Shown here: one piece after another, positions 1-64,000 of the stretch | Layout of the letters: every line of letters starts with the position of its first letter | How positions within the stretch are numbered: the stretch's first letter is position 1 | DNA from: Paludibacter sp. | GTDB lineage: Bacteria; Bacteroidota; Bacteroidia; Bacteroidales; Paludibacteraceae | Reading direction: 5' to 3' | NCBI GenBank assembly: GCA_028710895.1 | Contig: JAQTTH010000009.1 | Location: 124,001-188,000, forward strand | DNA length: 64,000 nt | The notes under the pieces: model-generated | Database searches by the model: none | The model's input: the letters and a program-made list of their open reading frames with translations, nothing else | Told to the model about the DNA's origin: nothing | Position numbers and translations under genes: made by a program

Positions 1-233
1 TTGGTGTGTTGGCTGATAGGTTTGGTTGCCCCTCCAATGGCTTTGTTTACGGCCAGGGTTCTAAATCCGGAGTTGATACAAATAGGAAAACCATACATTT
101 CCCGAACCGGATCTAATAAATTTTGTACAAGTATCTTTAGTTTTTGGGTTGCCAAAACGCCTGGTGTATTGTCTAAGTTCTCATGGGTTACTGTCAATTC
201 TTCCAGTGAGAAGTATTTGCCTAGTTTAATCAT
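1..233 (-). CDS. Peptidase M15 family protein, N-terminal part (cut by window edge)
   Basis: The minus strand reads in frame from the ATG at 233 to the left edge, giving about 77 residues. They start MIKLGKYFSLEELTVTHENL and include SGFRTLAVNKAIGG followed by SQH. This is the pattern of the M15A (D-Ala-D-Ala carboxypeptidase-like) peptidases, in which SGFRS, VN..GG and SxH carry the first zinc ligand. Such proteins cut peptidoglycan cross-links and often form phage or phage-like lysis modules. The start codon overlaps the stop of the preceding membrane protein gene (ATGA), so the two are probably translationally coupled. The C-terminal half with the remaining metal ligands lies outside the window, so activity cannot be judged. 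Family call is from motifs only. Confidence 0.8.
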   Translation of the reverse strand, partial: MIKLGKYFSLEELTVTHENLDNTPGVLATQKLKILVQNLLDPVREMYGFPICINSGFRTLAVNKAIGGATKPISQHT

Positions 234-457
234 GATTGTTTCTTGTTGAAGAATTGAAGGATAAATGCACACACTCCACCGGCAATGGCAATGTATTTCA
301 GATAGCAGTCCGGAATGGCTTCTTTAAACTCCGTAGGAAGCGCAGCGTAATACAAGGGTAGTGCAGCAATGGCACTGGAAATAAGTTGGAAGAAACGAGC
401 AAAAACAGGCGTTTCAGCTTTCCACCAATCAGGTAGTTTAAATAGTACTTTTTTCAT
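230..457 (-). CDS. Small holin-like membrane protein
   Basis: A 75-residue protein starting MKKVLFKLPDWWKAETP. It has two hydrophobic segments, roughly residues 19-42 (FFQLISSAIAALPLYYAAL) and 52-70 (YIAIAGGVCAFILQFF), and ends in a charged NKKQS tail. Size and topology resemble the small membrane proteins that sit beside M15 peptidases or amidases in Bacteroidota prophages and phage-like elements, where they are presumed holins. The start at 457 is preferred over an upstream in-frame start at 493, because it begins with a normal MKK and places the hydrophobic part near the N-terminus. Its stop overlaps the ATG of the M15 peptidase. The holin role is inference from neighbourhood; no family motif is decisive. 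Confidence 0.6.
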   Translation of the reverse strand: MKKVLFKLPDWWKAETPVFARFFQLISSAIAALPLYYAALPTEFKEAIPDCYLKYIAIAGGVCAFILQFFNKKQS

Positions 458-551
458 ACAGTTGATTTTTTTTCTTGTAAATGTACAAGTCAATCAACTG
501 TGTAATAAATACATGAATAACGCTAAACGATGCTTTTTGACGCTATAAAAC

Positions 552-580
552 AAGCCCTGGTGATGAAATCACTAGGGCTT
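552..580. repeat. Hairpin with AAGCCCT/AGGGCTT arms
   Basis: AAGCCCT-GGTGAT-GAA-ATCACT-AGGGCTT forms a stem of about 13 pairs with one mismatch around a GAA loop. It lies upstream of the holin-like gene and downstream of the regulator's own terminator. Neither strand shows a clean T-run, so it may be a leader hairpin, a weak terminator or an old element end. Confidence 0.45.
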
Positions 581-762
581 ATAAAATGCTTATTGAGATT
601 CAGAAAGAATTGTGTAACATTGCCGGAGTAAAGTGACAGAAAACGGCTATACAGTTTTTAAAGAATACATATCACGATATTCCCTCCAATTGTTATATCT
701 TTGTATCTGTTTGTAAATAAATACCTTCTTTTGTGTAACGTTTGTGTAATGTTGGCAAATAA

Positions 763-793
763 AAACGCCCCACGTTTATCACGTAAGGCGTTT
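763..793 (-). terminator. Terminator of the LuxR-type regulator
   Basis: Read on the minus strand, the arms AAACGCC and GGCGTTT enclose a short loop and are followed by TTTTTATTTG. It lies 70 bases beyond the stop codon of the regulator gene at 865. Confidence 0.7.
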
Positions 794-838
794 ATTATCA
801 GATAAAAATATAATAAAATATAAATTTTAATTTACTTT

Positions 839-860
839 CCCTTTAGGGGCTTGGGGTAAC
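839..860. repeat. REP-like CCCTTTAGGGG element, single arm
   Basis: CCCTTTAGGGGCTTGGGG followed by TAAC lies five bases beyond the regulator's stop codon. The same palindrome-plus-G-tract unit recurs as inverted pairs at 2586-2650, 52231-52358 and 56091-56181. Here only one arm is present. Confidence 0.65.
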
Positions 861-864
861 CACA

Positions 865-1650
865 TCACACAATCCTCAGCAGCGTTGCCACCTGTTTTGC
901 ATCTTCCCTGGTTGTAACACTGAGTCGTTTATAGATATCCAGACAGTAGTTTCTAAGTGTCTGGTCATTTTTAAACAGCTTGTTGGCCACATCCCGCACC
1001 TTTGTTTCTTTACAACGCAAGTGTAGAATTTCAAGTTGCTTTTCAGTCAACTCATTCGGGTTCTTAGCATCGAAACGTTTAAACACCTCATGCGTTTCTT
1101 CCGAAATAAGGCTAATCGTACGATAAGGTTGAAATTCGTCCACCTTACACATAGCTAATTGCTGAGTTTCTGAAATCAGTATCCAGGGTACATCCCACTC
1201 ATCGCTCAGCCACGGATAAATACGGTGCAGGTAAACACAATAACTACCATCTTTATGTTTCAACCTTATCGTATAAATCATTTGAAATAACTTACGCATT
1301 TCAGGAACAACCCCCATTAGGTATTCGTACCCCAGAATATCACCTTCGTAATAAAATTGCCTGTCATCCGGATGTATCAACGGATAAAGCTGATTCCAGT
1401 TATCACGCTCATGGGTCTTTACGCCTGGATAGGCCAAACAATGTTTATGAACGGATTTATAAAAATCATACCTGCTTTCATTCAGATCAATCAATGTAAT
1501 AGACATTTTGCTGTGAATCGCCCGCTGAGTCAGGCCAAAGAGTCCCGTAGCCAGGGTGGTTCTCATCTGAGGAGTTACATCAGCTTCGTGATACGATAAT
1601 AGATTTTTACGGCGAAAGCATAGTTCTAATAACGATTGAGATGAATTCAT
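865..1650 (-). CDS. LuxR-family transcriptional regulator with PAS-like sensor
   Basis: A 261-residue cytoplasmic protein. Residues about 90-165 (from IHPDDRQFYY to the run ending WILISETQ) look like a PAS fold of the type common in Bacteroidota regulators. Residues about 198-261 (NELTEKQLEILHLRCKETK, then VRDVANKLF) match a GerE/LuxR helix-turn-helix, with LRNYCLDIYKRLSV in place of the usual recognition-helix and dimer region. There is no receiver domain and no transmembrane segment, so it probably senses a cytoplasmic ligand or acts as an orphan regulator. It has its own terminator at 763-793. A TAATTTTG match at 1758-1765 on the minus strand could be its -7 element. The target genes cannot be read from the sequence. 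Confidence 0.75.
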   Translation of the reverse strand: MNSSQSLLELCFRRKNLLSYHEADVTPQMRTTLATGLFGLTQRAIHSKMSITLIDLNESRYDFYKSVHKHCLAYPGVKTHERDNWNQLYPLIHPDDRQFYYEGDILGYEYLMGVVPEMRKLFQMIYTIRLKHKDGSYCVYLHRIYPWLSDEWDVPWILISETQQLAMCKVDEFQPYRTISLISEETHEVFKRFDAKNPNELTEKQLEILHLRCKETKVRDVANKLFKNDQTLRNYCLDIYKRLSVTTREDAKQVATLLRIV

Positions 1651-1959
1651 AGTACGTCAATTAAGGATTATTCCACTTCGGGTTGATAAAAAAAATCAGT
1701 TTGTCTGTTGCTACCCTACACAATGACTCATTGTGGTTTCAGCAATTTTTCAAATCACAAAATTAACTCCATAAATTTACATTTCATCATATTTCCACTC
1801 AAAACAGGTCAATTTGCTTAAAAAAAAGTACAGTGTCCCATTGATATCCGTTTTTTGATACGCTATTTTTGCTCCGTGAACCATAATTACGCTCTTTGAA
1901 AGCTCAAATCATATACAGGAAAAGGAAAATCATAGTCGGGAAATTGTCTTTCACACCAA

Positions 1960-2333
1960 TGAAATGGAATATACCCAAAATAAAACGGGATTATTCAACA
2001 TGAATGACCTTTTCATTTCGATAAACTGAATATCATCACTGTGAAATGCAATTTCCTTTACATGAAATCCATTTTCATATACATTAAATTCAATTTAATG
2101 TATATGATTTTCAATTTAATTGTTGTGATTTTCAATTTCCTTTGTATGAAATCGATTTTCGATAAAAAAAAACAGTTTCATATATATTATTTTCAATTTA
2201 ATGTATATGATTTTCAATTTCACATACATTAAATTTAATTTTCTTTATGTGATTTTCAATTTAATTGTTGTGAAATTGAATTTAATTGTTGTGATTCTCA
2301 ATTTAATTGTGCTGAAATGAGCTGTATAACAAC
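1960..2333. repeat. Degenerate 21-bp tandem repeat array, about 18 units
   Basis: Units start at 1960, 1981, 2001, 2022, 2042, 2063, 2084, 2105, 2126, 2147, 2168, 2187, 2208, 2229, 2250, 2271, 2292 and 2313. Lengths are 19-21 bases, almost always 21. Most begin TGA and carry TTTTCAATTT or AAATxCAATTT. The best pair is TTTTCAATTTAATTGT at 2105 and 2250. The left units are the most degenerate. Both the repeat motif and its complement appear, so single-stranded forms could pair within the array. Confidence 0.8.
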
Positions 2334-2585
2334 GATAAAGAGTTTAAAAACAAAATAGAACGCTGATTTTCAGGAATTAAGCAAATAAGAACGGATAGCA
2401 CCTGAATGAACTAAAACTCATTTTAGTTATGCTTGCATAACTGATAAGACCTATGTAATTGAGAATAATTAACTCTATCAATCTGCGTTTTATTCTGCTA
2501 TTAATTACAATTTATTATACTGAATTGAGGAATGGGAAAGAAATAATGTCTCAATTTTTTTTATCAAAGACGGTGGTACAATACA

Positions 2586-2650
2586 TCCCCTTTAGGGGCT
2601 TGGGGCAGTAAAATCAATTTAAAACTGCCCCTAAATCCCCTAAAGGGGAC
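2586..2650. repeat. REP-like inverted pair (REPIN-like), tails inward
   Basis: The left arm CCCCTTTAGGGG plus CTTGGGGCAGT (2587-2609) and the right arm ACTGCCCCTAAAT plus CCCCTAAAGGGG (2624-2648) are near-complementary across a 14-base AT-rich loop. The unit is the same as at 839, 52231-52358 and 56091-56181. It lies about 130 bases before the FN3 gene. Confidence 0.8.
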
Positions 2651-2782
2651 TTGAAGTTACATTCGTTTCATATAAATCAATTATAAAAATACTACATTAA
2701 ACAGCTTCAAATACTTATATCTTCTAAATAATTATTTTATTGATTATCAACTATTAGTATTCATTTAAAACAAGGAATCTGT

Positions 2783-3406
2783 ATGAACAAAGTAAGTTTA
2801 GATTTTTCGACAAATCAATACCCCGACCCACAGTTGAAGGTAAAAGCGTCGACAATTGCAAGTAGCTTGGATGGTAACCCCTATTACACAACTCTTGCCG
2901 AGAATGTAACAACAATCAGAGCCAAAATCACTACTTTCGACGATTACCTGTCGAAAATGGCGGATGGAAACAGACAAGTGACGGCACAGAAAAACGTTGC
3001 CCGCACCGAACTCACTGATGTGTTGTGCGACACGGGACGCCTTGTACAAAACATTAGCAAGGGTGACGAGGTGATGATTCTTAGTTCCGGTTACGACATG
3101 ACCCGGAAAGCAACTCCGGCAGTGGATGTGTTGGATCAACCAACCAACATCGTTGTAAAAGCAGGAAAAATTTCAGGAAGTCTGGAAGTGAGCTGGGATG
3201 CAGTAGATCATGCACGGAGTTACGAAGTGCGTTACTGTAAAGCACCTAAAACTGATGCTAGTGTGTACGAAAAACTCACAACTCTGAAACGAAAAACAAC
3301 ACTCGACAACCTTGTGCAGGGACAACAATACCTGATACAAGTTGCAGGGGTTGGTTCCGATCCTCGCCGTGCCTGGAGTCCGGAAATTTCAAGTTATGTA
3401 ATGTAA
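2783..3406 (+). CDS. Fibronectin type III domain protein
   Basis: A 207-residue protein without a signal peptide. The N-terminal half (residues 1-110) is mostly helical, with a long stretch around TLAENVTTIRAKITTFDDYL. The C-terminal part (about 118-205) is a fibronectin type III fold, recognised by SGSLEVSWDAVDHARSYEV, LVQGQQYLIQVAGVG and RRAWSPEISSYV. Proteins with this build recur in Bacteroidota genomes, often near phage-like or mobile regions; their function is not known to me. The ATG at 2783 is supported by an AAGGA six bases upstream. It stands alone and ends at a strong terminator (3429-3462). Confidence 0.75.
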   Translation: MNKVSLDFSTNQYPDPQLKVKASTIASSLDGNPYYTTLAENVTTIRAKITTFDDYLSKMADGNRQVTAQKNVARTELTDVLCDTGRLVQNISKGDEVMILSSGYDMTRKATPAVDVLDQPTNIVVKAGKISGSLEVSWDAVDHARSYEVRYCKAPKTDASVYEKLTTLKRKTTLDNLVQGQQYLIQVAGVGSDPRRAWSPEISSYVM

Positions 3407-3905
3407 AGGTTCAAACCAAAAACGGATAAAGCCGCCCGAATCGTTTGATTTGGGCGGCTTTTGTATTTATACAATAACCACATAAAGTATTTTAAATTAA
3501 TTCACTAAACGCTTGGATATATTAAGTGAAATTGCTATGTTTGCAAAATGTTTATTCTAAATCTGTTATGTTTCAGGTATAAGGGACGAAACAAACTCTG
3601 GTTTAAGAATGATCGAAGCAGGTACTGGGACTAAACAGACTGAAAAAAGACAAACTTAGAGGAAAAAAGGGATACACTATTGTATAAACATGAAATTTAC
3701 ACAATATCTATATTACAGCATTTTATAAATTTCAATTTATACTCATAAAGCGGAAGAATGCGCTATATAACAGCGCAGATATATGTTTTATAGGTCATGC
3801 TAGAAAAAGAACAGAAGCCAATTAACTAAGTCAAAACGAATAATTCATCAGAAAGTTAGAATTCATTTCCTTTTAATCCTATACTGAATAAAATATATCA
3901 ATTAT
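3407..3905. other. Gene-free stretch before the 1264-residue gene
   Basis: It begins with the FN3 gene's terminator. TATGTTTG at 3536-3543, preceded by CTTG at 3512-3515 with a 20-base spacer, is a fair match to a Bacteroidota promoter. If used, it would give the 3906 gene a leader of over 350 bases. Nothing else is recognised; a 28-codon frame at 3549 has no support. Confidence 0.45.
3429..3462 (+). terminator. Terminator of the FN3 gene
   Basis: AAGCCGCCCGAATC and GATTTGGGCGGCTT pair around GTTT with one mismatch, followed by TTGT. It is the strongest GC stem in this region and lies 22 bases after the stop codon. Confidence 0.8.
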
Positions 3906-6900
3906 ATGAAACTTGTAACACGAGATAATCTTGAAAGTTGGGCAAACACTGCTTTTTCTAAGTCAGTACTACCATACCTTATTTCGAGATTGGTTAGAGC
4001 AACAACACCAGCAAGCACTAAAGCAAATCTTCCTTCGGGAAGTGCAACCTATATTGGAGGTTGGGACGGCATTGTGAATTGTGAAATTGATACGGCTTAT
4101 GTGCCTCAAGGAACTTCTTTGTGGGAATTTGGAACAGACCTAAAACCTAAAGTAAAAGCAGAAAAAGAATATATTAAGAGAAAAGATAATCCATTAGGGT
4201 TTATTCCTAAAGATTCCATATTCATTTTTGTCACTCCGAGACTATGGACGAAAAAAGTTGATTGGATTGCAGAAAAGAAGGCAGAAAATCATTGGAAAGA
4301 TGTAATAGTTTATGATTCAATTGACTTAGAGCAATGGCTTGATATATCCTTACCTGTTTCAAAGTGGTTCGCAGAAGAACCTGGTGTTAATGGAATTCCA
4401 TTTGAAGGTGTTTTAACTGCAGATGAGTTTTGGAATGAGTGGTCAATTGGTCCAATAAAATTGGAACCAGAAGTAGTTACTGCTGGAAGGGAATTTGAAC
4501 AACAATTATTGTTTGATATTCTTCAAGGTGAAGCTTGTATTAAAGCAATTAAAGCATCAACTAAAGATGAAGCAACAGCATTTATAATCGCATCTGCTAA
4601 AATGTTTTCTAAAAATGAATCAGAAATATTTTTCTCAAAATCATTAATCTCAGATAATAGTAATTGTTTCCGAACAATAAGGTACAACACAAAATATCCA
4701 CTGAATTTAATTCCTAGATTTAATGATGCAAGTCAATTTTATTCTGCAACTGGAGAGAAACATCACGTGCTAGTTCCTCTTGGGGCTGATGATGATTTTA
4801 ATCAAGATACTATCAATTTACCCACTATAGATAGAGATAATCAAATTAAGTCATTAGTCAAAAGCGGGTTAGCACTAGAAGATGCTGAAAAATTCTCAAG
4901 AGAGTCTGGTCGTAATATTACTGTACTTAGAAAGCTTCTAAAATTTCCCTATTTTAAAGCAAAATGGATTGAGAAAGAAAATATTCGTGAAATTATCCCT
5001 GCACTTCTTTTAGGAAGATGGAACGAAACTTATGTAGGTGACATTGAATTGATTGAAAAACTTTCTGAACAGAAGTATTCTGATTATTTAGTTACACTAA
5101 ACAAATGGAAGAATTTTGAAGAATCACCAATCATTCAAATTGGTGAAACTTGGCGATTAACTTCGCCATTAGATTTATGGACAAATCTTTCATTTCAACT
5201 TACACCAAAAGATTTTCAAATCATTGAAGAGTGTTTTTCTTTAGCATTCAAAAACGGAAATCCAATCATTGAACCTGAAGATAAAAACAGTTTCACGGCT
5301 TATTTCAACAAAAGAAATAAATACTCTAATTGGTCAAGAGAAGGGCTAACGCAATCTTTAATTTTAGTCGGCCGATTGAATGGAGTGAAGATTCCAAACC
5401 TAAATAATCCGCAAAATTGGGTTGACAACATTATTTTTGATTTGCTCAACAATGCAAATGGAGAAATGTGGGTTTCCATTGACCACGAATTACCACTTAT
5501 TTCAGAAGCATCCCCTGAAAGTTTTCTTAAAGCCATAAAAAGTTCTTTGGAAAAAGAACAACCTGAAATAATGGATATGTTCAAAGAAGAAGATGGAATT
5601 TTGCATAAAACAAGTCATCACACTGGTTTGTTGTGGGCTCTTGAAAATTTAGCTTGGTTGCCCGAGTATTTAAGGGATGTTAGTTTGATTCTGCTAAAAC
5701 TCTCACGACTTGACCCAGGCGGTAATTTGGAGAATAGACCATTAAATAGTATTACAGAAATTTTCAAACCTTGGCATTACCAAACTCTTGCATCCTATGA
5801 TGAAAGAATGGAAATTCTGAAATACGTCTCAAAGAAAGAAAAAGAATCAGGTTGGAGTCTACTAATTAGAATGTTACCCGAGCATCATGGTATTGCCCAC
5901 CCAACACATAAAATGCGTTGGAGAATGTTTGACAAGAACACAAATCAATCATATACTTATCAGGAAATATGGAACACGCATTCAGCGATCATTGAAATGC
6001 TAATAAATCTTTTTGATAACGATGAAGAAAAGTTTTCTCTACTCATAAAAGAAACTTTCAACAAAGAACTAAGTCCAAAAGATAGAAAAAAGGTTTTAGA
6101 TTGGGCAGATACTGTTTGCACAAATATCGAACAAAAGAAATTTACAACTTGGGAAGAAATTAGAAAAATTTTAAATCAGCATAGGTCGCATCCTAATACT
6201 GAATGGGCTTTGCCTGAATCTGAATTAGCGAGGTTAGAGTCTTTGTATATTAAACTTCAACCAATAGATGTAATTAATAAATACATTTGGCTTTTTAATG
6301 ACCAGTTTCCTGATTTTCCCGAAGGCTTTAAATATGATGATAAAGAATTTGAAAAACGACACGAGCAACATCAAAGGCAAATTGATGAAGCTAGAGATAA
6401 TGCGGTAACTATTTTTCTCAAAGAATTAGGTTTAAATCATACTTTAGAGCTTAGAAAGATAGTCAAGGAATTTTGGCTTTTGGGTGGTACTTTAGCAAAC
6501 GTAATTACAAATCAAGAAGAAATTTATACAGTTTGTGAATGCTTAAATGATGAAAAAAATCTCATTGGTTTTGTACACAGCTTTATTTATCGAAAGTCAA
6601 TTGTTGAAAATTTTGAATGGATACAATCTTTGTTCAAAAAATTACAAGAAAAAAAGGTTAGCAACAAAGCACTTTCTAATGTTTTAATTCCTTTAATTCA
6701 AAATCAACAATTATGGGATTATATAGCTTCGTTAGATGAAGAAATCCAAAACGATTATTGGCTAAATATGATTCCACGTTTTTATCATATCACTGAAGAT
6801 GAAAAAACTTTCGGAATAGAAATGCTTTTAAAATATAAAAGATTCTTTTCTGCAATTGATATTGCATCTCATTTCGCAGATTCAATTCCAAGTAATCTTC

Positions 6901-7700
6901 TTTCTGAAATGCTTCGAAAGGCTGGAACAGTAGATGCAAGCGAAACTCCACGTTTTAGAGGTTATGAGATTGAACAGGTTTTTAAAGAACTTGACAAGCG
7001 GACAGATGTTGAAAAATCAACTCTTATTCATTTGGAATGGTTGTATCTTCCAATTTTAGATTCCCATGGAGCAAAAAGAAAACCAAAAAATTTGGAAGAA
7101 GAATTAGCCAACAACCCTGACTTTTTTATTGAAGTTTTAAAATGCATTTACATTCCTAAGGACAAAACATTGTTGGAAAAAGAAAGAGAAGGTTTTTCTA
7201 ATGAAGTAATTCAAAACAGAGCAAAACAAGCATTTCATTTGCTGCATTCTTGGAAGAAAATTCCGGGAATGAAAGAAGATAATTCTATTAATGAAGATGA
7301 ATTAAAAAAATGGGTTATAAAAGCAAGAACTTTGGCAGAAACTATAAGTAGATTAGACGTTGCAGATGCAGAAATTGGAAAAGTTTTAGCACAATATCCC
7401 GAAAACAGTCCTTTTTGGCCACAGGAAAAAATATTTCAATTAATAGAAGAAATAAATACCAAGAGTTTAAAGCAAAATTATTCTTCTGCTTTATTCAACA
7501 AAAGAAGTTTTTCATCAAGAGCTGCATTTGAGGGAGGGAACATAGAAAGAGAAAAAGCGGCTTATTTTGAAAAGTTAGAGAATGACTTTAAAAATAAATT
7601 TCCTAATGTTTCAGAAATTTTCGGACATATGAAACAAGGATATTTAGCCGATGCAAAACGAATGGACGAAAGTGCAGAAAGGGATAAACTGGAATACTGA
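3906..7700 (+). CDS. Large solitary protein with nuclease-like N-terminus, candidate anti-phage protein
   Basis: A 1264-residue soluble protein with no signal peptide or membrane segment. Residues 1-160 resemble restriction-endonuclease-like N-terminal domains. GGWDG (D54), LWEFGTD (E74) and KAEKEYIKR (K84-K91) give a D-E-K series, followed by IFIFVTPR (105-112) and VIVYDSIDLEQWL. Residues about 190-350 look like a degraded P-loop ATPase: the strand before KASTKDEATAFIIASAK sits where a Walker A would be, but the glycines are gone. The remaining ~900 residues are mostly helical, probably HEAT-like repeats. Large nuclease-plus-STAND proteins of this build are known in prokaryotic immunity, but I cannot match this one to a named system. 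The gene stands alone, is markedly AT-rich compared with its neighbours, and lies in an accessory region. Function is inferred. Confidence 0.6.
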   Translation: MKLVTRDNLESWANTAFSKSVLPYLISRLVRATTPASTKANLPSGSATYIGGWDGIVNCEIDTAYVPQGTSLWEFGTDLKPKVKAEKEYIKRKDNPLGFIPKDSIFIFVTPRLWTKKVDWIAEKKAENHWKDVIVYDSIDLEQWLDISLPVSKWFAEEPGVNGIPFEGVLTADEFWNEWSIGPIKLEPEVVTAGREFEQQLLFDILQGEACIKAIKASTKDEATAFIIASAKMFSKNESEIFFSKSLISDNSNCFRTIRYNTKYPLNLIPRFNDASQFYSATGEKHHVLVPLGADDDFNQDTINLPTIDRDNQIKSLVKSGLALEDAEKFSRESGRNITVLRKLLKFPYFKAKWIEKENIREIIPALLLGRWNETYVGDIELIEKLSEQKYSDYLVTLNKWKNFEESPIIQIGETWRLTSPLDLWTNLSFQLTPKDFQIIEECFSLAFKNGNPIIEPEDKNSFTAYFNKRNKYSNWSREGLTQSLILVGRLNGVKIPNLNNPQNWVDNIIFDLLNNANGEMWVSIDHELPLISEASPESFLKAIKSSLEKEQPEIMDMFKEEDGILHKTSHHTGLLWALENLAWLPEYLRDVSLILLKLSRLDPGGNLENRPLNSITEIFKPWHYQTLASYDERMEILKYVSKKEKESGWSLLIRMLPEHHGIAHPTHKMRWRMFDKNTNQSYTYQEIWNTHSAIIEMLINLFDNDEEKFSLLIKETFNKELSPKDRKKVLDWADTVCTNIEQKKFTTWEEIRKILNQHRSHPNTEWALPESELARLESLYIKLQPIDVINKYIWLFNDQFPDFPEGFKYDDKEFEKRHEQHQRQIDEARDNAVTIFLKELGLNHTLELRKIVKEFWLLGGTLANVITNQEEIYTVCECLNDEKNLIGFVHSFIYRKSIVENFEWIQSLFKKLQEKKVSNKALSNVLIPLIQNQQLWDYIASLDEEIQNDYWLNMIPRFYHITEDEKTFGIEMLLKYKRFFSAIDIASHFADSIPSNLLSEMLRKAGTVDASETPRFRGYEIEQVFKELDKRTDVEKSTLIHLEWLYLPILDSHGAKRKPKNLEEELANNPDFFIEVLKCIYIPKDKTLLEKEREGFSNEVIQNRAKQAFHLLHSWKKIPGMKEDNSINEDELKKWVIKARTLAETISRLDVADAEIGKVLAQYPENSPFWPQEKIFQLIEEINTKSLKQNYSSALFNKRSFSSRAAFEGGNIEREKAAYFEKLENDFKNKFPNVSEIFGHMKQGYLADAKRMDESAERDKLEY

Positions 7701-7863
7701 CTGACCCTAATTAGTCTAAGTTTGTACAAGGTGCTTAGTTCAAGTCTGAACGCAAGGTGCAAACCTGACAGAATAAGGGGTTAAGCATGAGTCGATGATA
7801 CACAGTAATGACAAAAAGAACTATCATTTTAGCAATTTACATAAAAATTGATAATTACAACGT

Positions 7864-8766
7864 ATGAAAAAAATAGTTTTCGCAACAATAATTACTGCAT
7901 ATAGTTTTGTTAGCTGTTTTGGACAGATTTCTGATAGGCAATGGCTCAATCTGAATTATGCCGGTGATGATAAGGAGTATCACAACCTTGACATCTATTT
8001 GCCTAATCCAGAGAAACCTACATATAAGGCAATAATAGTAATTTATGGTAGTGCATGGTTTGGAAATAATTTGAAACAATTGGCATATAATACTTTGGGA
8101 AAGCAATTGCTCGAAGGCGGTTTTGCTGTGATTGCGATCAACCACCGGGCAAGTTCCGATGCTGCTTATCCGGCTCAAATCAATGATGTTAAGGCTGCTA
8201 TACGGTTTGTAAGAGCAAATGCCTATAAATACAAAATTGATGCATCATTCATTGGCATTACCGGCTATTCTTCGGGTGGGCATCTTGCATCGTTGGCAGG
8301 AACAACAAACTCGGTTAAAGAATATACGGTAAACAAAACAACCGTAGATATTGAAGGTAAAGTAGGAAACGACACTTTAGCAAGTAGTGCAGTAAATGCT
8401 GTAGTCGATTGGTTTGGTCCTATCGACATGTCGCTAATGGATGAATGTAAAAAACCCAAAGTTGGAAACTCTCCCGAGGCTGCACTAATCAGAGGCAATC
8501 CGGCAGACAACCCTGATATGATAGCTCTTCTTAATCCGATTACCTTCATTGACAAAACAGATCCTCAATTTATAGTAATTCATGGTGAGTCCGATCATGT
8601 TGTACCACATTGTCAGAGTGAGCTTTTCGCCAAAGCATTAAAAGAAAAAGGATTATTGACCGAGTTTATTTCTGTTCCCGAGGGTCAGCATGGGCCGATT
8701 ACATTCAATGAAAGCACCTTTAAAAAGATGACCGATTTTTTCTTGAAAGAAGCCGAAAAAAAATAA
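7864..8766 (+). CDS. Secreted alpha/beta hydrolase (BD-FAE/esterase-lipase type)
   Basis: A 300-residue protein with a signal peptide (residues 1-20, cleavage near SCFGQ). The fold is read from the oxyanion region VIYGSAWFG (60-67), the nucleophile elbow GYSSG with S136, the acid D244 in HGESDHVVP and the base H276 in PEGQHGP. This is a full catalytic triad of the carbohydrate-esterase-like alpha/beta hydrolases that are frequent in Bacteroidota. The substrate is not evident; acetyl or feruloyl esters of plant polysaccharide are plausible given the downstream region. FVSC could be read as a weak lipobox, but the -3 residue is phenylalanine, so signal peptidase I processing is more likely. It is followed 11 bases later by a 52-bp repeat. 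Confidence 0.8.
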   Translation: MKKIVFATIITAYSFVSCFGQISDRQWLNLNYAGDDKEYHNLDIYLPNPEKPTYKAIIVIYGSAWFGNNLKQLAYNTLGKQLLEGGFAVIAINHRASSDAAYPAQINDVKAAIRFVRANAYKYKIDASFIGITGYSSGGHLASLAGTTNSVKEYTVNKTTVDIEGKVGNDTLASSAVNAVVDWFGPIDMSLMDECKKPKVGNSPEAALIRGNPADNPDMIALLNPITFIDKTDPQFIVIHGESDHVVPHCQSELFAKALKEKGLLTEFISVPEGQHGPITFNESTFKKMTDFFLKEAEKK

Positions 8767-8777
8767 TATTGACACAC

Positions 8778-8829
8778 CCCCGACCTCATGGATATGCAAT
8801 AGTCATTAAACTCGGAAAGTTGGCGGAAT
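8778..8829 (+). repeat. 52-bp direct repeat, copy 1
   Basis: It begins CCCCGACCTC and contains GGATATGCAATAGTCATTAA. It matches 9315-9366 at about 47 of 52 positions, in the same orientation, and lies just after the hydrolase stop codon. Confidence 0.85.
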
Positions 8830-8916
8830 TTGCCAGAGTTTCCTGCATTTAATGAGCATATCCGGAATGACGACAGGGTACATATAAAATTCAACTTTAA
8901 TATACGAAAAAAAGAC

Positions 8917-9288
8917 ATGGAACAATTAGCAAAAATACTAACAGCACTGGTGGCTATAGAGCACTTATACATCATGTATTTCGAGATGTTTGCCTGGGAA
9001 ACTATTGGAAAACGAACATTTAAAACACTTCCGGCCGATTTATTTAAACCTACGAAAGGACTTGCAGCCAATCAGGGACTTTACAATGGTTTTCTGTCGG
9101 CAGGATTGATTTGGTCGTTCTTTATCTCTGATTCAAATTGGTCGGGAAACGTTGCTGTATTTTTTCTGATTTGTGTTATCATTGCCGAAATTTATGGAGC
9201 TGCAACAGCTAGTAAAAAGATTTTCATAACACAGGCTTTACCTGCCATACTTGCGTTGATAGCAGTGCTAATGGCCAGATGCTATTAG
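8917..9288 (+). CDS. DUF1304 family membrane protein
   Basis: A 123-residue protein starting MEQLAKILTALVAIEHLYIM. It has four hydrophobic segments and the conserved features of DUF1304: EHLYIMYFEMFAW near the N-terminus, NQGLYNGFLSAGLIW in the middle and AEIYGAATASKK before the last segment. The family is a small inner-membrane protein of unknown role. The ATG at 8917 is chosen because the alternative at 8830 would add 29 residues that are mostly encoded by repeat DNA and do not belong to the family. The gene lies between two direct copies of a 52-bp repeat, with no clear promoter or partner gene. Confidence 0.85.
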   Translation: MEQLAKILTALVAIEHLYIMYFEMFAWETIGKRTFKTLPADLFKPTKGLAANQGLYNGFLSAGLIWSFFISDSNWSGNVAVFFLICVIIAEIYGAATASKKIFITQALPAILALIAVLMARCY

Positions 9289-9314
9289 TTCATTATGTAG
9301 GGACACAAAAACAG

Positions 9315-9366
9315 CCCCGACCTCGCGGATATGCAATAGTCATTAAATTCAGAAAGTTGGTGGAAT
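9315..9366 (+). repeat. 52-bp direct repeat, copy 2
   Basis: Same unit as 8778-8829 with about five substitutions, located 26 bases after the DUF1304 stop codon. In both copies the repeat follows a gene end in the same orientation. Confidence 0.85.
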
Positions 9367-9437
9367 GGTTGGTGGGAGCTGTGATTCCTGTAACAAAACC
9401 GGAGCACGCTTCGAAAGACCTTATGAAATAGACAAAT

Positions 9438-9472
9438 AAAAAAAGCTTGCTGAAATTCAGCAAGCTTTTTTT
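9438..9472. terminator. Bidirectional terminator
   Basis: AAAGCTTGCTGAA and TTCAGCAAGCTTT form a 13-pair stem with A-rich and T-rich flanks on both sides. It sits between the plus-strand DUF1304 gene and the minus-strand GH43 gene, whose ends converge. Confidence 0.85.
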
Positions 9473-9490
9473 GTACGAGGAACAAGTTCT

Positions 9491-11947
9491 TTATCTTATT
9501 ACAAATTTAGCGGCAGAAACAAAGCCGTTTGTATCAGAACAGGTAATCATATATATGCCTGACTTCAGGGTGGAGATATTGATTCTTTCTGTAGTCGTTG
9601 TTTGCTCTTTTTCGAGCAATTTACTTCCTTTGAAATCATAAATCGCTACTTTCATTCCTTTATTCGCAGCGTTATTCATTGTAACGTTCAGAAAATCGGT
9701 GGCAGGATTTGGATAGATGGAGAAAATCGGTGCAGCTTCATTGTTAGCAATAGCCGTAACTCCCCATTTGGCATTTAAAGCCTGTTTTTCGGCTGCCGTA
9801 ATCGGAATAATTGTTCCGTGACGCGGTGTAAAATCAAACGAAACTGTATTCGGCACAACCGAGAAATTCATCAAATCGGTACTTGTTGTAAACTGATAAG
9901 CTCCACTTGTGTACATATCGTAAATCAATATCCAGTTATCGGTATTATACATACGGTAAACACATCCACCTTCCACGGCATTGGTAGTAGACTGCAGGTA
10001 TTTGTCGTACAACACATATCCTCCGGTGAGAGTAGTCGAAGTTGCTTTTTTAATGCCATTTCCGTTTCCTTCAGTTTTGAAAAACAGGTTATACACGCCA
10101 TCTTTCAGAACAATATCAGCATCAATGGTAGACAATCCGTTATTATCGAACAATACCTGAGGAGCGCTTTCCAATCCGGTAAATGTGCTGTTGGCATAAG
10201 CATAGTAAATCTTATCGTAATCGGTTGACCCTAATCGCATGGCAAAATAAACCATGTATTTACCTACTGTGGGGTCATAAATTGTTTGTGGCGCCCATAC
10301 GCGATCGGCAGCAGCATATTGCGAATAGGTATTGGGGATATTTACAACAACCGATGTCCAGGTTGTCAGATTTGTTGATTTCAACAAGATCATGGCCCTG
10401 TTCGAATTCCAACCCAATGCCGAAACCATATCGGTGGCAACCATTAAATAATCGTTGTTCTGACCACGTAATATATGTGGGTCGCGTATTCCTCCTGAAG
10501 AACTCACAGCAGCAGAACTTATTACCGGATTATTTCCGTTCAATGCTTTATACACAAATCCATCATCGCTCAATGCAAACCTGAATGCCTCCTGCGATAT
10601 GCTGTTTCCTGTAAAGTAGGCAAACAAGTAAGCAGAAAAACCTTCATCTTCGGCAACCGACACCGAAAAAGCCTTTGTTGCAACTGCAGTACCTTTGGTA
10701 ACTGTTGCCGTAAGCGTTACCTGTGCGTTACCGTTTCCTTTTGCCGGACGGGTTACGATAGCACCTGCATTGGACAAAACAGCCGGGGTATTTGAACTCC
10801 AGGCAATGGTTGATCCTTCATTCCCCGAAACAGGCAATGATATATTGGAACGAAGATTCGTCAGATTCCCTATAAGAGCAATAGCAGCCACATCGGCATC
10901 TACCGAATTCTGATTGGAGTATGCAGGAATTACTGTTGCTGTGAAAGTTTTTGTTTTGGAGATAAAACTCTTTGTAATGGTGGCCGTAAGCACAACAGTT
11001 GCATTAGCCGATCCGTTTGCCGGACGTGTTACAACTCCTGCATTGGATATAACACCCGTGTTGGATGAACTCCACTGAATGGTTGTGCTATTGCTTCCCG
11101 TAGCAGGTAAAGTCAGATTTGTTGTCACAGCGCTTAAATCGCCTAATGATAAATTCATTACAGCTGTATCAACAACGTCTTTAAAGGTTGCCGTATCAAG
11201 TGCAGCCATATTAGTCGCCAAAGCGGCTACCTGAGTTGCATTAAGTGCCGAGTTATAGATTCGGAAATCGCACAGCATCGAATTCAACAGGATTTGATCG
11301 GAAGCATAAGCCGATTTACACAGGTAATTAAAACTGGTGGAGCCCAATGTTGTTGGTAATAAATTTATTGTTCCTGTTTTTTTCTGAACTCCATCAATGT
11401 ATACAACACCGCTGGTTCCTGATTGGGTATACGTAATGTGTTTCCAACTTCCTTTGGTGGCTGCAGAAGCAATGTTGACAGTTTTCTCATTCGTATAATT
11501 GGTAGAACAAATAGCATATCGGCTATCTTTGGCAGTATAAAACATACAACCCGAAGCATTTGCATTTATATCGGCCGAATTGGAGAATGTCCATACAAAA
11601 TTACCGGCATTTGTCAACACTGCAGAAGGATCAACGTACAGATAGGTTGAAATCGTGAAATTTGATAATCCACTAATCACCTGACCCATTTTGGCTCCTA
11701 AATCTACATAACCGGATGTGGCTCCAATTTTCAGCAAACTGAATCGGCCCAGTTTCTTTATCTGGGCACTTCCCATTAATTTGCCATTGTATCCGTTTCC
11801 TGTTTCGTCAAGAATAGAGTCGGTGTTTGCCTTAGCATTAAAACTGTATTGAACTCTCGGAGTTTGTGCAGCGACTTGTTGAATCATCAGAAAAGCCATA
11901 ACTGCAACACCCAAAGGCATCAATACTTTCTTCATTCTAAAATTCAT
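9491..11947 (-). CDS. T9SS-exported GH43 enzyme with LamG and Ig-like domains
   Basis: An 818-residue modular protein. It has a signal peptide (1-28, ending VAAQ), a concanavalin/LamG-like domain (~30-240), two atrophied bacterial Ig-like domains (~255-435), a GH43 five-bladed propeller (~436-735) and a T9SS sorting domain from IYPNPATDFLNV to the C-terminal AAKFVIR. The GH43 triad is visible: Asp in GGIRDPHIL, Asp in TIDADIV and Glu in NAVEGGCV. GH43 enzymes remove alpha-L-arabinofuranose or beta-xylose. With the GH51 gene next to it, arabinan side-chain trimming at the cell surface is likely. The ATG at 11947 is preferred to a TTG at 11974. The gene follows the GH51 gene by 23 bases. A paralogous GH43 domain is in the gene at 20707. 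Confidence 0.85.
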   Translation of the reverse strand: MNFRMKKVLMPLGVAVMAFLMIQQVAAQTPRVQYSFNAKANTDSILDETGNGYNGKLMGSAQIKKLGRFSLLKIGATSGYVDLGAKMGQVISGLSNFTISTYLYVDPSAVLTNAGNFVWTFSNSADINANASGCMFYTAKDSRYAICSTNYTNEKTVNIASAATKGSWKHITYTQSGTSGVVYIDGVQKKTGTINLLPTTLGSTSFNYLCKSAYASDQILLNSMLCDFRIYNSALNATQVAALATNMAALDTATFKDVVDTAVMNLSLGDLSAVTTNLTLPATGSNSTTIQWSSSNTGVISNAGVVTRPANGSANATVVLTATITKSFISKTKTFTATVIPAYSNQNSVDADVAAIALIGNLTNLRSNISLPVSGNEGSTIAWSSNTPAVLSNAGAIVTRPAKGNGNAQVTLTATVTKGTAVATKAFSVSVAEDEGFSAYLFAYFTGNSISQEAFRFALSDDGFVYKALNGNNPVISSAAVSSSGGIRDPHILRGQNNDYLMVATDMVSALGWNSNRAMILLKSTNLTTWTSVVVNIPNTYSQYAAADRVWAPQTIYDPTVGKYMVYFAMRLGSTDYDKIYYAYANSTFTGLESAPQVLFDNNGLSTIDADIVLKDGVYNLFFKTEGNGNGIKKATSTTLTGGYVLYDKYLQSTTNAVEGGCVYRMYNTDNWILIYDMYTSGAYQFTTSTDLMNFSVVPNTVSFDFTPRHGTIIPITAAEKQALNAKWGVTAIANNEAAPIFSIYPNPATDFLNVTMNNAANKGMKVAIYDFKGSKLLEKEQTTTTERINISTLKSGIYMITCSDTNGFVSAAKFVIR

Positions 11948-11970
11948 TTGTTGTTTTATATTTTTGTTTA

Positions 11971-14649
11971 TCAATCTTTTATAACCTTACCCGAAAATTT
12001 ATTTTTCCCTTGTTGAGCAACCAATAAATATACACCCGGAGTGAGCGAAGATATATTTATTGAGTTTCCATTCATAATTTCTTTTTTAAGCAGGCTCTTT
12101 CCTACTAATGTTTTAAGCTCAACCGATATTATTCCCGGTTCAACCCCTTTTATCTGAATGCTGTTTTTTGCCGGATTGGGATAAACCGACAAACCTTCAT
12201 CTTTTTTTTTTAGGGTTGAAACAGCAGTGGGATTGGCTGTATTAAGCTTTAATATCGTCACTGAATTTGCTTTGAATGTGTATTTGAAATTGCTTCCAAC
12301 TGAGTCAATAGTCGTTGTAACAGGAGAAATTTTAGTTGGTTCTGTCAGGGTGTTTTCATCCAAACCACTTGCTGATGAAAGCACAATGGCCGAACCATTG
12401 ACTAAACCTGAATTCAAACCTGTTAGTTTCAGACTTGAAGAAACATCCGCATTGGCAGGATTTATCACTTTCACATACAGCATTTTACTTTGTTCGTCCA
12501 ACGAAGCCGATGTATACAGCGAAGTTGTAGGTAACACATTGATAGTATGTATCAATGCATTATTTAAATAACACAATATCTGAGTTTTAGAAACTTCAAT
12601 GCGAATGTCGTACCACACATTGGTTGTAATTGATCCTGCAGTTGTAGTTAAAGTTGATTTCGAACCATCAACACATTGTTCAACTGCATGTTGGGTATTT
12701 CCCCAGCCACCCAGATTCCACCAGTAATAATTATTGCTGTCTTTGTACCCGAACATAATCAGGAATCCCTCACTCCCACTCACCTTACGCGCCTTTACAG
12801 AATATGTATAGGTTGAATCTGTAATGGCAGTCAAAACAACCGATTGGCAATTGGTGGCTGTAGAAGTCTGAGAATAAATCCCACCTGACACAGCCCATGT
12901 ACCTGTTTTTGGCGACCAGTTAGTAGTACTTGTAAAAAGATCAGTAAATAATGTAGCTCCGGAAGCATTTGTAACTGTTGGAAGTGTATAATCAGCCTTT
13001 GTCGACCAGGTTCCAAGTCCCACCGAACCAACGATAGGATTGCTTTTTTGGTTTAATGTATCTTTCACCGGAATATTTACGGTTCCGATATTGGTTGCAA
13101 ACAACTTCTGAACGTAATACGATGGTGTACAATAAACAGTTGACGCATTATAATCAATCATATCGGGATTCCACTTTCTGTCATTTACATTCACAAAAAT
13201 AGGTGCATACGAGTTCATTGTAACCACATCCGAATTTTTTTCCATTCCGGCCATATACACAGCTTCACCCAAAGCAGCAATTTGGTTGCCATTACCACAA
13301 CCCGAAGTTACAGCATATTCTCCCGCGTAGATTTTTGCGCCCGTTCTGCTATAGGTATCGTATTTATTATACTGATTGATAAACCACTGTGGACTTCTGT
13401 AATAGTGCTCATCGAGCAGTTGAACAGGATGTGTGAAAGTCCATGTAGGATTATCGGTTCCCCAGGCAGCCACATTTCCAATACATTGAATTGCAGGATA
13501 TTTTGCTTTGATGGCGTTGTAAAACTGAATATAGCGGTTACCGTAATTATCTCCGAAATAATTTTCGTTACCAATCTCAATATATTTTATGTTGAACGGT
13601 TCGGTATGTCCGTTGGCAGCACGCATAGCTCCATAAGTTGTAGTAACTGCTCCGTTGGCATATTCCAACGCATCCATAACATCCTGAAGATAATCGGTCA
13701 AAGCTGTCGACGATTGATTGTCGTTATGGGCAAGACCCACATTGACAACGTATAAAGGTTCTGCACCGATGTCTTCGGACAACTGAAGGAATTCATGAAA
13801 ACCCATTCCATCGGATGTGCGATATGCCCAAAGATTATAATGTCCGGGGCGGTCTTCAATCTTTCCAATTGTTTTTTTCCATTGAAAACGGTTAGCCAGA
13901 TAATCTCCTTCAACAAAGCATCCACCGGGGAAACGCATAAATTTTGGTTTCATATCAGCCAGCAATTGTGCCAACTCCGGGCGCAATCCATTTTCCCGAT
14001 TCTTGAATGTAGGCGGGAACATTGAAACAACATCGAACCAAAGTGTACCGGATGAGGTTGTTGAAAGAACAAACCGTGCATTGGGGTCATTTCCTGAAGC
14101 AGATAGTGTACAACTGTATTTCTGCCAGCCTGTTGTAAGACCGGTAATACTGGCTTCGGCATATTTTATTGACGCACTGCTTTCGAGCGATACTTTCACA
14201 GTTCCGGTAAAACTTGCATCACATTTGGCAAAGAATGTCACCTTATATTGTCGGCCATAAACAGCATTAATACCCCAAAAACCTGAATTATAGATCCCGG
14301 CTCTTGTTGTAGAAGATGTACTTGTAACTGTCATCTTCAAAGCCTGAGTTTGTGCTGTATTCAATAGCCCTGTGGTTTCAACAGCAGTAGTAACTGAAGC
14401 TCCGCTTTGATTAAAAGAAGTCCAGTTATCGAGGGTTGTTGCGTCTTCGAACGATCTGTTGCGAATCAACTCTGCATAAAGTCCTCCATCAGCTGCATGA
14501 TTGATATCTTCAAAAAATATCCCGTAGTGAGTTGGGCTGATTGCAATTCCCTTTTTACTCAAATCAATGGTTAACTTTGGTTGAGCAGCGATTGGCAAAG
14601 CCAGCAATGCAAAAAGAAAGAATGAGAGGAAAGTGAATTTAAAATTCAT
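11971..14649 (-). CDS. T9SS-exported GH51 alpha-L-arabinofuranosidase
   Basis: An 892-residue protein with a signal peptide (1-22). The GH51 start motif HYGIFFEDINHAADGGLYAE spans 41-60. A carbohydrate-binding-like jelly roll covers ~70-210, and the catalytic barrel starts at KFMRFPGGCF. The acid/base is E362 in IEIGNENYFG and the nucleophile is E444 in YAGEYAV. Residues ~570-720 hold an inserted jelly-roll domain (TLFTDLFTSTTNWSPKTG onward) absent from the paralogue at 22922. The end is a T9SS sorting domain (SVYPNPAKNSIQIKG to GKVIKD). GH51 enzymes release terminal L-arabinofuranose from arabinan and arabinogalactan. It lies upstream of and close to the GH43 gene, so they are probably one transcript. 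The T9SS tag implies surface display or secretion. Confidence 0.9.
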   Translation of the reverse strand: MNFKFTFLSFFLFALLALPIAAQPKLTIDLSKKGIAISPTHYGIFFEDINHAADGGLYAELIRNRSFEDATTLDNWTSFNQSGASVTTAVETTGLLNTAQTQALKMTVTSTSSTTRAGIYNSGFWGINAVYGRQYKVTFFAKCDASFTGTVKVSLESSASIKYAEASITGLTTGWQKYSCTLSASGNDPNARFVLSTTSSGTLWFDVVSMFPPTFKNRENGLRPELAQLLADMKPKFMRFPGGCFVEGDYLANRFQWKKTIGKIEDRPGHYNLWAYRTSDGMGFHEFLQLSEDIGAEPLYVVNVGLAHNDNQSSTALTDYLQDVMDALEYANGAVTTTYGAMRAANGHTEPFNIKYIEIGNENYFGDNYGNRYIQFYNAIKAKYPAIQCIGNVAAWGTDNPTWTFTHPVQLLDEHYYRSPQWFINQYNKYDTYSRTGAKIYAGEYAVTSGCGNGNQIAALGEAVYMAGMEKNSDVVTMNSYAPIFVNVNDRKWNPDMIDYNASTVYCTPSYYVQKLFATNIGTVNIPVKDTLNQKSNPIVGSVGLGTWSTKADYTLPTVTNASGATLFTDLFTSTTNWSPKTGTWAVSGGIYSQTSTATNCQSVVLTAITDSTYTYSVKARKVSGSEGFLIMFGYKDSNNYYWWNLGGWGNTQHAVEQCVDGSKSTLTTTAGSITTNVWYDIRIEVSKTQILCYLNNALIHTINVLPTTSLYTSASLDEQSKMLYVKVINPANADVSSSLKLTGLNSGLVNGSAIVLSSASGLDENTLTEPTKISPVTTTIDSVGSNFKYTFKANSVTILKLNTANPTAVSTLKKKDEGLSVYPNPAKNSIQIKGVEPGIISVELKTLVGKSLLKKEIMNGNSINISSLTPGVYLLVAQQGKNKFSGKVIKD

Positions 14650-14763
14650 GATTTTCTGATTTTTAATAGGTTACAATTCTTACTGCAAAACTAGTTCATT
14701 TAATAATCATAGCAGGTCAAAATCTATTATAAAGAGTGGATTCTATTATTTACAATTATATCA

Positions 14764-14812
14764 AAAAAACAAACTCATCCCCAATTCGTTGAGTCGGAGA
14801 AGAGTTTGTTGT
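14764..14812 (-). terminator. Terminator after the zincin-like gene
   Basis: AACAAACTC (14768-14776) and GAGTTTGTT (14802-14810) pair across a 25-base loop. On the minus strand the stem is followed by TTTTTTTGA. It separates the 14837-16668 pair from the GH51-GH43 pair. Confidence 0.65.
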
Positions 14813-14836
14813 TTGTATAAGGTTTATTTTTGTCAA

Positions 14837-16180
14837 TTACCAACTAGTCGGTAATCCGCAATCGTCTACTAACATTGCTTTAACCAATTTGGCATGCAAT
14901 ATCAATCCATTTGCTTGTGCGGTAGCATCTCCCAAACCTGTAATTTCTGATTTATAATTGATACCATAAGGCCAGAAATGCTGAGAGTCTCCTTTGAGTG
15001 TTTCACCTGTAGCTCCAAGCAATAAAGCAGCTGCAACACTTCCGGTCCAGGTTCCTGTACTTGTTTTACTTTGCCAAACCGAAGTTGTTCCTGAACCAAA
15101 ATAGTGTGCAAACTCGTGCATGGCAGTTCCAACCCACATATAAGTTGTATTAGACCCGAATGCTACCTGACCATGATAACTGGCTTCAGCAGTTGGTACT
15201 CCCGAAGAATAGGCAATCCAGATATTATGAGAAAAAGTAGTATACCGGTTGTAATAATAACAGGCGCTATCAACAGCCGCTTTAATCAATCGGTAAGGCT
15301 GTGGGTAAGTCAATGAATCGAAGCCCATAGTATAAGTCACATTTCCCATTAGCGGTTTCACGGTAAGCTGCGCTCCATAAGCTGTACCAACGCAGTTAGT
15401 TGCAAAAGCCCGCACATAATACGTGGAGTTGAGACTTAAGTTAGACATCAAGGCATAAAATTGTCCGACTGTTATTCCGTTCGCATATTTCAAATCATTA
15501 ATCGTCGGATTTTTCGAAGTTGACCAACAAATACCTCTTTCGGTCAACGTACAACCTCCATTACTTATAACTTTAACAACACAGGTTGCTTTGTTTGTGG
15601 TATAATTATAACTGGCCGAAGTAGTTTCCACTGTAGGCAAACTATAACTCAGGGTTGTAAAACTCTTTTGTTCCCCGTAAGCAGTTCCGGCCAGATTCGT
15701 GGCATAAGCTCTTATATAAATCACCGAACCGGCAGTTAATCCTGTCAAACTAAGCGTTGAAGCACTGGTTGCTGCAGATGATGCAATTTTAGTATTTTCA
15801 ATGGTCGGATTAGGAGTGGTACTCCAGCAAATTCCTTTTTCAAGAATTGTAGTTCCACCAACCGATTTTATTGTAAGTCCCGATTGAGCTGTAGTATACG
15901 AAATTGTTGTTACTCCGGAAGTGGTAAGAACAGGTAAACTCTGTGCAACACTATCGGTGAATGTAATGCTATCGACGCTTGCAATAGTGGCATTTATAAC
16001 TGTATTGTCCGATTTGTACACATCCAACTGAGTATCTGAATTACTGAATTTCAGACTATCAATTGACGAAACAATCACATTCAAGACTGATAAATCCGAT
16101 TTATAGATGTTGAAGGTTTTTTGTGCAAAAATGCTAATGATACAAATTGCACCTATTATAATGAGTATGTTTTTTTTCAT
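14837..16180 (-). CDS. Secreted zincin-like (HEFAH) protein with FN3-like repeats
   Basis: A 447-residue protein with a signal peptide (1-19, ending IFAQ). The N-terminus carries two copies of a motif ending SSIDSLKF and ASVDSITF (residues ~22-76), known from many Bacteroidota surface proteins. Two FN3-like domains follow (~85-175 and ~185-275), each with a KGICWST/RGICWST signature and an IRAYATN/VRAFATN strand. The C-terminal ~165 residues hold MHEFAHYFGSGTT, an HExxH metallopeptidase-like site, then a GDSQHFWPYGINYKSE motif and a final helix. It resembles proteins in which an HExxH domain accompanies carbohydrate-binding modules. It has no T9SS domain of its own, but its ATG overlaps the stop of the preceding T9SS-tagged gene. 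Whether it is a peptidase is unproven. Confidence 0.65.
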   Translation of the reverse strand: MKKNILIIIGAICIISIFAQKTFNIYKSDLSVLNVIVSSIDSLKFSNSDTQLDVYKSDNTVINATIASVDSITFTDSVAQSLPVLTTSGVTTISYTTAQSGLTIKSVGGTTILEKGICWSTTPNPTIENTKIASSAATSASTLSLTGLTAGSVIYIRAYATNLAGTAYGEQKSFTTLSYSLPTVETTSASYNYTTNKATCVVKVISNGGCTLTERGICWSTSKNPTINDLKYANGITVGQFYALMSNLSLNSTYYVRAFATNCVGTAYGAQLTVKPLMGNVTYTMGFDSLTYPQPYRLIKAAVDSACYYYNRYTTFSHNIWIAYSSGVPTAEASYHGQVAFGSNTTYMWVGTAMHEFAHYFGSGTTSVWQSKTSTGTWTGSVAAALLLGATGETLKGDSQHFWPYGINYKSEITGLGDATAQANGLILHAKLVKAMLVDDCGLPTSW

Positions 16181-16668
16181 AGTTTTGTAAATTTGAATGC
16201 CTGATTTTCAAGTTTTAGAATATACATTCCCTTTTGAAGGCCCCGTACATCTATCTTCTCATCGATTGAGGTCAGTGTTGTAGACAGGACCAATGTTCCA
16301 CTCAGGCTATATATTGCTATGTTAGATTTCGCAATCGCTTCCGCTTTCACATGAATAAAATCAGTAGATGGATTCGGATAAATAGCAAGGTCTTTATTAT
16401 CGACTGTAATCCTGTCGACAGCCGTATATGTTCCAAAAATCATCTTACGAATAGATGCTAATGAAATACTCTCAGTTGGTTCTGTCTGATAATTCAACAC
16501 AAGGTTAGTTCCCAAAAAAGTAATCTTCTTCAACTTAGTGAATGCTACAGTTTGATCTGTTCCATCTGTTTTTTTCAACATCAACGCATTACTTTGCGAG
16601 TGTACATTCATTACTGCAATCCCAAACAGAAAGAAAAGGGAGAGTATGCCTGAAAATAGAAATCTCAT
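16177..16668 (-). CDS. Small T9SS-sorted protein
   Basis: A 163-residue protein: signal peptide (1-24, ending VHSQ), a short region with KKTDGTDQTVAFTKLKKITF and ISLASIRKMIF (the same repeat family as the N-terminus of the next gene), and a T9SS sorting domain from LAIYPNPSTDFIHV to KFTKL. There is hardly room for any other domain, so the protein is in effect a sorting domain with a short adaptor. It is the first gene of the minus-strand series facing the GH105 operon, and its TGA overlaps the ATG of the zincin-like gene. It may help bring the partner to the surface; this is inference. Confidence 0.75.
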   Translation of the reverse strand: MRFLFSGILSLFFLFGIAVMNVHSQSNALMLKKTDGTDQTVAFTKLKKITFLGTNLVLNYQTEPTESISLASIRKMIFGTYTAVDRITVDNKDLAIYPNPSTDFIHVKAEAIAKSNIAIYSLSGTLVLSTTLTSIDEKIDVRGLQKGMYILKLENQAFKFTKL

Positions 16669-16743
16669 GTTTTAAAATTTAAGAATTATTGGCTTCGCAA
16701 ATTATCAGATGAATTAATTTCACAACATGATAATTTCACCGAA

Positions 16744-16772
16744 CAAAGATAGTTGTAATTGAATCAAACAAA
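16744..16772 (-). promoter_or_regulatory. Candidate promoter of the T9SS/zincin series
   Basis: Minus-strand TTTG (16772-16769), 17 bases, then TATCTTTG (16751-16744), matching the Bacteroidota -33 TTTG and -7 TAnnTTTG pattern with a slightly short spacer. It lies about 76 bases before the ATG at 16668. Confidence 0.45.
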
Positions 16773-16893
16773 GTAGATAAAAAAGTCATAAGGGTGGAAT
16801 TTTCAATATCTAAAATCCAAATTTTAAAATTGACATATTAAATAATATGCCTAATTTTGACAATGCTAAACCTTGTTTGAATTTCTCCACCAT

Positions 16894-16940
16894 ATTGAAT
16901 GAATTGTGCACTTACAATCTGTTTTGTGACAGTATTTTTG
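16894..16940 (+). promoter_or_regulatory. Promoter of the GH105 operon with shared operator
   Basis: ATTGAATGAATTGT (16894-16907) lies exactly 39 bases before the -7 element TATTTTTG (16933-16940). The same 14-mer with one change lies at the same offset before the GH43 operon at 25032. The -33 position has no good TTTG, as expected for an activated promoter. An activator such as the HTCS encoded at 36478 is a plausible binder. Confidence 0.6.
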
Positions 16941-17032
16941 TATAGTTAGAATAATGAGCAAATTTTGATGTGCAATACACAACACAAACTGCTCATTACA
17001 TTATAGTTGAAGTTGATTTCGATTTAAAAAAA

Positions 17033-18151
17033 ATGAATAAATTCAAACACATTCTATTTCTGTTTCTTTTTGTCAATAACGTTGGTGCAACCCCAAAATT
17101 GCCATCGAAGCAAGACGTGATAAAAACGATAGAGAAAGTGAATGAATACTGGCAAAGCACCAATCCAACACCCGGAAATGCGTTTTGGGATGTTGCAGCT
17201 TACCACACAGGAAATATGGAAGCCTATTTCCTGACAAAAAATGAAAAATTTCGGGAATATTCTGAAGCATGGGCATTGAAAAACGATTGGAAAGGGGCTA
17301 AGGGAACAGACAAATCGAAATGGAAGTATAAATACGGCGAAACTGCTGACCATGTACTTTTTGGCGACTGGCAAATCTGCTTTCAAACCTATATCGATTT
17401 ATACAATATTGCCCCCGACAGCAATAAGATTGCACGGCCCCGGGAAGTAATGGAATACGAAATGAGTATGCCTAACAATGATTTTTGGTGGTGGGCCGAT
17501 GGTCTTTACATGGTAATGCCTGTAATGACAAAAATGTATCAGCTAACTAAAAACCCTCTTTACCTGGACAAACTGAATGCGTATTTTGAATATTCAAAGA
17601 CTATCATGTACGATAAGGAAGCCAAATTGTTTTACCGCGATGCAAAGTATGTGTATCCTATGCATAAAAGTTTGAACGGGAAAAAAGACTTTTGGGCGCG
17701 TGGTGACGGATGGGTTTTTGCCGGATTGGCTAAGGTTTTAAAAGATATGCCTGCCGACTGTAAATATAGAAAAGCATTTGTGAAGCAATATAAAGTTATG
17801 GCCAAAGCAATACTAAAAGCTCAACAAAAAGAGGGTTATTGGACGCGAAGCATGCTCGATCCAAAGCATGCTCCCGGTTACGAAACAAGCGGAACAGCCT
17901 TTTTTACGTATGGATTGCTTTGGGGAATCAACAATCATATATTGAGTAAATGCCGGTATTTGCCTGCAGCAAAAAAAGGTTGGAACTATTTGTCCACCAT
18001 TGCATTGCAACCAACAGGAAAAATTGGTTACGTACAACCAATAGGAGAGAAAGCTATTCCGGGACAAGTTGTTGACGCGAACTCAACGGCAAACTTTGGA
18101 GTTGGTGCATTTTTATTAGCTGCCTGCGAAATGGCAAGATTTTCGAAATAA
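17033..18151 (+). CDS. GH105 unsaturated rhamnogalacturonyl hydrolase
   Basis: A 372-residue secreted protein with a signal peptide of about 19 residues (MNKFKHILFLFLFVNNVGA). The (alpha/alpha)6-barrel features of GH105 (YteR/RhiN) are present: KYGETADHVLFGDWQ, then NDFWWWADGLYM with the presumed catalytic D156, FWARGDGWVFAGL, and YETSGTAFFTYGLLWG. The family hydrolyses the unsaturated galacturonyl unit that a lyase leaves at the non-reducing end of rhamnogalacturonan or pectin fragments. The ATG at 17033 is chosen because the upstream 21 residues (from 16970) lie between promoter and signal peptide and are not hydrophobic. It is the first gene of a four-gene plus-strand operon and is preceded by the shared operator-promoter. 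Confidence 0.9.
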   Translation: MNKFKHILFLFLFVNNVGATPKLPSKQDVIKTIEKVNEYWQSTNPTPGNAFWDVAAYHTGNMEAYFLTKNEKFREYSEAWALKNDWKGAKGTDKSKWKYKYGETADHVLFGDWQICFQTYIDLYNIAPDSNKIARPREVMEYEMSMPNNDFWWWADGLYMVMPVMTKMYQLTKNPLYLDKLNAYFEYSKTIMYDKEAKLFYRDAKYVYPMHKSLNGKKDFWARGDGWVFAGLAKVLKDMPADCKYRKAFVKQYKVMAKAILKAQQKEGYWTRSMLDPKHAPGYETSGTAFFTYGLLWGINNHILSKCRYLPAAKKGWNYLSTIALQPTGKIGYVQPIGEKAIPGQVVDANSTANFGVGAFLLAACEMARFSK

Positions 18152-18227
18152 AGAGATTATTTTAAGGTATAAAGAAAGATTGAAGAATCGGCAGAACAAA
18201 TTAGGTCGATTGAAAATTGAAAGAATT

Positions 18228-20570
18228 ATGAGCAAACACATTTTGTCAATATTACTGGCATTAGTACTATCAGTTGGTCTATCAAGTGCACAACAAGTAC
18301 AAAACGGCGATTTTGCAGCCGGAAAAAACGAGTTTACACTGAATGGAAAACCATTTATCATTCGTGCAGGTGAAATTCACTACAGTCGCATTCCAAAAGC
18401 ATATTGGGATCACCGCATCAAATTGGCCAAAGCCATGGGAATGAATACTGTGTGTATCTATTTATTTTGGAATTATCACGAACAGGAACAGGGTGTATTT
18501 GATTTCAGCGGCGAGAAAGATGTAGCTGAATTCGTTCGATTGATTCAAAAAAATGGCATGTATTGCATTCTTCGCCCGGGACCATACGTATGTGCCGAAT
18601 GGGATATGGGTGGTCTGCCCTGGTGGTTGCTTAAAAAGAAAGACTTGAAAGTTCGTCGCCGTTCCGACGAATTCTTTATGGACCGTGTAAAAATCTACCT
18701 CAATGAAGTTGGCAAACAACTTGCTCCCCTTCAAATTCAAAACGGTGGACCTATCATTATGGTTCAGGTGGAAAATGAATATGGAACCTGGGGCGATGAC
18801 CAGAAATATATGGAAATTATGCGCGATAACTTACGCGAAGTTGGGTTTAATAAAGCTCAGTTGTTACGTTGCGACTGGTCTTCTAACTTTTACCGTTATA
18901 AATTGGATGGTGCTGTAAACGCATTGAATTTTGGAGCAGGTTCAAATATCGACGATCAATTCAGAAAGTTCAAAGAAGTAAATCCTACATCGCCCTTGAT
19001 GTGCGGGGAGTACTGGACAGGCTGGTTCGATCAATGGGGTCGACCACACGAAACACGCAATATCAGCAGCTTTATCGGAAGTCTGAAAGACATGATGGAT
19101 CGTAAAATTTCTTTCAGTCTGTACATGGCTCATGGTGGAACTTCATTTGGTCAATGGGCGGGAGCTAATGCACCAGCTTATGCACCAACTACTTCTTCAT
19201 ACGATTACAATGCACCGATTGATGAGGGTGGAAATCCAACGGATAAGTTTTATGCTATTCGTGATTTATTGAAAAACTACTTACAGGAAGGTGAGACTTT
19301 ACCTGAGATTCCGGCAAACCCGGAGAAAACGATTACAATTCCGGCTATTACTTTCAAACAAACAGCTAACCTGTTTGAAAACCTGCCTGCTGCAAAACAA
19401 ACAGAGAACATTCAGCCGATGGAATTTTTCGATCAGGGCTGGGGTTCCATTCTTTACCGAAAACAAATTTCGGCTTGCGATCACAAACAAAAACTGATTA
19501 TCCGTGATGTTCACGACTGGGCAATCGTTTATATCAATGGAAAAGCTATCGGAAAACTGGATCGTCGTCGCGGTGAAAACACGATTGAGTTACCAATACT
19601 AAAATCAAAAGCCCGTTTGGACATTTTGGTTGAGGGTATGGGACGCGTGAATTATGGCGAAGCAATTATCGATCGCAAAGGTATTACCGATAAAGTACTA
19701 TTGTCGGATGGAAAAACGGAAACTGAACTTAAAAACTGGTCGGTTTACAATTTCCCTGTCGACTATAATTCTCAGCTGAAAGCAAAATTCCAAAACAAAA
19801 TGGCTACAGGACCAGCCTGGTATAAAGCTACTTTCGAATTAACCGAAACAGGTTATACCTACCTCAATATGAGTGCCTGGGGCAAAGGAATGGTTTGGGT
19901 AAACGGTCATAATCTGGGACGTTTCTGGAAAATAGGACCAACACAAACGCTTTGTGTTCCGGGTTGTTTCCTGAAAAAAGGAGCAAATGAAATTATTGTA
20001 TTTGATCTCGACAAACAACCAGCAAACACCATCTCAGGTTTGAATCACGCAATATTGGATGTAATAGGGAAAGATGATTCACAACAACACAAAGCAGCAA
20101 AAAGTCTGAATTTAAATGGTAAAAATCCGGTTGTTGCAGGAACGCTTGCTGCCGGAAGCGGTTGGAAAACTGTGAATCTGGATGAAACAACTACCGGGCG
20201 TTACTTTTGCTTCGAAGCATTAAACGCCCAGGATGCAAACGACAATTCCAGTTCCATAGCCGAATTTGAGATACTTGGGGAAGATGGAAAAGCGATTTCA
20301 TCCATCAACTGGAAAGTAGTTTTTGTGGATAGCGAAGAAACAACAAAGGCAGCTAACGGTGCTGATAAATTATTCGATATTCAGGAATCCATTATTTGGC
20401 AAACAAAAATTGGCGACAAAACAAGTCATCCGCATCAAATTGTTATTGATATGGGCAAAGACATAAATGTAAAGGGATTCCGTATTTTACCTCGCTCGGA
20501 TAAAAGCATAAAAGGAATTGTAAAAGATTACCGTTTTTATCTTGAAAAAAGTGCTTTCAAATTCCAATAA
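18228..20570 (+). CDS. GH35 beta-galactosidase
   Basis: A 780-residue secreted enzyme with a signal peptide (1-21, ending SSAQ). GH35 landmarks are RAGEIHYSRIPKAYWDHRI, RPGPYVCAEWDMGGLPWWL, the acid/base E184 in VQVENEYGTWG and the nucleophile E261 in MCGEYWTGWFDQWG. After the barrel come the jelly-roll domains typical of bacterial GH35 and a C-terminal discoidin-like (F5/8 type C) region of ~150 residues ending RILPRSDKSIKGIVKDYRF. It removes terminal beta-galactose, here probably from galactan or arabinogalactan side chains. The ATG at 18228 is preferred to a TTG at 18180, because the signal peptide starts there. It follows GH105 by 76 bases. Confidence 0.92.
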   Translation: MSKHILSILLALVLSVGLSSAQQVQNGDFAAGKNEFTLNGKPFIIRAGEIHYSRIPKAYWDHRIKLAKAMGMNTVCIYLFWNYHEQEQGVFDFSGEKDVAEFVRLIQKNGMYCILRPGPYVCAEWDMGGLPWWLLKKKDLKVRRRSDEFFMDRVKIYLNEVGKQLAPLQIQNGGPIIMVQVENEYGTWGDDQKYMEIMRDNLREVGFNKAQLLRCDWSSNFYRYKLDGAVNALNFGAGSNIDDQFRKFKEVNPTSPLMCGEYWTGWFDQWGRPHETRNISSFIGSLKDMMDRKISFSLYMAHGGTSFGQWAGANAPAYAPTTSSYDYNAPIDEGGNPTDKFYAIRDLLKNYLQEGETLPEIPANPEKTITIPAITFKQTANLFENLPAAKQTENIQPMEFFDQGWGSILYRKQISACDHKQKLIIRDVHDWAIVYINGKAIGKLDRRRGENTIELPILKSKARLDILVEGMGRVNYGEAIIDRKGITDKVLLSDGKTETELKNWSVYNFPVDYNSQLKAKFQNKMATGPAWYKATFELTETGYTYLNMSAWGKGMVWVNGHNLGRFWKIGPTQTLCVPGCFLKKGANEIIVFDLDKQPANTISGLNHAILDVIGKDDSQQHKAAKSLNLNGKNPVVAGTLAAGSGWKTVNLDETTTGRYFCFEALNAQDANDNSSSIAEFEILGEDGKAISSINWKVVFVDSEETTKAANGADKLFDIQESIIWQTKIGDKTSHPHQIVIDMGKDINVKGFRILPRSDKSIKGIVKDYRFYLEKSAFKFQ

Positions 20571-20596
20571 TCATATTATTTTTGCTTATCAGTAAT

Positions 20597-20642
20597 TACT
20601 TTTGTGAGATGTTTTAAAAGGAAGAAATTCGTTTTAAAACAT
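20597..20642 (+). promoter_or_regulatory. Possible internal promoter and hairpin before the double GH43 gene
   Basis: TACTTTTG (20597-20604) fits the -7 consensus. Five bases on, ATGTTTTAAAA (20609-20619) and TTTTAAAACAT (20632-20642) form a perfect 11-bp inverted repeat with a 12-base loop, about 65 bases before the ATG at 20707. It could be a leader hairpin or a binding site. No good TTTG is seen upstream at the right distance. Confidence 0.35.
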
Positions 20643-20706
20643 TTCCATTTTAAAATATCCGTATAAATCTACATTAAAAAATTACCTATTCAAAAAAAAC
20701 ACAACG

Positions 20707-22908
20707 ATGTTATTCAAAAACAAAAAACTATGGCTTTGCCTTTGTGTAGCTTTAACTACATTATTATCAACCAGTAATGCACAGAATGTAGCTGATCAGA
20801 AAACAAAAACCGGACTTTGTTGCAAGAAAGATAATTGTAGCGCTTATCTTTTTGTTTACTTCACTGGCAATCAAAAAGAAGAAGAACAAATTCGTTTTGC
20901 ATTAAGCGACGATGGTTATAATTTCAAAGCCTTGAATCACGACAAGCCTGTTGTAAGTTCAAAGGCAATAAGTTTAACGGGTGGTGTTCGCGATCCACAT
21001 ATTTTGCGTGGAGTGGATGGAAAAACCTTTTACATGGTTGTTACAGACATGGTTTCGGCCAATGGATGGAGTTCGAACCGCGGCATGGTATTGCTAAAAT
21101 CGACCGACCTCATTCACTGGACTTCAAAAGCGATTAATATTCCTGACGTTTTCCCAACAGAGTTTGGCGATGTACTTCGTGTTTGGGCACCACAAACCAT
21201 CTACGATCCTGCAGCGAAAAAGTATATGGTTTACTTTTCGATGCTAAAAAGTACTGCCGGAGACTATGATAAAATCTATTATAGTTATGTAAACAAAGAC
21301 TTTACAGCATTAGAAACAGTTCCAAAACAATTGTTTTTCAGCCCTGATAACAAAGCCTGCATCGATGGCGATATCGTTTATAATAATGGTAAATATCATT
21401 TGTTCTTCAAAACTGAAGGTCATGGCAACGGCATCAAAAAAGCAACTGCTGATAAGTTGACTGGCGAATGGACTTTGGGAGACAAATACCTGCAACAAAC
21501 CACAAGTCCTGTGGAAGGTGCAGGAGTTTTCAAACTGAACAACTCAAACGATTGGATTTTGATGTACGATATGTACACGAGTGGTCGTTACCAGTTCACC
21601 CGCAGTTCCAACCTGGAAGATTTCAAGGTAATAGATCAGGATGTAACAATGGACTTTCATCCACGTCATGGAACCGTATTGCCCATCACTACCAAAGAAG
21701 CAAACCGACTTAGAACGAATTGGACAACTGCCAGCGATATTTTTGAATCAGCTCAATCAACCGAAATCAGAAAAATCAATATCAATGTAGATGTTGCAGC
21801 TAAAAAAGTAACATTTCCTGTTTCTACAACTACGAATTTAAGCTCATTCAATCCTGATTTCAAAACGTATAACGGAATAGAAATCAAGCCAAACACTGCT
21901 GTTGATTTCACGAAAGGACCTGTAAACTATACAATAAAAATTGCGGGTAAAACAGAGAATTATAGTGCCGAAGCTGTAAAAAACCACAATCCTGTATTGA
22001 ATGGTTTTTATGCCGATCCGGAAATTCTGTATGCTGAAAAAACCGGAAAGTTTTATATTTATCCAACGAGTGATGGATTTACCGGCTGGTCGGGAACTTA
22101 TTTCAAGTGCTTTTCATCCAATAACTTAGTCGATTGGAATGACGAAGGTAAAATTCTCCAGTTAGGTCAAGATGTAACCTGGGCAAACCGCAATGCCTGG
22201 GCGCCGTGCATTGTGGAAAAGAAAATCAACGGTCAGTACAAATATTTCTACTATTTTTCGGCTGCTCAGAAAATTGGTGTAGCTGTTTCGGATAATCCTA
22301 CCGGACCATTTATTGATTTGGGAAAACCATTAATCGACAGCAAACCTGAGGGTGTAAAAGGTGGTCAGACTATCGATCAGGATGTATTTACCGATCCAAA
22401 AACAGGTAAAAGTTATCTGTATTGGGGTAACGGTTTTATGGCCGGAGCCGAACTAAACGACGACATGACTTCCATCAAACAGGAAACCCTGACCATTTTG
22501 AAACCCGATAACACTTTCCGCGAAGGAACTTATGTTTTTTATCGCAATGGAGTTTATTACTTTATGTGGTCGGAAGATGACACTCGAAGTGTGAATTACC
22601 GTGTACGCTATGCGACATCAACATCTCCACTGGGAGAATTCACAATTCCTCAAAATAACCTCGTAATTGCAAAAGATAAAGATGCCGGCATCTTTGGAAC
22701 CGGACATAATTCGGTTGTACAAATTCCGGGTAAAGATGAATGGTATATTGTTTATCATCGTCTTAATTATCCAAAAGGAATTACTCAGGGCGATGCAGCT
22801 GGTTATAACCGCGAAGTATGTATTGACCGAATGGAATTCAATGCGGATGGAAGCATCAAGCAGGTAACACCAACTCATAAGGGGATTGAACCAATCAATT
22901 TGAAGTAA
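20707..22908 (+). CDS. Double GH43 enzyme (two catalytic domains)
   Basis: A 733-residue secreted protein with a signal peptide (~1-25). The first GH43 propeller (~45-345) shows TGGVRDPHIL, CIDGDIV and SPVEGAGV as base, pKa-modulating Asp and acid. It is closely related to the GH43 domain of the T9SS gene at 9491, sharing SAYLFVYFTGN and AVTDMVSANGW-like blocks. A linker of ~60 residues leads to a second GH43 domain (~430-733) with NGFYADPEIL, TIDQDVFTDP and REGTYVFY. Both triads look complete, so this is probably a two-specificity enzyme, for example arabinofuranosidase plus another arabino- or xylo-/galactosidase; the order of specificities cannot be told. The stop is 13 bases before the GH51 gene. 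Confidence 0.88.
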   Translation: MLFKNKKLWLCLCVALTTLLSTSNAQNVADQKTKTGLCCKKDNCSAYLFVYFTGNQKEEEQIRFALSDDGYNFKALNHDKPVVSSKAISLTGGVRDPHILRGVDGKTFYMVVTDMVSANGWSSNRGMVLLKSTDLIHWTSKAINIPDVFPTEFGDVLRVWAPQTIYDPAAKKYMVYFSMLKSTAGDYDKIYYSYVNKDFTALETVPKQLFFSPDNKACIDGDIVYNNGKYHLFFKTEGHGNGIKKATADKLTGEWTLGDKYLQQTTSPVEGAGVFKLNNSNDWILMYDMYTSGRYQFTRSSNLEDFKVIDQDVTMDFHPRHGTVLPITTKEANRLRTNWTTASDIFESAQSTEIRKININVDVAAKKVTFPVSTTTNLSSFNPDFKTYNGIEIKPNTAVDFTKGPVNYTIKIAGKTENYSAEAVKNHNPVLNGFYADPEILYAEKTGKFYIYPTSDGFTGWSGTYFKCFSSNNLVDWNDEGKILQLGQDVTWANRNAWAPCIVEKKINGQYKYFYYFSAAQKIGVAVSDNPTGPFIDLGKPLIDSKPEGVKGGQTIDQDVFTDPKTGKSYLYWGNGFMAGAELNDDMTSIKQETLTILKPDNTFREGTYVFYRNGVYYFMWSEDDTRSVNYRVRYATSTSPLGEFTIPQNNLVIAKDKDAGIFGTGHNSVVQIPGKDEWYIVYHRLNYPKGITQGDAAGYNREVCIDRMEFNADGSIKQVTPTHKGIEPINLK

Positions 22909-22921
22909 TAAATCACAAACC

Positions 22922-24853
22922 ATGAGAATCAAATCGTTACTATTTCTGTTCGTATTGACTTGCCTTACGCTTCAGGCTCAACAGAAGAAACAAATCAGTC
23001 CCGATTTAATTGGTGTTTTTTTCGAAGACATTAATTATGCTGCCGATGGCGGTTTATATGCCGAACTCATTCAAAATCGTTCTTTCGAATACAATCCTGC
23101 AGAACGAAAAAGTTGGAATTCATTCACAGCCTGGGAATATGTAACCGAAGGCTATGGCTATGGAAATATTTCGGTTGAAACAAGTTCACCGGTGCATCCA
23201 AACAATCCACATTATGTTGTAATTAATGTTGAAGAAACCGGGTTGAATGGAATCGGGTTGAAAAATCAGGGCTTTGACGGCATACCCGTAAAAGCGGGCG
23301 AAAAATATCAGTTTTCAATCTTTCTCAAACAACTTGAAGGCATTTCGATACCCATTAATGTAAAGCTGATTGGTAAAAAAGGAACTGTTTTAGGCGAGGT
23401 CAGCTTTAATTCTGATTCAAAAGAATGGAAAAAATACCAGTCTGAAATCACGGTAAGTGAAACACAGGATAGTGCAAGTCTGCTGGTATTAGCAAAGGGT
23501 AAGGGCAAAATTGCGATAGATAATGTTTCCTTATTTCCACAAAACACGTTTAAAAATCGTTCCAATGGACTTCGGGCAGATTTAGCTCAAACCATCGCCG
23601 ATTTGAAACCTAAATTTATGCGTTTTCCGGGTGGTTGCCTTGTTCATGGCGACGGATTAGGAAATATGTATCGCTGGAAAAACACGATTGGTCCTGTAGA
23701 ACAGCGTATCGAACAACGCAATATCTGGGGTTATCATCAAACTGCCGGACTTGGATACTTTGAATATTTTCAGTTTTGCGAAGATATGGGTGCGAAACCA
23801 CTGCCGGTAGTTCCTGTCGGTGTGAGTTGCCAAAACTCAGGTGGTACCTGGCGAATTGGTGGAACCGGACAAAAAGGAATTCCACAAGCTCAAATGCCGG
23901 ATTATGTTCAGGAAGTGTTGGATTTAATTGAATGGGCAAATGGACCTGTAAGCTCTACCTGGGGAGCTAAACGGGCAGAAGCCGGACACCCAAAATCGTT
24001 CAATCTTGAATACATTGGCATTGGTAACGAAGATAAAATTACTCCTGAGTTTAAGGAGCGATTTAAGATGATTTACGATGTGGTAAAAGTGAAATATCCA
24101 CACATAAAAGTTATTGGAACTGTAGGACCAGCACCTGACGGGGACGATTTTGAACAAGGTTGGAAATTCGCCAATCAGGAAAATGTGCCCATGGTCGACG
24201 AGCATTATTATATGAAACCAACCTGGTTTATTGCAAATCAAAAACGCTATGATACCTATGACCGAACTAAATCAAAGGTCTATCTCGGCGAATATGCATC
24301 GCAGGGCAATACACTTTTCAACGCTATTGCTGAAGCTGCTTACATTACATCGCTTGAGCGGAATGGCGATGTGGTTCAGTTAGCTTCCTATGCCCCGCTA
24401 CTGGCAAAAGCAGGACATACTCAGTGGAATCCGGATATGATTTACTTCAACAATACATCTATCTACAAAACACCAAATTATTACGCACAACAATTGTTTT
24501 CTGTCAATCACGGAGATTCATATTATCAAAATGTGATAGCTCCTGTAACCAGTCGGGCTGATTCTACCATGGCCTATTCATGTGTGAGAGACAGTAAAAG
24601 TGGCGATGTCGTTTTAAAGCTTGTCAATTGCGGTAAAACTGCCCAAAAATTCAAAATCGATTTATCTCAATTTAAGAATTTAGGAAATAAAGCTATTGTG
24701 AGTGTACTCTCCGGTGCTGCAGAAGCAAAAAATAGCTTCGAAAATCCAAATAACATTGCACCAGTCATTTCTGATTTCAAGGCAGGAAAAAACTTCAGTT
24801 ATAATGTTCAACCGATTTCATTGACTGTAATTAGAGTTAAAAGTACGAAATAA
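22922..24853 (+). CDS. GH51 alpha-L-arabinofuranosidase
   Basis: A 643-residue secreted enzyme with a signal peptide (1-20, ending LQAQ). It has GVFFEDINYAADGGLYAELI (31-50), a jelly-roll domain (~55-205), KFMRFPGGCLVHGDGLG, the acid/base E370 in YIGIGNEDKI and the nucleophile E457 in YLGEYASQGN. It releases terminal arabinofuranose from arabinan or arabinogalactan. Unlike the paralogue at 11971 it has no inserted domain and no T9SS sorting domain, so it is probably periplasmic. It is the last gene of the operon, followed by a strong terminator. Confidence 0.93.
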   Translation: MRIKSLLFLFVLTCLTLQAQQKKQISPDLIGVFFEDINYAADGGLYAELIQNRSFEYNPAERKSWNSFTAWEYVTEGYGYGNISVETSSPVHPNNPHYVVINVEETGLNGIGLKNQGFDGIPVKAGEKYQFSIFLKQLEGISIPINVKLIGKKGTVLGEVSFNSDSKEWKKYQSEITVSETQDSASLLVLAKGKGKIAIDNVSLFPQNTFKNRSNGLRADLAQTIADLKPKFMRFPGGCLVHGDGLGNMYRWKNTIGPVEQRIEQRNIWGYHQTAGLGYFEYFQFCEDMGAKPLPVVPVGVSCQNSGGTWRIGGTGQKGIPQAQMPDYVQEVLDLIEWANGPVSSTWGAKRAEAGHPKSFNLEYIGIGNEDKITPEFKERFKMIYDVVKVKYPHIKVIGTVGPAPDGDDFEQGWKFANQENVPMVDEHYYMKPTWFIANQKRYDTYDRTKSKVYLGEYASQGNTLFNAIAEAAYITSLERNGDVVQLASYAPLLAKAGHTQWNPDMIYFNNTSIYKTPNYYAQQLFSVNHGDSYYQNVIAPVTSRADSTMAYSCVRDSKSGDVVLKLVNCGKTAQKFKIDLSQFKNLGNKAIVSVLSGAAEAKNSFENPNNIAPVISDFKAGKNFSYNVQPISLTVIRVKSTK

Positions 24854-24874
24854 GATACACTATATACAAATTCG

Positions 24875-24913
24875 AAACGGCTAAACAACAACTGATTGTT
24901 TAGCCGTTTTATT
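24875..24913 (+). terminator. Terminator of the GH105-GH51 operon
   Basis: AAACGGCTAAACAA and TTGTTTAGCCGTTT form a perfect 14-bp stem with a 7-base loop, followed by TATTTT. It lies 21 bases after the GH51 stop codon. Confidence 0.9.
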
Positions 24914-24933
24914 TTGGTCATTTTTCACTCATT

Positions 24934-24980
24934 ATTGAACGAATTGTTCCCATCAAAACAGCATTAGTTTTCTAATTTTG
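24934..24980 (+). promoter_or_regulatory. Promoter of the GH43-GH2 operon with shared operator
   Basis: ATTGAACGAATTGT (24934-24947) is 39 bases before the -7 element TAATTTTG (24973-24980), the same geometry as at 16894-16940, with 13 of 14 identical positions. It lies 85 bases before the ATG at 25032. Confidence 0.6.
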
Positions 24981-25031
24981 TATCATTCAAAAATAGGATA
25001 GAAAAGATTTAAAAACTATTGATTCGAAAAG

Positions 25032-29176
<4,145 letters not shown>

Positions 29177-29195
29177 ATCCTATTCATTTTGATTT

Positions 29196-29236
29196 AAAAA
29201 GTCCTCATCAGTATAAAAACTAGTGAGGACTTTTTT
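29196..29236 (+). terminator. Terminator of the GH43-GH2 operon
   Basis: AAAAAGTCCTCATCAGT and ACTAGTGAGGACTTTTTT pair with one mismatch and end in T6. It lies 20 bases after the GH2 stop codon. Confidence 0.9.
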
Positions 29237-29240
29237 CTAT

Positions 29241-29280
29241 AAAAAAAGCATCAAATGCCAATGCATCGATGCTTAATTTT
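29241..29280 (-). terminator. Terminator of the sigma/anti-sigma operon
   Basis: AAGCATC (29246-29252) and GATGCTT (29268-29274) pair. On the minus strand the stem is followed by TTTTTTTATAG and on the plus strand by AATTTTCTTTTTT, so it may work both ways. Confidence 0.75.
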
Positions 29281-29326
29281 CTTTTTTACAAAAACTGATA
29301 CCTGATATTCTTTCTAAATTCTATTT

Positions 29327-29584
29327 CTAATTCATTACAGAAATATTACATTCCTCAAAAATTCTCATTTTTATAGCCAAAGCTTCAAAAGCAGGCATTG
29401 GAATAAAATCTTCTTCACCAAGTAAGATTCGTTTTGCTTCGTCAGCATACGGAATCTGATCGGGATTATTTTTAAAGAACTTCTCCCAAACCTCAATAAG
29501 TGAAGTTGTAGGTTCAATCACATAATTAACGAAACTGTCGCTAACAAGAAATTCTTCTACCTTTTTATTTAATTTTATATTCAC
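29327..29584 (-). CDS. Minimal FecR-like anti-sigma factor (cytoplasmic domain only)
   Basis: An 85-residue soluble protein. EEFLVSDSFVNYVIEPTTSL, then EVWEKFFKNNPDQ and YADEAKRILLG, follow the N-terminal pattern of Bacteroidota FecR-type anti-sigma factors, in which a short helical domain binds the ECF sigma factor. The transmembrane helix and periplasmic signalling half found in full FecR proteins (about 300 or more residues) are missing, and no remnant follows before the terminator at 29241. The start is GTG at 29584, because an in-frame TGA lies two codons upstream and the only later Met would cut into the conserved part. It follows the sigma gene by 75 bases. This is a truncated or naturally minimal regulator. 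Confidence 0.65.
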   Translation of the reverse strand: MNIKLNKKVEEFLVSDSFVNYVIEPTTSLIEVWEKFFKNNPDQIPYADEAKRILLGEEDFIPMPAFEALAIKMRIFEECNISVMN

Positions 29585-29659
29585 GTTTCAATGTATTAAC
29601 TACTAAGGAAACGCTAAACATCAGAAATTGTACTCAAAAAAGTTCTATATTTCAATACT

Positions 29660-30238
29660 TTAACTTGCACACGTGCGCAATTTACTCATACCACGATGAA
29701 TCAAATTGCGAACCGATTGGTAATTCATTTCAAGGATAACACAAATGTCTTCGTATTTCTTTTCCTCAATATAATATAATACAATAGCTTTCCGTTGACG
29801 GGGTGATAACTGATCGAGCATTCTGCTTACAAAAGCATTATTCATTTGCTCACTTTCATTCGCAATATAGTCATTCTCAACATGATCAGGAGAAATTGTA
29901 TCTAACTCTTCTACAGCTACATCGGACAAGTGAATACGTTTGCGACTTTCGTCACATAACTTATTCTTCAAGGAAATCAACAAATAGGATTTGAAGTTCA
30001 ATACTCCGTCCAATTCAGTTCTTTTATTATATATCTTGATAAAAACTTCTTGAATACAATCTTTCAACAGTTCTACATCGGTTGTCAGACGATATCCATA
30101 ATTATAAAGCATATTTACATGCAAATCGTATAACTTAGAAAATGCAGTGGCATTACCTTGCTTAAATTCATTAAACAGTTGTGCTGATTTAGCATCAGAA
30201 TCTGCATAAGACGATTTCTTCAAGTAGTTTTGTTCCAT
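29660..30238 (-). CDS. ECF RNA polymerase sigma factor (FecI-like)
   Basis: A 192-residue protein starting MEQNYLKKSSYAD. Region 2 is seen in FSKLYDLHVNMLYNYGYRLT and DCIQEVFIKIYNKR. Region 4 is seen in LDQLSPRQRKAIVLYYIEEK followed by YEDICVILEMNYQSVRNLIH. This is the usual build of Bacteroidota ECF sigma factors that work with FecR-type anti-sigma factors. The ATG at 30238 is chosen, because an upstream frame to 30295 adds 19 hydrophobic residues that are unusual for this family. It is first in a two-gene unit with the mini anti-sigma factor. Its targets cannot be deduced; nearby polysaccharide genes are possible. Confidence 0.88.
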   Translation of the reverse strand: MEQNYLKKSSYADSDAKSAQLFNEFKQGNATAFSKLYDLHVNMLYNYGYRLTTDVELLKDCIQEVFIKIYNKRTELDGVLNFKSYLLISLKNKLCDESRKRIHLSDVAVEELDTISPDHVENDYIANESEQMNNAFVSRMLDQLSPRQRKAIVLYYIEEKKYEDICVILEMNYQSVRNLIHRGMSKLRTCAS

Positions 30239-30383
30239 TGTGCTGTTATATATATTTAAAATCAACACGACAAAAATACTGTGTGCGCACATCAAATGGT
30301 TGGAAATTCTGATTTCGTTGTGGGAAAAATAGGTAATGTGCTTTAGAACATATTTTTCTGTGAAAATTGATTATAACGATAAG

Positions 30384-30421
30384 AAAAAAAGCCGATTCAA
30401 CTAAATGGTTGAATCGGCTTT
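30384..30421 (-). terminator. Terminator after the beta-helix protein gene
   Basis: AAAGCCGATTCAAC and GTTGAATCGGCTTT form a perfect stem. On the minus strand it is followed by TTTTTCTTATCG. It ends the transcript that begins with the PL1 gene. Confidence 0.88.
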
Positions 30422-30444
30422 GATTAAAATAATACTATTTCACT

Positions 30445-33400
30445 TTAAATTTTTTGAAACCAGTAAGCTCCAAATTTATCTTTATCTATAAGTAAATCAA
30501 AGCTTTTACCTCCATTAATCAACTTATTCACAAGTTCAACGACACCTGTTTTAGGGTTTATATATTTCAACATAAACTTACCGGCTTCCAAAGGAACAGT
30601 AATTTTAGGTTCCGACTGGGAATAAATAATAATTCCTGTACCAATTTTTCCCAACGCCTTGTATTTATCAGAATTTACCTTCATAACATCCATCTGCGAT
30701 GCAGCTTTCAGAAAGTCCTGATCTCTAACGGGTAACACTGGCAATGAACCACCGGCCATAAGCACTGCCCAGGCCATATCAGGATAATTCAGGCTATAAG
30801 TGTAATAGGTAACCGCTTTATCCGGATATTTTGTACGATATTCGTTCACGGCCTTGTAAGCGCTTTCAAAATTCACCGCACCAACCTTCATCAACCGGGC
30901 ATGTTGACGTGGTGCCAGATTTAACCCACCTTGCGGAGCGTAAACAGTTCCATCGCTTTTATAATGCCAATAGCGAATATCGATAACATCAACCAAAGCG
31001 GCACGTTTCGGGTCAGCCAAAATGGAATCCTGCACATCTTTAGTACAACTAAGCGCAACAGTTGCATTTCTACCGGTTTCCTTTTGCCACTCATCAATAA
31101 CATCCAACCAAAACTGCACAAAATGAAGTGGTCCGGTATATTCAAAACTAATAAGTTGAACAACATTTGTATTGTCTGCAAAATTATTCAAACACTGGCG
31201 AATATAGGTTCGGTAATACTGGCGACGAACAGGATTTGTCACATCGTAGAACATTTCGGCACGGAAAATACGTTTATCGCCTGTAAAATTCACGGGTTCA
31301 GGGAAACCAAGATCGTTGATATTATTTGCCGAACGCCACGGACTATCTACCCAGTGAGCACCGGCCTCAATAATATTATGCTGGAAAAAGTTTTCGTGGA
31401 AAAGCATCAAACCATTCCGCTGACCTTTATCGGCAAACTCTTTCAGACGCGACCAATACCAGGCATTGGGACGATTCAGATCATATTTCGACAAACCATC
31501 CCATGCCACACCTTCGCCGCTGCGGGCAAACGGTTGTTCGTAGCCCGGTCCCCACACATCGCCATCACGACGGCGAATACGTTCATGATCATCACGACGA
31601 CGATCGGTCCATAAAGCATAATTATGATCCAAAACCGCAACGCCATTCGATTTCATATAGTTAACCACAGAATCAATCCTATCGGTCAGCCCAAAACCTT
31701 CGCGCCCCGAAACAAAACGTGTTACATGAGGCTTGGTCAGATAAGAGGCTATATAATTCGGCTTCAGTTTACCATTCCACCATTGAACATCAATTTTTCC
31801 ACCAGCAATCAAAGCTCCATCGCACACCAAACGGCCATTTTGAATGGCAACAGTTGGCATATAAGCTCTAATTTTCATCGGTTTATTTTTCAACTCATTA
31901 GTTGTCATCAACTTTGTGTGATCAACCGATGGTGCGAAAACAGCTTTTTCAATCCACATTTCGTTAGTCAGCAAAGGCTCGTATGCTTCTTTCATCATTC
32001 GTTGCGCATCAACTACCGGAGGACTACTCGATGCATCTGTATTTTTTGGCAACACGCGTCCACGAGCCGACACATCCTGATTCAGGCGGGCTGCCAGCTG
32101 TGCATAATAAATGCTGCGTGGTTGAACGTGATTATTTGATTCGGCCCACTCACCATCTCCCGAAAATTGAGCCCAACAGCCGTAAGCACGGTTTTTGGCA
32201 TCAGCCGAAGGTGAATAACATTCGATTTCGGCTGCCGAACATTGCCAGAAAAGGCTGTTAGCCGTATTCCAACCAGCACCGTTTTTACTTTGACCCAGAT
32301 TTTTGAAAGTCAGGTTATGACCGTCGATATTTACAACATCAAACAGCAGTCCGCAAGCCCAAGCATCAATAGAACCACTAAATCCGAACGCATTTTTAGC
32401 CTCGCATTGTACAAAAGCATTTGGACCCGGAGCACAATAGCCGACCGCAAAGTTGTTTATACCGTTTTCGGAATAGCAACGTTGGAACAGGTTTTGCTGA
32501 CCCATGGAATAGAAAGTTATCCTGCGAAAACCACCAATTTCGGAAACCGGATCTTTGGAAATACAATCTTCGACCGTAATTTGCGATGCCGTTGGTTGCA
32601 AAAAAACAGCACTACCTGCAAAATGGGAAAAATTGATTTGACGAACCCAGCAATTTTCAGCATTTTCAACCGATATACCTGTCCAGCAATGATCTTCGTC
32701 TTTTGGGTATTTAGTATTATAATCAGAAATCAGGGTCAAATTTTCAATTCCCGATTCGGAAATGCGCCCAGACCAATCATATTTGCGTACATAAGCTCCA
32801 CCAAACTGAGCATCAATAGCAGCAGTAAGCGGTGCGTTCAGGGTAATTTTATTTCCTGCAATCGAAACAATTGTTCGATCCCAGGTCACATCAATATCGC
32901 CTTTTTTCCAGCCCAGGGCGCTAATGCCACCACCATAAATATCACAACCAACAGATTTTATCCATTCGGAAGTAGAGGGGCGAACGATATTTATCCTATC
33001 ACCCACTTTCAAACTCGCAACTGAGCTCAGTTCCATTGTTTTTTCATTAACCGGAACATAAGCTGAAGTGACTTTAATGGAATCTTTCGAAACTTTATTG
33101 TTGATACCCTCGATATGAACAACTGCCGAACGATCGAATCCGTGTTTCAAAAGAACGGTTTCGTGCTTATCGGAACCACGCAAAACAACTCCGGAAACCT
33201 GAATCCACAGATTTTTTTCGAGGTTGTATGTACCTTTACCCAACAAAACCGCCCCACGAAAACCTTTTGCATCGGGTTTCAGTCCCGACACGTAATTAAT
33301 GGCACGCTGAATGATTTCTGATGCATCACCGTCTTGTTTTGGAACAAAAATGGCGTTGTTTACATTCGGAATGTCCTGCTCAGAGCTTTTGTATCCGCAA

Positions 33401-33555
33401 TATGAGAAGTCGAGAATGCTATTACCTTTTGCGTCTTTGGTGTAGGTAATCTTATTATTTTTCACCTGCAAGCCAAAATCCTGAGCCGTTGCAGATTGAA
33501 ATAAACTGACAGTTATTACGCATAAGAGTGCAATTGAGTTTTTAGAATATTTCAT
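30445..33555 (-). CDS. Secreted right-handed beta-helix protein with C-terminal barrel-like domain
   Basis: A 1036-residue protein with a signal peptide (1-24, ending ATAQ). Residues ~60-480 form a pectate-lyase-superfamily right-handed beta-helix: ASEIIQRAINYVSG, GAVLLGKGTYNLEKNLWI, VVLRGSDKHETVLLK, then many rung-like repeats. Residues ~560-960 look like a TIM-barrel-like glycosidase domain, with DRIDSVVNYMKSNGVAVLDH, GLMLFHENFFQHNII and VQLISFEYTGPLHF, possibly the DUF6298 family from memory. A C-terminal beta domain completes it. No characterised family member comes to mind, so substrate and mechanism are open; position next to PL1 suggests pectin. It follows PL1 by 28 bases in one transcript and ends at a strong terminator. 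Confidence 0.7.
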   Translation of the reverse strand: MKYSKNSIALLCVITVSLFQSATAQDFGLQVKNNKITYTKDAKGNSILDFSYCGYKSSEQDIPNVNNAIFVPKQDGDASEIIQRAINYVSGLKPDAKGFRGAVLLGKGTYNLEKNLWIQVSGVVLRGSDKHETVLLKHGFDRSAVVHIEGINNKVSKDSIKVTSAYVPVNEKTMELSSVASLKVGDRINIVRPSTSEWIKSVGCDIYGGGISALGWKKGDIDVTWDRTIVSIAGNKITLNAPLTAAIDAQFGGAYVRKYDWSGRISESGIENLTLISDYNTKYPKDEDHCWTGISVENAENCWVRQINFSHFAGSAVFLQPTASQITVEDCISKDPVSEIGGFRRITFYSMGQQNLFQRCYSENGINNFAVGYCAPGPNAFVQCEAKNAFGFSGSIDAWACGLLFDVVNIDGHNLTFKNLGQSKNGAGWNTANSLFWQCSAAEIECYSPSADAKNRAYGCWAQFSGDGEWAESNNHVQPRSIYYAQLAARLNQDVSARGRVLPKNTDASSSPPVVDAQRMMKEAYEPLLTNEMWIEKAVFAPSVDHTKLMTTNELKNKPMKIRAYMPTVAIQNGRLVCDGALIAGGKIDVQWWNGKLKPNYIASYLTKPHVTRFVSGREGFGLTDRIDSVVNYMKSNGVAVLDHNYALWTDRRRDDHERIRRRDGDVWGPGYEQPFARSGEGVAWDGLSKYDLNRPNAWYWSRLKEFADKGQRNGLMLFHENFFQHNIIEAGAHWVDSPWRSANNINDLGFPEPVNFTGDKRIFRAEMFYDVTNPVRRQYYRTYIRQCLNNFADNTNVVQLISFEYTGPLHFVQFWLDVIDEWQKETGRNATVALSCTKDVQDSILADPKRAALVDVIDIRYWHYKSDGTVYAPQGGLNLAPRQHARLMKVGAVNFESAYKAVNEYRTKYPDKAVTYYTYSLNYPDMAWAVLMAGGSLPVLPVRDQDFLKAASQMDVMKVNSDKYKALGKIGTGIIIYSQSEPKITVPLEAGKFMLKYINPKTGVVELVNKLINGGKSFDLLIDKDKFGAYWFQKI

Positions 33556-33583
33556 TTCTATATGATTTTAAATTTGACTGATT

Positions 33584-35263
33584 TTAAATCAAACTCTTAC
33601 GACCCGCAAGCGTATCGTGGTTGTTTTTTGGGTTTTTCCAGTCAACTTTCTTTTTGGTATCAATTCCGTTGATATATTTTTCGATATTGGTATAACCATC
33701 GCCGTTACAATCTTTTACAGCATCGGTTGGATCTTTTGGGTTCAAACCATTGGCTTTTTCCCAGGCATCAGGCATTCCATCCTTATCTGTATCAAGCATA
33801 GGTTTACCTTTATACGTGGGAAGTCCACCAACCTGACGGATATCGGTAATAATTCCTTTTTTATATGAATCGGCCGGCAAACGTCGTTTCACGTATTTGG
33901 GAATAAACAACGGAGCATCTTCCACATAAATCGCCTTTCCGGTCACAACAGTTTTTACCACGCGGGTATCAACAGCATCACGTTTCGGAAAATTAGCTCC
34001 GGCATTTTCAAGCACATAGTTATACGTTTTTTCAGTGCTCATGATATTTGCAGCGTCCATTGGCATATCGAATGCCTTATCGGAACGAATATCTTTGACA
34101 TAATCGGCCAGTTTAAATTCTTCGGCCAATTGCACACCACCATCCCAGTTATCTTTAGTCACTTTCTCGTTGCCTTCTACAATATTTCCATTCACATAGG
34201 CTTTACCAAACTGAGTTGGATGAGTTTTATCACGACCTGCTTCTGGTTTCAACAGGCGATACGAAATTGGTTGTCCGAGTGGAGTTATTGGTCCGGGTTT
34301 AAAATAATTGTTGATGATGTTGAAGAAACTGCGGTGATCGCCACCATCCACTGAGCGATTCCACCAGTTATAGACAACATTGTTCACAAAATTGAAGCCA
34401 CCATCCATACCCACTGAGCAATTGCGACTGATATTCGACGCCCATAAATTGCGTGTAAACAAACTGTTGTGTCCACCAATAGTTGAGCCAAAAGCATGGT
34501 TATAACTATCCATAGCTTCCGAAAAGATTGAATTTTGAATTGTTACATTCACAGTTGGAAGTTTTTCTCCTTTACCGGTTGAGTCGCGTTGGTACACATG
34601 GCGATAAATAGACATATTCTCGTCCAACCCCCAACTGGCCGAAACGTGATCAATCATAATATTACCAACGGCATTTCCACCAACAGCGTCGTCGCGAAAA
34701 GCAACATCCTGCACACCACGACGAAAACGAATGTGACGCAATATAACATCATGCGTATCAATAAGGAATGATGAACCGGTAACACAAATACCGTCTCCCG
34801 GAGCGGTTTGTCCTGCAATGGTAATATACGGAGCGCGAACATGAATAGGAGTTGAAAGGCGAATGACACCGGAAACATTGAAAACAATAATACGGGCACC
34901 GCCCTTTTCACAAGCTTCACGAAGTGTTCCGGGACCTTCGCTGGCTAACGAAGTTACCACAATAACTTTTCCACCACGTCCACCTGGAGTAAATGCGCCG
35001 CCACCATCGGCACCCGGGAAAGCGGGTATCTCTGCTTTCAACAAATCTTCAGGCTTCGATGCCCAGGGCTTGTAAGGACGACCTGCTTTTTCTTCTTGTT
35101 GAACGATTGGAAAGGCCTTTTCCCAGGCCAAATCCGACTTACGATTAATTTCTGCTTCCTGGCGTGCTGCCCGTTGTTTTACAGAATCCGGAATAATGGG
35201 ATATTGAGCTGAAAGTGCTAATGTGCAAACACTTAATGCCAATACTGATACTACTTTCTTCAT
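33584..35263 (-). CDS. PL1-family pectate lyase with calcium-binding tail
   Basis: A 559-residue secreted protein with a signal peptide (1-19). The parallel beta-helix starts at IPAFPGADGGGAFTPGGRGG and runs through GARIIVFNVSGVIRLSTPIH, ITIAGQTAPGDGICV, DVILRHIRFRRG and IMIDHVSASWGLDENMS. These are the typical PL1 rungs, with the D/H-rich calcium site. The C-terminal ~90 residues include DTDKDGMPDAWEKANGLNP and DCNGDGYTNIEKYING, a thrombospondin-3/EF-like calcium-binding motif often attached to secreted lyases. PL1 enzymes cut polygalacturonate by beta-elimination and leave unsaturated ends, the substrate type of GH105 at 17033. It is first in a two-gene unit with the beta-helix protein. Confidence 0.87.
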   Translation of the reverse strand: MKKVVSVLALSVCTLALSAQYPIIPDSVKQRAARQEAEINRKSDLAWEKAFPIVQQEEKAGRPYKPWASKPEDLLKAEIPAFPGADGGGAFTPGGRGGKVIVVTSLASEGPGTLREACEKGGARIIVFNVSGVIRLSTPIHVRAPYITIAGQTAPGDGICVTGSSFLIDTHDVILRHIRFRRGVQDVAFRDDAVGGNAVGNIMIDHVSASWGLDENMSIYRHVYQRDSTGKGEKLPTVNVTIQNSIFSEAMDSYNHAFGSTIGGHNSLFTRNLWASNISRNCSVGMDGGFNFVNNVVYNWWNRSVDGGDHRSFFNIINNYFKPGPITPLGQPISYRLLKPEAGRDKTHPTQFGKAYVNGNIVEGNEKVTKDNWDGGVQLAEEFKLADYVKDIRSDKAFDMPMDAANIMSTEKTYNYVLENAGANFPKRDAVDTRVVKTVVTGKAIYVEDAPLFIPKYVKRRLPADSYKKGIITDIRQVGGLPTYKGKPMLDTDKDGMPDAWEKANGLNPKDPTDAVKDCNGDGYTNIEKYINGIDTKKKVDWKNPKNNHDTLAGRKSLI

Positions 35264-35346
35264 TCGATTTTTTGTTATTTACATTATGACTATAAAACGA
35301 ATTGGAAACCCTTTTGTAATCAGTAAAATCACGTTTTCATCTTAGT

Positions 35347-35371
35347 GAATTAATTGCAATGCAATTAATTC
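35347..35371. repeat. Perfect palindrome after the unknown secreted protein gene
   Basis: GAATTAATTGC (35347-35357) and GCAATTAATTC (35361-35371) are exact inverted arms around AAT, seven bases after the stop codon of the 35378 gene. No T-run follows, so it is not a standard terminator. It may be a regulator site for the PL1 operon or a processing hairpin. Confidence 0.6.
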
Positions 35372-35377
35372 ATATAT

Positions 35378-36442
35378 TCAAATCGCATCCATGGACTCAT
35401 CAAACTCTTCTTCACCAAAAGGCACTTCTTTCAACTTAACAAACTCACCGTTTTTATAATTAACAATACATCTGAAATAAGAGGAACTCGTAAACCCTGA
35501 AGAAATGGCACCACCAACAAAACCAAACATATACATTCCCGGAATAGATCCAACCAGAGATGGCGCATACATTTTTCCAAGAAATGTCAATTCTCCCTTC
35601 ATTCGTTTTAGCTCATAAAATCCAAATTCGGTGGCAATGTATGGAATTCCGTCAGAAACAACTGCATACACAGATTTTGGTTGAATTTTCTGTAACTCTC
35701 CTTTGGAGTCAGTTATTTTCACCCAATTAATCTTATCATTTTTTTTATTTAGAACACATTCTCTGTCGGGGATTTGATTACTAAAAGATTTATATGTATA
35801 ATATAATCCATTGGCGAATTTTGTGTTTCTATAAAGATTAAGCTTTTGTTTTGCAATACTGTCAGCAAAAATAATCTCAGACAATGTAAGTGGTTCATTT
35901 ATTTTCCCTTTATTCAATAAGTTTCGAGCTAGAAAATTAGTAACAATCGAGTCACCTAAAAATATCATACGTTTTGTAACATCTAATTCTTGTATCCGAA
36001 TCAACGTATCTATTGATTGTAGGAAATAATAGTTTGAATCTAATTTGCTATATAAAGTTGCTGTAAATGAACAAAAACCTTCTTCGGTGTATGCGGCAGT
36101 ACGTTCAGCTAAAATTAATTTTCTGAGGCAAAGAATCATTTGCCCACTTGTTGAAGTTGAATCTATTGATTCCATAATAATCCTCGAAAGTTGATCAGAC
36201 AAGCATGGATTCGGCGTAATCGTAAGCCTTTTATTCAAAAGTCCAAATTGGCCAGTACCCATTCTTATTGAATCCTTTCTCAAATCAATTACTTTAATTT
36301 TATCATAATGACTCTTCGCATGTTTATGTGTTGGGGACTTAAAAATAAAGTTCCTGAATTGTTCTGGATATTGATGGTACTGCTGCGAATACGAAATTGC
36401 AGGAAAAATAAAGATAAAAGACAGGAAAAATTTAATTCTCAT
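35378..36442 (-). CDS. Secreted protein of unknown function next to the HTCS gene
   Basis: A 354-residue protein with a signal peptide (1-20, ending SYSQ). No known domain is recognised. The middle (~100-210) is probably helical, with SRIIMESIDSTS and ILCLRKLILAERTA. The C-terminal half is beta-rich, with SVYAVVSDGIPYIATEFGFY and a glycine-rich segment IPGMYMFGFVGGAISSG. The gene is AT-rich compared with the enzymes around it. It lies 35 bases after the HTCS stop codon and may be cotranscribed with it. It could be a periplasmic accessory of sensing, but nothing in the sequence proves this. Confidence 0.6.
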   Translation of the reverse strand: MRIKFFLSFIFIFPAISYSQQYHQYPEQFRNFIFKSPTHKHAKSHYDKIKVIDLRKDSIRMGTGQFGLLNKRLTITPNPCLSDQLSRIIMESIDSTSTSGQMILCLRKLILAERTAAYTEEGFCSFTATLYSKLDSNYYFLQSIDTLIRIQELDVTKRMIFLGDSIVTNFLARNLLNKGKINEPLTLSEIIFADSIAKQKLNLYRNTKFANGLYYTYKSFSNQIPDRECVLNKKNDKINWVKITDSKGELQKIQPKSVYAVVSDGIPYIATEFGFYELKRMKGELTFLGKMYAPSLVGSIPGMYMFGFVGGAISSGFTSSSYFRCIVNYKNGEFVKLKEVPFGEEEFDESMDAI

Positions 36443-36477
36443 ATATTTGTTTTTATTGCAAAAAAATGAAATTTATT

Positions 36478-39400
36478 TCACTTTTTCCGGTATTTGCTCA
36501 TATACTCGGTTGGCGTTTGTCCGTATTTTTTGCGAAAGCATTTTCCATAGTAACCGGACTCTTTAAATCCTACAGCAAAAGCGACTTCGGAAACAGTCAT
36601 ATCAGTATTTTTAAGCAGTTCAATCGACTTTGTCAGGCGAACTTCCTTGATGGTATCGACAGGTGCTAAACCGGTCAAACTCTTCAGTTTTTTGAAGAAA
36701 GCTGAACGGCTGATGCCAATATTATCGGCAATAGAATCAATGTTGAAATCGCTGTTATCAATATTTTCTTCGATTACCTGATGAATTTTTTCGAGAAATT
36801 GTAAATCCTTTTTCTGCAAATAGTTTTCGTAAGTATCTTCTGTTTGAGGTACTTCATGCGACTCTTGTTTCCAAATTTTATCACGGAAAACCTTTCGGTC
36901 GCTGAGCAACTGTTCTATCCTTGCAATCAGATATTCTTTGTTGAAAGGCTTTGTGATATAGGCATTTGCGCCCATACTAATGGCCTTGATTTTTGCTTCA
37001 TCATCGTTTTTGGCCGTGAGTATAATCACCGGAATATGACTTATCTGGAAATCGTTACGCATTTGCTGCAACATTTCGGTTCCTGTCATTTCCGGCATCA
37101 TTTGGTCGGTCACGACAATGTCGGGATGATAGAGTTTTACCTTCTTCAAACCTTCCACACCATCACCAGCAGTATAAACCTTGTATTTGTCGTCGAGTTG
37201 CAAGCGCAACAAATTGCATAAATCCTTGTTATCCTCAACCACCAGAACGGTTGGCAAAGTTGTTTTCTTTTCATCTTCTTCGAGCTCTTCTGCTTCAGTC
37301 GATTCTGCATCCTCTACTACATAGCCTTCCAGTTCGGTTACTGTATCGCCCACATAGAAATTGACTTCCGTTGGATTGAAATGGTCCTTATTTAATAGCA
37401 ATTCAACCACAAAAACAGAGCCCTGTGTTGGTTTGCTTTCCACATCGATAGTACCATGATGCAGGTTGACAATCTCTTTCGAAAGTGCCAAACCGATACC
37501 TGTTCCCGGATATTGTGCGCTTTTTGCATTCTCGCCCTGGAAGAAACGTTCGAAGACTTCAGACACTTTATTTTGAGGGATACCCACTCCGGTATCTTCC
37601 ACACGAATAAAACAATGTTCACCATCTTCACTCAAACTGGTAGTCACAAAAATACTTCCTCCGGGTTGAGTGAATTTAAATGCATTCGAAAGCAGATTTC
37701 GAATCACAATTTCCAGTTTTTCCTTGTCGGCCCAAACCAGAATTTCCTCATCCGAAAGGTGGAAGGTGAAACTGATTTCGTTTTCTTCGGACAGCACGCT
37801 GAATTCTTTATGGAACGAATCAATCAAGGAGTTCAAATCCAGTTGCGACACATGCAGAATCATTTTGCCATTCTGAATTTTGCGGAAATCCAGAATTTGA
37901 TTCACCAATTGAAGCATTTGGTTAGCATTTTTCTCAATCATCGATACATATTGACCACCCTTTTCTGTCAACTGTTGATGTTGCTTCAACTCCTGAATTG
38001 GTCCCATGATAAGTGTCAACGGCGTTCTCAACTCATGCGAAATATTGGTGAAAAATTTAATTTTCAATTCCGAAACGCGTTGTTCAACATACATCTCGTT
38101 GCGCATTTTCATATAGAAAAGTACTCCACGAATAGTCAAATAGATTAATGCCAATATTAAAATAGCATAAAAGGTTTTTGCCCACCACGTCAACCACCAT
38201 GGTGGCAAAACAATGATTTCCAAGACTTTTTCCGATTTAAGCGACGCGTTTGCTTCGTCGATTGTCTGTACTCGGAAGGTATATTTTCCGGGAGGTACGT
38301 TTGGATATGACGCAATGCGGTTTTTGGCATTAAAGTGCCATTCATCCTCGAAACCTTCGAGAATATATTTGTACGAAACACGGTTTTGGTTATAATAATT
38401 CAAAGCAGCAAACTCAATTACGAATGTCGATTGGTTGTGTTTGAGTGTTATGGAGTTGGCATAACGGATTGATTCTTTCAGAATCGGGTCGTCGGTAAAA
38501 CTCCGTAGATTACGATTTGAAACCAGGAAATCAACAATAAACGTCTTATAATCACAGTTATACGTTTCTATTTTTTGAGGATTGAAGGACAAGATTCCTT
38601 TACGGTTACCAAACCACAAATCGCCCGAATGCAACTTCAAGGCACTTTCTTCCTCCATCTGAACATTGAGGAAACCATCGTATCGGTCGAAATTACGGAA
38701 GCTCTCTTTTTGTTTATCGAAACGCGACAAAGCATTCTCTGTTGCCAGCCACAGCGCATTATCATTATCTTCGACGATTGACAAAATAACATCACTGTTG
38801 AGTCCTTCTTTTAAGCTATACGACTTAAAAACAGGCCGTTTTGCATCTTTATCGTATTTTACCAGTTTGTTCAGACCACCACCAAAGACACTTATCCAGA
38901 TTTGTGACGACGCATCTTTGTAAAGCACATAAATATCATTGTCTGACACATTCGAACCCACCATTTCGCTGCGATAAATCTCAAAATCAATCTCATTCGG
39001 GTTCTTGAAATGACTATTAAACGACATCAAACCATCACTCGTGCCTACCCAAATACGCCCGTCTTTATCTTCAGTCATGTTACGGACTTCCATATACAGT
39101 CCGTATTTCGGATATTTCTCGAAACTATTGAATTTATTTTTAAAAGATACCTGACCATTCCGCTCTGTCAATAAATTTAAACCACCACCAAACAAAGCCA
39201 CCCAAATGCGATGCTGTGTATCTTCGTAAGTATAATAAACATCGTCGCCACTAATGGCAGATGAATTACGTTCGTCACTCATGAAACGGGTAAAAGTATA
39301 ACCAAATGGAGAACCGGAATTTACGACAGCACGTACCAATCCGTTACCTTTGGTCGAGAACCATAGGTTTCCACGGCTATCCTCCATAATATGATAAACA

Positions 39401-40875
39401 TTTCCGATAGCATAATTTTTATTTGAAAAAGCCTGTTTCACAGTGCCGTTTTTGTCTAATCGATACACTTCGGCCTGACGGGTTGCTACCCAAATATCAC
39501 CGTTTCGGGTTTGAAACATGGTTTTTACAGCACGGTCATTAATTGCAGCCGGATTTGCTGCCTGCAGCTGGAAAAGGTTGAACTGTTGTTTAGGAAAACT
39601 GACCCGAAAAACACCGTTGGTTGTGGACGACAACCACAAAATATTATCCTTATCGAGGAAAATATCGAAGAAAACTTTTTTATCGCCGTTTTGAGTCAAA
39701 TCGGGTTGATTATTGAGCATGGTAACTGTCAACTGCGAACGGTCGAACCACATCAAATCGCCCGAAGTAGACAAAATAAACATGCCCTGCTCTTTGCCAT
39801 CCTGAATTTTCAGGGCTTTATTTACCTTACCATCAGGTAGATCAAACGACTTATTGAGCCGATTAAAGGGATCGTAATAAATGATAGATGATTGATTGAT
39901 CTCGAACCAAAGCTTGTCGTAACTATCGACAAACGAATTCGTCACAACATCACTGCCCGATAATCCCAGGGCTTTGATGCAATTTGAGGTTCGTTCGTCG
40001 TATTCAAAAACTCCTTTGCCCGCTATAGATACAAAGACACTCTTCCCGTTTAAACTAATAATATTTTGGACCAAACCCGCACCATGAAACAGGCTGATTT
40101 TAGTTACATTTCCGGTATTGTAATCAACTTTAAATAAATTTCCTTTATTGTCGCCTAACCATAGCATATTTCCGGACCAATAGGCACATGAAAACTCCTG
40201 ACCAACTTCATCGCCGATTTTGCGAAGCACAAAATCCGATGGTTTTGATTTAAGCGCAGCACCTTTTTTGCACGAAATGATTTTGAAATCAAGTCCAATC
40301 CAGTTAATCGTATTGGCATCTTCAACTAAAAGGTTCGTCGTAAGTTTATGTTCGCGCTTGCTTTGTGAGTCGTATAGTAATGAGACTTCCAGACTTCCGT
40401 TACCTTTAGAAACAGCCCTGAGCAAATCTTTATTCTTGGTAAGAAGCAATAAATCACCGGTTTCAGTTTTCTGAATTTTGATGATTTTGGGGCTAACCGA
40501 GTACTTTTTCTTTATCTCGTTAAAAACATCGTAGTACAATTCATTCTTTTTATCGAAGAGATAGAGTTTGTGATCGATGGTTTTCACCCAAAGATTACCA
40601 TCCTTGGCCTCTACAATGTATTGAAGTTTGTGTGGTGGAATATCCGTATTATAATCATCGCGACTGTTGTAACTTTTGAATTTTACACCATCAAAACTTG
40701 TTAAACCATACCACGTACCAAACCACATAAAGCCATCGACATCCTTCATGGCACAAAAAACAGTATTATGAGGTAAACCATTCTCGATAGAATAATCCTT
40801 CACAATCATGTTTTTATTGGCAAAAACCGATTGAAAAGCGGATAAAATAATTATAAATAATATGATTTTTCTCAT
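36478..40875 (-). CDS. Hybrid two-component system sensor/regulator (HTCS)
   Basis: A 1465-residue one-protein signalling system. It has a signal peptide (1-19), then a periplasmic double beta-propeller made of Reg_prop repeats (from DYSIENGLPHNTVFCAMKD to ~780). A Y_Y_Y domain follows (~820-890), then a transmembrane helix (~897-915), HisKA with H947 in NISHELRTPLT, and an ATPase domain with RNLLSNAFKF and VEDTGVGIP. A receiver has D1257 in VVTDQMMPEM, and an AraC-type DNA-binding domain covers ~1375-1465. Such proteins bind an oligosaccharide in the periplasm and activate polysaccharide loci. A possible -7 element TACATTTG lies at 40919-40926. It is the only such regulator in the window, so it probably controls the genes on both sides. 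Confidence 0.95.
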   Translation of the reverse strand: MRKIILFIIILSAFQSVFANKNMIVKDYSIENGLPHNTVFCAMKDVDGFMWFGTWYGLTSFDGVKFKSYNSRDDYNTDIPPHKLQYIVEAKDGNLWVKTIDHKLYLFDKKNELYYDVFNEIKKKYSVSPKIIKIQKTETGDLLLLTKNKDLLRAVSKGNGSLEVSLLYDSQSKREHKLTTNLLVEDANTINWIGLDFKIISCKKGAALKSKPSDFVLRKIGDEVGQEFSCAYWSGNMLWLGDNKGNLFKVDYNTGNVTKISLFHGAGLVQNIISLNGKSVFVSIAGKGVFEYDERTSNCIKALGLSGSDVVTNSFVDSYDKLWFEINQSSIIYYDPFNRLNKSFDLPDGKVNKALKIQDGKEQGMFILSTSGDLMWFDRSQLTVTMLNNQPDLTQNGDKKVFFDIFLDKDNILWLSSTTNGVFRVSFPKQQFNLFQLQAANPAAINDRAVKTMFQTRNGDIWVATRQAEVYRLDKNGTVKQAFSNKNYAIGNVYHIMEDSRGNLWFSTKGNGLVRAVVNSGSPFGYTFTRFMSDERNSSAISGDDVYYTYEDTQHRIWVALFGGGLNLLTERNGQVSFKNKFNSFEKYPKYGLYMEVRNMTEDKDGRIWVGTSDGLMSFNSHFKNPNEIDFEIYRSEMVGSNVSDNDIYVLYKDASSQIWISVFGGGLNKLVKYDKDAKRPVFKSYSLKEGLNSDVILSIVEDNDNALWLATENALSRFDKQKESFRNFDRYDGFLNVQMEEESALKLHSGDLWFGNRKGILSFNPQKIETYNCDYKTFIVDFLVSNRNLRSFTDDPILKESIRYANSITLKHNQSTFVIEFAALNYYNQNRVSYKYILEGFEDEWHFNAKNRIASYPNVPPGKYTFRVQTIDEANASLKSEKVLEIIVLPPWWLTWWAKTFYAILILALIYLTIRGVLFYMKMRNEMYVEQRVSELKIKFFTNISHELRTPLTLIMGPIQELKQHQQLTEKGGQYVSMIEKNANQMLQLVNQILDFRKIQNGKMILHVSQLDLNSLIDSFHKEFSVLSEENEISFTFHLSDEEILVWADKEKLEIVIRNLLSNAFKFTQPGGSIFVTTSLSEDGEHCFIRVEDTGVGIPQNKVSEVFERFFQGENAKSAQYPGTGIGLALSKEIVNLHHGTIDVESKPTQGSVFVVELLLNKDHFNPTEVNFYVGDTVTELEGYVVEDAESTEAEELEEDEKKTTLPTVLVVEDNKDLCNLLRLQLDDKYKVYTAGDGVEGLKKVKLYHPDIVVTDQMMPEMTGTEMLQQMRNDFQISHIPVIILTAKNDDEAKIKAISMGANAYITKPFNKEYLIARIEQLLSDRKVFRDKIWKQESHEVPQTEDTYENYLQKKDLQFLEKIHQVIEENIDNSDFNIDSIADNIGISRSAFFKKLKSLTGLAPVDTIKEVRLTKSIELLKNTDMTVSEVAFAVGFKESGYYGKCFRKKYGQTPTEYMSKYRKK

Positions 40876-40918
40876 TGGGGCAAAATACTTCGGATTATGT
40901 AAGGGAACATTGGAAGTA

Positions 40919-40926
40919 CAAATGTA
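40919..40926 (-). promoter_or_regulatory. Candidate -7 element of the HTCS gene
   Basis: TACATTTG on the minus strand fits TAnnTTTG and lies 44 bases before the ATG. No convincing TTTG is found at the -33 distance, so confidence is low. Confidence 0.35.
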
Positions 40927-40978
40927 TAAAACTATTTAGTATTAAACAATTATAAATGAAGAATGGTTTGAGGGCAGA

Positions 40979-42463
40979 TTATTCAAAAACTTTCAGCCAG
41001 GGATTGTCGCTGCGGAAAGGAACTGCCGGAAGACCTTCACGGTTGATAAAGTTAGACTGAGCTGCCTCGTTCCAGGCAAACCGAACGTTCACAGGCGATG
41101 GAACTTCGGGCGAAGAAACAATTACTTTATTAGCACTGATTTCGGCCACAGCAGGTACAAATTTCCCATCAGCTCCTGCAATACTAAACCACGTCAGCGG
41201 CTTTCTATCGCGACTCACCAAACCGCCACCAATATTATTGAAGGTAATTTCAATTTTATCTTTTACAATTTTCATCGATTTATAAGTAGGTCCTGAGCAA
41301 ACGAGATCTTTAAACCCATACGTTTTGTTCAATGCCACCAACGCCAATCGACGTCCCACTTCCCATTTATAGCCCGGATGCAAATCCACAATGCTATCGA
41401 CTAAATCGGTAATGGTAATCATGCCCGTTTGAGGGAGTTTTAGCAACAAAGCCTGCGCTTCCCAAAATTCAGGCAAATTATCGGTTGTATGCGGACGAAC
41501 ATCTTTGGCTGTTGAGTAGGCATATGGAGCAATCTGCACATAATAAAATGGTAAATTCTTATCCCGCCAATCGTTTCGCCAACTCTCGATAAGTGTTTTT
41601 TGCTTGTAGGCGTACCGTATATTTTCATTCAAAAAGCAACCTGACTCGCCCTGATACCAAAGAAAACCTTTCAGTGCAAAAGGAATCACCGGCTGAATCA
41701 TGGTGCTGTAAAACTTTCCGGCCTCACCTTCGTTGGGTTTCAACGAGTCAAGCACCTGACCGCTTTTCAGTTTCAACGACTTGTTCATTTTAGCAGCCTC
41801 AATCCATGGTTCAATACGACTACCCGGCACTGCCGACGATATCATACCAATGGGAATATGCAGTTTGGCGTACAGGTTTTTGGCAAAGAAATAGCCTGCA
41901 GCCGAAAAATCTTTGAGCAATACTTCGCTGGCAATAGCCGGACTCCAACCTGTGTGGGTTGAGTCGGGCGACATATACTTGCGGCGCACCAGAAAGATAC
42001 GAATATTGCTGTTATTTGCAGTAATCAGGTCATCTTCGGCAGGATGCGCACCCCGCACGGTATTCTGAAGTTTGCTGTTTTTGCGCATGGCATATTCCAT
42101 GTTCGACTGCCCGGAACATAACCACACCTCGCCCACCAAAATATTTTTCAATACAATGGTATTTTGGCCTTTAATAACCATTTCGCGGGGCGTTTCCGAA
42201 GCCTTCATCGGGCTCAGTTTCACATCCCAGCGACCCGAATCATTGGCTACGGTAGTTTTGGTTTGTCCGCCAAACGTTACAGTTACTTTTTCGCCCTTTG
42301 CTGCCGTCCCCCACACAGGTACAGGTTTATTGCGCTGCAACACCATATTGTGACCCAGAATTTTAGGGAGAATAATGTTGGCTTGCAACGCAATGCTGCA
42401 AGCCAATAATCCACCTAGCAAGAACAGAGCAACGGATTTATTTCGAAATAAAGAGATTGACAC
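40979..42463 (-). CDS. Sialate O-acetylesterase-like (SASA) carbohydrate esterase
   Basis: A 494-residue secreted protein with a signal peptide of about 28 residues. NIILPKILGHNMVLQRNKPV begins the N-terminal beta domain. GEVWLCSGQSNMEYA holds the nucleophile S120, GFLWYQGESGC is block III, and IVDLHPGYKWEVG holds the Asp-His pair. This SGNH family removes acetyl groups from glycans. Despite its name it often acts on plant polysaccharide esters. The start is GTG at 42463: no ATG is found in frame upstream or within the signal peptide. It lies 103 bases before the HTCS gene and follows the terminator of the GH2 gene at 42550, so it probably starts its own transcript. Confidence 0.82.
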   Translation of the reverse strand: MSISLFRNKSVALFLLGGLLACSIALQANIILPKILGHNMVLQRNKPVPVWGTAAKGEKVTVTFGGQTKTTVANDSGRWDVKLSPMKASETPREMVIKGQNTIVLKNILVGEVWLCSGQSNMEYAMRKNSKLQNTVRGAHPAEDDLITANNSNIRIFLVRRKYMSPDSTHTGWSPAIASEVLLKDFSAAGYFFAKNLYAKLHIPIGMISSAVPGSRIEPWIEAAKMNKSLKLKSGQVLDSLKPNEGEAGKFYSTMIQPVIPFALKGFLWYQGESGCFLNENIRYAYKQKTLIESWRNDWRDKNLPFYYVQIAPYAYSTAKDVRPHTTDNLPEFWEAQALLLKLPQTGMITITDLVDSIVDLHPGYKWEVGRRLALVALNKTYGFKDLVCSGPTYKSMKIVKDKIEITFNNIGGGLVSRDRKPLTWFSIAGADGKFVPAVAEISANKVIVSSPEVPSPVNVRFAWNEAAQSNFINREGLPAVPFRSDNPWLKVFE

Positions 42464-42489
42464 GATATCGTATTTTTTGAGTTCAAAAG

Positions 42490-42526
42490 AAAAGACGATA
42501 ACAAACAGTTTTTGTTATCGTCTTTC
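42490..42526 (-). terminator. Terminator of the GH2 gene at 42550
   Basis: AAAGACGATAACAAA and TTTGTTATCGTCTTT form a perfect 15-bp stem. On the minus strand it is followed by TCTTTTGAAC. It lies between the GH2 gene and the SASA gene. Confidence 0.85.
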
Positions 42527-42549
42527 GTATTATTAATGCTTAATTCTTG

Positions 42550-45135
42550 TTATTTCTTCTCCCCAAACTCAGTTTGTTGCTTTTCTACTTCGTCGAGCAG
42601 TTTTTGTTTTTCAGCGTCGGTGAGTTGTTTAATTGTCTTTGACGACGCAGTGGCTTTCGCACCTTTTACCTTTTGAACATCCATAGCGCAGAAAGGCAGG
42701 TCGGCAGGAATGCTTTCGAGTTCTATTTCGGAGGCTGTAGGTGCTTGCGTGCCTTCAAACTGAACGTGCGCTTTTACTTTGATTTTTCCGACTTTGGTGG
42801 TAGACCGAATCAACACCGGAGCACTTCCCCACTCCACTGCGCGCGGATTGGCACCAATGGTTTGATCGCCAATAATTTCACCTTCGCCTTCCACACTAAA
42901 CTGAATGTTGTCTTTTGCCAGTCGGCGCACATTGCCGTTATCGTCGGTAATTTCGGCCACTATAATGATAAAGTCTGACCCATCTGCAACAAGTTGCTTG
43001 CCTAGTTGGTCGACATACAAACGGATTTTAGTAGATCGGCGCGAAGGCATTTTCTTTTCGCTGCACACCACTTTTCCATTGATAATTCCTTCTGCTAAAA
43101 AGCTTACTAACTCAGGCTTTTTGTGTTTGTAGGTAAAATCACGCATTTGCCAGAAATCGTACACATTCTCAAATATAACAGGCGCATACGGCATGTGACC
43201 TTTGGCATGAATCACCGGTTTGGTAATCGATTTTCCTTCGTAAGCAGTCAACCGCACTGAGTCGCAGTTACTAAACACAACCATGTCTTTGTCGGAGAAT
43301 GGTGTAACCTCATTGGCTACATAAACCATTGGTCCTGAATCAGCTCCACCGTGTTTTTCGTTGGGAGAAACCTGGCTTTTGAACATGTAATAAGCATATT
43401 TGGGTTGACGGAATGCATCGAAAATACCGCCCCAATACGGATCGGGGTGATAACCACGCTGATGATCGAACGGATGCCATTGCGCACCGCCTACAAACTG
43501 TCCCGTAGTGTGAAACATGGCGTCGTAGGATTCTGCCAATGATAAAGCAGCCACCAACATGGGTCGTTCGCCCCAATTACGGGCAGCACGGTTATTTGCA
43601 TTGTGAGCGTACCAGTCGTCCACGTTTTCACCAAACTCACGGGTGAAGAGCGATTGTTTCACTTTGCCTTCGTCGGTTGGCCAACCATATACCACGTCGT
43701 AGTTATCTTTTACACCTTCTGAATTCAAATCGGCAGCAGCGCCCGGAGCTCCGGGATAAGGAAATTCATCTTTGGTAATTTTCAATGAATTCAAGGAAAA
43801 ATCTTTCGGAAAACGGGTTTCGTTCAGGATAGGTTCCCATAGTAATACCGATGGGTGGTTACGATCGCGGCGAATAAGGTTGTGGGTGTTTTCGTACACC
43901 AACTGTTCAAACTGCGGGTCTTTGTTCCAGAATTGCCATCCCGGCGTAGCTACAATAATAAATACTCCCAATTCGTCGCAGGCATCCATAAAGGCAGGGT
44001 CTTGTGGATAATGAGCCGTGCGGATAATCACACAACCGGCATCACGAAGGCGTTTCACGTCGCGCCATTGTTGCGAATTAGGTACTGCATTGCCCACATA
44101 AGCAAAATCCTGATGACGATTACCACCCAGCAATTGGCCATAAGGTTTATCGTTCAGATAAAAACCATCTTTGCCGCGAAACTCAGCTTTGCGAATTCCC
44201 ACACGAACGGTTCCGCCATCAAGAGAGACTCTGCCTTCTTTCACCAACAAATTCACTTTATACAAATTCGGTGTTTCGGGCGACCAAAGTTGCGGATTTG
44301 CCACTGTGGTTTTCTGATTAATCGTTTTTGCTTCTCTGGCTTGTAGCGTTATCTTTGAGCTTATCGTTCTAACTATTTTGCCCGAAACGTCGGTCAACGA
44401 AGTTTCCAGTGTTACCGTTTTTGCTTTCGCAGCATTATTTTTCAATTCGGTATTTACAAACACATCGGCGCTTTTGGCACTGATATTATCGTAATGCACA
44501 AACACACCGCCACCGGCAGTTTTATTGGCCTCGATAGCGTCGGTAATGGCCACTTTATTTTTACAAATCATCCACACATCGCGATACATGCCACCATGGT
44601 ATGCAAAATCCATGGTAATTTGTGGTTTGCCCGGAGGAAAAGATTTATCATCACTGTTATCGGCCATTACTGCTAATTGGCAAGTGTCGCCGGCTTGCGT
44701 TCCAAAAGCTGTCAGGTCAACAGTTATCGGTAAATAACCACCCACATGCTCTTTCACCAATTTACCGTTGAGGTAAATTTTTTGTTTGCCCATAATGGCT
44801 TCAAAATGGATCAGCACATCTTTGTTTTTGGCATCGGCAGGCACCACAAAACGTTTGCGATACCACGCGATACCCTGATAGTTGCGGCAACCGCTGGCTT
44901 CGGCAGGCATCAGTTCCACCGTGTGCGGAGCTGCCACTACTTCCCAGCGCGAATCGTTGAAAGCAGTTGCTTCGGCACCCTTTAAGTCACCACGAAAGAA
45001 TCGCCAACCGTTGTTGAAGTTATACACTTGTTGTCCGCTGCCTTCGAGTTGGTAAAAGCCGGCTACCGAAGTGGCAGCAAATGAAATCATGCAAAGCTGC
45101 ATGAACATGAGAATGAAAATGTGTTTAAGTTTCAT
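42550..45135 (-). CDS. GH2 family glycosidase (galactosidase/glucuronidase group)
   Basis: An 861-residue secreted enzyme with a signal peptide (~1-24). It has a jelly roll with YRKRFVVPADAKNKDVLIHF, an Ig-like domain, a TIM barrel starting near LLGGNRHQDFAYVGNAVPNS, and a second Ig-like domain with VDQLGKQLVADGSDFIIIVA. The acid/base Glu is in LLWEPILNETRFP. The nucleophile is less obvious, probably in FTREFGENVDD. The C-terminal ~35 residues are charged and helical (TDAEKQKLLDEVEKQQTEF). Without a LacZ-type small domain it belongs to the shorter GH2 group, so beta-galactosidase or beta-glucuronidase are both possible. The ATG at 45135 is preferred to a start at 45219, because it begins the signal peptide. 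A minus-strand TATTTTTG at 45159-45166 could be its -7 element. Confidence 0.85.
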   Translation of the reverse strand: MKLKHIFILMFMQLCMISFAATSVAGFYQLEGSGQQVYNFNNGWRFFRGDLKGAEATAFNDSRWEVVAAPHTVELMPAEASGCRNYQGIAWYRKRFVVPADAKNKDVLIHFEAIMGKQKIYLNGKLVKEHVGGYLPITVDLTAFGTQAGDTCQLAVMADNSDDKSFPPGKPQITMDFAYHGGMYRDVWMICKNKVAITDAIEANKTAGGGVFVHYDNISAKSADVFVNTELKNNAAKAKTVTLETSLTDVSGKIVRTISSKITLQAREAKTINQKTTVANPQLWSPETPNLYKVNLLVKEGRVSLDGGTVRVGIRKAEFRGKDGFYLNDKPYGQLLGGNRHQDFAYVGNAVPNSQQWRDVKRLRDAGCVIIRTAHYPQDPAFMDACDELGVFIIVATPGWQFWNKDPQFEQLVYENTHNLIRRDRNHPSVLLWEPILNETRFPKDFSLNSLKITKDEFPYPGAPGAAADLNSEGVKDNYDVVYGWPTDEGKVKQSLFTREFGENVDDWYAHNANNRAARNWGERPMLVAALSLAESYDAMFHTTGQFVGGAQWHPFDHQRGYHPDPYWGGIFDAFRQPKYAYYMFKSQVSPNEKHGGADSGPMVYVANEVTPFSDKDMVVFSNCDSVRLTAYEGKSITKPVIHAKGHMPYAPVIFENVYDFWQMRDFTYKHKKPELVSFLAEGIINGKVVCSEKKMPSRRSTKIRLYVDQLGKQLVADGSDFIIIVAEITDDNGNVRRLAKDNIQFSVEGEGEIIGDQTIGANPRAVEWGSAPVLIRSTTKVGKIKVKAHVQFEGTQAPTASEIELESIPADLPFCAMDVQKVKGAKATASSKTIKQLTDAEKQKLLDEVEKQQTEFGEKK

Positions 45136-45245
45136 TATAGTTGATTTGAGTTTTGATTCAAAAATACAATAATCAAATTTGTTGTGAAAGTGTAGTCGGT
45201 TGAAATGAACAATTAGCAAGTTTATTGGTACTATTTTACCTGCAT

Positions 45246-47474
45246 TTAGTGTTGAATATCAATTTCAACATCTTGCCTGCGGCTTTCGGGATTCACAGCT
45301 ATCACTGTTACTGTCCCATTTCTCAACTCAGCTTCCACCGTGGTATTTTGCGGAGCATGAAGTTTAAAATGCACATTCCACTCGCGTGGCCAGGCAGGGA
45401 AAAGAAGTATCTTTCCACCGTCGGTCGCTTGGAGCAACATTTCCTGCAGGCCTATCATGCCACTTCCGCCCCAGTTGTGGTCAGGACTCCAATCGAATCC
45501 CGGTCCCCAAAAGGCAGGAAAACGATACGGCCCATCGCCCAGTTTGAGCGTATTAAGGCGCATAGCCTCGTCGGTAAGCCCAAGGCATGCTGCAAAGATA
45601 TTGTCCTGCTTCCAACCCACCTGGCTGCGAAACTTCAGTGCATCGGTATCATACAAATAGGTGTTTCGGGCAGTCTCCAGACTGTCCCTTCCAACGCCAT
45701 AGACCCTCCACGGAAAAACCGGATAGAGCTGAGCCGACTCAGTATTATTCACCCGCTCCCACGTTTTGGCTGGCGAAATCATCGTCTTACCATTTATCGT
45801 CCGCAGTGGGATTTCAGGGATCCGTTTTAGCAACGAATCATTGCCCAATGACTTTAAAACTCGCTGCAAAGCAGCAATAGTGCTCGCCGGATTGTTTGCC
45901 ATTTTGTAAGTTTCGCAACCCGAACCCGGAAATAGAATCAACTTCCCGTCACCATCGAGCGACTTTCGTCCACGGTGCTGAGCCAGGTAGCGATAATGCT
46001 CATCGAAGAAGCGCACACAACTCTCAATTAGCGGCTTATAGGCCGAAATATCCGCATTAGCATAGTTTTTTGTTTCCAGAATCATTTGGCAAAACTCCAG
46101 CACCGTATCCCATTCGTACTCAAGCCAGGCGTTGTATTCCACACCTTTATCGGCGTAGTCGGGGCGTTTCCAACCATATTCAGTTGCTCCGGGCAACCCA
46201 AAATTCTCAATCTGTTCGGCAAAACATGCACCTTCGTGTCCCCAATAAGTCTTCGAGCGAAGTTCAGCAGTAGCAAGCAAGCGATTGTAGAAGTCAAATT
46301 GAGGAATCATTAAGTCATAATCACCGCTTTTAAGCATGGGCCAATACACCAGCCGTTGATTTTGAGCCGTGAATATACCACCTGTCCATTTCCGATAGTC
46401 GGGCGTAAATTTGGACAAGCTATCTGTATAAACCGGGTCGAAGGTAAACAGTCCGCCATTGAACCGCGTTGGCCACTGACTGTGAGCATTGCAACCCAAC
46501 ATGTAACGGAACAGCGTATAATTGCGCGAAAGTTTCTCCGCTTCGCCATCGATATGAATAAAGCTGCGGTTCCAAAACTCGTTCCACCAACTAATGCTTT
46601 GATGTTTGTCTTTCTTTAGGTTTATCTGCGAAATGGTTTTGTCTAATCGCTTTTCCCACTCATTATGATTGGCAGTTTGCGATATTTCCAGCGCAATGCT
46701 GAAACACTGATTTGTTGCAGCCTTATTGCTTTTGAAAACCCATGCACGATAATCAGTGTTAGCATAAGCACCACTGGTAGTGCCTGCAAAAACAAGGTCC
46801 TGACTCCACATCGTTCCACCCGAAACCAGATTGGCAATAGGATTGTAAAGCTGATTTTTGATAGCTCCAAGTCCTTCGTGTACAGCCGTGGTGTCAAAGA
46901 TTGTCTTCTCCGGATTTTTATGGAAAAAAGTAACCGAATGTTGCGTTGCGCTTACCGAATCTGGCTTCATCGATAATCCGGCTGGAATGATCCATTTCAG
47001 CGAGTTCTGCTGCCCTTCACCTTTTCTAATGAGTCTGTTGGCATAGCGCCAGTTCTCATAATAAACTTCGCAACTAACCGCTTTTTTATGCTGTAATTCC
47101 ACATGAACAACCGGTTTATTCACGTCAGCAAAAATCCGCACATTACTTCCTCCTGCACTCACAAGCACATATCCGTCATTGAGCTTCAATGTTTGTCGAA
47201 AATCGGTAGCATGCAGGAATGGATTAGGGCTAAGTCGCACCCTAAATCGCCCTTGTTTGAGCATGGTGTTGTTTTCGTCGAAAGCGCCGCTCCGGCTTAC
47301 ATAAAACAGCAAATCACCATTCTCTACCCAAACATTCAGACCAATATCACCACCACCGCAGGGCATCGATTCCGATGAATTGTGCGAGGGGGAAGTCCAT
47401 GTATAGTCGGGTTCAGCGGCTTTTACAAAAAAAGTAACCAGTAGAAAAAGCAATATGTATTTTATCTTATTCAT
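45246..47474 (-). CDS. DUF5703-type (alpha/alpha)6-barrel glycoside hydrolase-like protein
   Basis: A 742-residue secreted protein with a signal peptide (1-19, ending VKAA). The N-terminal ~260 residues are a beta domain starting YTWTSPSHNSSESMPCGGGD, the hallmark start of DUF5703 proteins. A linker (~280-300) leads to an (alpha/alpha)6 barrel related in outline to GH95/GH65-type enzymes, with YMLGCNAHSQWPTRFNGGLF, GHEGACFAEQIENFG and NWGGSGMIGLQEML. A C-terminal jelly roll ends in DVEIDIQH. Carboxylates in QIENFG and in YNAWLEYEWDTVLEF are candidate catalytic residues. No characterised activity is known to me. It is 110 bases before the GH2 gene and follows a SASA gene across a mobile-type inverted repeat. 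Confidence 0.7.
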   Translation of the reverse strand: MNKIKYILLFLLVTFFVKAAEPDYTWTSPSHNSSESMPCGGGDIGLNVWVENGDLLFYVSRSGAFDENNTMLKQGRFRVRLSPNPFLHATDFRQTLKLNDGYVLVSAGGSNVRIFADVNKPVVHVELQHKKAVSCEVYYENWRYANRLIRKGEGQQNSLKWIIPAGLSMKPDSVSATQHSVTFFHKNPEKTIFDTTAVHEGLGAIKNQLYNPIANLVSGGTMWSQDLVFAGTTSGAYANTDYRAWVFKSNKAATNQCFSIALEISQTANHNEWEKRLDKTISQINLKKDKHQSISWWNEFWNRSFIHIDGEAEKLSRNYTLFRYMLGCNAHSQWPTRFNGGLFTFDPVYTDSLSKFTPDYRKWTGGIFTAQNQRLVYWPMLKSGDYDLMIPQFDFYNRLLATAELRSKTYWGHEGACFAEQIENFGLPGATEYGWKRPDYADKGVEYNAWLEYEWDTVLEFCQMILETKNYANADISAYKPLIESCVRFFDEHYRYLAQHRGRKSLDGDGKLILFPGSGCETYKMANNPASTIAALQRVLKSLGNDSLLKRIPEIPLRTINGKTMISPAKTWERVNNTESAQLYPVFPWRVYGVGRDSLETARNTYLYDTDALKFRSQVGWKQDNIFAACLGLTDEAMRLNTLKLGDGPYRFPAFWGPGFDWSPDHNWGGSGMIGLQEMLLQATDGGKILLFPAWPREWNVHFKLHAPQNTTVEAELRNGTVTVIAVNPESRRQDVEIDIQH

Positions 47475-47487
47475 TTATTCATATTTA

Positions 47488-47545
47488 AACCACATAGACA
47501 CATAGTTCACAATAGTTTCTATGATTTCTATGTGCCTATGTGGTT
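47488..47545. repeat. Inverted repeat AACCACATAGACACATAG
   Basis: AACCACATAGACACATAG (47488-47505) and CTATGTGCCTATGTGGTT (47528-47545) are complementary except for one base, around a 22-base loop. The whole element fills most of the 78-base gap between two genes. Repeats of this wording are dispersed in many Bacteroidota genomes, from memory. Confidence 0.8.
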
Positions 47546-47552
47546 CAACAAA

Positions 47553-48974
47553 CTACCAATTATCACTTCTAAAACTCGATACCGGCAATCCTTCGTTGCT
47601 AAACAAGTCGCCTTCAACATAGTTTTCGAACGCATAGCGCACAGCTACCGGTTTCTTTACAGTTTCGCTTTTTACATACATTTTACTGCGAACAATCCAT
47701 GCTTTGGCCGGATAAAAAACCTTATCTTCGCCCGCCACCGTAAATAATTTCGATTCCCCGGCTTTAGCTGTAATCCACATTGGGCAACGCTCGAAGCTTA
47801 CCTGAACAGTGTCGCCATGTATTTCAATGCCTTTATAAAGCGGACTCTCCGAAGCCACTCCCCGAATGCCATATGTTTTGGTCAAAGCCAATAAAGCCAG
47901 ACGCTCACCGGGAATTTGCTTTTTTGTAGGATGAATGCCTTCCTTCAATCCCGCATCGAGCAACACAGCCATACCCGATTTAGGTATCACCGTTTCAGCC
48001 TTCAACTGTGCTTCGCGCAAAAAAGCAGAATTAATCACGTCTTTGCCTTTTTCGGTAATAATGGAATAATCGTAAGGCGCAATTTGGCAGTAGTAAAACG
48101 GAATAGTATCACTCAGCGCCCAATTTTTGCGCCACTCTTTCACCATAGTGCTAAACATATCGGTGTACGAACTTGCACGGTCGTAATTCGATTCGCCCTG
48201 ATACCATATAATTCCTTTGATGCTCATGCTTAAAATTGGGTTTATCATAGCCTGATAAAGCGTAGTCGGGGTACGGTTTTGCTCTTTGATATCGGCTTTT
48301 GTTTTCGGGATTTTAACCTGCGGAAATGCACGAAGCATATCCTCGCTCATCCATGCTTCTACACACGAACCACCCCAAGCACTCAATATCAGACCAACCG
48401 GAACATTGAGTGTTTGATTCAACAGCCTACCAAAATAATAACCTGTTGCACTGAATTCTTTCACCGATTCGGGAGTAGCTTCTTCCCATTTTCCGGTAAC
48501 ATCAGTCTGCGCTTCGATAGTGGAATTACGCTTCAGAATAAAAAGACGCAAGTTTGGATTTGTACTTTTCAGAACATCCATATTCGAACCTTCAACAGGT
48601 TGATTTTTAAATCCTTTCATGGGCATTTCCATATTGCTCTGACCGGAACATAACCACAGCTCACCCAGCAAAAGATTGTTCAAGGTTACAGCCTTTCCAT
48701 CACTCAGCGTAAGTGAATGTTTCTTTCCATCAGCTTTGGGAGTGGCAATGGCTGTTTTCCAGTTTCCGGCTGCATCTGCTGTAACTTTTACAGCATTTTT
48801 GCTCCACGAAGCCTTTATAGTAACCGTTTTATTGGCATCAGCCTTTCCCCAGATATTCATCTGTGCATTTTGCTGCAACAGCATATTATCGGAGAAAATA
48901 GCTGGAAGTTTGATTTCGGCCTGAGCGATACCAAGGCCAAGGATGAGTAAAAGTGCGAAAAAAATGCGCTTCAT
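47553..48974 (-). CDS. Sialate O-acetylesterase-like (SASA) carbohydrate esterase
   Basis: A 473-residue secreted protein with a signal peptide (1-19, ending IAQA). The beta domain begins IKLPAIFSDNMLLQQNAQMN. GELWLCSGQSNMEMP has the nucleophile S113, and KGIIWYQGESNYDR is block III. The last block reads LKEGIHPTKKQIPGERLA: the residue three before the catalytic His is Glu, where SGNH enzymes usually have Asp. The gene is a distant paralogue of the one at 40979 and probably also removes acetyl groups from pectin. The ATG at 48974 is chosen over a frame extending to 49004, because the MKR signal peptide begins there. It lies 112 bases after the GH106 stop, across a near-perfect palindrome. Confidence 0.82.
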   Translation of the reverse strand: MKRIFFALLLILGLGIAQAEIKLPAIFSDNMLLQQNAQMNIWGKADANKTVTIKASWSKNAVKVTADAAGNWKTAIATPKADGKKHSLTLSDGKAVTLNNLLLGELWLCSGQSNMEMPMKGFKNQPVEGSNMDVLKSTNPNLRLFILKRNSTIEAQTDVTGKWEEATPESVKEFSATGYYFGRLLNQTLNVPVGLILSAWGGSCVEAWMSEDMLRAFPQVKIPKTKADIKEQNRTPTTLYQAMINPILSMSIKGIIWYQGESNYDRASSYTDMFSTMVKEWRKNWALSDTIPFYYCQIAPYDYSIITEKGKDVINSAFLREAQLKAETVIPKSGMAVLLDAGLKEGIHPTKKQIPGERLALLALTKTYGIRGVASESPLYKGIEIHGDTVQVSFERCPMWITAKAGESKLFTVAGEDKVFYPAKAWIVRSKMYVKSETVKKPVAVRYAFENYVEGDLFSNEGLPVSSFRSDNW

Positions 48975-49046
48975 TATGTTTCTTTTAGTTGTTATTTTGA
49001 ACAATAAGACGAGTATAGTTCAACTTTGTTTCAATTTTATGTGTCC

Positions 49047-49081
49047 TATTCAGCAGCTGACTTTAAGTCACCTGTTGAATA
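49047..49081. repeat. Near-perfect 35-bp palindrome after the GH106 gene
   Basis: TATTCAGCAGCTGACTT (49047-49063) and AAGTCACCTGTTGAATA (49065-49081) are complementary at 15 of 17 positions around a single base, five bases after the GH106 stop codon. There is no T-run. It may end transcription weakly, protect the mRNA end, or bind a dimeric protein. Confidence 0.65.
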
Positions 49082-49086
49082 AGTAT

Positions 49087-52000
49087 TTATTTTTGAATAA
49101 TCTTCACCGGCCCTAACAATCCCGCTTCAAGCAATTTATCTTCCTTCAAGCGGTATTTACCATCAGTCCATATTCCGGAAAATGGCGGCGTACCTTTGTC
49201 GGAACCATTAATGGCATTTGCCCAGGTGTTGGTCACCTCAATTTCGAGTGTATTTTGTCCTTTTTTCAACGCTTTGGTAATATCCACTTCGTAAGGTGCA
49301 GTCCAAGCTGTTCCGCAATCAATGCCGTTTATACGAACAGTAGCGAGGTTGCAAACTTTGCCTAAATCAATTAAAATCTTGCCAAAAATATTATTCCAGG
49401 AAAAACTACTTTGATAAATAGCTGTACCTGAATAGTATTTAACCAACGGATTATTCTGTTTGCTCCAGTCGAAAAGAGTGTCAGTTTCAATAATCTGATC
49501 ATTCTTTTTAAAGTTAACTTTCCATTTAAAACTCATATCTGTAGTTGAATAACTATCCATTGGTTGCAGTTGAACTGCCAAATTTGCTGGAGCCAGATTT
49601 CCAAACACGACAAAAACTGATTCGTACGGTTTCAAGTTCAATGTCGCATTAACCCTGTTATCATCCGTTTGACATCTGGCAGGAATACTTATCTCACCGT
49701 TTACAGGATTCCACAATTGCGGAATTCCTTTTTGATCTCTAAAAGAAACGCCAAAAGATTTCATTGCATTATCCTGATTAGAAACAAAATAAATATCTGT
49801 ATTTTCGCCTCTGCGATGAGTCCACGCAATACCTTGAGGAACTTGAACATCGGGCATGAAAAAATCACCATTTTGAAATGGAATATTTGGCATGAGTACA
49901 CCTTGCCTTTTAAATTCTGCAATCTTTTCCTGAATGGCCTTGGAATACGAATTCCCTTTTGGAAAAATCACGGCTTTATACGAAGCTCCACCAGGCAACA
50001 CCATTTGTCCATTTACGGCTTTGGACTGAAGCAGCACATCTTCGTTAAACGAGTCGTAGGCATAACCATTAAGCGGATTCACCCAATCTTCGGGCTTGAA
50101 GATATTGGCAGAATGACTAACGCCTGCCGGCATTTCACACATTGGTTGACCGATATTCGCAAGCCTTTTTTGCTCACTCTCCACACGCTCTTTCCCCATA
50201 ATTCCGGGTAAATAAGGTACTAATTTATTAGGTGTAAATGCACGACGCGGCACTTCTTCGCCGGTAAATACGGCAATGTCGGTCACTGGTTTGCCGTATT
50301 GCAGCAAAGCCTGACAACGTGCCACATAATCAACAAATGCTTTTCCTTGCTTCCACCATGTCTGGTTTCGTTGAAACAACAAGCCCATACCCGACAACGT
50401 AGTACCAGGAGCTTTATCCATAGTTGGATTTTGCACAAAAACATGGAAAAACAATTTGTTTATTCCCAGTGCAAAATTCCGATCGAGCATAGATTTTAGC
50501 ATGGCCGGATGTTCGTCCCAAGTGGTGCGTAACTGCGTAAACCCTTCGGCTTGCACAATGTTTTTTCCATAAATATGTGCGCCACTTATGGCATCGAACA
50601 TATCGTTGGGCTTATCGTGCGTTGGGCTGCGAAACCAAAACTCTCCCATGGGACGATCTGCCATTTTGAAATGTTGCATACCGTCACTCACAAATGTAGG
50701 AGCCACACATTCGGCCATAAGTTCGCAGTCGTATTTATGAGCATTATCTCGCATAACCTTAAAAAATACATCGGTAACCAATTCGGATATAGTCGTGCGC
50801 ACATCGAGCAATACCTGTTCTGATTTTTGAGCATTTTCGATAGGGAAACCAGCCAAAAGTGGCAAGTAAGGAATAAGGTCATACCCTCTGCGAGACTTAA
50901 ATTCTTCGACAAAATTGCCTGTCCAGTTTTGACTACCACATTCCCAACTATCAATCAGGATTTGTTTCATGACCTTTTTTGCCAATACGGGGTCAGTTTT
51001 TTCGAAAATACTGCCTATCCAATTATCGAACTGTTTTTGAACAGCATTTTCCGATAGTTTATCACATTCCAGCCCTTTACCAGGGCCGCCGGTAGCATTC
51101 GTCATACCCGTTGAAGTATGCCCCATGCGTACAATTCGCCAATTGCCTTTGGGTAATTGGCAGTTAAGTTTTCCGTCAACAAAATTAGCCTTCAACTGCA
51201 CAATATCTTTCAATGAGGCATATTCAGAAGCCTCATAATCGTTGGCAGGCGAAGCTATGCGCCAAATAATGCCCGATTTTCCTTCCCAATTATCAATTCG
51301 TGCTAATTGGCTCAACTCAATATTCTTGATTTTCAGCGTTGGTTTCCACTTGGCAGCATCGAGGTCTTCGCTACCAGGCTCTGTACCATCGGGAGTCCAT
51401 ACCAATCGGAAATATCGGGCTGTAGTTGGTTTTACCGAAAAAGTAGTTGTGAACCCGGTATTTTGCCAACCCTGACGAGGTGGTGTTAGCTGTTTTACAG
51501 TTACAAACCGAACACCATCGTTGCTGGCCATTACTTTAAAACGCTGCGATTGAATATTATTTCCCGAAGGAGTAATAGTAATCGTTTTTAATGTAAAATC
51601 TTTTTTATAATGATATTCAATGTAACAGGGTTTTTCAGAACGAAATTCTTTCTCAGGAACCGAAAATGGTTTAGGTTCATCTGCATTATCCGAACTAACA
51701 CTAAATTCTACACGGTTATTGTAGCTTTTTAGCGGCAATGCATAAATTTCAATATCGCGGTAGTAACCGGCTATGGTTTCGGGTTGGAGAAGCGACAAGT
51801 TCTTGATGCTTCCGCCTCTTACAATCGTATCCGTAAAAACCACTTTTTGCATCGACTCGGCAGGCGAAATCCACGGACCACCGGCCAGTGCAAAACCATC
51901 GCTGATGTGCATACTGAATTTTAATCCCAGACTATCACAAATATGCATGGTATAGCGCAGCATTTCGTACCATTCGGGCGTAAGTTGAGCCAGCGGTTTT

Positions 52001-52299
52001 ACATTTACAGCGCCCTCAGGATCTCGGATGGTAAACAACGAAGGGCCTTCCAGTCCAATTTCCTTCATCGCTATTAAGTCAGCTTTTATTCCCTCTTTGG
52101 ATACCGCTCCTCGAACCCAATGCCAGAATGTACGTGGTTTAGCCTCAGCAGGTGGGTTTTTGAATATATCGTATAAAGTAGTTTGAGAAGATAAAGAAAT
52201 AGATAAGATGAGAAATATGAGTATAAAAAAAGAACCCCTAGCCCCTAAAGGGGAACAGAGGTTACTTTTTTCAGGTATGTTTCTGAGTTTAGACATCAT
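49087..52299 (-). CDS. GH106 alpha-L-rhamnosidase
   Basis: A secreted enzyme of about 1070 residues. The GH106 start is clear in PRTFWHWVRGAVSKEGIKAD and LEGPSLFTIRDPEGAVN, followed by HISDGFALAGGPWISPAESM, a discoidin-like insert (SQRFKVMASNDGVRFVTV), and GTGMTNATGGPGKGLECD-like barrel elements. A C-terminal GH2-type sugar-binding domain contains IRINGIDCGTAWT-like residues. The family removes alpha-L-rhamnose from rhamnogalacturonan. The ATG at 52299 is taken; the frame to 52314 starts with TTG. The segment before the hydrophobic core of the signal peptide (CSPLGARGSFF) is encoded by a REP-like arm, giving an unusually long n-region of about 20 residues. Confidence 0.85.
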   Translation of the reverse strand: MMSKLRNIPEKSNLCSPLGARGSFFILIFLILSISLSSQTTLYDIFKNPPAEAKPRTFWHWVRGAVSKEGIKADLIAMKEIGLEGPSLFTIRDPEGAVNVKPLAQLTPEWYEMLRYTMHICDSLGLKFSMHISDGFALAGGPWISPAESMQKVVFTDTIVRGGSIKNLSLLQPETIAGYYRDIEIYALPLKSYNNRVEFSVSSDNADEPKPFSVPEKEFRSEKPCYIEYHYKKDFTLKTITITPSGNNIQSQRFKVMASNDGVRFVTVKQLTPPRQGWQNTGFTTTFSVKPTTARYFRLVWTPDGTEPGSEDLDAAKWKPTLKIKNIELSQLARIDNWEGKSGIIWRIASPANDYEASEYASLKDIVQLKANFVDGKLNCQLPKGNWRIVRMGHTSTGMTNATGGPGKGLECDKLSENAVQKQFDNWIGSIFEKTDPVLAKKVMKQILIDSWECGSQNWTGNFVEEFKSRRGYDLIPYLPLLAGFPIENAQKSEQVLLDVRTTISELVTDVFFKVMRDNAHKYDCELMAECVAPTFVSDGMQHFKMADRPMGEFWFRSPTHDKPNDMFDAISGAHIYGKNIVQAEGFTQLRTTWDEHPAMLKSMLDRNFALGINKLFFHVFVQNPTMDKAPGTTLSGMGLLFQRNQTWWKQGKAFVDYVARCQALLQYGKPVTDIAVFTGEEVPRRAFTPNKLVPYLPGIMGKERVESEQKRLANIGQPMCEMPAGVSHSANIFKPEDWVNPLNGYAYDSFNEDVLLQSKAVNGQMVLPGGASYKAVIFPKGNSYSKAIQEKIAEFKRQGVLMPNIPFQNGDFFMPDVQVPQGIAWTHRRGENTDIYFVSNQDNAMKSFGVSFRDQKGIPQLWNPVNGEISIPARCQTDDNRVNATLNLKPYESVFVVFGNLAPANLAVQLQPMDSYSTTDMSFKWKVNFKKNDQIIETDTLFDWSKQNNPLVKYYSGTAIYQSSFSWNNIFGKILIDLGKVCNLATVRINGIDCGTAWTAPYEVDITKALKKGQNTLEIEVTNTWANAINGSDKGTPPFSGIWTDGKYRLKEDKLLEAGLLGPVKIIQK

Positions 52300-52358
52300 T
52301 TTTTTTGAAAACAAAGATAAGAAATAGTCCTAACTTAATTCCCCTTTAGGGGTTAGGT
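52231..52358. repeat. REP-like inverted pair reaching into two genes
   Basis: The left arm (CCCCTAGCCCCTAAAGGGG, 52235-52253) lies inside the 5' end of the GH106 gene. The right arm (CCCCTTTAGGGGTTAGG, 52341-52357) contains the TAA stop and the last codons (TPNP) of the GH2 gene upstream. The palindromic halves face inward, with an 87-base loop. It spans the whole intergenic gap. Confidence 0.8.
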
Positions 52359-55201
52359 GTGATTTTAATTACTATCCGTCCATTATACACCCCATCCACC
52401 CATTTCGGTTGAGCCGAAGGTCCATTAAGGTCGGTGGTATTTACCTTGTTGCGCACAGCCGGAATTACATTCAGAATAGAGATGCCGGTTTTGGGCAATG
52501 TATAAAGCAGTTTATCACGACCATCGCGAGGTTCGTAAACGCCCACGTAGCTGTTTGGTGTTTCGTTGCAGATGCTGATTTCGCCTTCCGAAGTCTTGAG
52601 GTTCATCCAACTAACATTAGCAAAATAGCCTTTAAACTCCGGATAAGTGAACGATTCGCCCGGAATGGCATCGTTATAATCATTTTCCCAAACATCATAT
52701 ACTGTTCCGTGAATGCGGTTTTGCCATACACGATACGGACCGGCTCCTAACCAGCGTTTGTGCTGCATCTTTTCTTCAGGGTAATCAAATTTCACACCCA
52801 TCAAATCAACCACCGCACTGAAATTATAGCTATAATCCAACGTCATTGTTCCGTCCGGAGCAATTGTCCATTGCGCTTTATCGAGATTCCCAAGTTTGTA
52901 ATTGGCTGTTACAATCAGGTTATTGTCGCTTTGTTTCATCTCAAATCCTTTGAAAACAGCAGCATCAGTCCACTCTGTATAAGTACGTTCTTTGGCGTGT
53001 GCCTGTTCGTCGTCGTGGTTGTAAAACTGATCCAACGAACGATCGGCACGACGGGCAGCCACAAAGCGAGGACCATTGGCAAAGCTGATGATTTTTCCGT
53101 CTATACTCACTTGTTTTAACTCTCCATTTTTGGTGCTGAATGTATAGCGATTTTTGCCGGCAGTAACCGTAAGTAAACTATCTGTTTTGATTGAAGTTGG
53201 TGCAATACCCGCCACTTTTACCACTTGATTTTCTTTAGGCAATTCAAAAGACCAACGCCAAAGTTCTTCGCCGCGATAGTCGATAACCACAAGGAACAAG
53301 GCATCTGCTTGTGGGTCAATTTTGGTATTCAGGTTTAATTCTCCGGTTGTTTTAGCCGCTAACGACAACCCTTTTACTTCGCCCTGTTTCAATATCTTCA
53401 CTTCAGCCTTACTGTCGGATTGAGCAGGAAATTTCACTTGTTTCCAAACAAACTTACAAGTGTTCAGATTCAGAAAATCATAACGGTTTTCGACAGTGAA
53501 AATTCCATTAAACTTGCGATCGATGCGTTGATTCATCACCTGAACCGGTGACCAAATCTGTTTTATGGTGTAATAGCTCCCTTCTTTTTCGAAATGTGGT
53601 CCCACAATGCCATCAGCCGCCCAATTGCCCTGATTATCGATAATGCCGTTTAAATCCAAACGTTTAAGTCCTTCGTCAGCCAAATCCCAAAGGAAACCAC
53701 CGGCACAACGCGGATGTTTGCGCATCATTTCCCAATAATCGTACAGTCCGGCACCGTGACCGCCATCATACAAGCCATGAAGAAACTCAGTTGGCATAAA
53801 AATTTCCGGTTTGCGCATATATTCCTGCGACTCGCCATACGAGCGGTAATGCATGGTTTCAAAGCCACCAAAGTTGCCCTGCGGGTGAATGACCGGGCGT
53901 TTTTGAGTATCATATTTCCAAAATTCACCATTCAGCTCGTCGTTCCAACCACCTTCGTTACCATTGCTCCACCAAATAACCGAAGGGTGATTCACGTCAC
54001 GCTCCACCATTTCTTTAGCCAGTTTCACGCCTACAGTAGTGTCGTAATGTCCGTGCCAGCCTCCCAATTCGTTTTCGACATACAGTCCCAATGAGTCACA
54101 AGCATCTAGAAAGTCAGGATCGGCCGGATAATGCGACAGTCGAACCGCATTCATATTCATGCTTTTGATCAGCAAAACATCTTCAATATTCTTTGCTTTT
54201 GATAAAGTACGACCACTTTCGGGGCGGAAACTGTGCCGATTTACACCTTTAATCAGTACTTTGGTGCCGTTGATATACAACCCATCAGAAGGTCGAACTT
54301 CCACGGTACGGAAACCGAATTTTTCAGAAATTTGGTGTAAAACAGTCCCATCGTTTGCCAACAATGTAAGCTGAGCGGTATAACGATTCGGAGTTTCGGC
54401 AGTCCACAAGGAAGGATTTTTCACGCTAACCTGAACAGCAGTCCAATCGGCAGCAGCTTTTACCTGGTTGGTATTTTCGACAACTTTATTTCCTTTAGCA
54501 TCAAGCAAAACAGTTTTAATGCTTGCGCCTTCCAGTGCGCGGTTCAGGTAGCAATTTGCATTAAAAGTACCATCGGCTTTAGCATCAATGGTGAGTTGCG
54601 AAATATGATTGGCGGGTTTTACTTCCAGAAAAACAGGGCGAAAAATGCCCCCAAAATTCCAATAATCGGCACGACGCTCGGCCAGGTTTACACCCGCATT
54701 GGCACTTTCTTTACTTACGGTAACTTCGAGCAGGTTCTTTTTTCCAAATTTCAATCGGCGGCCAATATCATACGAAAAGCGATAAAACGCACCCTGATGT
54801 ATTTCACCAGCCTTCTGACCATTGATTTTTACTTCGGTATCGGTCATGGAAGCCTCAAAAGTAAGGTAAACCTGTTTGGTACGCCACGCTTCGGGCACGT
54901 CGAACTCGTATTTGTACATTCCTTTTTCATTGGCCACGCCTTCGGGAAAAGCCTTGCCGTACCAACGCATACCGTATTGATAAGTACCAAATCCTTGTGT
55001 TTCCCAGCACGACGGAACACCTATTTTAGTCCATTTTCCGGAGTTTGCACCGTCAGTACAAAAGAAATCCCATTGCACCATATCGTCACATCCGTGACCG
55101 GAAAGATAGATTCTTTCAGCAACAAGAGTATTTTTTTGAGCAAATATTGGGCAAAAAAGTGTGGCAAAAGCAGCCAGAACAAGGATTTTAATGTAAGTCA
55201 T
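52346..55201 (-). CDS. GH2 family beta-galactosidase-like enzyme
   Basis: A 951-residue secreted protein with a signal peptide (1-21, ending IFAQ). GH2 order is jelly roll (GVPSCWETQGFGTYQYG, MRWYGKAF), Ig-like domain, TIM barrel with LIKGVNRHSFRPESGRTL, and C-terminal beta domains. The acid/base Glu is in VIWWSNGNEGGWNDELN. The nucleophile is probably in IFMPTEFLHGLYDGG. The stop codon and last four codons lie inside a REP-like arm, so the true ancestral C-terminus may differ by a few residues. It is upstream of the GH106 gene with a gap of only 46 bases, filled by the repeat. Side-chain galactose removal is the likely role. Confidence 0.87.
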   Translation of the reverse strand: MTYIKILVLAAFATLFCPIFAQKNTLVAERIYLSGHGCDDMVQWDFFCTDGANSGKWTKIGVPSCWETQGFGTYQYGMRWYGKAFPEGVANEKGMYKYEFDVPEAWRTKQVYLTFEASMTDTEVKINGQKAGEIHQGAFYRFSYDIGRRLKFGKKNLLEVTVSKESANAGVNLAERRADYWNFGGIFRPVFLEVKPANHISQLTIDAKADGTFNANCYLNRALEGASIKTVLLDAKGNKVVENTNQVKAAADWTAVQVSVKNPSLWTAETPNRYTAQLTLLANDGTVLHQISEKFGFRTVEVRPSDGLYINGTKVLIKGVNRHSFRPESGRTLSKAKNIEDVLLIKSMNMNAVRLSHYPADPDFLDACDSLGLYVENELGGWHGHYDTTVGVKLAKEMVERDVNHPSVIWWSNGNEGGWNDELNGEFWKYDTQKRPVIHPQGNFGGFETMHYRSYGESQEYMRKPEIFMPTEFLHGLYDGGHGAGLYDYWEMMRKHPRCAGGFLWDLADEGLKRLDLNGIIDNQGNWAADGIVGPHFEKEGSYYTIKQIWSPVQVMNQRIDRKFNGIFTVENRYDFLNLNTCKFVWKQVKFPAQSDSKAEVKILKQGEVKGLSLAAKTTGELNLNTKIDPQADALFLVVIDYRGEELWRWSFELPKENQVVKVAGIAPTSIKTDSLLTVTAGKNRYTFSTKNGELKQVSIDGKIISFANGPRFVAARRADRSLDQFYNHDDEQAHAKERTYTEWTDAAVFKGFEMKQSDNNLIVTANYKLGNLDKAQWTIAPDGTMTLDYSYNFSAVVDLMGVKFDYPEEKMQHKRWLGAGPYRVWQNRIHGTVYDVWENDYNDAIPGESFTYPEFKGYFANVSWMNLKTSEGEISICNETPNSYVGVYEPRDGRDKLLYTLPKTGISILNVIPAVRNKVNTTDLNGPSAQPKWVDGVYNGRIVIKITPNP

Positions 55202-55287
55202 GCTTAATTGAAATTATGTTGAAACAACTAATTTAAGACGAAAAAATATTGGTTTTGTACTTAAAGCAGATAGCCTCAGAGCGCAAT

Positions 55288-56088
55288 TCACTTGAATATC
55301 TCTCCAATTTTCTCCTTTAACTCCTCAAAAATTCCGGCATTGGCAGCCAAAACCATTCCATTTTCGAAGTGATTGTTTTCACCTTTAAAATCGCAAACAA
55401 AACCTGCGGCATTCTGAATGATAAGCACTCCGGCAGCAATGTCCCAGGGTTTGAGGTTGAATTCGTAACGACCATCATACCGTCCGCAGGCCACATAGGC
55501 TAAATCCACCGCTGCCGAACCACTTAAACGCAAACCGTGGGTATTTTTCATGAAATAATCGACAGAAGCCAGCAGCTCTGGATAGCGATCCATGTAATGA
55601 TGCGGACGACCAAAAACGATCAGTGCATCAGCCAGTTTATCGACTTTTGAAACCTGAATTTCAGCTCCATCCAGGTAGGATTTGCTTCCCTGCCAGGCAT
55701 AAAAAGTCTCTGCGCGGGTAATTTCGTGAATTACACCAACGACAATTTCGTTTTTATAAGAGAGTGCAATGCTAATGGCGTAAGGTGTAGAGCCATGAAT
55801 AAAATTGGTTGTGCCGTCGAGCGGGTCAATTATCCACAGATAATCTTCGCCGGTGGCTTTAGCGGTGGTGCCTTCTTCGGTAACGAAGCCAGCTTCGGGT
55901 ACGATTTCCCTTAAAGCCTTTACCAGTAGTTTTTCTGATTCCTGATCGACATACGAAACAAAATCGTTTTTGCTTTTTGTCTCGACTTTGTCCAACGAGA
56001 AATTCAGACTTTCGCGGTTAATATAGGTGGCGACTTCTTTGGCTAGTGATATAACCTGCTCTGTTATTGATTGATAATTCTTGTGCAT
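55288..56088 (-). CDS. Inositol monophosphatase family phosphatase (SuhB-like)
   Basis: A 266-residue cytoplasmic protein. Metal-binding motifs are complete: E71 in VTEEGTTAK, D88 and D91 in WIIDPLDGTTNF, and D215 in LKPWDIAAGV. The family hydrolyses phosphate esters such as inositol-1-phosphate, fructose-1,6-bisphosphate or 3'-phosphoadenosine compounds; which one is used here is not clear. It lies between the GH2 gene (86 bases downstream) and the MFS gene. The 25 bases directly before its ATG are a REP-like arm, so its ribosome-binding region is repeat DNA and may fold into a hairpin. It may be a housekeeping gene caught in the region. Confidence 0.88.
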   Translation of the reverse strand: MHKNYQSITEQVISLAKEVATYINRESLNFSLDKVETKSKNDFVSYVDQESEKLLVKALREIVPEAGFVTEEGTTAKATGEDYLWIIDPLDGTTNFIHGSTPYAISIALSYKNEIVVGVIHEITRAETFYAWQGSKSYLDGAEIQVSKVDKLADALIVFGRPHHYMDRYPELLASVDYFMKNTHGLRLSGSAAVDLAYVACGRYDGRYEFNLKPWDIAAGVLIIQNAAGFVCDFKGENNHFENGMVLAANAGIFEELKEKIGEIFK

Positions 56089-56090
56089 AT

Positions 56091-56181
56091 AACCCCCAAC
56101 CCCTAAAGGGGAGTTGTAATTGCAAAAATACTATTTATTTTTCAAAATGAGCAGGTTCCCCTTTAGGGGTTAGGGGTTCTT
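56091..56181. repeat. REP-like inverted pair filling the IMPase-MFS gap
   Basis: The left arm AACCCCCAACCCCTAAAGGG (56091-56110, then G) ends two bases before the IMPase ATG. The right arm CCCCTTTAGGGGTTAGGGGT (56158-56177) starts right after the MFS stop codon. The pair is inverted around 45 bases and accounts for nearly the whole intergenic gap. Confidence 0.82.
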
Positions 56182-57417
56182 TCATTCTGTCATATTAATC
56201 GTTTTAGGTTTTAGAGCAGTTAGTTGCAACACAATGGTAATAACAATTACCACACCCAGCATGGCGAAGTTTTTTCCCAAATTTCCGGCATCAACCGTTT
56301 TACCTAAAAATCCCGTAATGACAGCCCCCGACGCAATTCCCACCAAATTCATTAATCCATAACCCGTGGCACGATAGCGAGGCGAAACAAATTGACAAAG
56401 AATAGGCATGTTATTTACATCAAACATTCCAAAGCCAAGTCCGAAACAAAGCGCACCACCCAACACAGTTGGAAAGCTATGTCCGTAACCGAGCAGTATC
56501 AATGCCGGAATGGTAAGCGAAAGACCTATAACGCCCGTATAAATCCGACCTTTCAAATGCTTTTGCACCCATTTATCGGAAAGAAAACCACCAATTAAAA
56601 CACCTACGAATGAAGCCATTGCCATGGTAACAGTAGCTATTGGACCAGCTTCAGCCATAGGCAAATGAAGACTTTCAGAAAGCAGCGTTGGCAGCCAGTT
56701 TTTGGTAGCCCAACCCGGAAGACTTGGCGCAGAAAAATAGAACAGAATAATCCAAAAAGAGATATTTCCCAATAAAATTCCAAGGCCTTTGAACGAAACA
56801 GCAAACTCTCTCAAAACTGAACTTTGCTTTGCCGTTTCAACATTGTAGCCTTTCTTTTCTTTCAAAAATAAAATCAAAACCAAGCTGTACACAACGCCTA
56901 CCAAACCAAAACCGTGGAAAGTGCTTTGCCACGAAAAATGATCGGCAATGGTAGCACCAAATCCACCAAAAGCCTGCCCGAGGTAAATACCGGTTGTATG
57001 AATTCCAATGGCGATAGAGCGCGTTTTACCGTCGTGATAATCAGCAATGAGCGACAGTCCAGCCGGTATGTAAAATGCCTCGCTGATTCCCATTAATGCC
57101 CGCAACCAATATACCTGATCGTAGGTATGTGCATAACCCATCAGCAAGGTTACTGCAGACCAGACAAACAAACTTACCACTATCATCCATTTGCGGTTCA
57201 ACCGGTCGGCAATAATACCCGAAACAGGGCTCATTAGCGCGTAAATCCATAGGAATACAGCCATCAACCGACCGAAATTTTCTGCCGATATCAGTTCATG
57301 AATGTCCGCCATCATCGACGGTTTCATGGTAGAAAGCATTTGTCGGTCGAGGTAGTTGAGCAGAGCTACAAACCAAAGCAACGCCACGACAAGCCAGGGA
57401 TAGAATTTATTTTTCAT
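56182..57417 (-). CDS. MFS transporter, sugar-acid carrier type
   Basis: A 411-residue membrane protein with about twelve hydrophobic segments. The first loop has LLNYLDRQMLSTMKP, followed by SPVSGIIADRLNRKWMIVVS (the conserved loop-2 motif), RALMGISEAFYIPAGLSLIA and a seventh-to-eighth helix region VGVLIGGFLSDKWVQKHL. The pattern DRQ and GxxADRxxRK fits the anion:cation symporter group that takes up hexuronates and galactonate or rhamnonate-type acids. The substrate is not shown by the sequence. Between an aldolase of the DapA family and pectin enzymes, uptake of galacturonate or unsaturated oligomers is plausible. It lies 78 bases after the aldolase gene. Confidence 0.85.
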   Translation of the reverse strand: MKNKFYPWLVVALLWFVALLNYLDRQMLSTMKPSMMADIHELISAENFGRLMAVFLWIYALMSPVSGIIADRLNRKWMIVVSLFVWSAVTLLMGYAHTYDQVYWLRALMGISEAFYIPAGLSLIADYHDGKTRSIAIGIHTTGIYLGQAFGGFGATIADHFSWQSTFHGFGLVGVVYSLVLILFLKEKKGYNVETAKQSSVLREFAVSFKGLGILLGNISFWIILFYFSAPSLPGWATKNWLPTLLSESLHLPMAEAGPIATVTMAMASFVGVLIGGFLSDKWVQKHLKGRIYTGVIGLSLTIPALILLGYGHSFPTVLGGALCFGLGFGMFDVNNMPILCQFVSPRYRATGYGLMNLVGIASGAVITGFLGKTVDAGNLGKNFAMLGVVIVITIVLQLTALKPKTINMTE

Positions 57418-57450
57418 CAGATATTAGAACCAAGGTAATAGACAAAAGCA

Positions 57451-57483
57451 AACTTTCCCAAAGTTTTATACTTCGGGAAAGTT
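57451..57483 (-). terminator. Terminator or hairpin after the aldolase gene
   Basis: AACTTTCCCAAAGT and ACTTCGGGAAAGTT pair at 13 of 14 positions around TTTAT. On the minus strand it is followed by TTTGCTTTTG. It could reduce read-through into the MFS gene. Confidence 0.6.
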
Positions 57484-57495
57484 ATTAAGAGGCAA

Positions 57496-58398
57496 TTATA
57501 ATTCTAAAGCTTCAATAGCTGCACGGATTTTAGCTTTATGTTCGTCATCGAATTTATTGAACGGAGCGGCCAAAAAGTCATTGCAGATACCCAACACTGA
57601 CAAACCTGCTTTCACACCTTTCAAATAGCTTGAACCATAACTTCCAACTGTATAAATAGTTGAACTGAGTTGCATTACTTTTGCATGAAGCTCGCGTACT
57701 TTGTCAACGTCTTTTGCTACAGCAGCATTGTACAAAGCAACATATAATTTTGGGAACATATTGGCACCACCATTTACACCACCATGTGCACCCATCAAAA
57801 CTACTTCTCCCATCATTTCTTCCGGTCCTACAAAGATTGAAAACTCCGGACGATCGCGGAATTCATGCATTACCGATTGGAAATAACCTCCGTTAGCAGA
57901 ACTATCTTTAAACCCGATAACTTTTGGGTTTTCGGCAATGCGACGAATGGTCGAGGGCGCGAAGGAAACCTTGGTGTGCGTTGGCATATTGTACAAAAAG
58001 ACTGGTAGAGGTAACTGAGGAATCAGTTCTTCGTAAAACTCGGCCAATTCCGGTTGGGCTGTTGCATAATAATATGGAGGCGCGGAAACCACAGCATCAG
58101 CACCGTTATCTGCTGCCACATTAGCCAAAGCCACACTGTCAGCAACCGAAGTATCAGAAATTCCTACCAGTAAAGGCAAGCGTCCTTTCAGAATACGTGC
58201 TGTTTGTTTAATCATATCGCAACGAAGACTGAAACCAAGACTTTGAGCCTCACCGGTTGTTCCTAAAATAAATACTCCATGAACGCCGCCTGCAATGACG
58301 TGTTCAATCAATCTCTCAAGCCCCTCAACATCAAGCGTGTTATTATCTAAGAGTGGCGTAACTAATGGTGGAACTATTCCACGTAAAACTTTTTCCAT
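57496..58398 (-). CDS. DapA-family aldolase/lyase (N-acetylneuraminate lyase or keto-deoxy-sugar aldolase)
   Basis: A 300-residue TIM-barrel enzyme. GTTGEAQSL (46-54), the tyrosine Y136 in LYNMPTHTK and the Schiff-base lysine K164 in IGFKDSSAN are all present. The family members split or join pyruvate with an aldehyde: dihydrodipicolinate synthase, N-acetylneuraminate lyase and keto-deoxygluconate-type aldolases. In a pectin region, cleavage of a 2-keto-3-deoxy sugar acid from galacturonate or rhamnose breakdown is more likely than lysine synthesis, but YNMP does not settle it. It starts nine bases after the GH2 stop at 58408, so it is in its transcript, and is followed by the MFS gene. Confidence 0.85.
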   Translation of the reverse strand: MEKVLRGIVPPLVTPLLDNNTLDVEGLERLIEHVIAGGVHGVFILGTTGEAQSLGFSLRCDMIKQTARILKGRLPLLVGISDTSVADSVALANVAADNGADAVVSAPPYYYATAQPELAEFYEELIPQLPLPVFLYNMPTHTKVSFAPSTIRRIAENPKVIGFKDSSANGGYFQSVMHEFRDRPEFSIFVGPEEMMGEVVLMGAHGGVNGGANMFPKLYVALYNAAVAKDVDKVRELHAKVMQLSSTIYTVGSYGSSYLKGVKAGLSVLGICNDFLAAPFNKFDDEHKAKIRAAIEALEL

Positions 58399-58407
58399 AC
58401 CTGTTAT

Positions 58408-61635
<3,228 letters not shown>

Positions 61636-61685
61636 TCACAGAGAGTATTAAAAAGACGATAAAACAAGGTCAATGTACTCAAAAC

Positions 61686-61724
61686 AAAAAGCTCAGAAAC
61701 CTTCAAATCGGGCTCTGAGCTTTC
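61686..61724 (-). terminator. Terminator of the CotH-like gene
   Basis: AAAGCTCAGA (61688-61697) and TCTGAGCTTT (61714-61723) pair. On the minus strand the stem is followed by TTGTTTTGAG. It lies 16 bases after the stop codon. Confidence 0.8.
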
Positions 61725-61739
61725 AGCCATTTTTTCCTT

Positions 61740-64000
61740 CTATTTCTTTATCAATTTCAGATATGTGCTTTGCCCACCGTAACTAATTCGGCAAATATAG
61801 ATACCCGTTTGAGTTGTTTCAGGAGACCAATCGAACTGATTTTCGCCACTGAATGCTTTGCCTTTGAACAGTTGCCGTACCAATCGTCCGTCGATACCAT
61901 AAATGTCCAGTTGCAAATCGCCATCAGCAGGCAAGGTCATGTGAATACGCGTCGATTCGCCGAATGGATTCGGATAATTGGAGCAAGCCAACAGGTCGGC
62001 AAGTGGTAACTGAACAGCATTCGGACCGATATAAACAAAGGTGGCTTCGGTAATGGCCGACCATTCTGTGCTGGTTTTAGCACGGGCTTTTACGGTAATA
62101 CTACTGCCCACACTGAAGGCATTTGTATAGGTTTTGGCCTGTATTGCAACCGTTCCGGCAACTAATGTACGAGGGTCTGTTCCATCAGTTGTATAATAAA
62201 TTGTTCCGGTATTGGAACTCATTCCCAAACTGATAGCAGATGTAATTGTTCCACCATTATTGGTAAATTTAGGTGCATTTACCGTAGGGAAATAACCGGC
62301 CTTGCGTAATTGCTTGATAACAGTGTCAGTTCGATATGGGAAATAGCTTGTCAACAAGGCATTTTTGCGTGGCAACCAATGTCCATTTTTAGTATAAGGA
62401 CCGGTGTTGTTGTACCAATCGCCCCAACGTGCCGATTCAGCTATTATGGCTAAGTCAATTTCGGTAGCTAATTTCGTATATCGCTCTGCCACAACTTTAG
62501 GCGTAAGCGCACCACCATCGTTAATTAGTTGTTTCTGAATGTGATCGGCCAAAGTCACCTTAAAATCAGGATTTTTCTTCAGAAATTGTAAAAATGCTGT
62601 CGGATTGCCCAGTGTCGGAGCAGCCGAAACAAGGTCTGTTCCAATAGCAGTCATCGTGGTTTCAGCGTCCCAACAGAAAAATTTAAACCCTGAAGCATTT
62701 GAAACAAAATTACGACCGGCCGACCAGTTATTTTTATCCCAATCCTGATTTCCCAGGTAATAGTTTACAAGCATATAATCGATATAATCTTCAATATCAA
62801 GCAGATTGCTGTAATTTACATTTAGTGTGCCATCGGGGTTACGTCCCTTCAATTTTTGGTAATTTGCATTTGTTGCAATACTATCAGTTTGCACCTGACT
62901 TAAAAGATCTTTCCATGCAACCAGCGTTCCGGCAGTAGGCATCGTGAATTGTTGCTCTTTAACAACGTCGTATTGCGTTTTATCTCCGCCCAGATATGAC
63001 TCCATAAAATCTTCGTCATACTGTTCGGTGATATTGTACAGCCCCCAATATAATCCATTGATATACAAATGAACAAAACGCTCGTGAGCCGAAGGATAGC
63101 CCATTTCGAGCTGGGTTGTTTTTGCCCACGAATCCTGAATATACTGAGCGGCAATTTGTTGCGATGCTGCATTCTTTGCCCAGGTATAGTTATAACCACC
63201 ACGAAGAACCAGTGAATTAAATTCTTTCACAGCGTTCTTTTCTTCAAAAACATCGAAGTTTAGTTTTGAAGGACCGTATGCCGATTTGAAACCGAGTTCA
63301 AAACCATGTTTCATGCAATTTGCCGGTATCCGGCTATTTCCCCCATGCAATTTGAGTTCGCAGTTAATCTGAAACTGTTTACCTGTTGCCGGGTCAAAAT
63401 ACTCAGCCGAAGTTGGTCTAACCCAGTCTGCACCCAGACTTAATGGCCTCCCTGTATAAATATATATGCCACCTGTTGTGGCATTATTCACATCCGAAAA
63501 AATATAACCCGCATTTGTTACAATCGATACAGTCGGAATCGATTTCAAACTATTCTCCATCAACGATTTGTAATCTGCACTATTACAAATGTCCGGATCC
63601 ATTTCATAATCAGCCTTGATGGTGGTTGTGCTTGCAGCCTGTTTCCAATCGGTAGGATAGCCCACAGGAGTTGACGATTGCTTTACCACATCGGCAGGAT
63701 AAATATAGGTATTTGTTATAACTTCGCTCAGGAGTCCGGCCGAATTGATGGTAACTGCACTCAAAGGAGTGGTAGTAGTAATATGTATCGGAGTGCTATA
63801 TAATGTCCCGGTTGCCAATGTTGGACGTGTACCATCCAATGTATAATAAATAGAGCCATTACCTCCGGATAAAGAAAGAACTACATCAATGGGAGCATTA
63901 TAAAAACCACGAGCAACGCTAAAAGTTGGAGCAAAAGGCAAGCTACCGGCCACGTTCTCAGCTCCCGGAGTGGCTGTTGTAAAATAAACAGCTTGTCCCT
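61740..64000 (-). CDS. CotH-kinase-like secreted protein with T9SS sorting domain (5' end outside window)
   Basis: The frame stays open to the right edge (GQAVYFTTATPG continues before the first possible start at 63953), so the N-terminus is missing. At least 750 residues are visible. They are a chitobiase/hexosaminidase-C-terminal-like domain (SIYYTLDGTRPT), a CotH-type kinase-like domain with ELKLHGGNSRIPANC, VHLYINGLYWGLYNITEQYD and FKFFCWDAETTM, a second hexosaminidase-type domain (TIYYTTDGTDPRT), and a T9SS sorting domain from CSNYPNPFGESTRIHM to YLKLIKK. CotH domains in spores are protein kinases; their role in Bacteroidota surface proteins is unknown. It has its own terminator and is separate from the GH2 transcript downstream. 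Confidence 0.82.
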   Translation of the reverse strand, partial: GQAVYFTTATPGAENVAGSLPFAPTFSVARGFYNAPIDVVLSLSGGNGSIYYTLDGTRPTLATGTLYSTPIHITTTTPLSAVTINSAGLLSEVITNTYIYPADVVKQSSTPVGYPTDWKQAASTTTIKADYEMDPDICNSADYKSLMENSLKSIPTVSIVTNAGYIFSDVNNATTGGIYIYTGRPLSLGADWVRPTSAEYFDPATGKQFQINCELKLHGGNSRIPANCMKHGFELGFKSAYGPSKLNFDVFEEKNAVKEFNSLVLRGGYNYTWAKNAASQQIAAQYIQDSWAKTTQLEMGYPSAHERFVHLYINGLYWGLYNITEQYDEDFMESYLGGDKTQYDVVKEQQFTMPTAGTLVAWKDLLSQVQTDSIATNANYQKLKGRNPDGTLNVNYSNLLDIEDYIDYMLVNYYLGNQDWDKNNWSAGRNFVSNASGFKFFCWDAETTMTAIGTDLVSAAPTLGNPTAFLQFLKKNPDFKVTLADHIQKQLINDGGALTPKVVAERYTKLATEIDLAIIAESARWGDWYNNTGPYTKNGHWLPRKNALLTSYFPYRTDTVIKQLRKAGYFPTVNAPKFTNNGGTITSAISLGMSSNTGTIYYTTDGTDPRTLVAGTVAIQAKTYTNAFSVGSSITVKARAKTSTEWSAITEATFVYIGPNAVQLPLADLLACSNYPNPFGESTRIHMTLPADGDLQLDIYGIDGRLVRQLFKGKAFSGENQFDWSPETTQTGIYICRISYGGQSTYLKLIKK

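Follow-up and report, generated by a model that had tools for sequence, protein, structure and literature searches.

A conserved family of STAND-like proteins without a Walker A motif and with a predicted N-terminal nuclease, encoded in Paludibacter sp.

STAND receptors, from the bacterial Avs proteins to the NLRs of animals and plants, are generally viewed as NTP switches, and a conserved lineage that has kept the nuclease, the fold and the solenoid, with an acid in place of the ATP-gripping lysine, would test whether nucleotide switching is dispensable. This question is raised by a complete coding sequence (ATG start, 1264 aa) in a Paludibacter sp. contig, found in a stretch of 64,000 nucleotides that was analysed as a whole and is here called the window. 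A preliminary description, made from the letters alone, had seen in it a solitary candidate anti-phage protein composed of a nuclease, a degraded NTPase and a long helical part. The features discussed below are collected in Table 1.

Table 1. Features of the locus, in window coordinates
Feature	Residues	Position	Strand	Basis
Terminator-like hairpin, 15 pairs, 3' of the upstream gene		3428..3461	+	
Whole protein		3906..7700	+	Full-length homologues; whole-length match to phrog_18693 (E 5e-170)
PD-(D/E)XK-type nuclease module (predicted)	1-190	3906..4475	+	Predicted helix/strand order; alignment to PD-lambda-4_A-like proteins
D54 codon (GGWDG)	54	4065..4067	+	D in 46/46 rows
E74 codon (LWEFG)	74	4125..4127	+	E in 46/46 rows; pairs with Q76 of QxK (profile-profile alignment)
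K84 codon, candidate displaced catalytic lysine	84	4155..4157	+	K in 46/46 rows
Allelic segment differing among close homologues	61-345	4086..4940	+	60-residue block identities
STAND/P-loop-like alpha-beta module without Walker A	191-346	4476..4943	+	
Former Walker A site, KASTKDEATAF	216-226	4551..4583	+	Profile-profile alignment
Helical linker and HEAT/ARM-like alpha-solenoid	347-1264	4944..7697	+	Common to N-terminal variants

A solitary gene from a sporadic family

The gene had been described as solitary, AT-rich and placed in an accessory region, and all three traits were borne out. The terminator-like hairpin lies after the upstream gene, and among the matches listed no Pfam family recurred in more than 2 of the 134 proteins neighbouring homologues (19 loci, E<=1e-5); GC across the gene is 0.30-0.345, as against mostly 0.38-0.47 in the rest of the window; and none of 35 other genomes of the genus, some of them incomplete, gave a match. 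The flanks consist of a LuxR/FN3 pair, an esterase-like gene and carbohydrate-active enzymes, with no defence island, and in an empty-site comparison of the window with G020 the FN3-like gene was the sole aligning part. A Bacteroidota-type promoter pattern was no more frequent than expected by chance and had no site upstream of the gene.

The distribution of the family is sporadic and often mobile. Members were found in 14 of 395 genomes of the phylum (own genome counted, some matches broken) and in 22 plasmid records. They also occur on viral contigs, where a first scan had returned no relative. A scan with A5 gave 15 loci, most of them matched at the HTH end alone, and was left out of the analysis.

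Association with defence genes, which the preliminary description had named as support, was observed for part of the homologues and not for the window copy. Such neighbours were present at 8 of 18 annotated plasmid loci and at 7 of 19 chromosomal loci, the case for one chromosomal locus being weak. They include a BsoBI restriction-modification system immediately upstream of one homologue (L005), CD-NTase and SIR2-like genes (L114), SEFIR (L113), C5 methylases (L116, L120), AlbA/Schlafen (L117) and TIR-like genes, and, next to plasmid homologues, Abi, SIR2, Shedu-domain, type I restriction-modification and restriction genes; five other loci (L002, L004, L007, L008, L010) had no obvious defence neighbour when their open reading frames were inspected by eye. 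The 134 neighbour proteins matched 175 PADLOC families, in many cases through redundant models, vs 51 in 116 control proteins, all of which lie on contigs with a family match and which themselves include pAgo, MkoA/C, ShosA and type IV restriction matches; because this comparison is too crude, we make no claim of significant enrichment.

Nuclease core, altered Walker A site and solenoid

Conservation was judged in 46 aligned rows, the window protein included, which form 33 clusters at 70% identity. These rows were first picked by a WDG-like motif, and because a choice repeated without that motif returned the identical 46 rows, the invariance of D54, G55, E74 and K84 in all of them is not an artefact of selection. 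The three proposed catalytic residues were located as claimed, in GGWDG, LWEFGTD and KAEKEYIKR, and the idea of a restriction-like nuclease domain survived structure prediction, which had been named beforehand as its potential refutation: residues 1-136 (pLDDT mostly >90) were predicted to follow the helix/strand order of the PD-(D/E)XK core (abbbab), with D and E assigned to neighbouring strands (55-59 and 69-75), D54 just ahead of the first and E74 inside the second, and with IFIFVTPR as the strand at 104-109. The D-E-K arrangement is not the canonical E-x-K, however, since the lysine place is occupied by G76 (G in 44 and S in 2 of the 46 rows) and K84 opens the next helix, ten residues past E74. 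The module also gave a weak match to a viral-library entry named 'Restriction endonuclease' (E 0.029, prob 0.99, 213 columns). Taken from conserved residues and a modelled fold, activity of the N-terminal module as a nuclease is a prediction.

The second module was said to be a degraded P-loop with KASTKDEATAF in the Walker A position, and profile-profile alignment places exactly this stretch on GLSGLGKTRLV of PD-lambda-4_A-like proteins, with E222 at the position of the P-loop lysine. An acid stands there in every row (E 42, D 4), and GxxxxGK[ST] was found at the site in 0 of 46 rows and anywhere in none of 10 class C proteins, as against 13 of 15 P-loop-type sequences with a Walker A motif, the other two being 3' pieces without the site. 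In place of the loop stands a conserved acid motif, A-[S/T]-x-x-[E/D]-A-x-A-F (A217 in 40/46, E/D222 in 46/46 and F226 in 45/46 rows). The STAND-type fold itself was recovered: a Foldseek search with the model of residues 1-560 (pLDDT 88) gave Avs4 (E 2.5e-6) and AVAST5 (E 6e-6) as best matches, both at prob 1.00 although the TM-scores were low (0.29), followed more weakly by Apaf-1, NRC4 and CED-4 (E 0.007-0.1). The lost ATP-binding loop, in the protein and in the close relatives checked, suggests different triggering, and the family is probably independent of NTP, with nucleotide binding by a non-Walker mode still conceivable.

Absent ATP-binding motifs, together with a few broken or split homologues (G088, G116, L029, L045), could also mark a STAND gene in decay that no longer functions. 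We give this practically no weight because conservation already contradicts it: the loss is common to all 46 rows, which come from several phyla and are mostly full-length, the motif that took the place of the loop is conserved, and dN falls far short of dS. For residues 191-346 and the nearest homologue (L008), dN was 0.049 and dS 0.807, indicative of purifying selection, and dN/dS was about 0.06-0.19 in the 11 of 12 module comparisons that allowed an estimate of both rates, some of them with saturated dS.

The remaining part, described as about 900 mostly helical residues, was indeed predicted to be helical from residue 340 to 1264 save for a few short strands (pLDDT 86.9), and Foldseek matched it to SF3B1, CAND1 and importins. 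This solenoid is common to classes C and D, and the N-termini are swapped among homologues near residue 348, as class C shows no detectable homology to class A before about that residue and homology of class D begins at 362-364. The idea of a Cap4-like nuclease in class C (FE..VQ ... DDL ... QVKHS) was supported by no search, and the best PDB match of a class C N-terminal profile (0.33, PtuA) was unusable.

In class B, an HTH domain is fused to the N-terminus (Pfam HTH_3 in L015 and L018, HTH_17 in L016), and ParAB or ParB genes lie near the plasmid loci L016 and L017, both as would be expected if the protein served to regulate or maintain mobile elements instead of acting against viruses, with the HTH of many homologues as its working end. 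We consider this highly improbable, as the nuclease residues do not vary whether or not an HTH is present, no HTH was matched in the window protein, and an HTH-like stretch, recognized by reading the sequence, also precedes the P-loop-bearing relative L062.

Relation to known systems

PD-lambda-4 is an anti-phage system that Vassallo et al. (2022) reportedly recovered by selection in E. coli, and its A protein (PDLC03990/PDLC03991 in PADLOC) is the nearest named relative, although neither its family models nor its P-loop are shared by the window protein. The latter, searched alone against Pfam, PADLOC, NCBIfam and PDB sequences, had no match at E<=10, and 12 of 35 homologues matched PDLC03991 weakly at E<=1 (best 2e-5). 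The family is an addition to what is recognized by the models of Pfam, NCBIfam and PADLOC that were applied. Comparison of profiles by hhalign nevertheless indicated common ancestry with PD-lambda-4_A-like proteins over the whole length (1116 columns, prob 99.4, E 1.8e-21; 1110 columns with a wider alignment). Those proteins (L059-L064, matches to the model and not the prototype) resemble ours in length and in the order of a GGxD...QxK stretch, which aligns with residues 1-190, a P-loop module and a helical part, and they are likewise sporadic (6 of 198 genomes). They differ in that the Walker A motif is lost and an acid stands at the lysine place in the present family, and in that their QxK corresponds here to E-x-G, with K84 further on. 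From this alignment we read them as potentially nuclease-bearing, a reading of our own; the table in PMC10952713 gives a P-loop NTPase for PD-lambda-4 and no PD-(D/E)XK for that system.

Avs4 and Avs5, STAND-type antiviral receptors of the AVAST group, share the order of effector, STAND module and C-terminal repeats and are the best structural matches, which together with the full-length profile homology to PD-lambda-4_A-like proteins upholds the STAND shape proposed for nuclease, NTPase-like and helical parts. At the sequence level, in contrast, the window protein matched no PDB chain at E<=10; the profile of residues 1-560 reached E 0.02 at best (ribosomal uS13, unusable), and the PD-lambda-4-like alignment had no PDB match at E<=1. 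According to PMC12931631, Avs5 immunity requires its Walker A, which the present family lacks. The full-length match to phrog_18693 (Table 1) provides a viral link without a mechanism.

Inactive STAND domains as such are already in print. PMC8195603 describes at least three inactive versions, proposed as nucleic-acid receptors (iSTAND, iSTAND2), and those of the MoxR-vWA ternary systems resemble the present module, by description, as eroded NTP-binding STAND domains in conflict systems. The cases covered there belong to ternary systems or have GT4/HEPN effectors, whereas here a nuclease is fused, the gene is mostly alone and the kin are PD-lambda-4; MoxR and vWA partner genes were absent among the matches listed for the 134 neighbour proteins (25 of 149 Pfam families).

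Proposed function and the paired genes of Rhizobium plasmids

On balance, we favour with moderate confidence the view that the protein is a self-contained, nuclease-armed, probably NTP-independent STAND-type receptor directed against phages or plasmids; the antiviral role is inferred. The alpha-solenoid would detect an invader cue, the P-loop-less STAND-derived module would act as hinge and oligomerisation scaffold, and the N-terminal nuclease would be the effector, cutting DNA upon release or assembly of the protein. Given the missing P-loop and the acid at the lysine position, ATP/ADP exchange is probably not what drives switching, which would instead depend on ligand binding and assembly.

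Alternatively, the dead STAND module may itself be the receptor for invader nucleic acid, with the solenoid as a scaffold or partner-binding arm. The proposal made for inactive STANDs in PMC8195603 agrees with this, as does the allelic segment, which covers the nuclease core and the dead module and not the solenoid, and would fit a diversifying recognition part: its blocks are 83-97% identical to L008 and 58-77% to six other homologues, whereas the flanking blocks 1-60 (87-93%) and 361-420 (90-97%) are about equally identical to all seven. In classes C and D, however, the module is missing or replaced and the solenoid is the shared part, and we consider this alternative rather unlikely. It overlaps partly with our main explanation.

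A different arrangement, in which the protein would form hetero-oligomers as the inactive partner of a P-loop paralogue and solitary copies would borrow one encoded elsewhere, has a precedent in an inactive/active STAND pair proposed to build a toroidal hetero-multimer (PMC8195603). On R. leguminosarum pPR4 (L037) and in R. gallicum IE4872 (L141), a complete dead gene has a P-loop-type gene (GASGLGKS) next downstream in the same orientation, with gaps of 63 bp and 53 bp by longest open reading frames. These are the only two complete cases, however; in the third, R. gallicum R602sp (L146), the dead gene is a 695-aa C-terminal remnant, all three plasmids belong to replicon cluster 471, and the gaps by annotated starts vary (63, 398 and 113 bp). 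No other locus retrieved held both types, and PDLC03991 matched nothing in the window genome at E<=10. We regard this arrangement as quite unlikely.

Beyond the self-contained receptor favoured here, we tentatively entertain a wider picture, which could well prove wrong, of widespread module-swapping STAND-derived receptors without nucleotide switching, with purely ligand-driven assembly and sometimes an adjacent living paralogue, like sensor/helper NLR pairs. The dead and live neighbours in Rhizobium offer a natural pair for study; between L037 and L141 the dead partners are 66.5% identical and the live partners 54.2%, and the gene order is kept.

Nuclease and STAND-like modules

The window protein (nuclease module, residues 1-190; STAND-like module, 191-346; solenoid, 347-1264) belongs to a family that is a P-loop-less branch of PD-lambda-4/Avs-like receptors, which is real, conserved, often mobile and module-swapping. 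The motifs that the preliminary description had read as those of a nuclease followed by a degraded P-loop are present in the product where it placed them. A single-protein search at E<=10 gave no match in Pfam, PADLOC, NCBIfam or PDB sequences, and in a PADLOC scan of 35 homologues (E<=1) weak PD-Lambda-4_A matches were found in 12 (best 2e-5). PD-Lambda-4_A-like proteins occur in 6 of 198 phylum genomes, and their alignment (A3) matched the family profile over 1116 columns in hhalign (prob 99.4, E 1.8e-21), with which a wider alignment concurs.

The nuclease module was analyzed in 46 rows, window included, which form 33 clusters at 70% identity; they were first chosen by a WDG-like motif, and choice without the motif returned the identical rows. 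Pieces below 600 aa (20), duplicates (12) and sequences lacking a nuclease-type N-terminus (24) were left out. D54, G55, E74 and K84 are invariant in these rows. In an AlphaFold2 model of residues 1-560 (21 sequences, mean pLDDT 88.2), the order of elements at the start of the module is that of the PD-(D/E)XK core. The canonical place of the catalytic lysine is occupied by a glycine (G76; G in 44 rows, S in two), and K84, at the start of the next helix in this model, may be a displaced catalytic lysine. The 605-aa neighbour of a family gene in locus L012, for which Pfam gave no match at E<=1e-3, is possibly a related nuclease module.

In a Foldseek search of PDB, the same model matched portal-bound Avs4 (E 2.5e-6) and the AVAST5 filament (E 6e-6), both with prob 1.00, followed by Apaf-1 and RFC clamp loaders at E above 1e-3; TM-scores were low (0.29). 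Against viral structure models there was no match below E 1e-3, a restriction endonuclease ranking eighth (E 0.029). GxxxxGK[ST] is absent from the NTPase site in all 46 rows, and its sole occurrence elsewhere in them is at residue 76 of L067, inside the nuclease domain. The position opposite the P-loop lysine (residue 222) holds an acid throughout, E in 42 rows and D in four. The motif is likewise absent from the ten class C proteins, and two of nine other rows checked beside them proved to be of the P-loop type, with the motif. Among P-loop-type sequences 13 of 15 carry it, including two partial proteins (L064 and one in L143), and the other two, L065 and a second L143 sequence, are 3' pieces without the site. 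In comparisons of the three modules with L008, L020 and L002, dN was 0.05-0.29 and dS 0.69-2.9; against L010 one dS was not estimable. Wherever both rates were estimated, dN/dS was about 0.06-0.19, with some dS saturated. The modules are under purifying selection.

Features of the window, the family protein and related loci
Feature	Sequence	Position	Remarks
LuxR-type regulator	window	865-1650(-)	named by sequence reading; divergent pair with FN3-like gene
AT-rich intergenic region	window	2030-2330	between the pair; many near-repeats of a 'gattttcaatttaatgtatat'-like unit (by eye)
FN3-like protein	window	2783-3406(+)	207 aa; named by sequence reading
Terminator-like hairpin	window	3428-3461	15 pairs; 3' of upstream gene
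Gene under study	window	3906-7700(+)	single open frame, 1264 codons
Predicted elements	1-560 model	helices 6-13, 18-33; strands 39-41, 55-59, 69-75; helix 81-94; strand 104-109; helix 117-126; strand 132-136	
GGWDG	family		paired with GGxD of A3
EFG	family	74-76	paired with QxK of A3
KASTKDEATAF	family		paired with GLSGLGKTRLV of A3
PLNLIPRFN	family		paired with ILIVDNC (Walker B) of A3
605-aa neighbour	L012	14785-16599	WDG-like motif near start (PSWDGEV)
Separate 402-aa protein	L116 (genome G131)	6295-7503 (= L026:254-1462)	matches family N-terminal region; directly upstream of full-length family gene
Class D genes	L047; L057	7884-10658; 9884-12679	N-terminal 'H[TS]G[TA]GHN[VI]A'-type motif where nuclease would be
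P-loop-type partial protein	L143	6001-7542	
P-loop-type 3' piece	L143	8587-10890	

A table in PMC10952713 places PD-lambda-4 under P-loop NTPase and not under PD(D/E)XK, which makes the assignment of a nuclease to that family our own; a search for the term in the main text of Vassallo et al. (2022; PMC9519451) gave no occurrence. According to PMC12931631, the immunity conferred by an Avs5 is abolished by a change of the Walker A Gly or Lys, and PMC8195603 describes inactive STAND modules, with one inactive/active STAND pair predicted as a hetero-multimer. A search of PMC10853773 yielded nothing on a P-loop-less PD-lambda-4-related family, and no published description of one was found among the matches listed in the open-licence literature. 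The window protein is probably an antiviral or anti-plasmid effector, and the chances that it works without NTP binding are about even. A self-contained, nuclease-armed immune receptor, as outlined, is a moderately favoured explanation, less so in its details; rival explanations partly overlap, and their likelihoods need not total one.

Solenoid, module exchange and distribution

The model of residues 340-1264 (25 sequences, pLDDT 86.9) is nearly all helical. The PDB structures that match it best, at E values from 2.6e-5 and with low TM-scores, are the HEAT-type solenoids of SF3B1, CAND1 and karyopherins. By analogy with Avs, the solenoid is a putative invader sensor. Its N-terminal partners vary: class B has an extra N-terminal HTH (HTH_3 in L015 and L018, HTH_17 in L016), class C (L028, L029, L046, L050-L055, L058) a different N-terminus, and in class D (L047, L057; 924-931 aa) the family match starts at 362-364. 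Between classes C and A, hhalign aligned no more than 24 columns, a non-significant match located where the modules join near residue 348, the class C profile being thin; apparent family matches before residue 223 came from a profile already containing class C rows. Residues 61-345 are 83-97% identical to L008 and 58-77% to six other close homologues, and blocks 1-60 and 361-420 are similarly close to all seven. Residues 61-345 thus behave as an exchanged block among close homologues.

The phage-protein family phrog_18693 matched the whole protein length (E 5e-170). Relatives were found at 12 genome-contig loci, with 63-84% identity in the best segment; the titles of these records name Bacteroidota genera and MAGs, plus one MAG labelled Ignavibacteria and one Gracilibacteria. 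Others were found in 22 plasmid records (coverage at least 80% in 18) and on one unverified phage scaffold. Five viral-contig scans returned 0, 10, 10, 15 and 9 loci, the third consisting of nine contigs already in an earlier scan and one new, and the fourth being mostly HTH-only. The family is sporadic in the phylum (14 of 395 genomes, own genome counted), with broken copies in three (G088, G116, G146). Among 60 near-relative genomes the own genome was the sole match (0/35 same-genus, 0/24 same-order). Of the 14 genomes used as controls, that of Corynebacterium glutamicum also had a match.

Two Rhizobium plasmids (R. leguminosarum pPR4, L037; R. gallicum IE4872, L141) carry a P-loop-type paralogue (1280-1281 aa, GASGLGKS) downstream of a P-loop-less gene and in the same orientation, with gaps of 63 and 53 bp between longest ORFs, or 63 and 398 bp from annotated starts. 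The P-loop-less proteins are 66.5% identical and their partners 54.2%. R. gallicum R602sp (L146) retains a 695-aa remnant, the C-terminal part of the P-loop-less gene only, before the P-loop-type gene. Because all three plasmids are assigned to replicon cluster 471, these pairs are not evidence from independent plasmid lineages. The flanks of the other fetched P-loop-type loci (L142-L145) contain no P-loop-less copy.

Neighbourhoods of the family genes

The preliminary description had looked to defence genes around homologues. These were found at 8 of 18 annotated plasmid loci and 7 of 19 chromosomal loci, and not around the window copy, whose neighbourhood is no defence island. The plasmid sample comprised 20 of the 22 records plus R602sp (21 loci, 18 annotated; Cupriavidus H12 omitted as a near duplicate); Abi, SIR2, Shedu-domain or restriction genes lie in the fetched flanks of L015, L038, L041, L042, L045, L046, L140 and L141, a count without matched plasmid control, and AbiEi/AbiEii adjoin the gene divergently in L038, L140 and L141. 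The chromosomal sample combined 9 of the 12 genome-contig loci with 10 from whole genomes, and 134 of 189 neighbouring ORFs (within 4.5 kb, 100-1000 aa) were scanned, 17 chosen ones singly. Defence-type neighbours were BsoBI R-M (L005), SEFIR (L113), CD-NTase with a SIR2-like protein (L114; its SIR2_2 match falls narrowly short of the cut-off), AlbA/Schlafen (L117), possibly orphan C5 methylases (L116, L120) and a weak, borderline Mrr_cat (L115); a second CD-NTase match was not tied to a locus. The 134 neighbours matched 175 PADLOC families, many redundant. For comparison, a control set of 116 proteins, drawn from 17 stretches that all lie on contigs also holding a family match, matched 51, among them pAgo, MkoA/C, ShosA and type IV restriction. 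The association of the family with defence genes is suggestive, not proven.

The window gene has a GC content of 0.30-0.345, against mostly 0.38-0.47 across the window. Proteins like both members of the upstream LuxR-type/FN3-like pair were matched about 1 kb apart on own-genome contigs C8, C5, C14, C27 and C31; the FN3-like copy on C5 is interrupted by a stop. Genomes G015, G016, G032, G454 and G456 have similar pairs.
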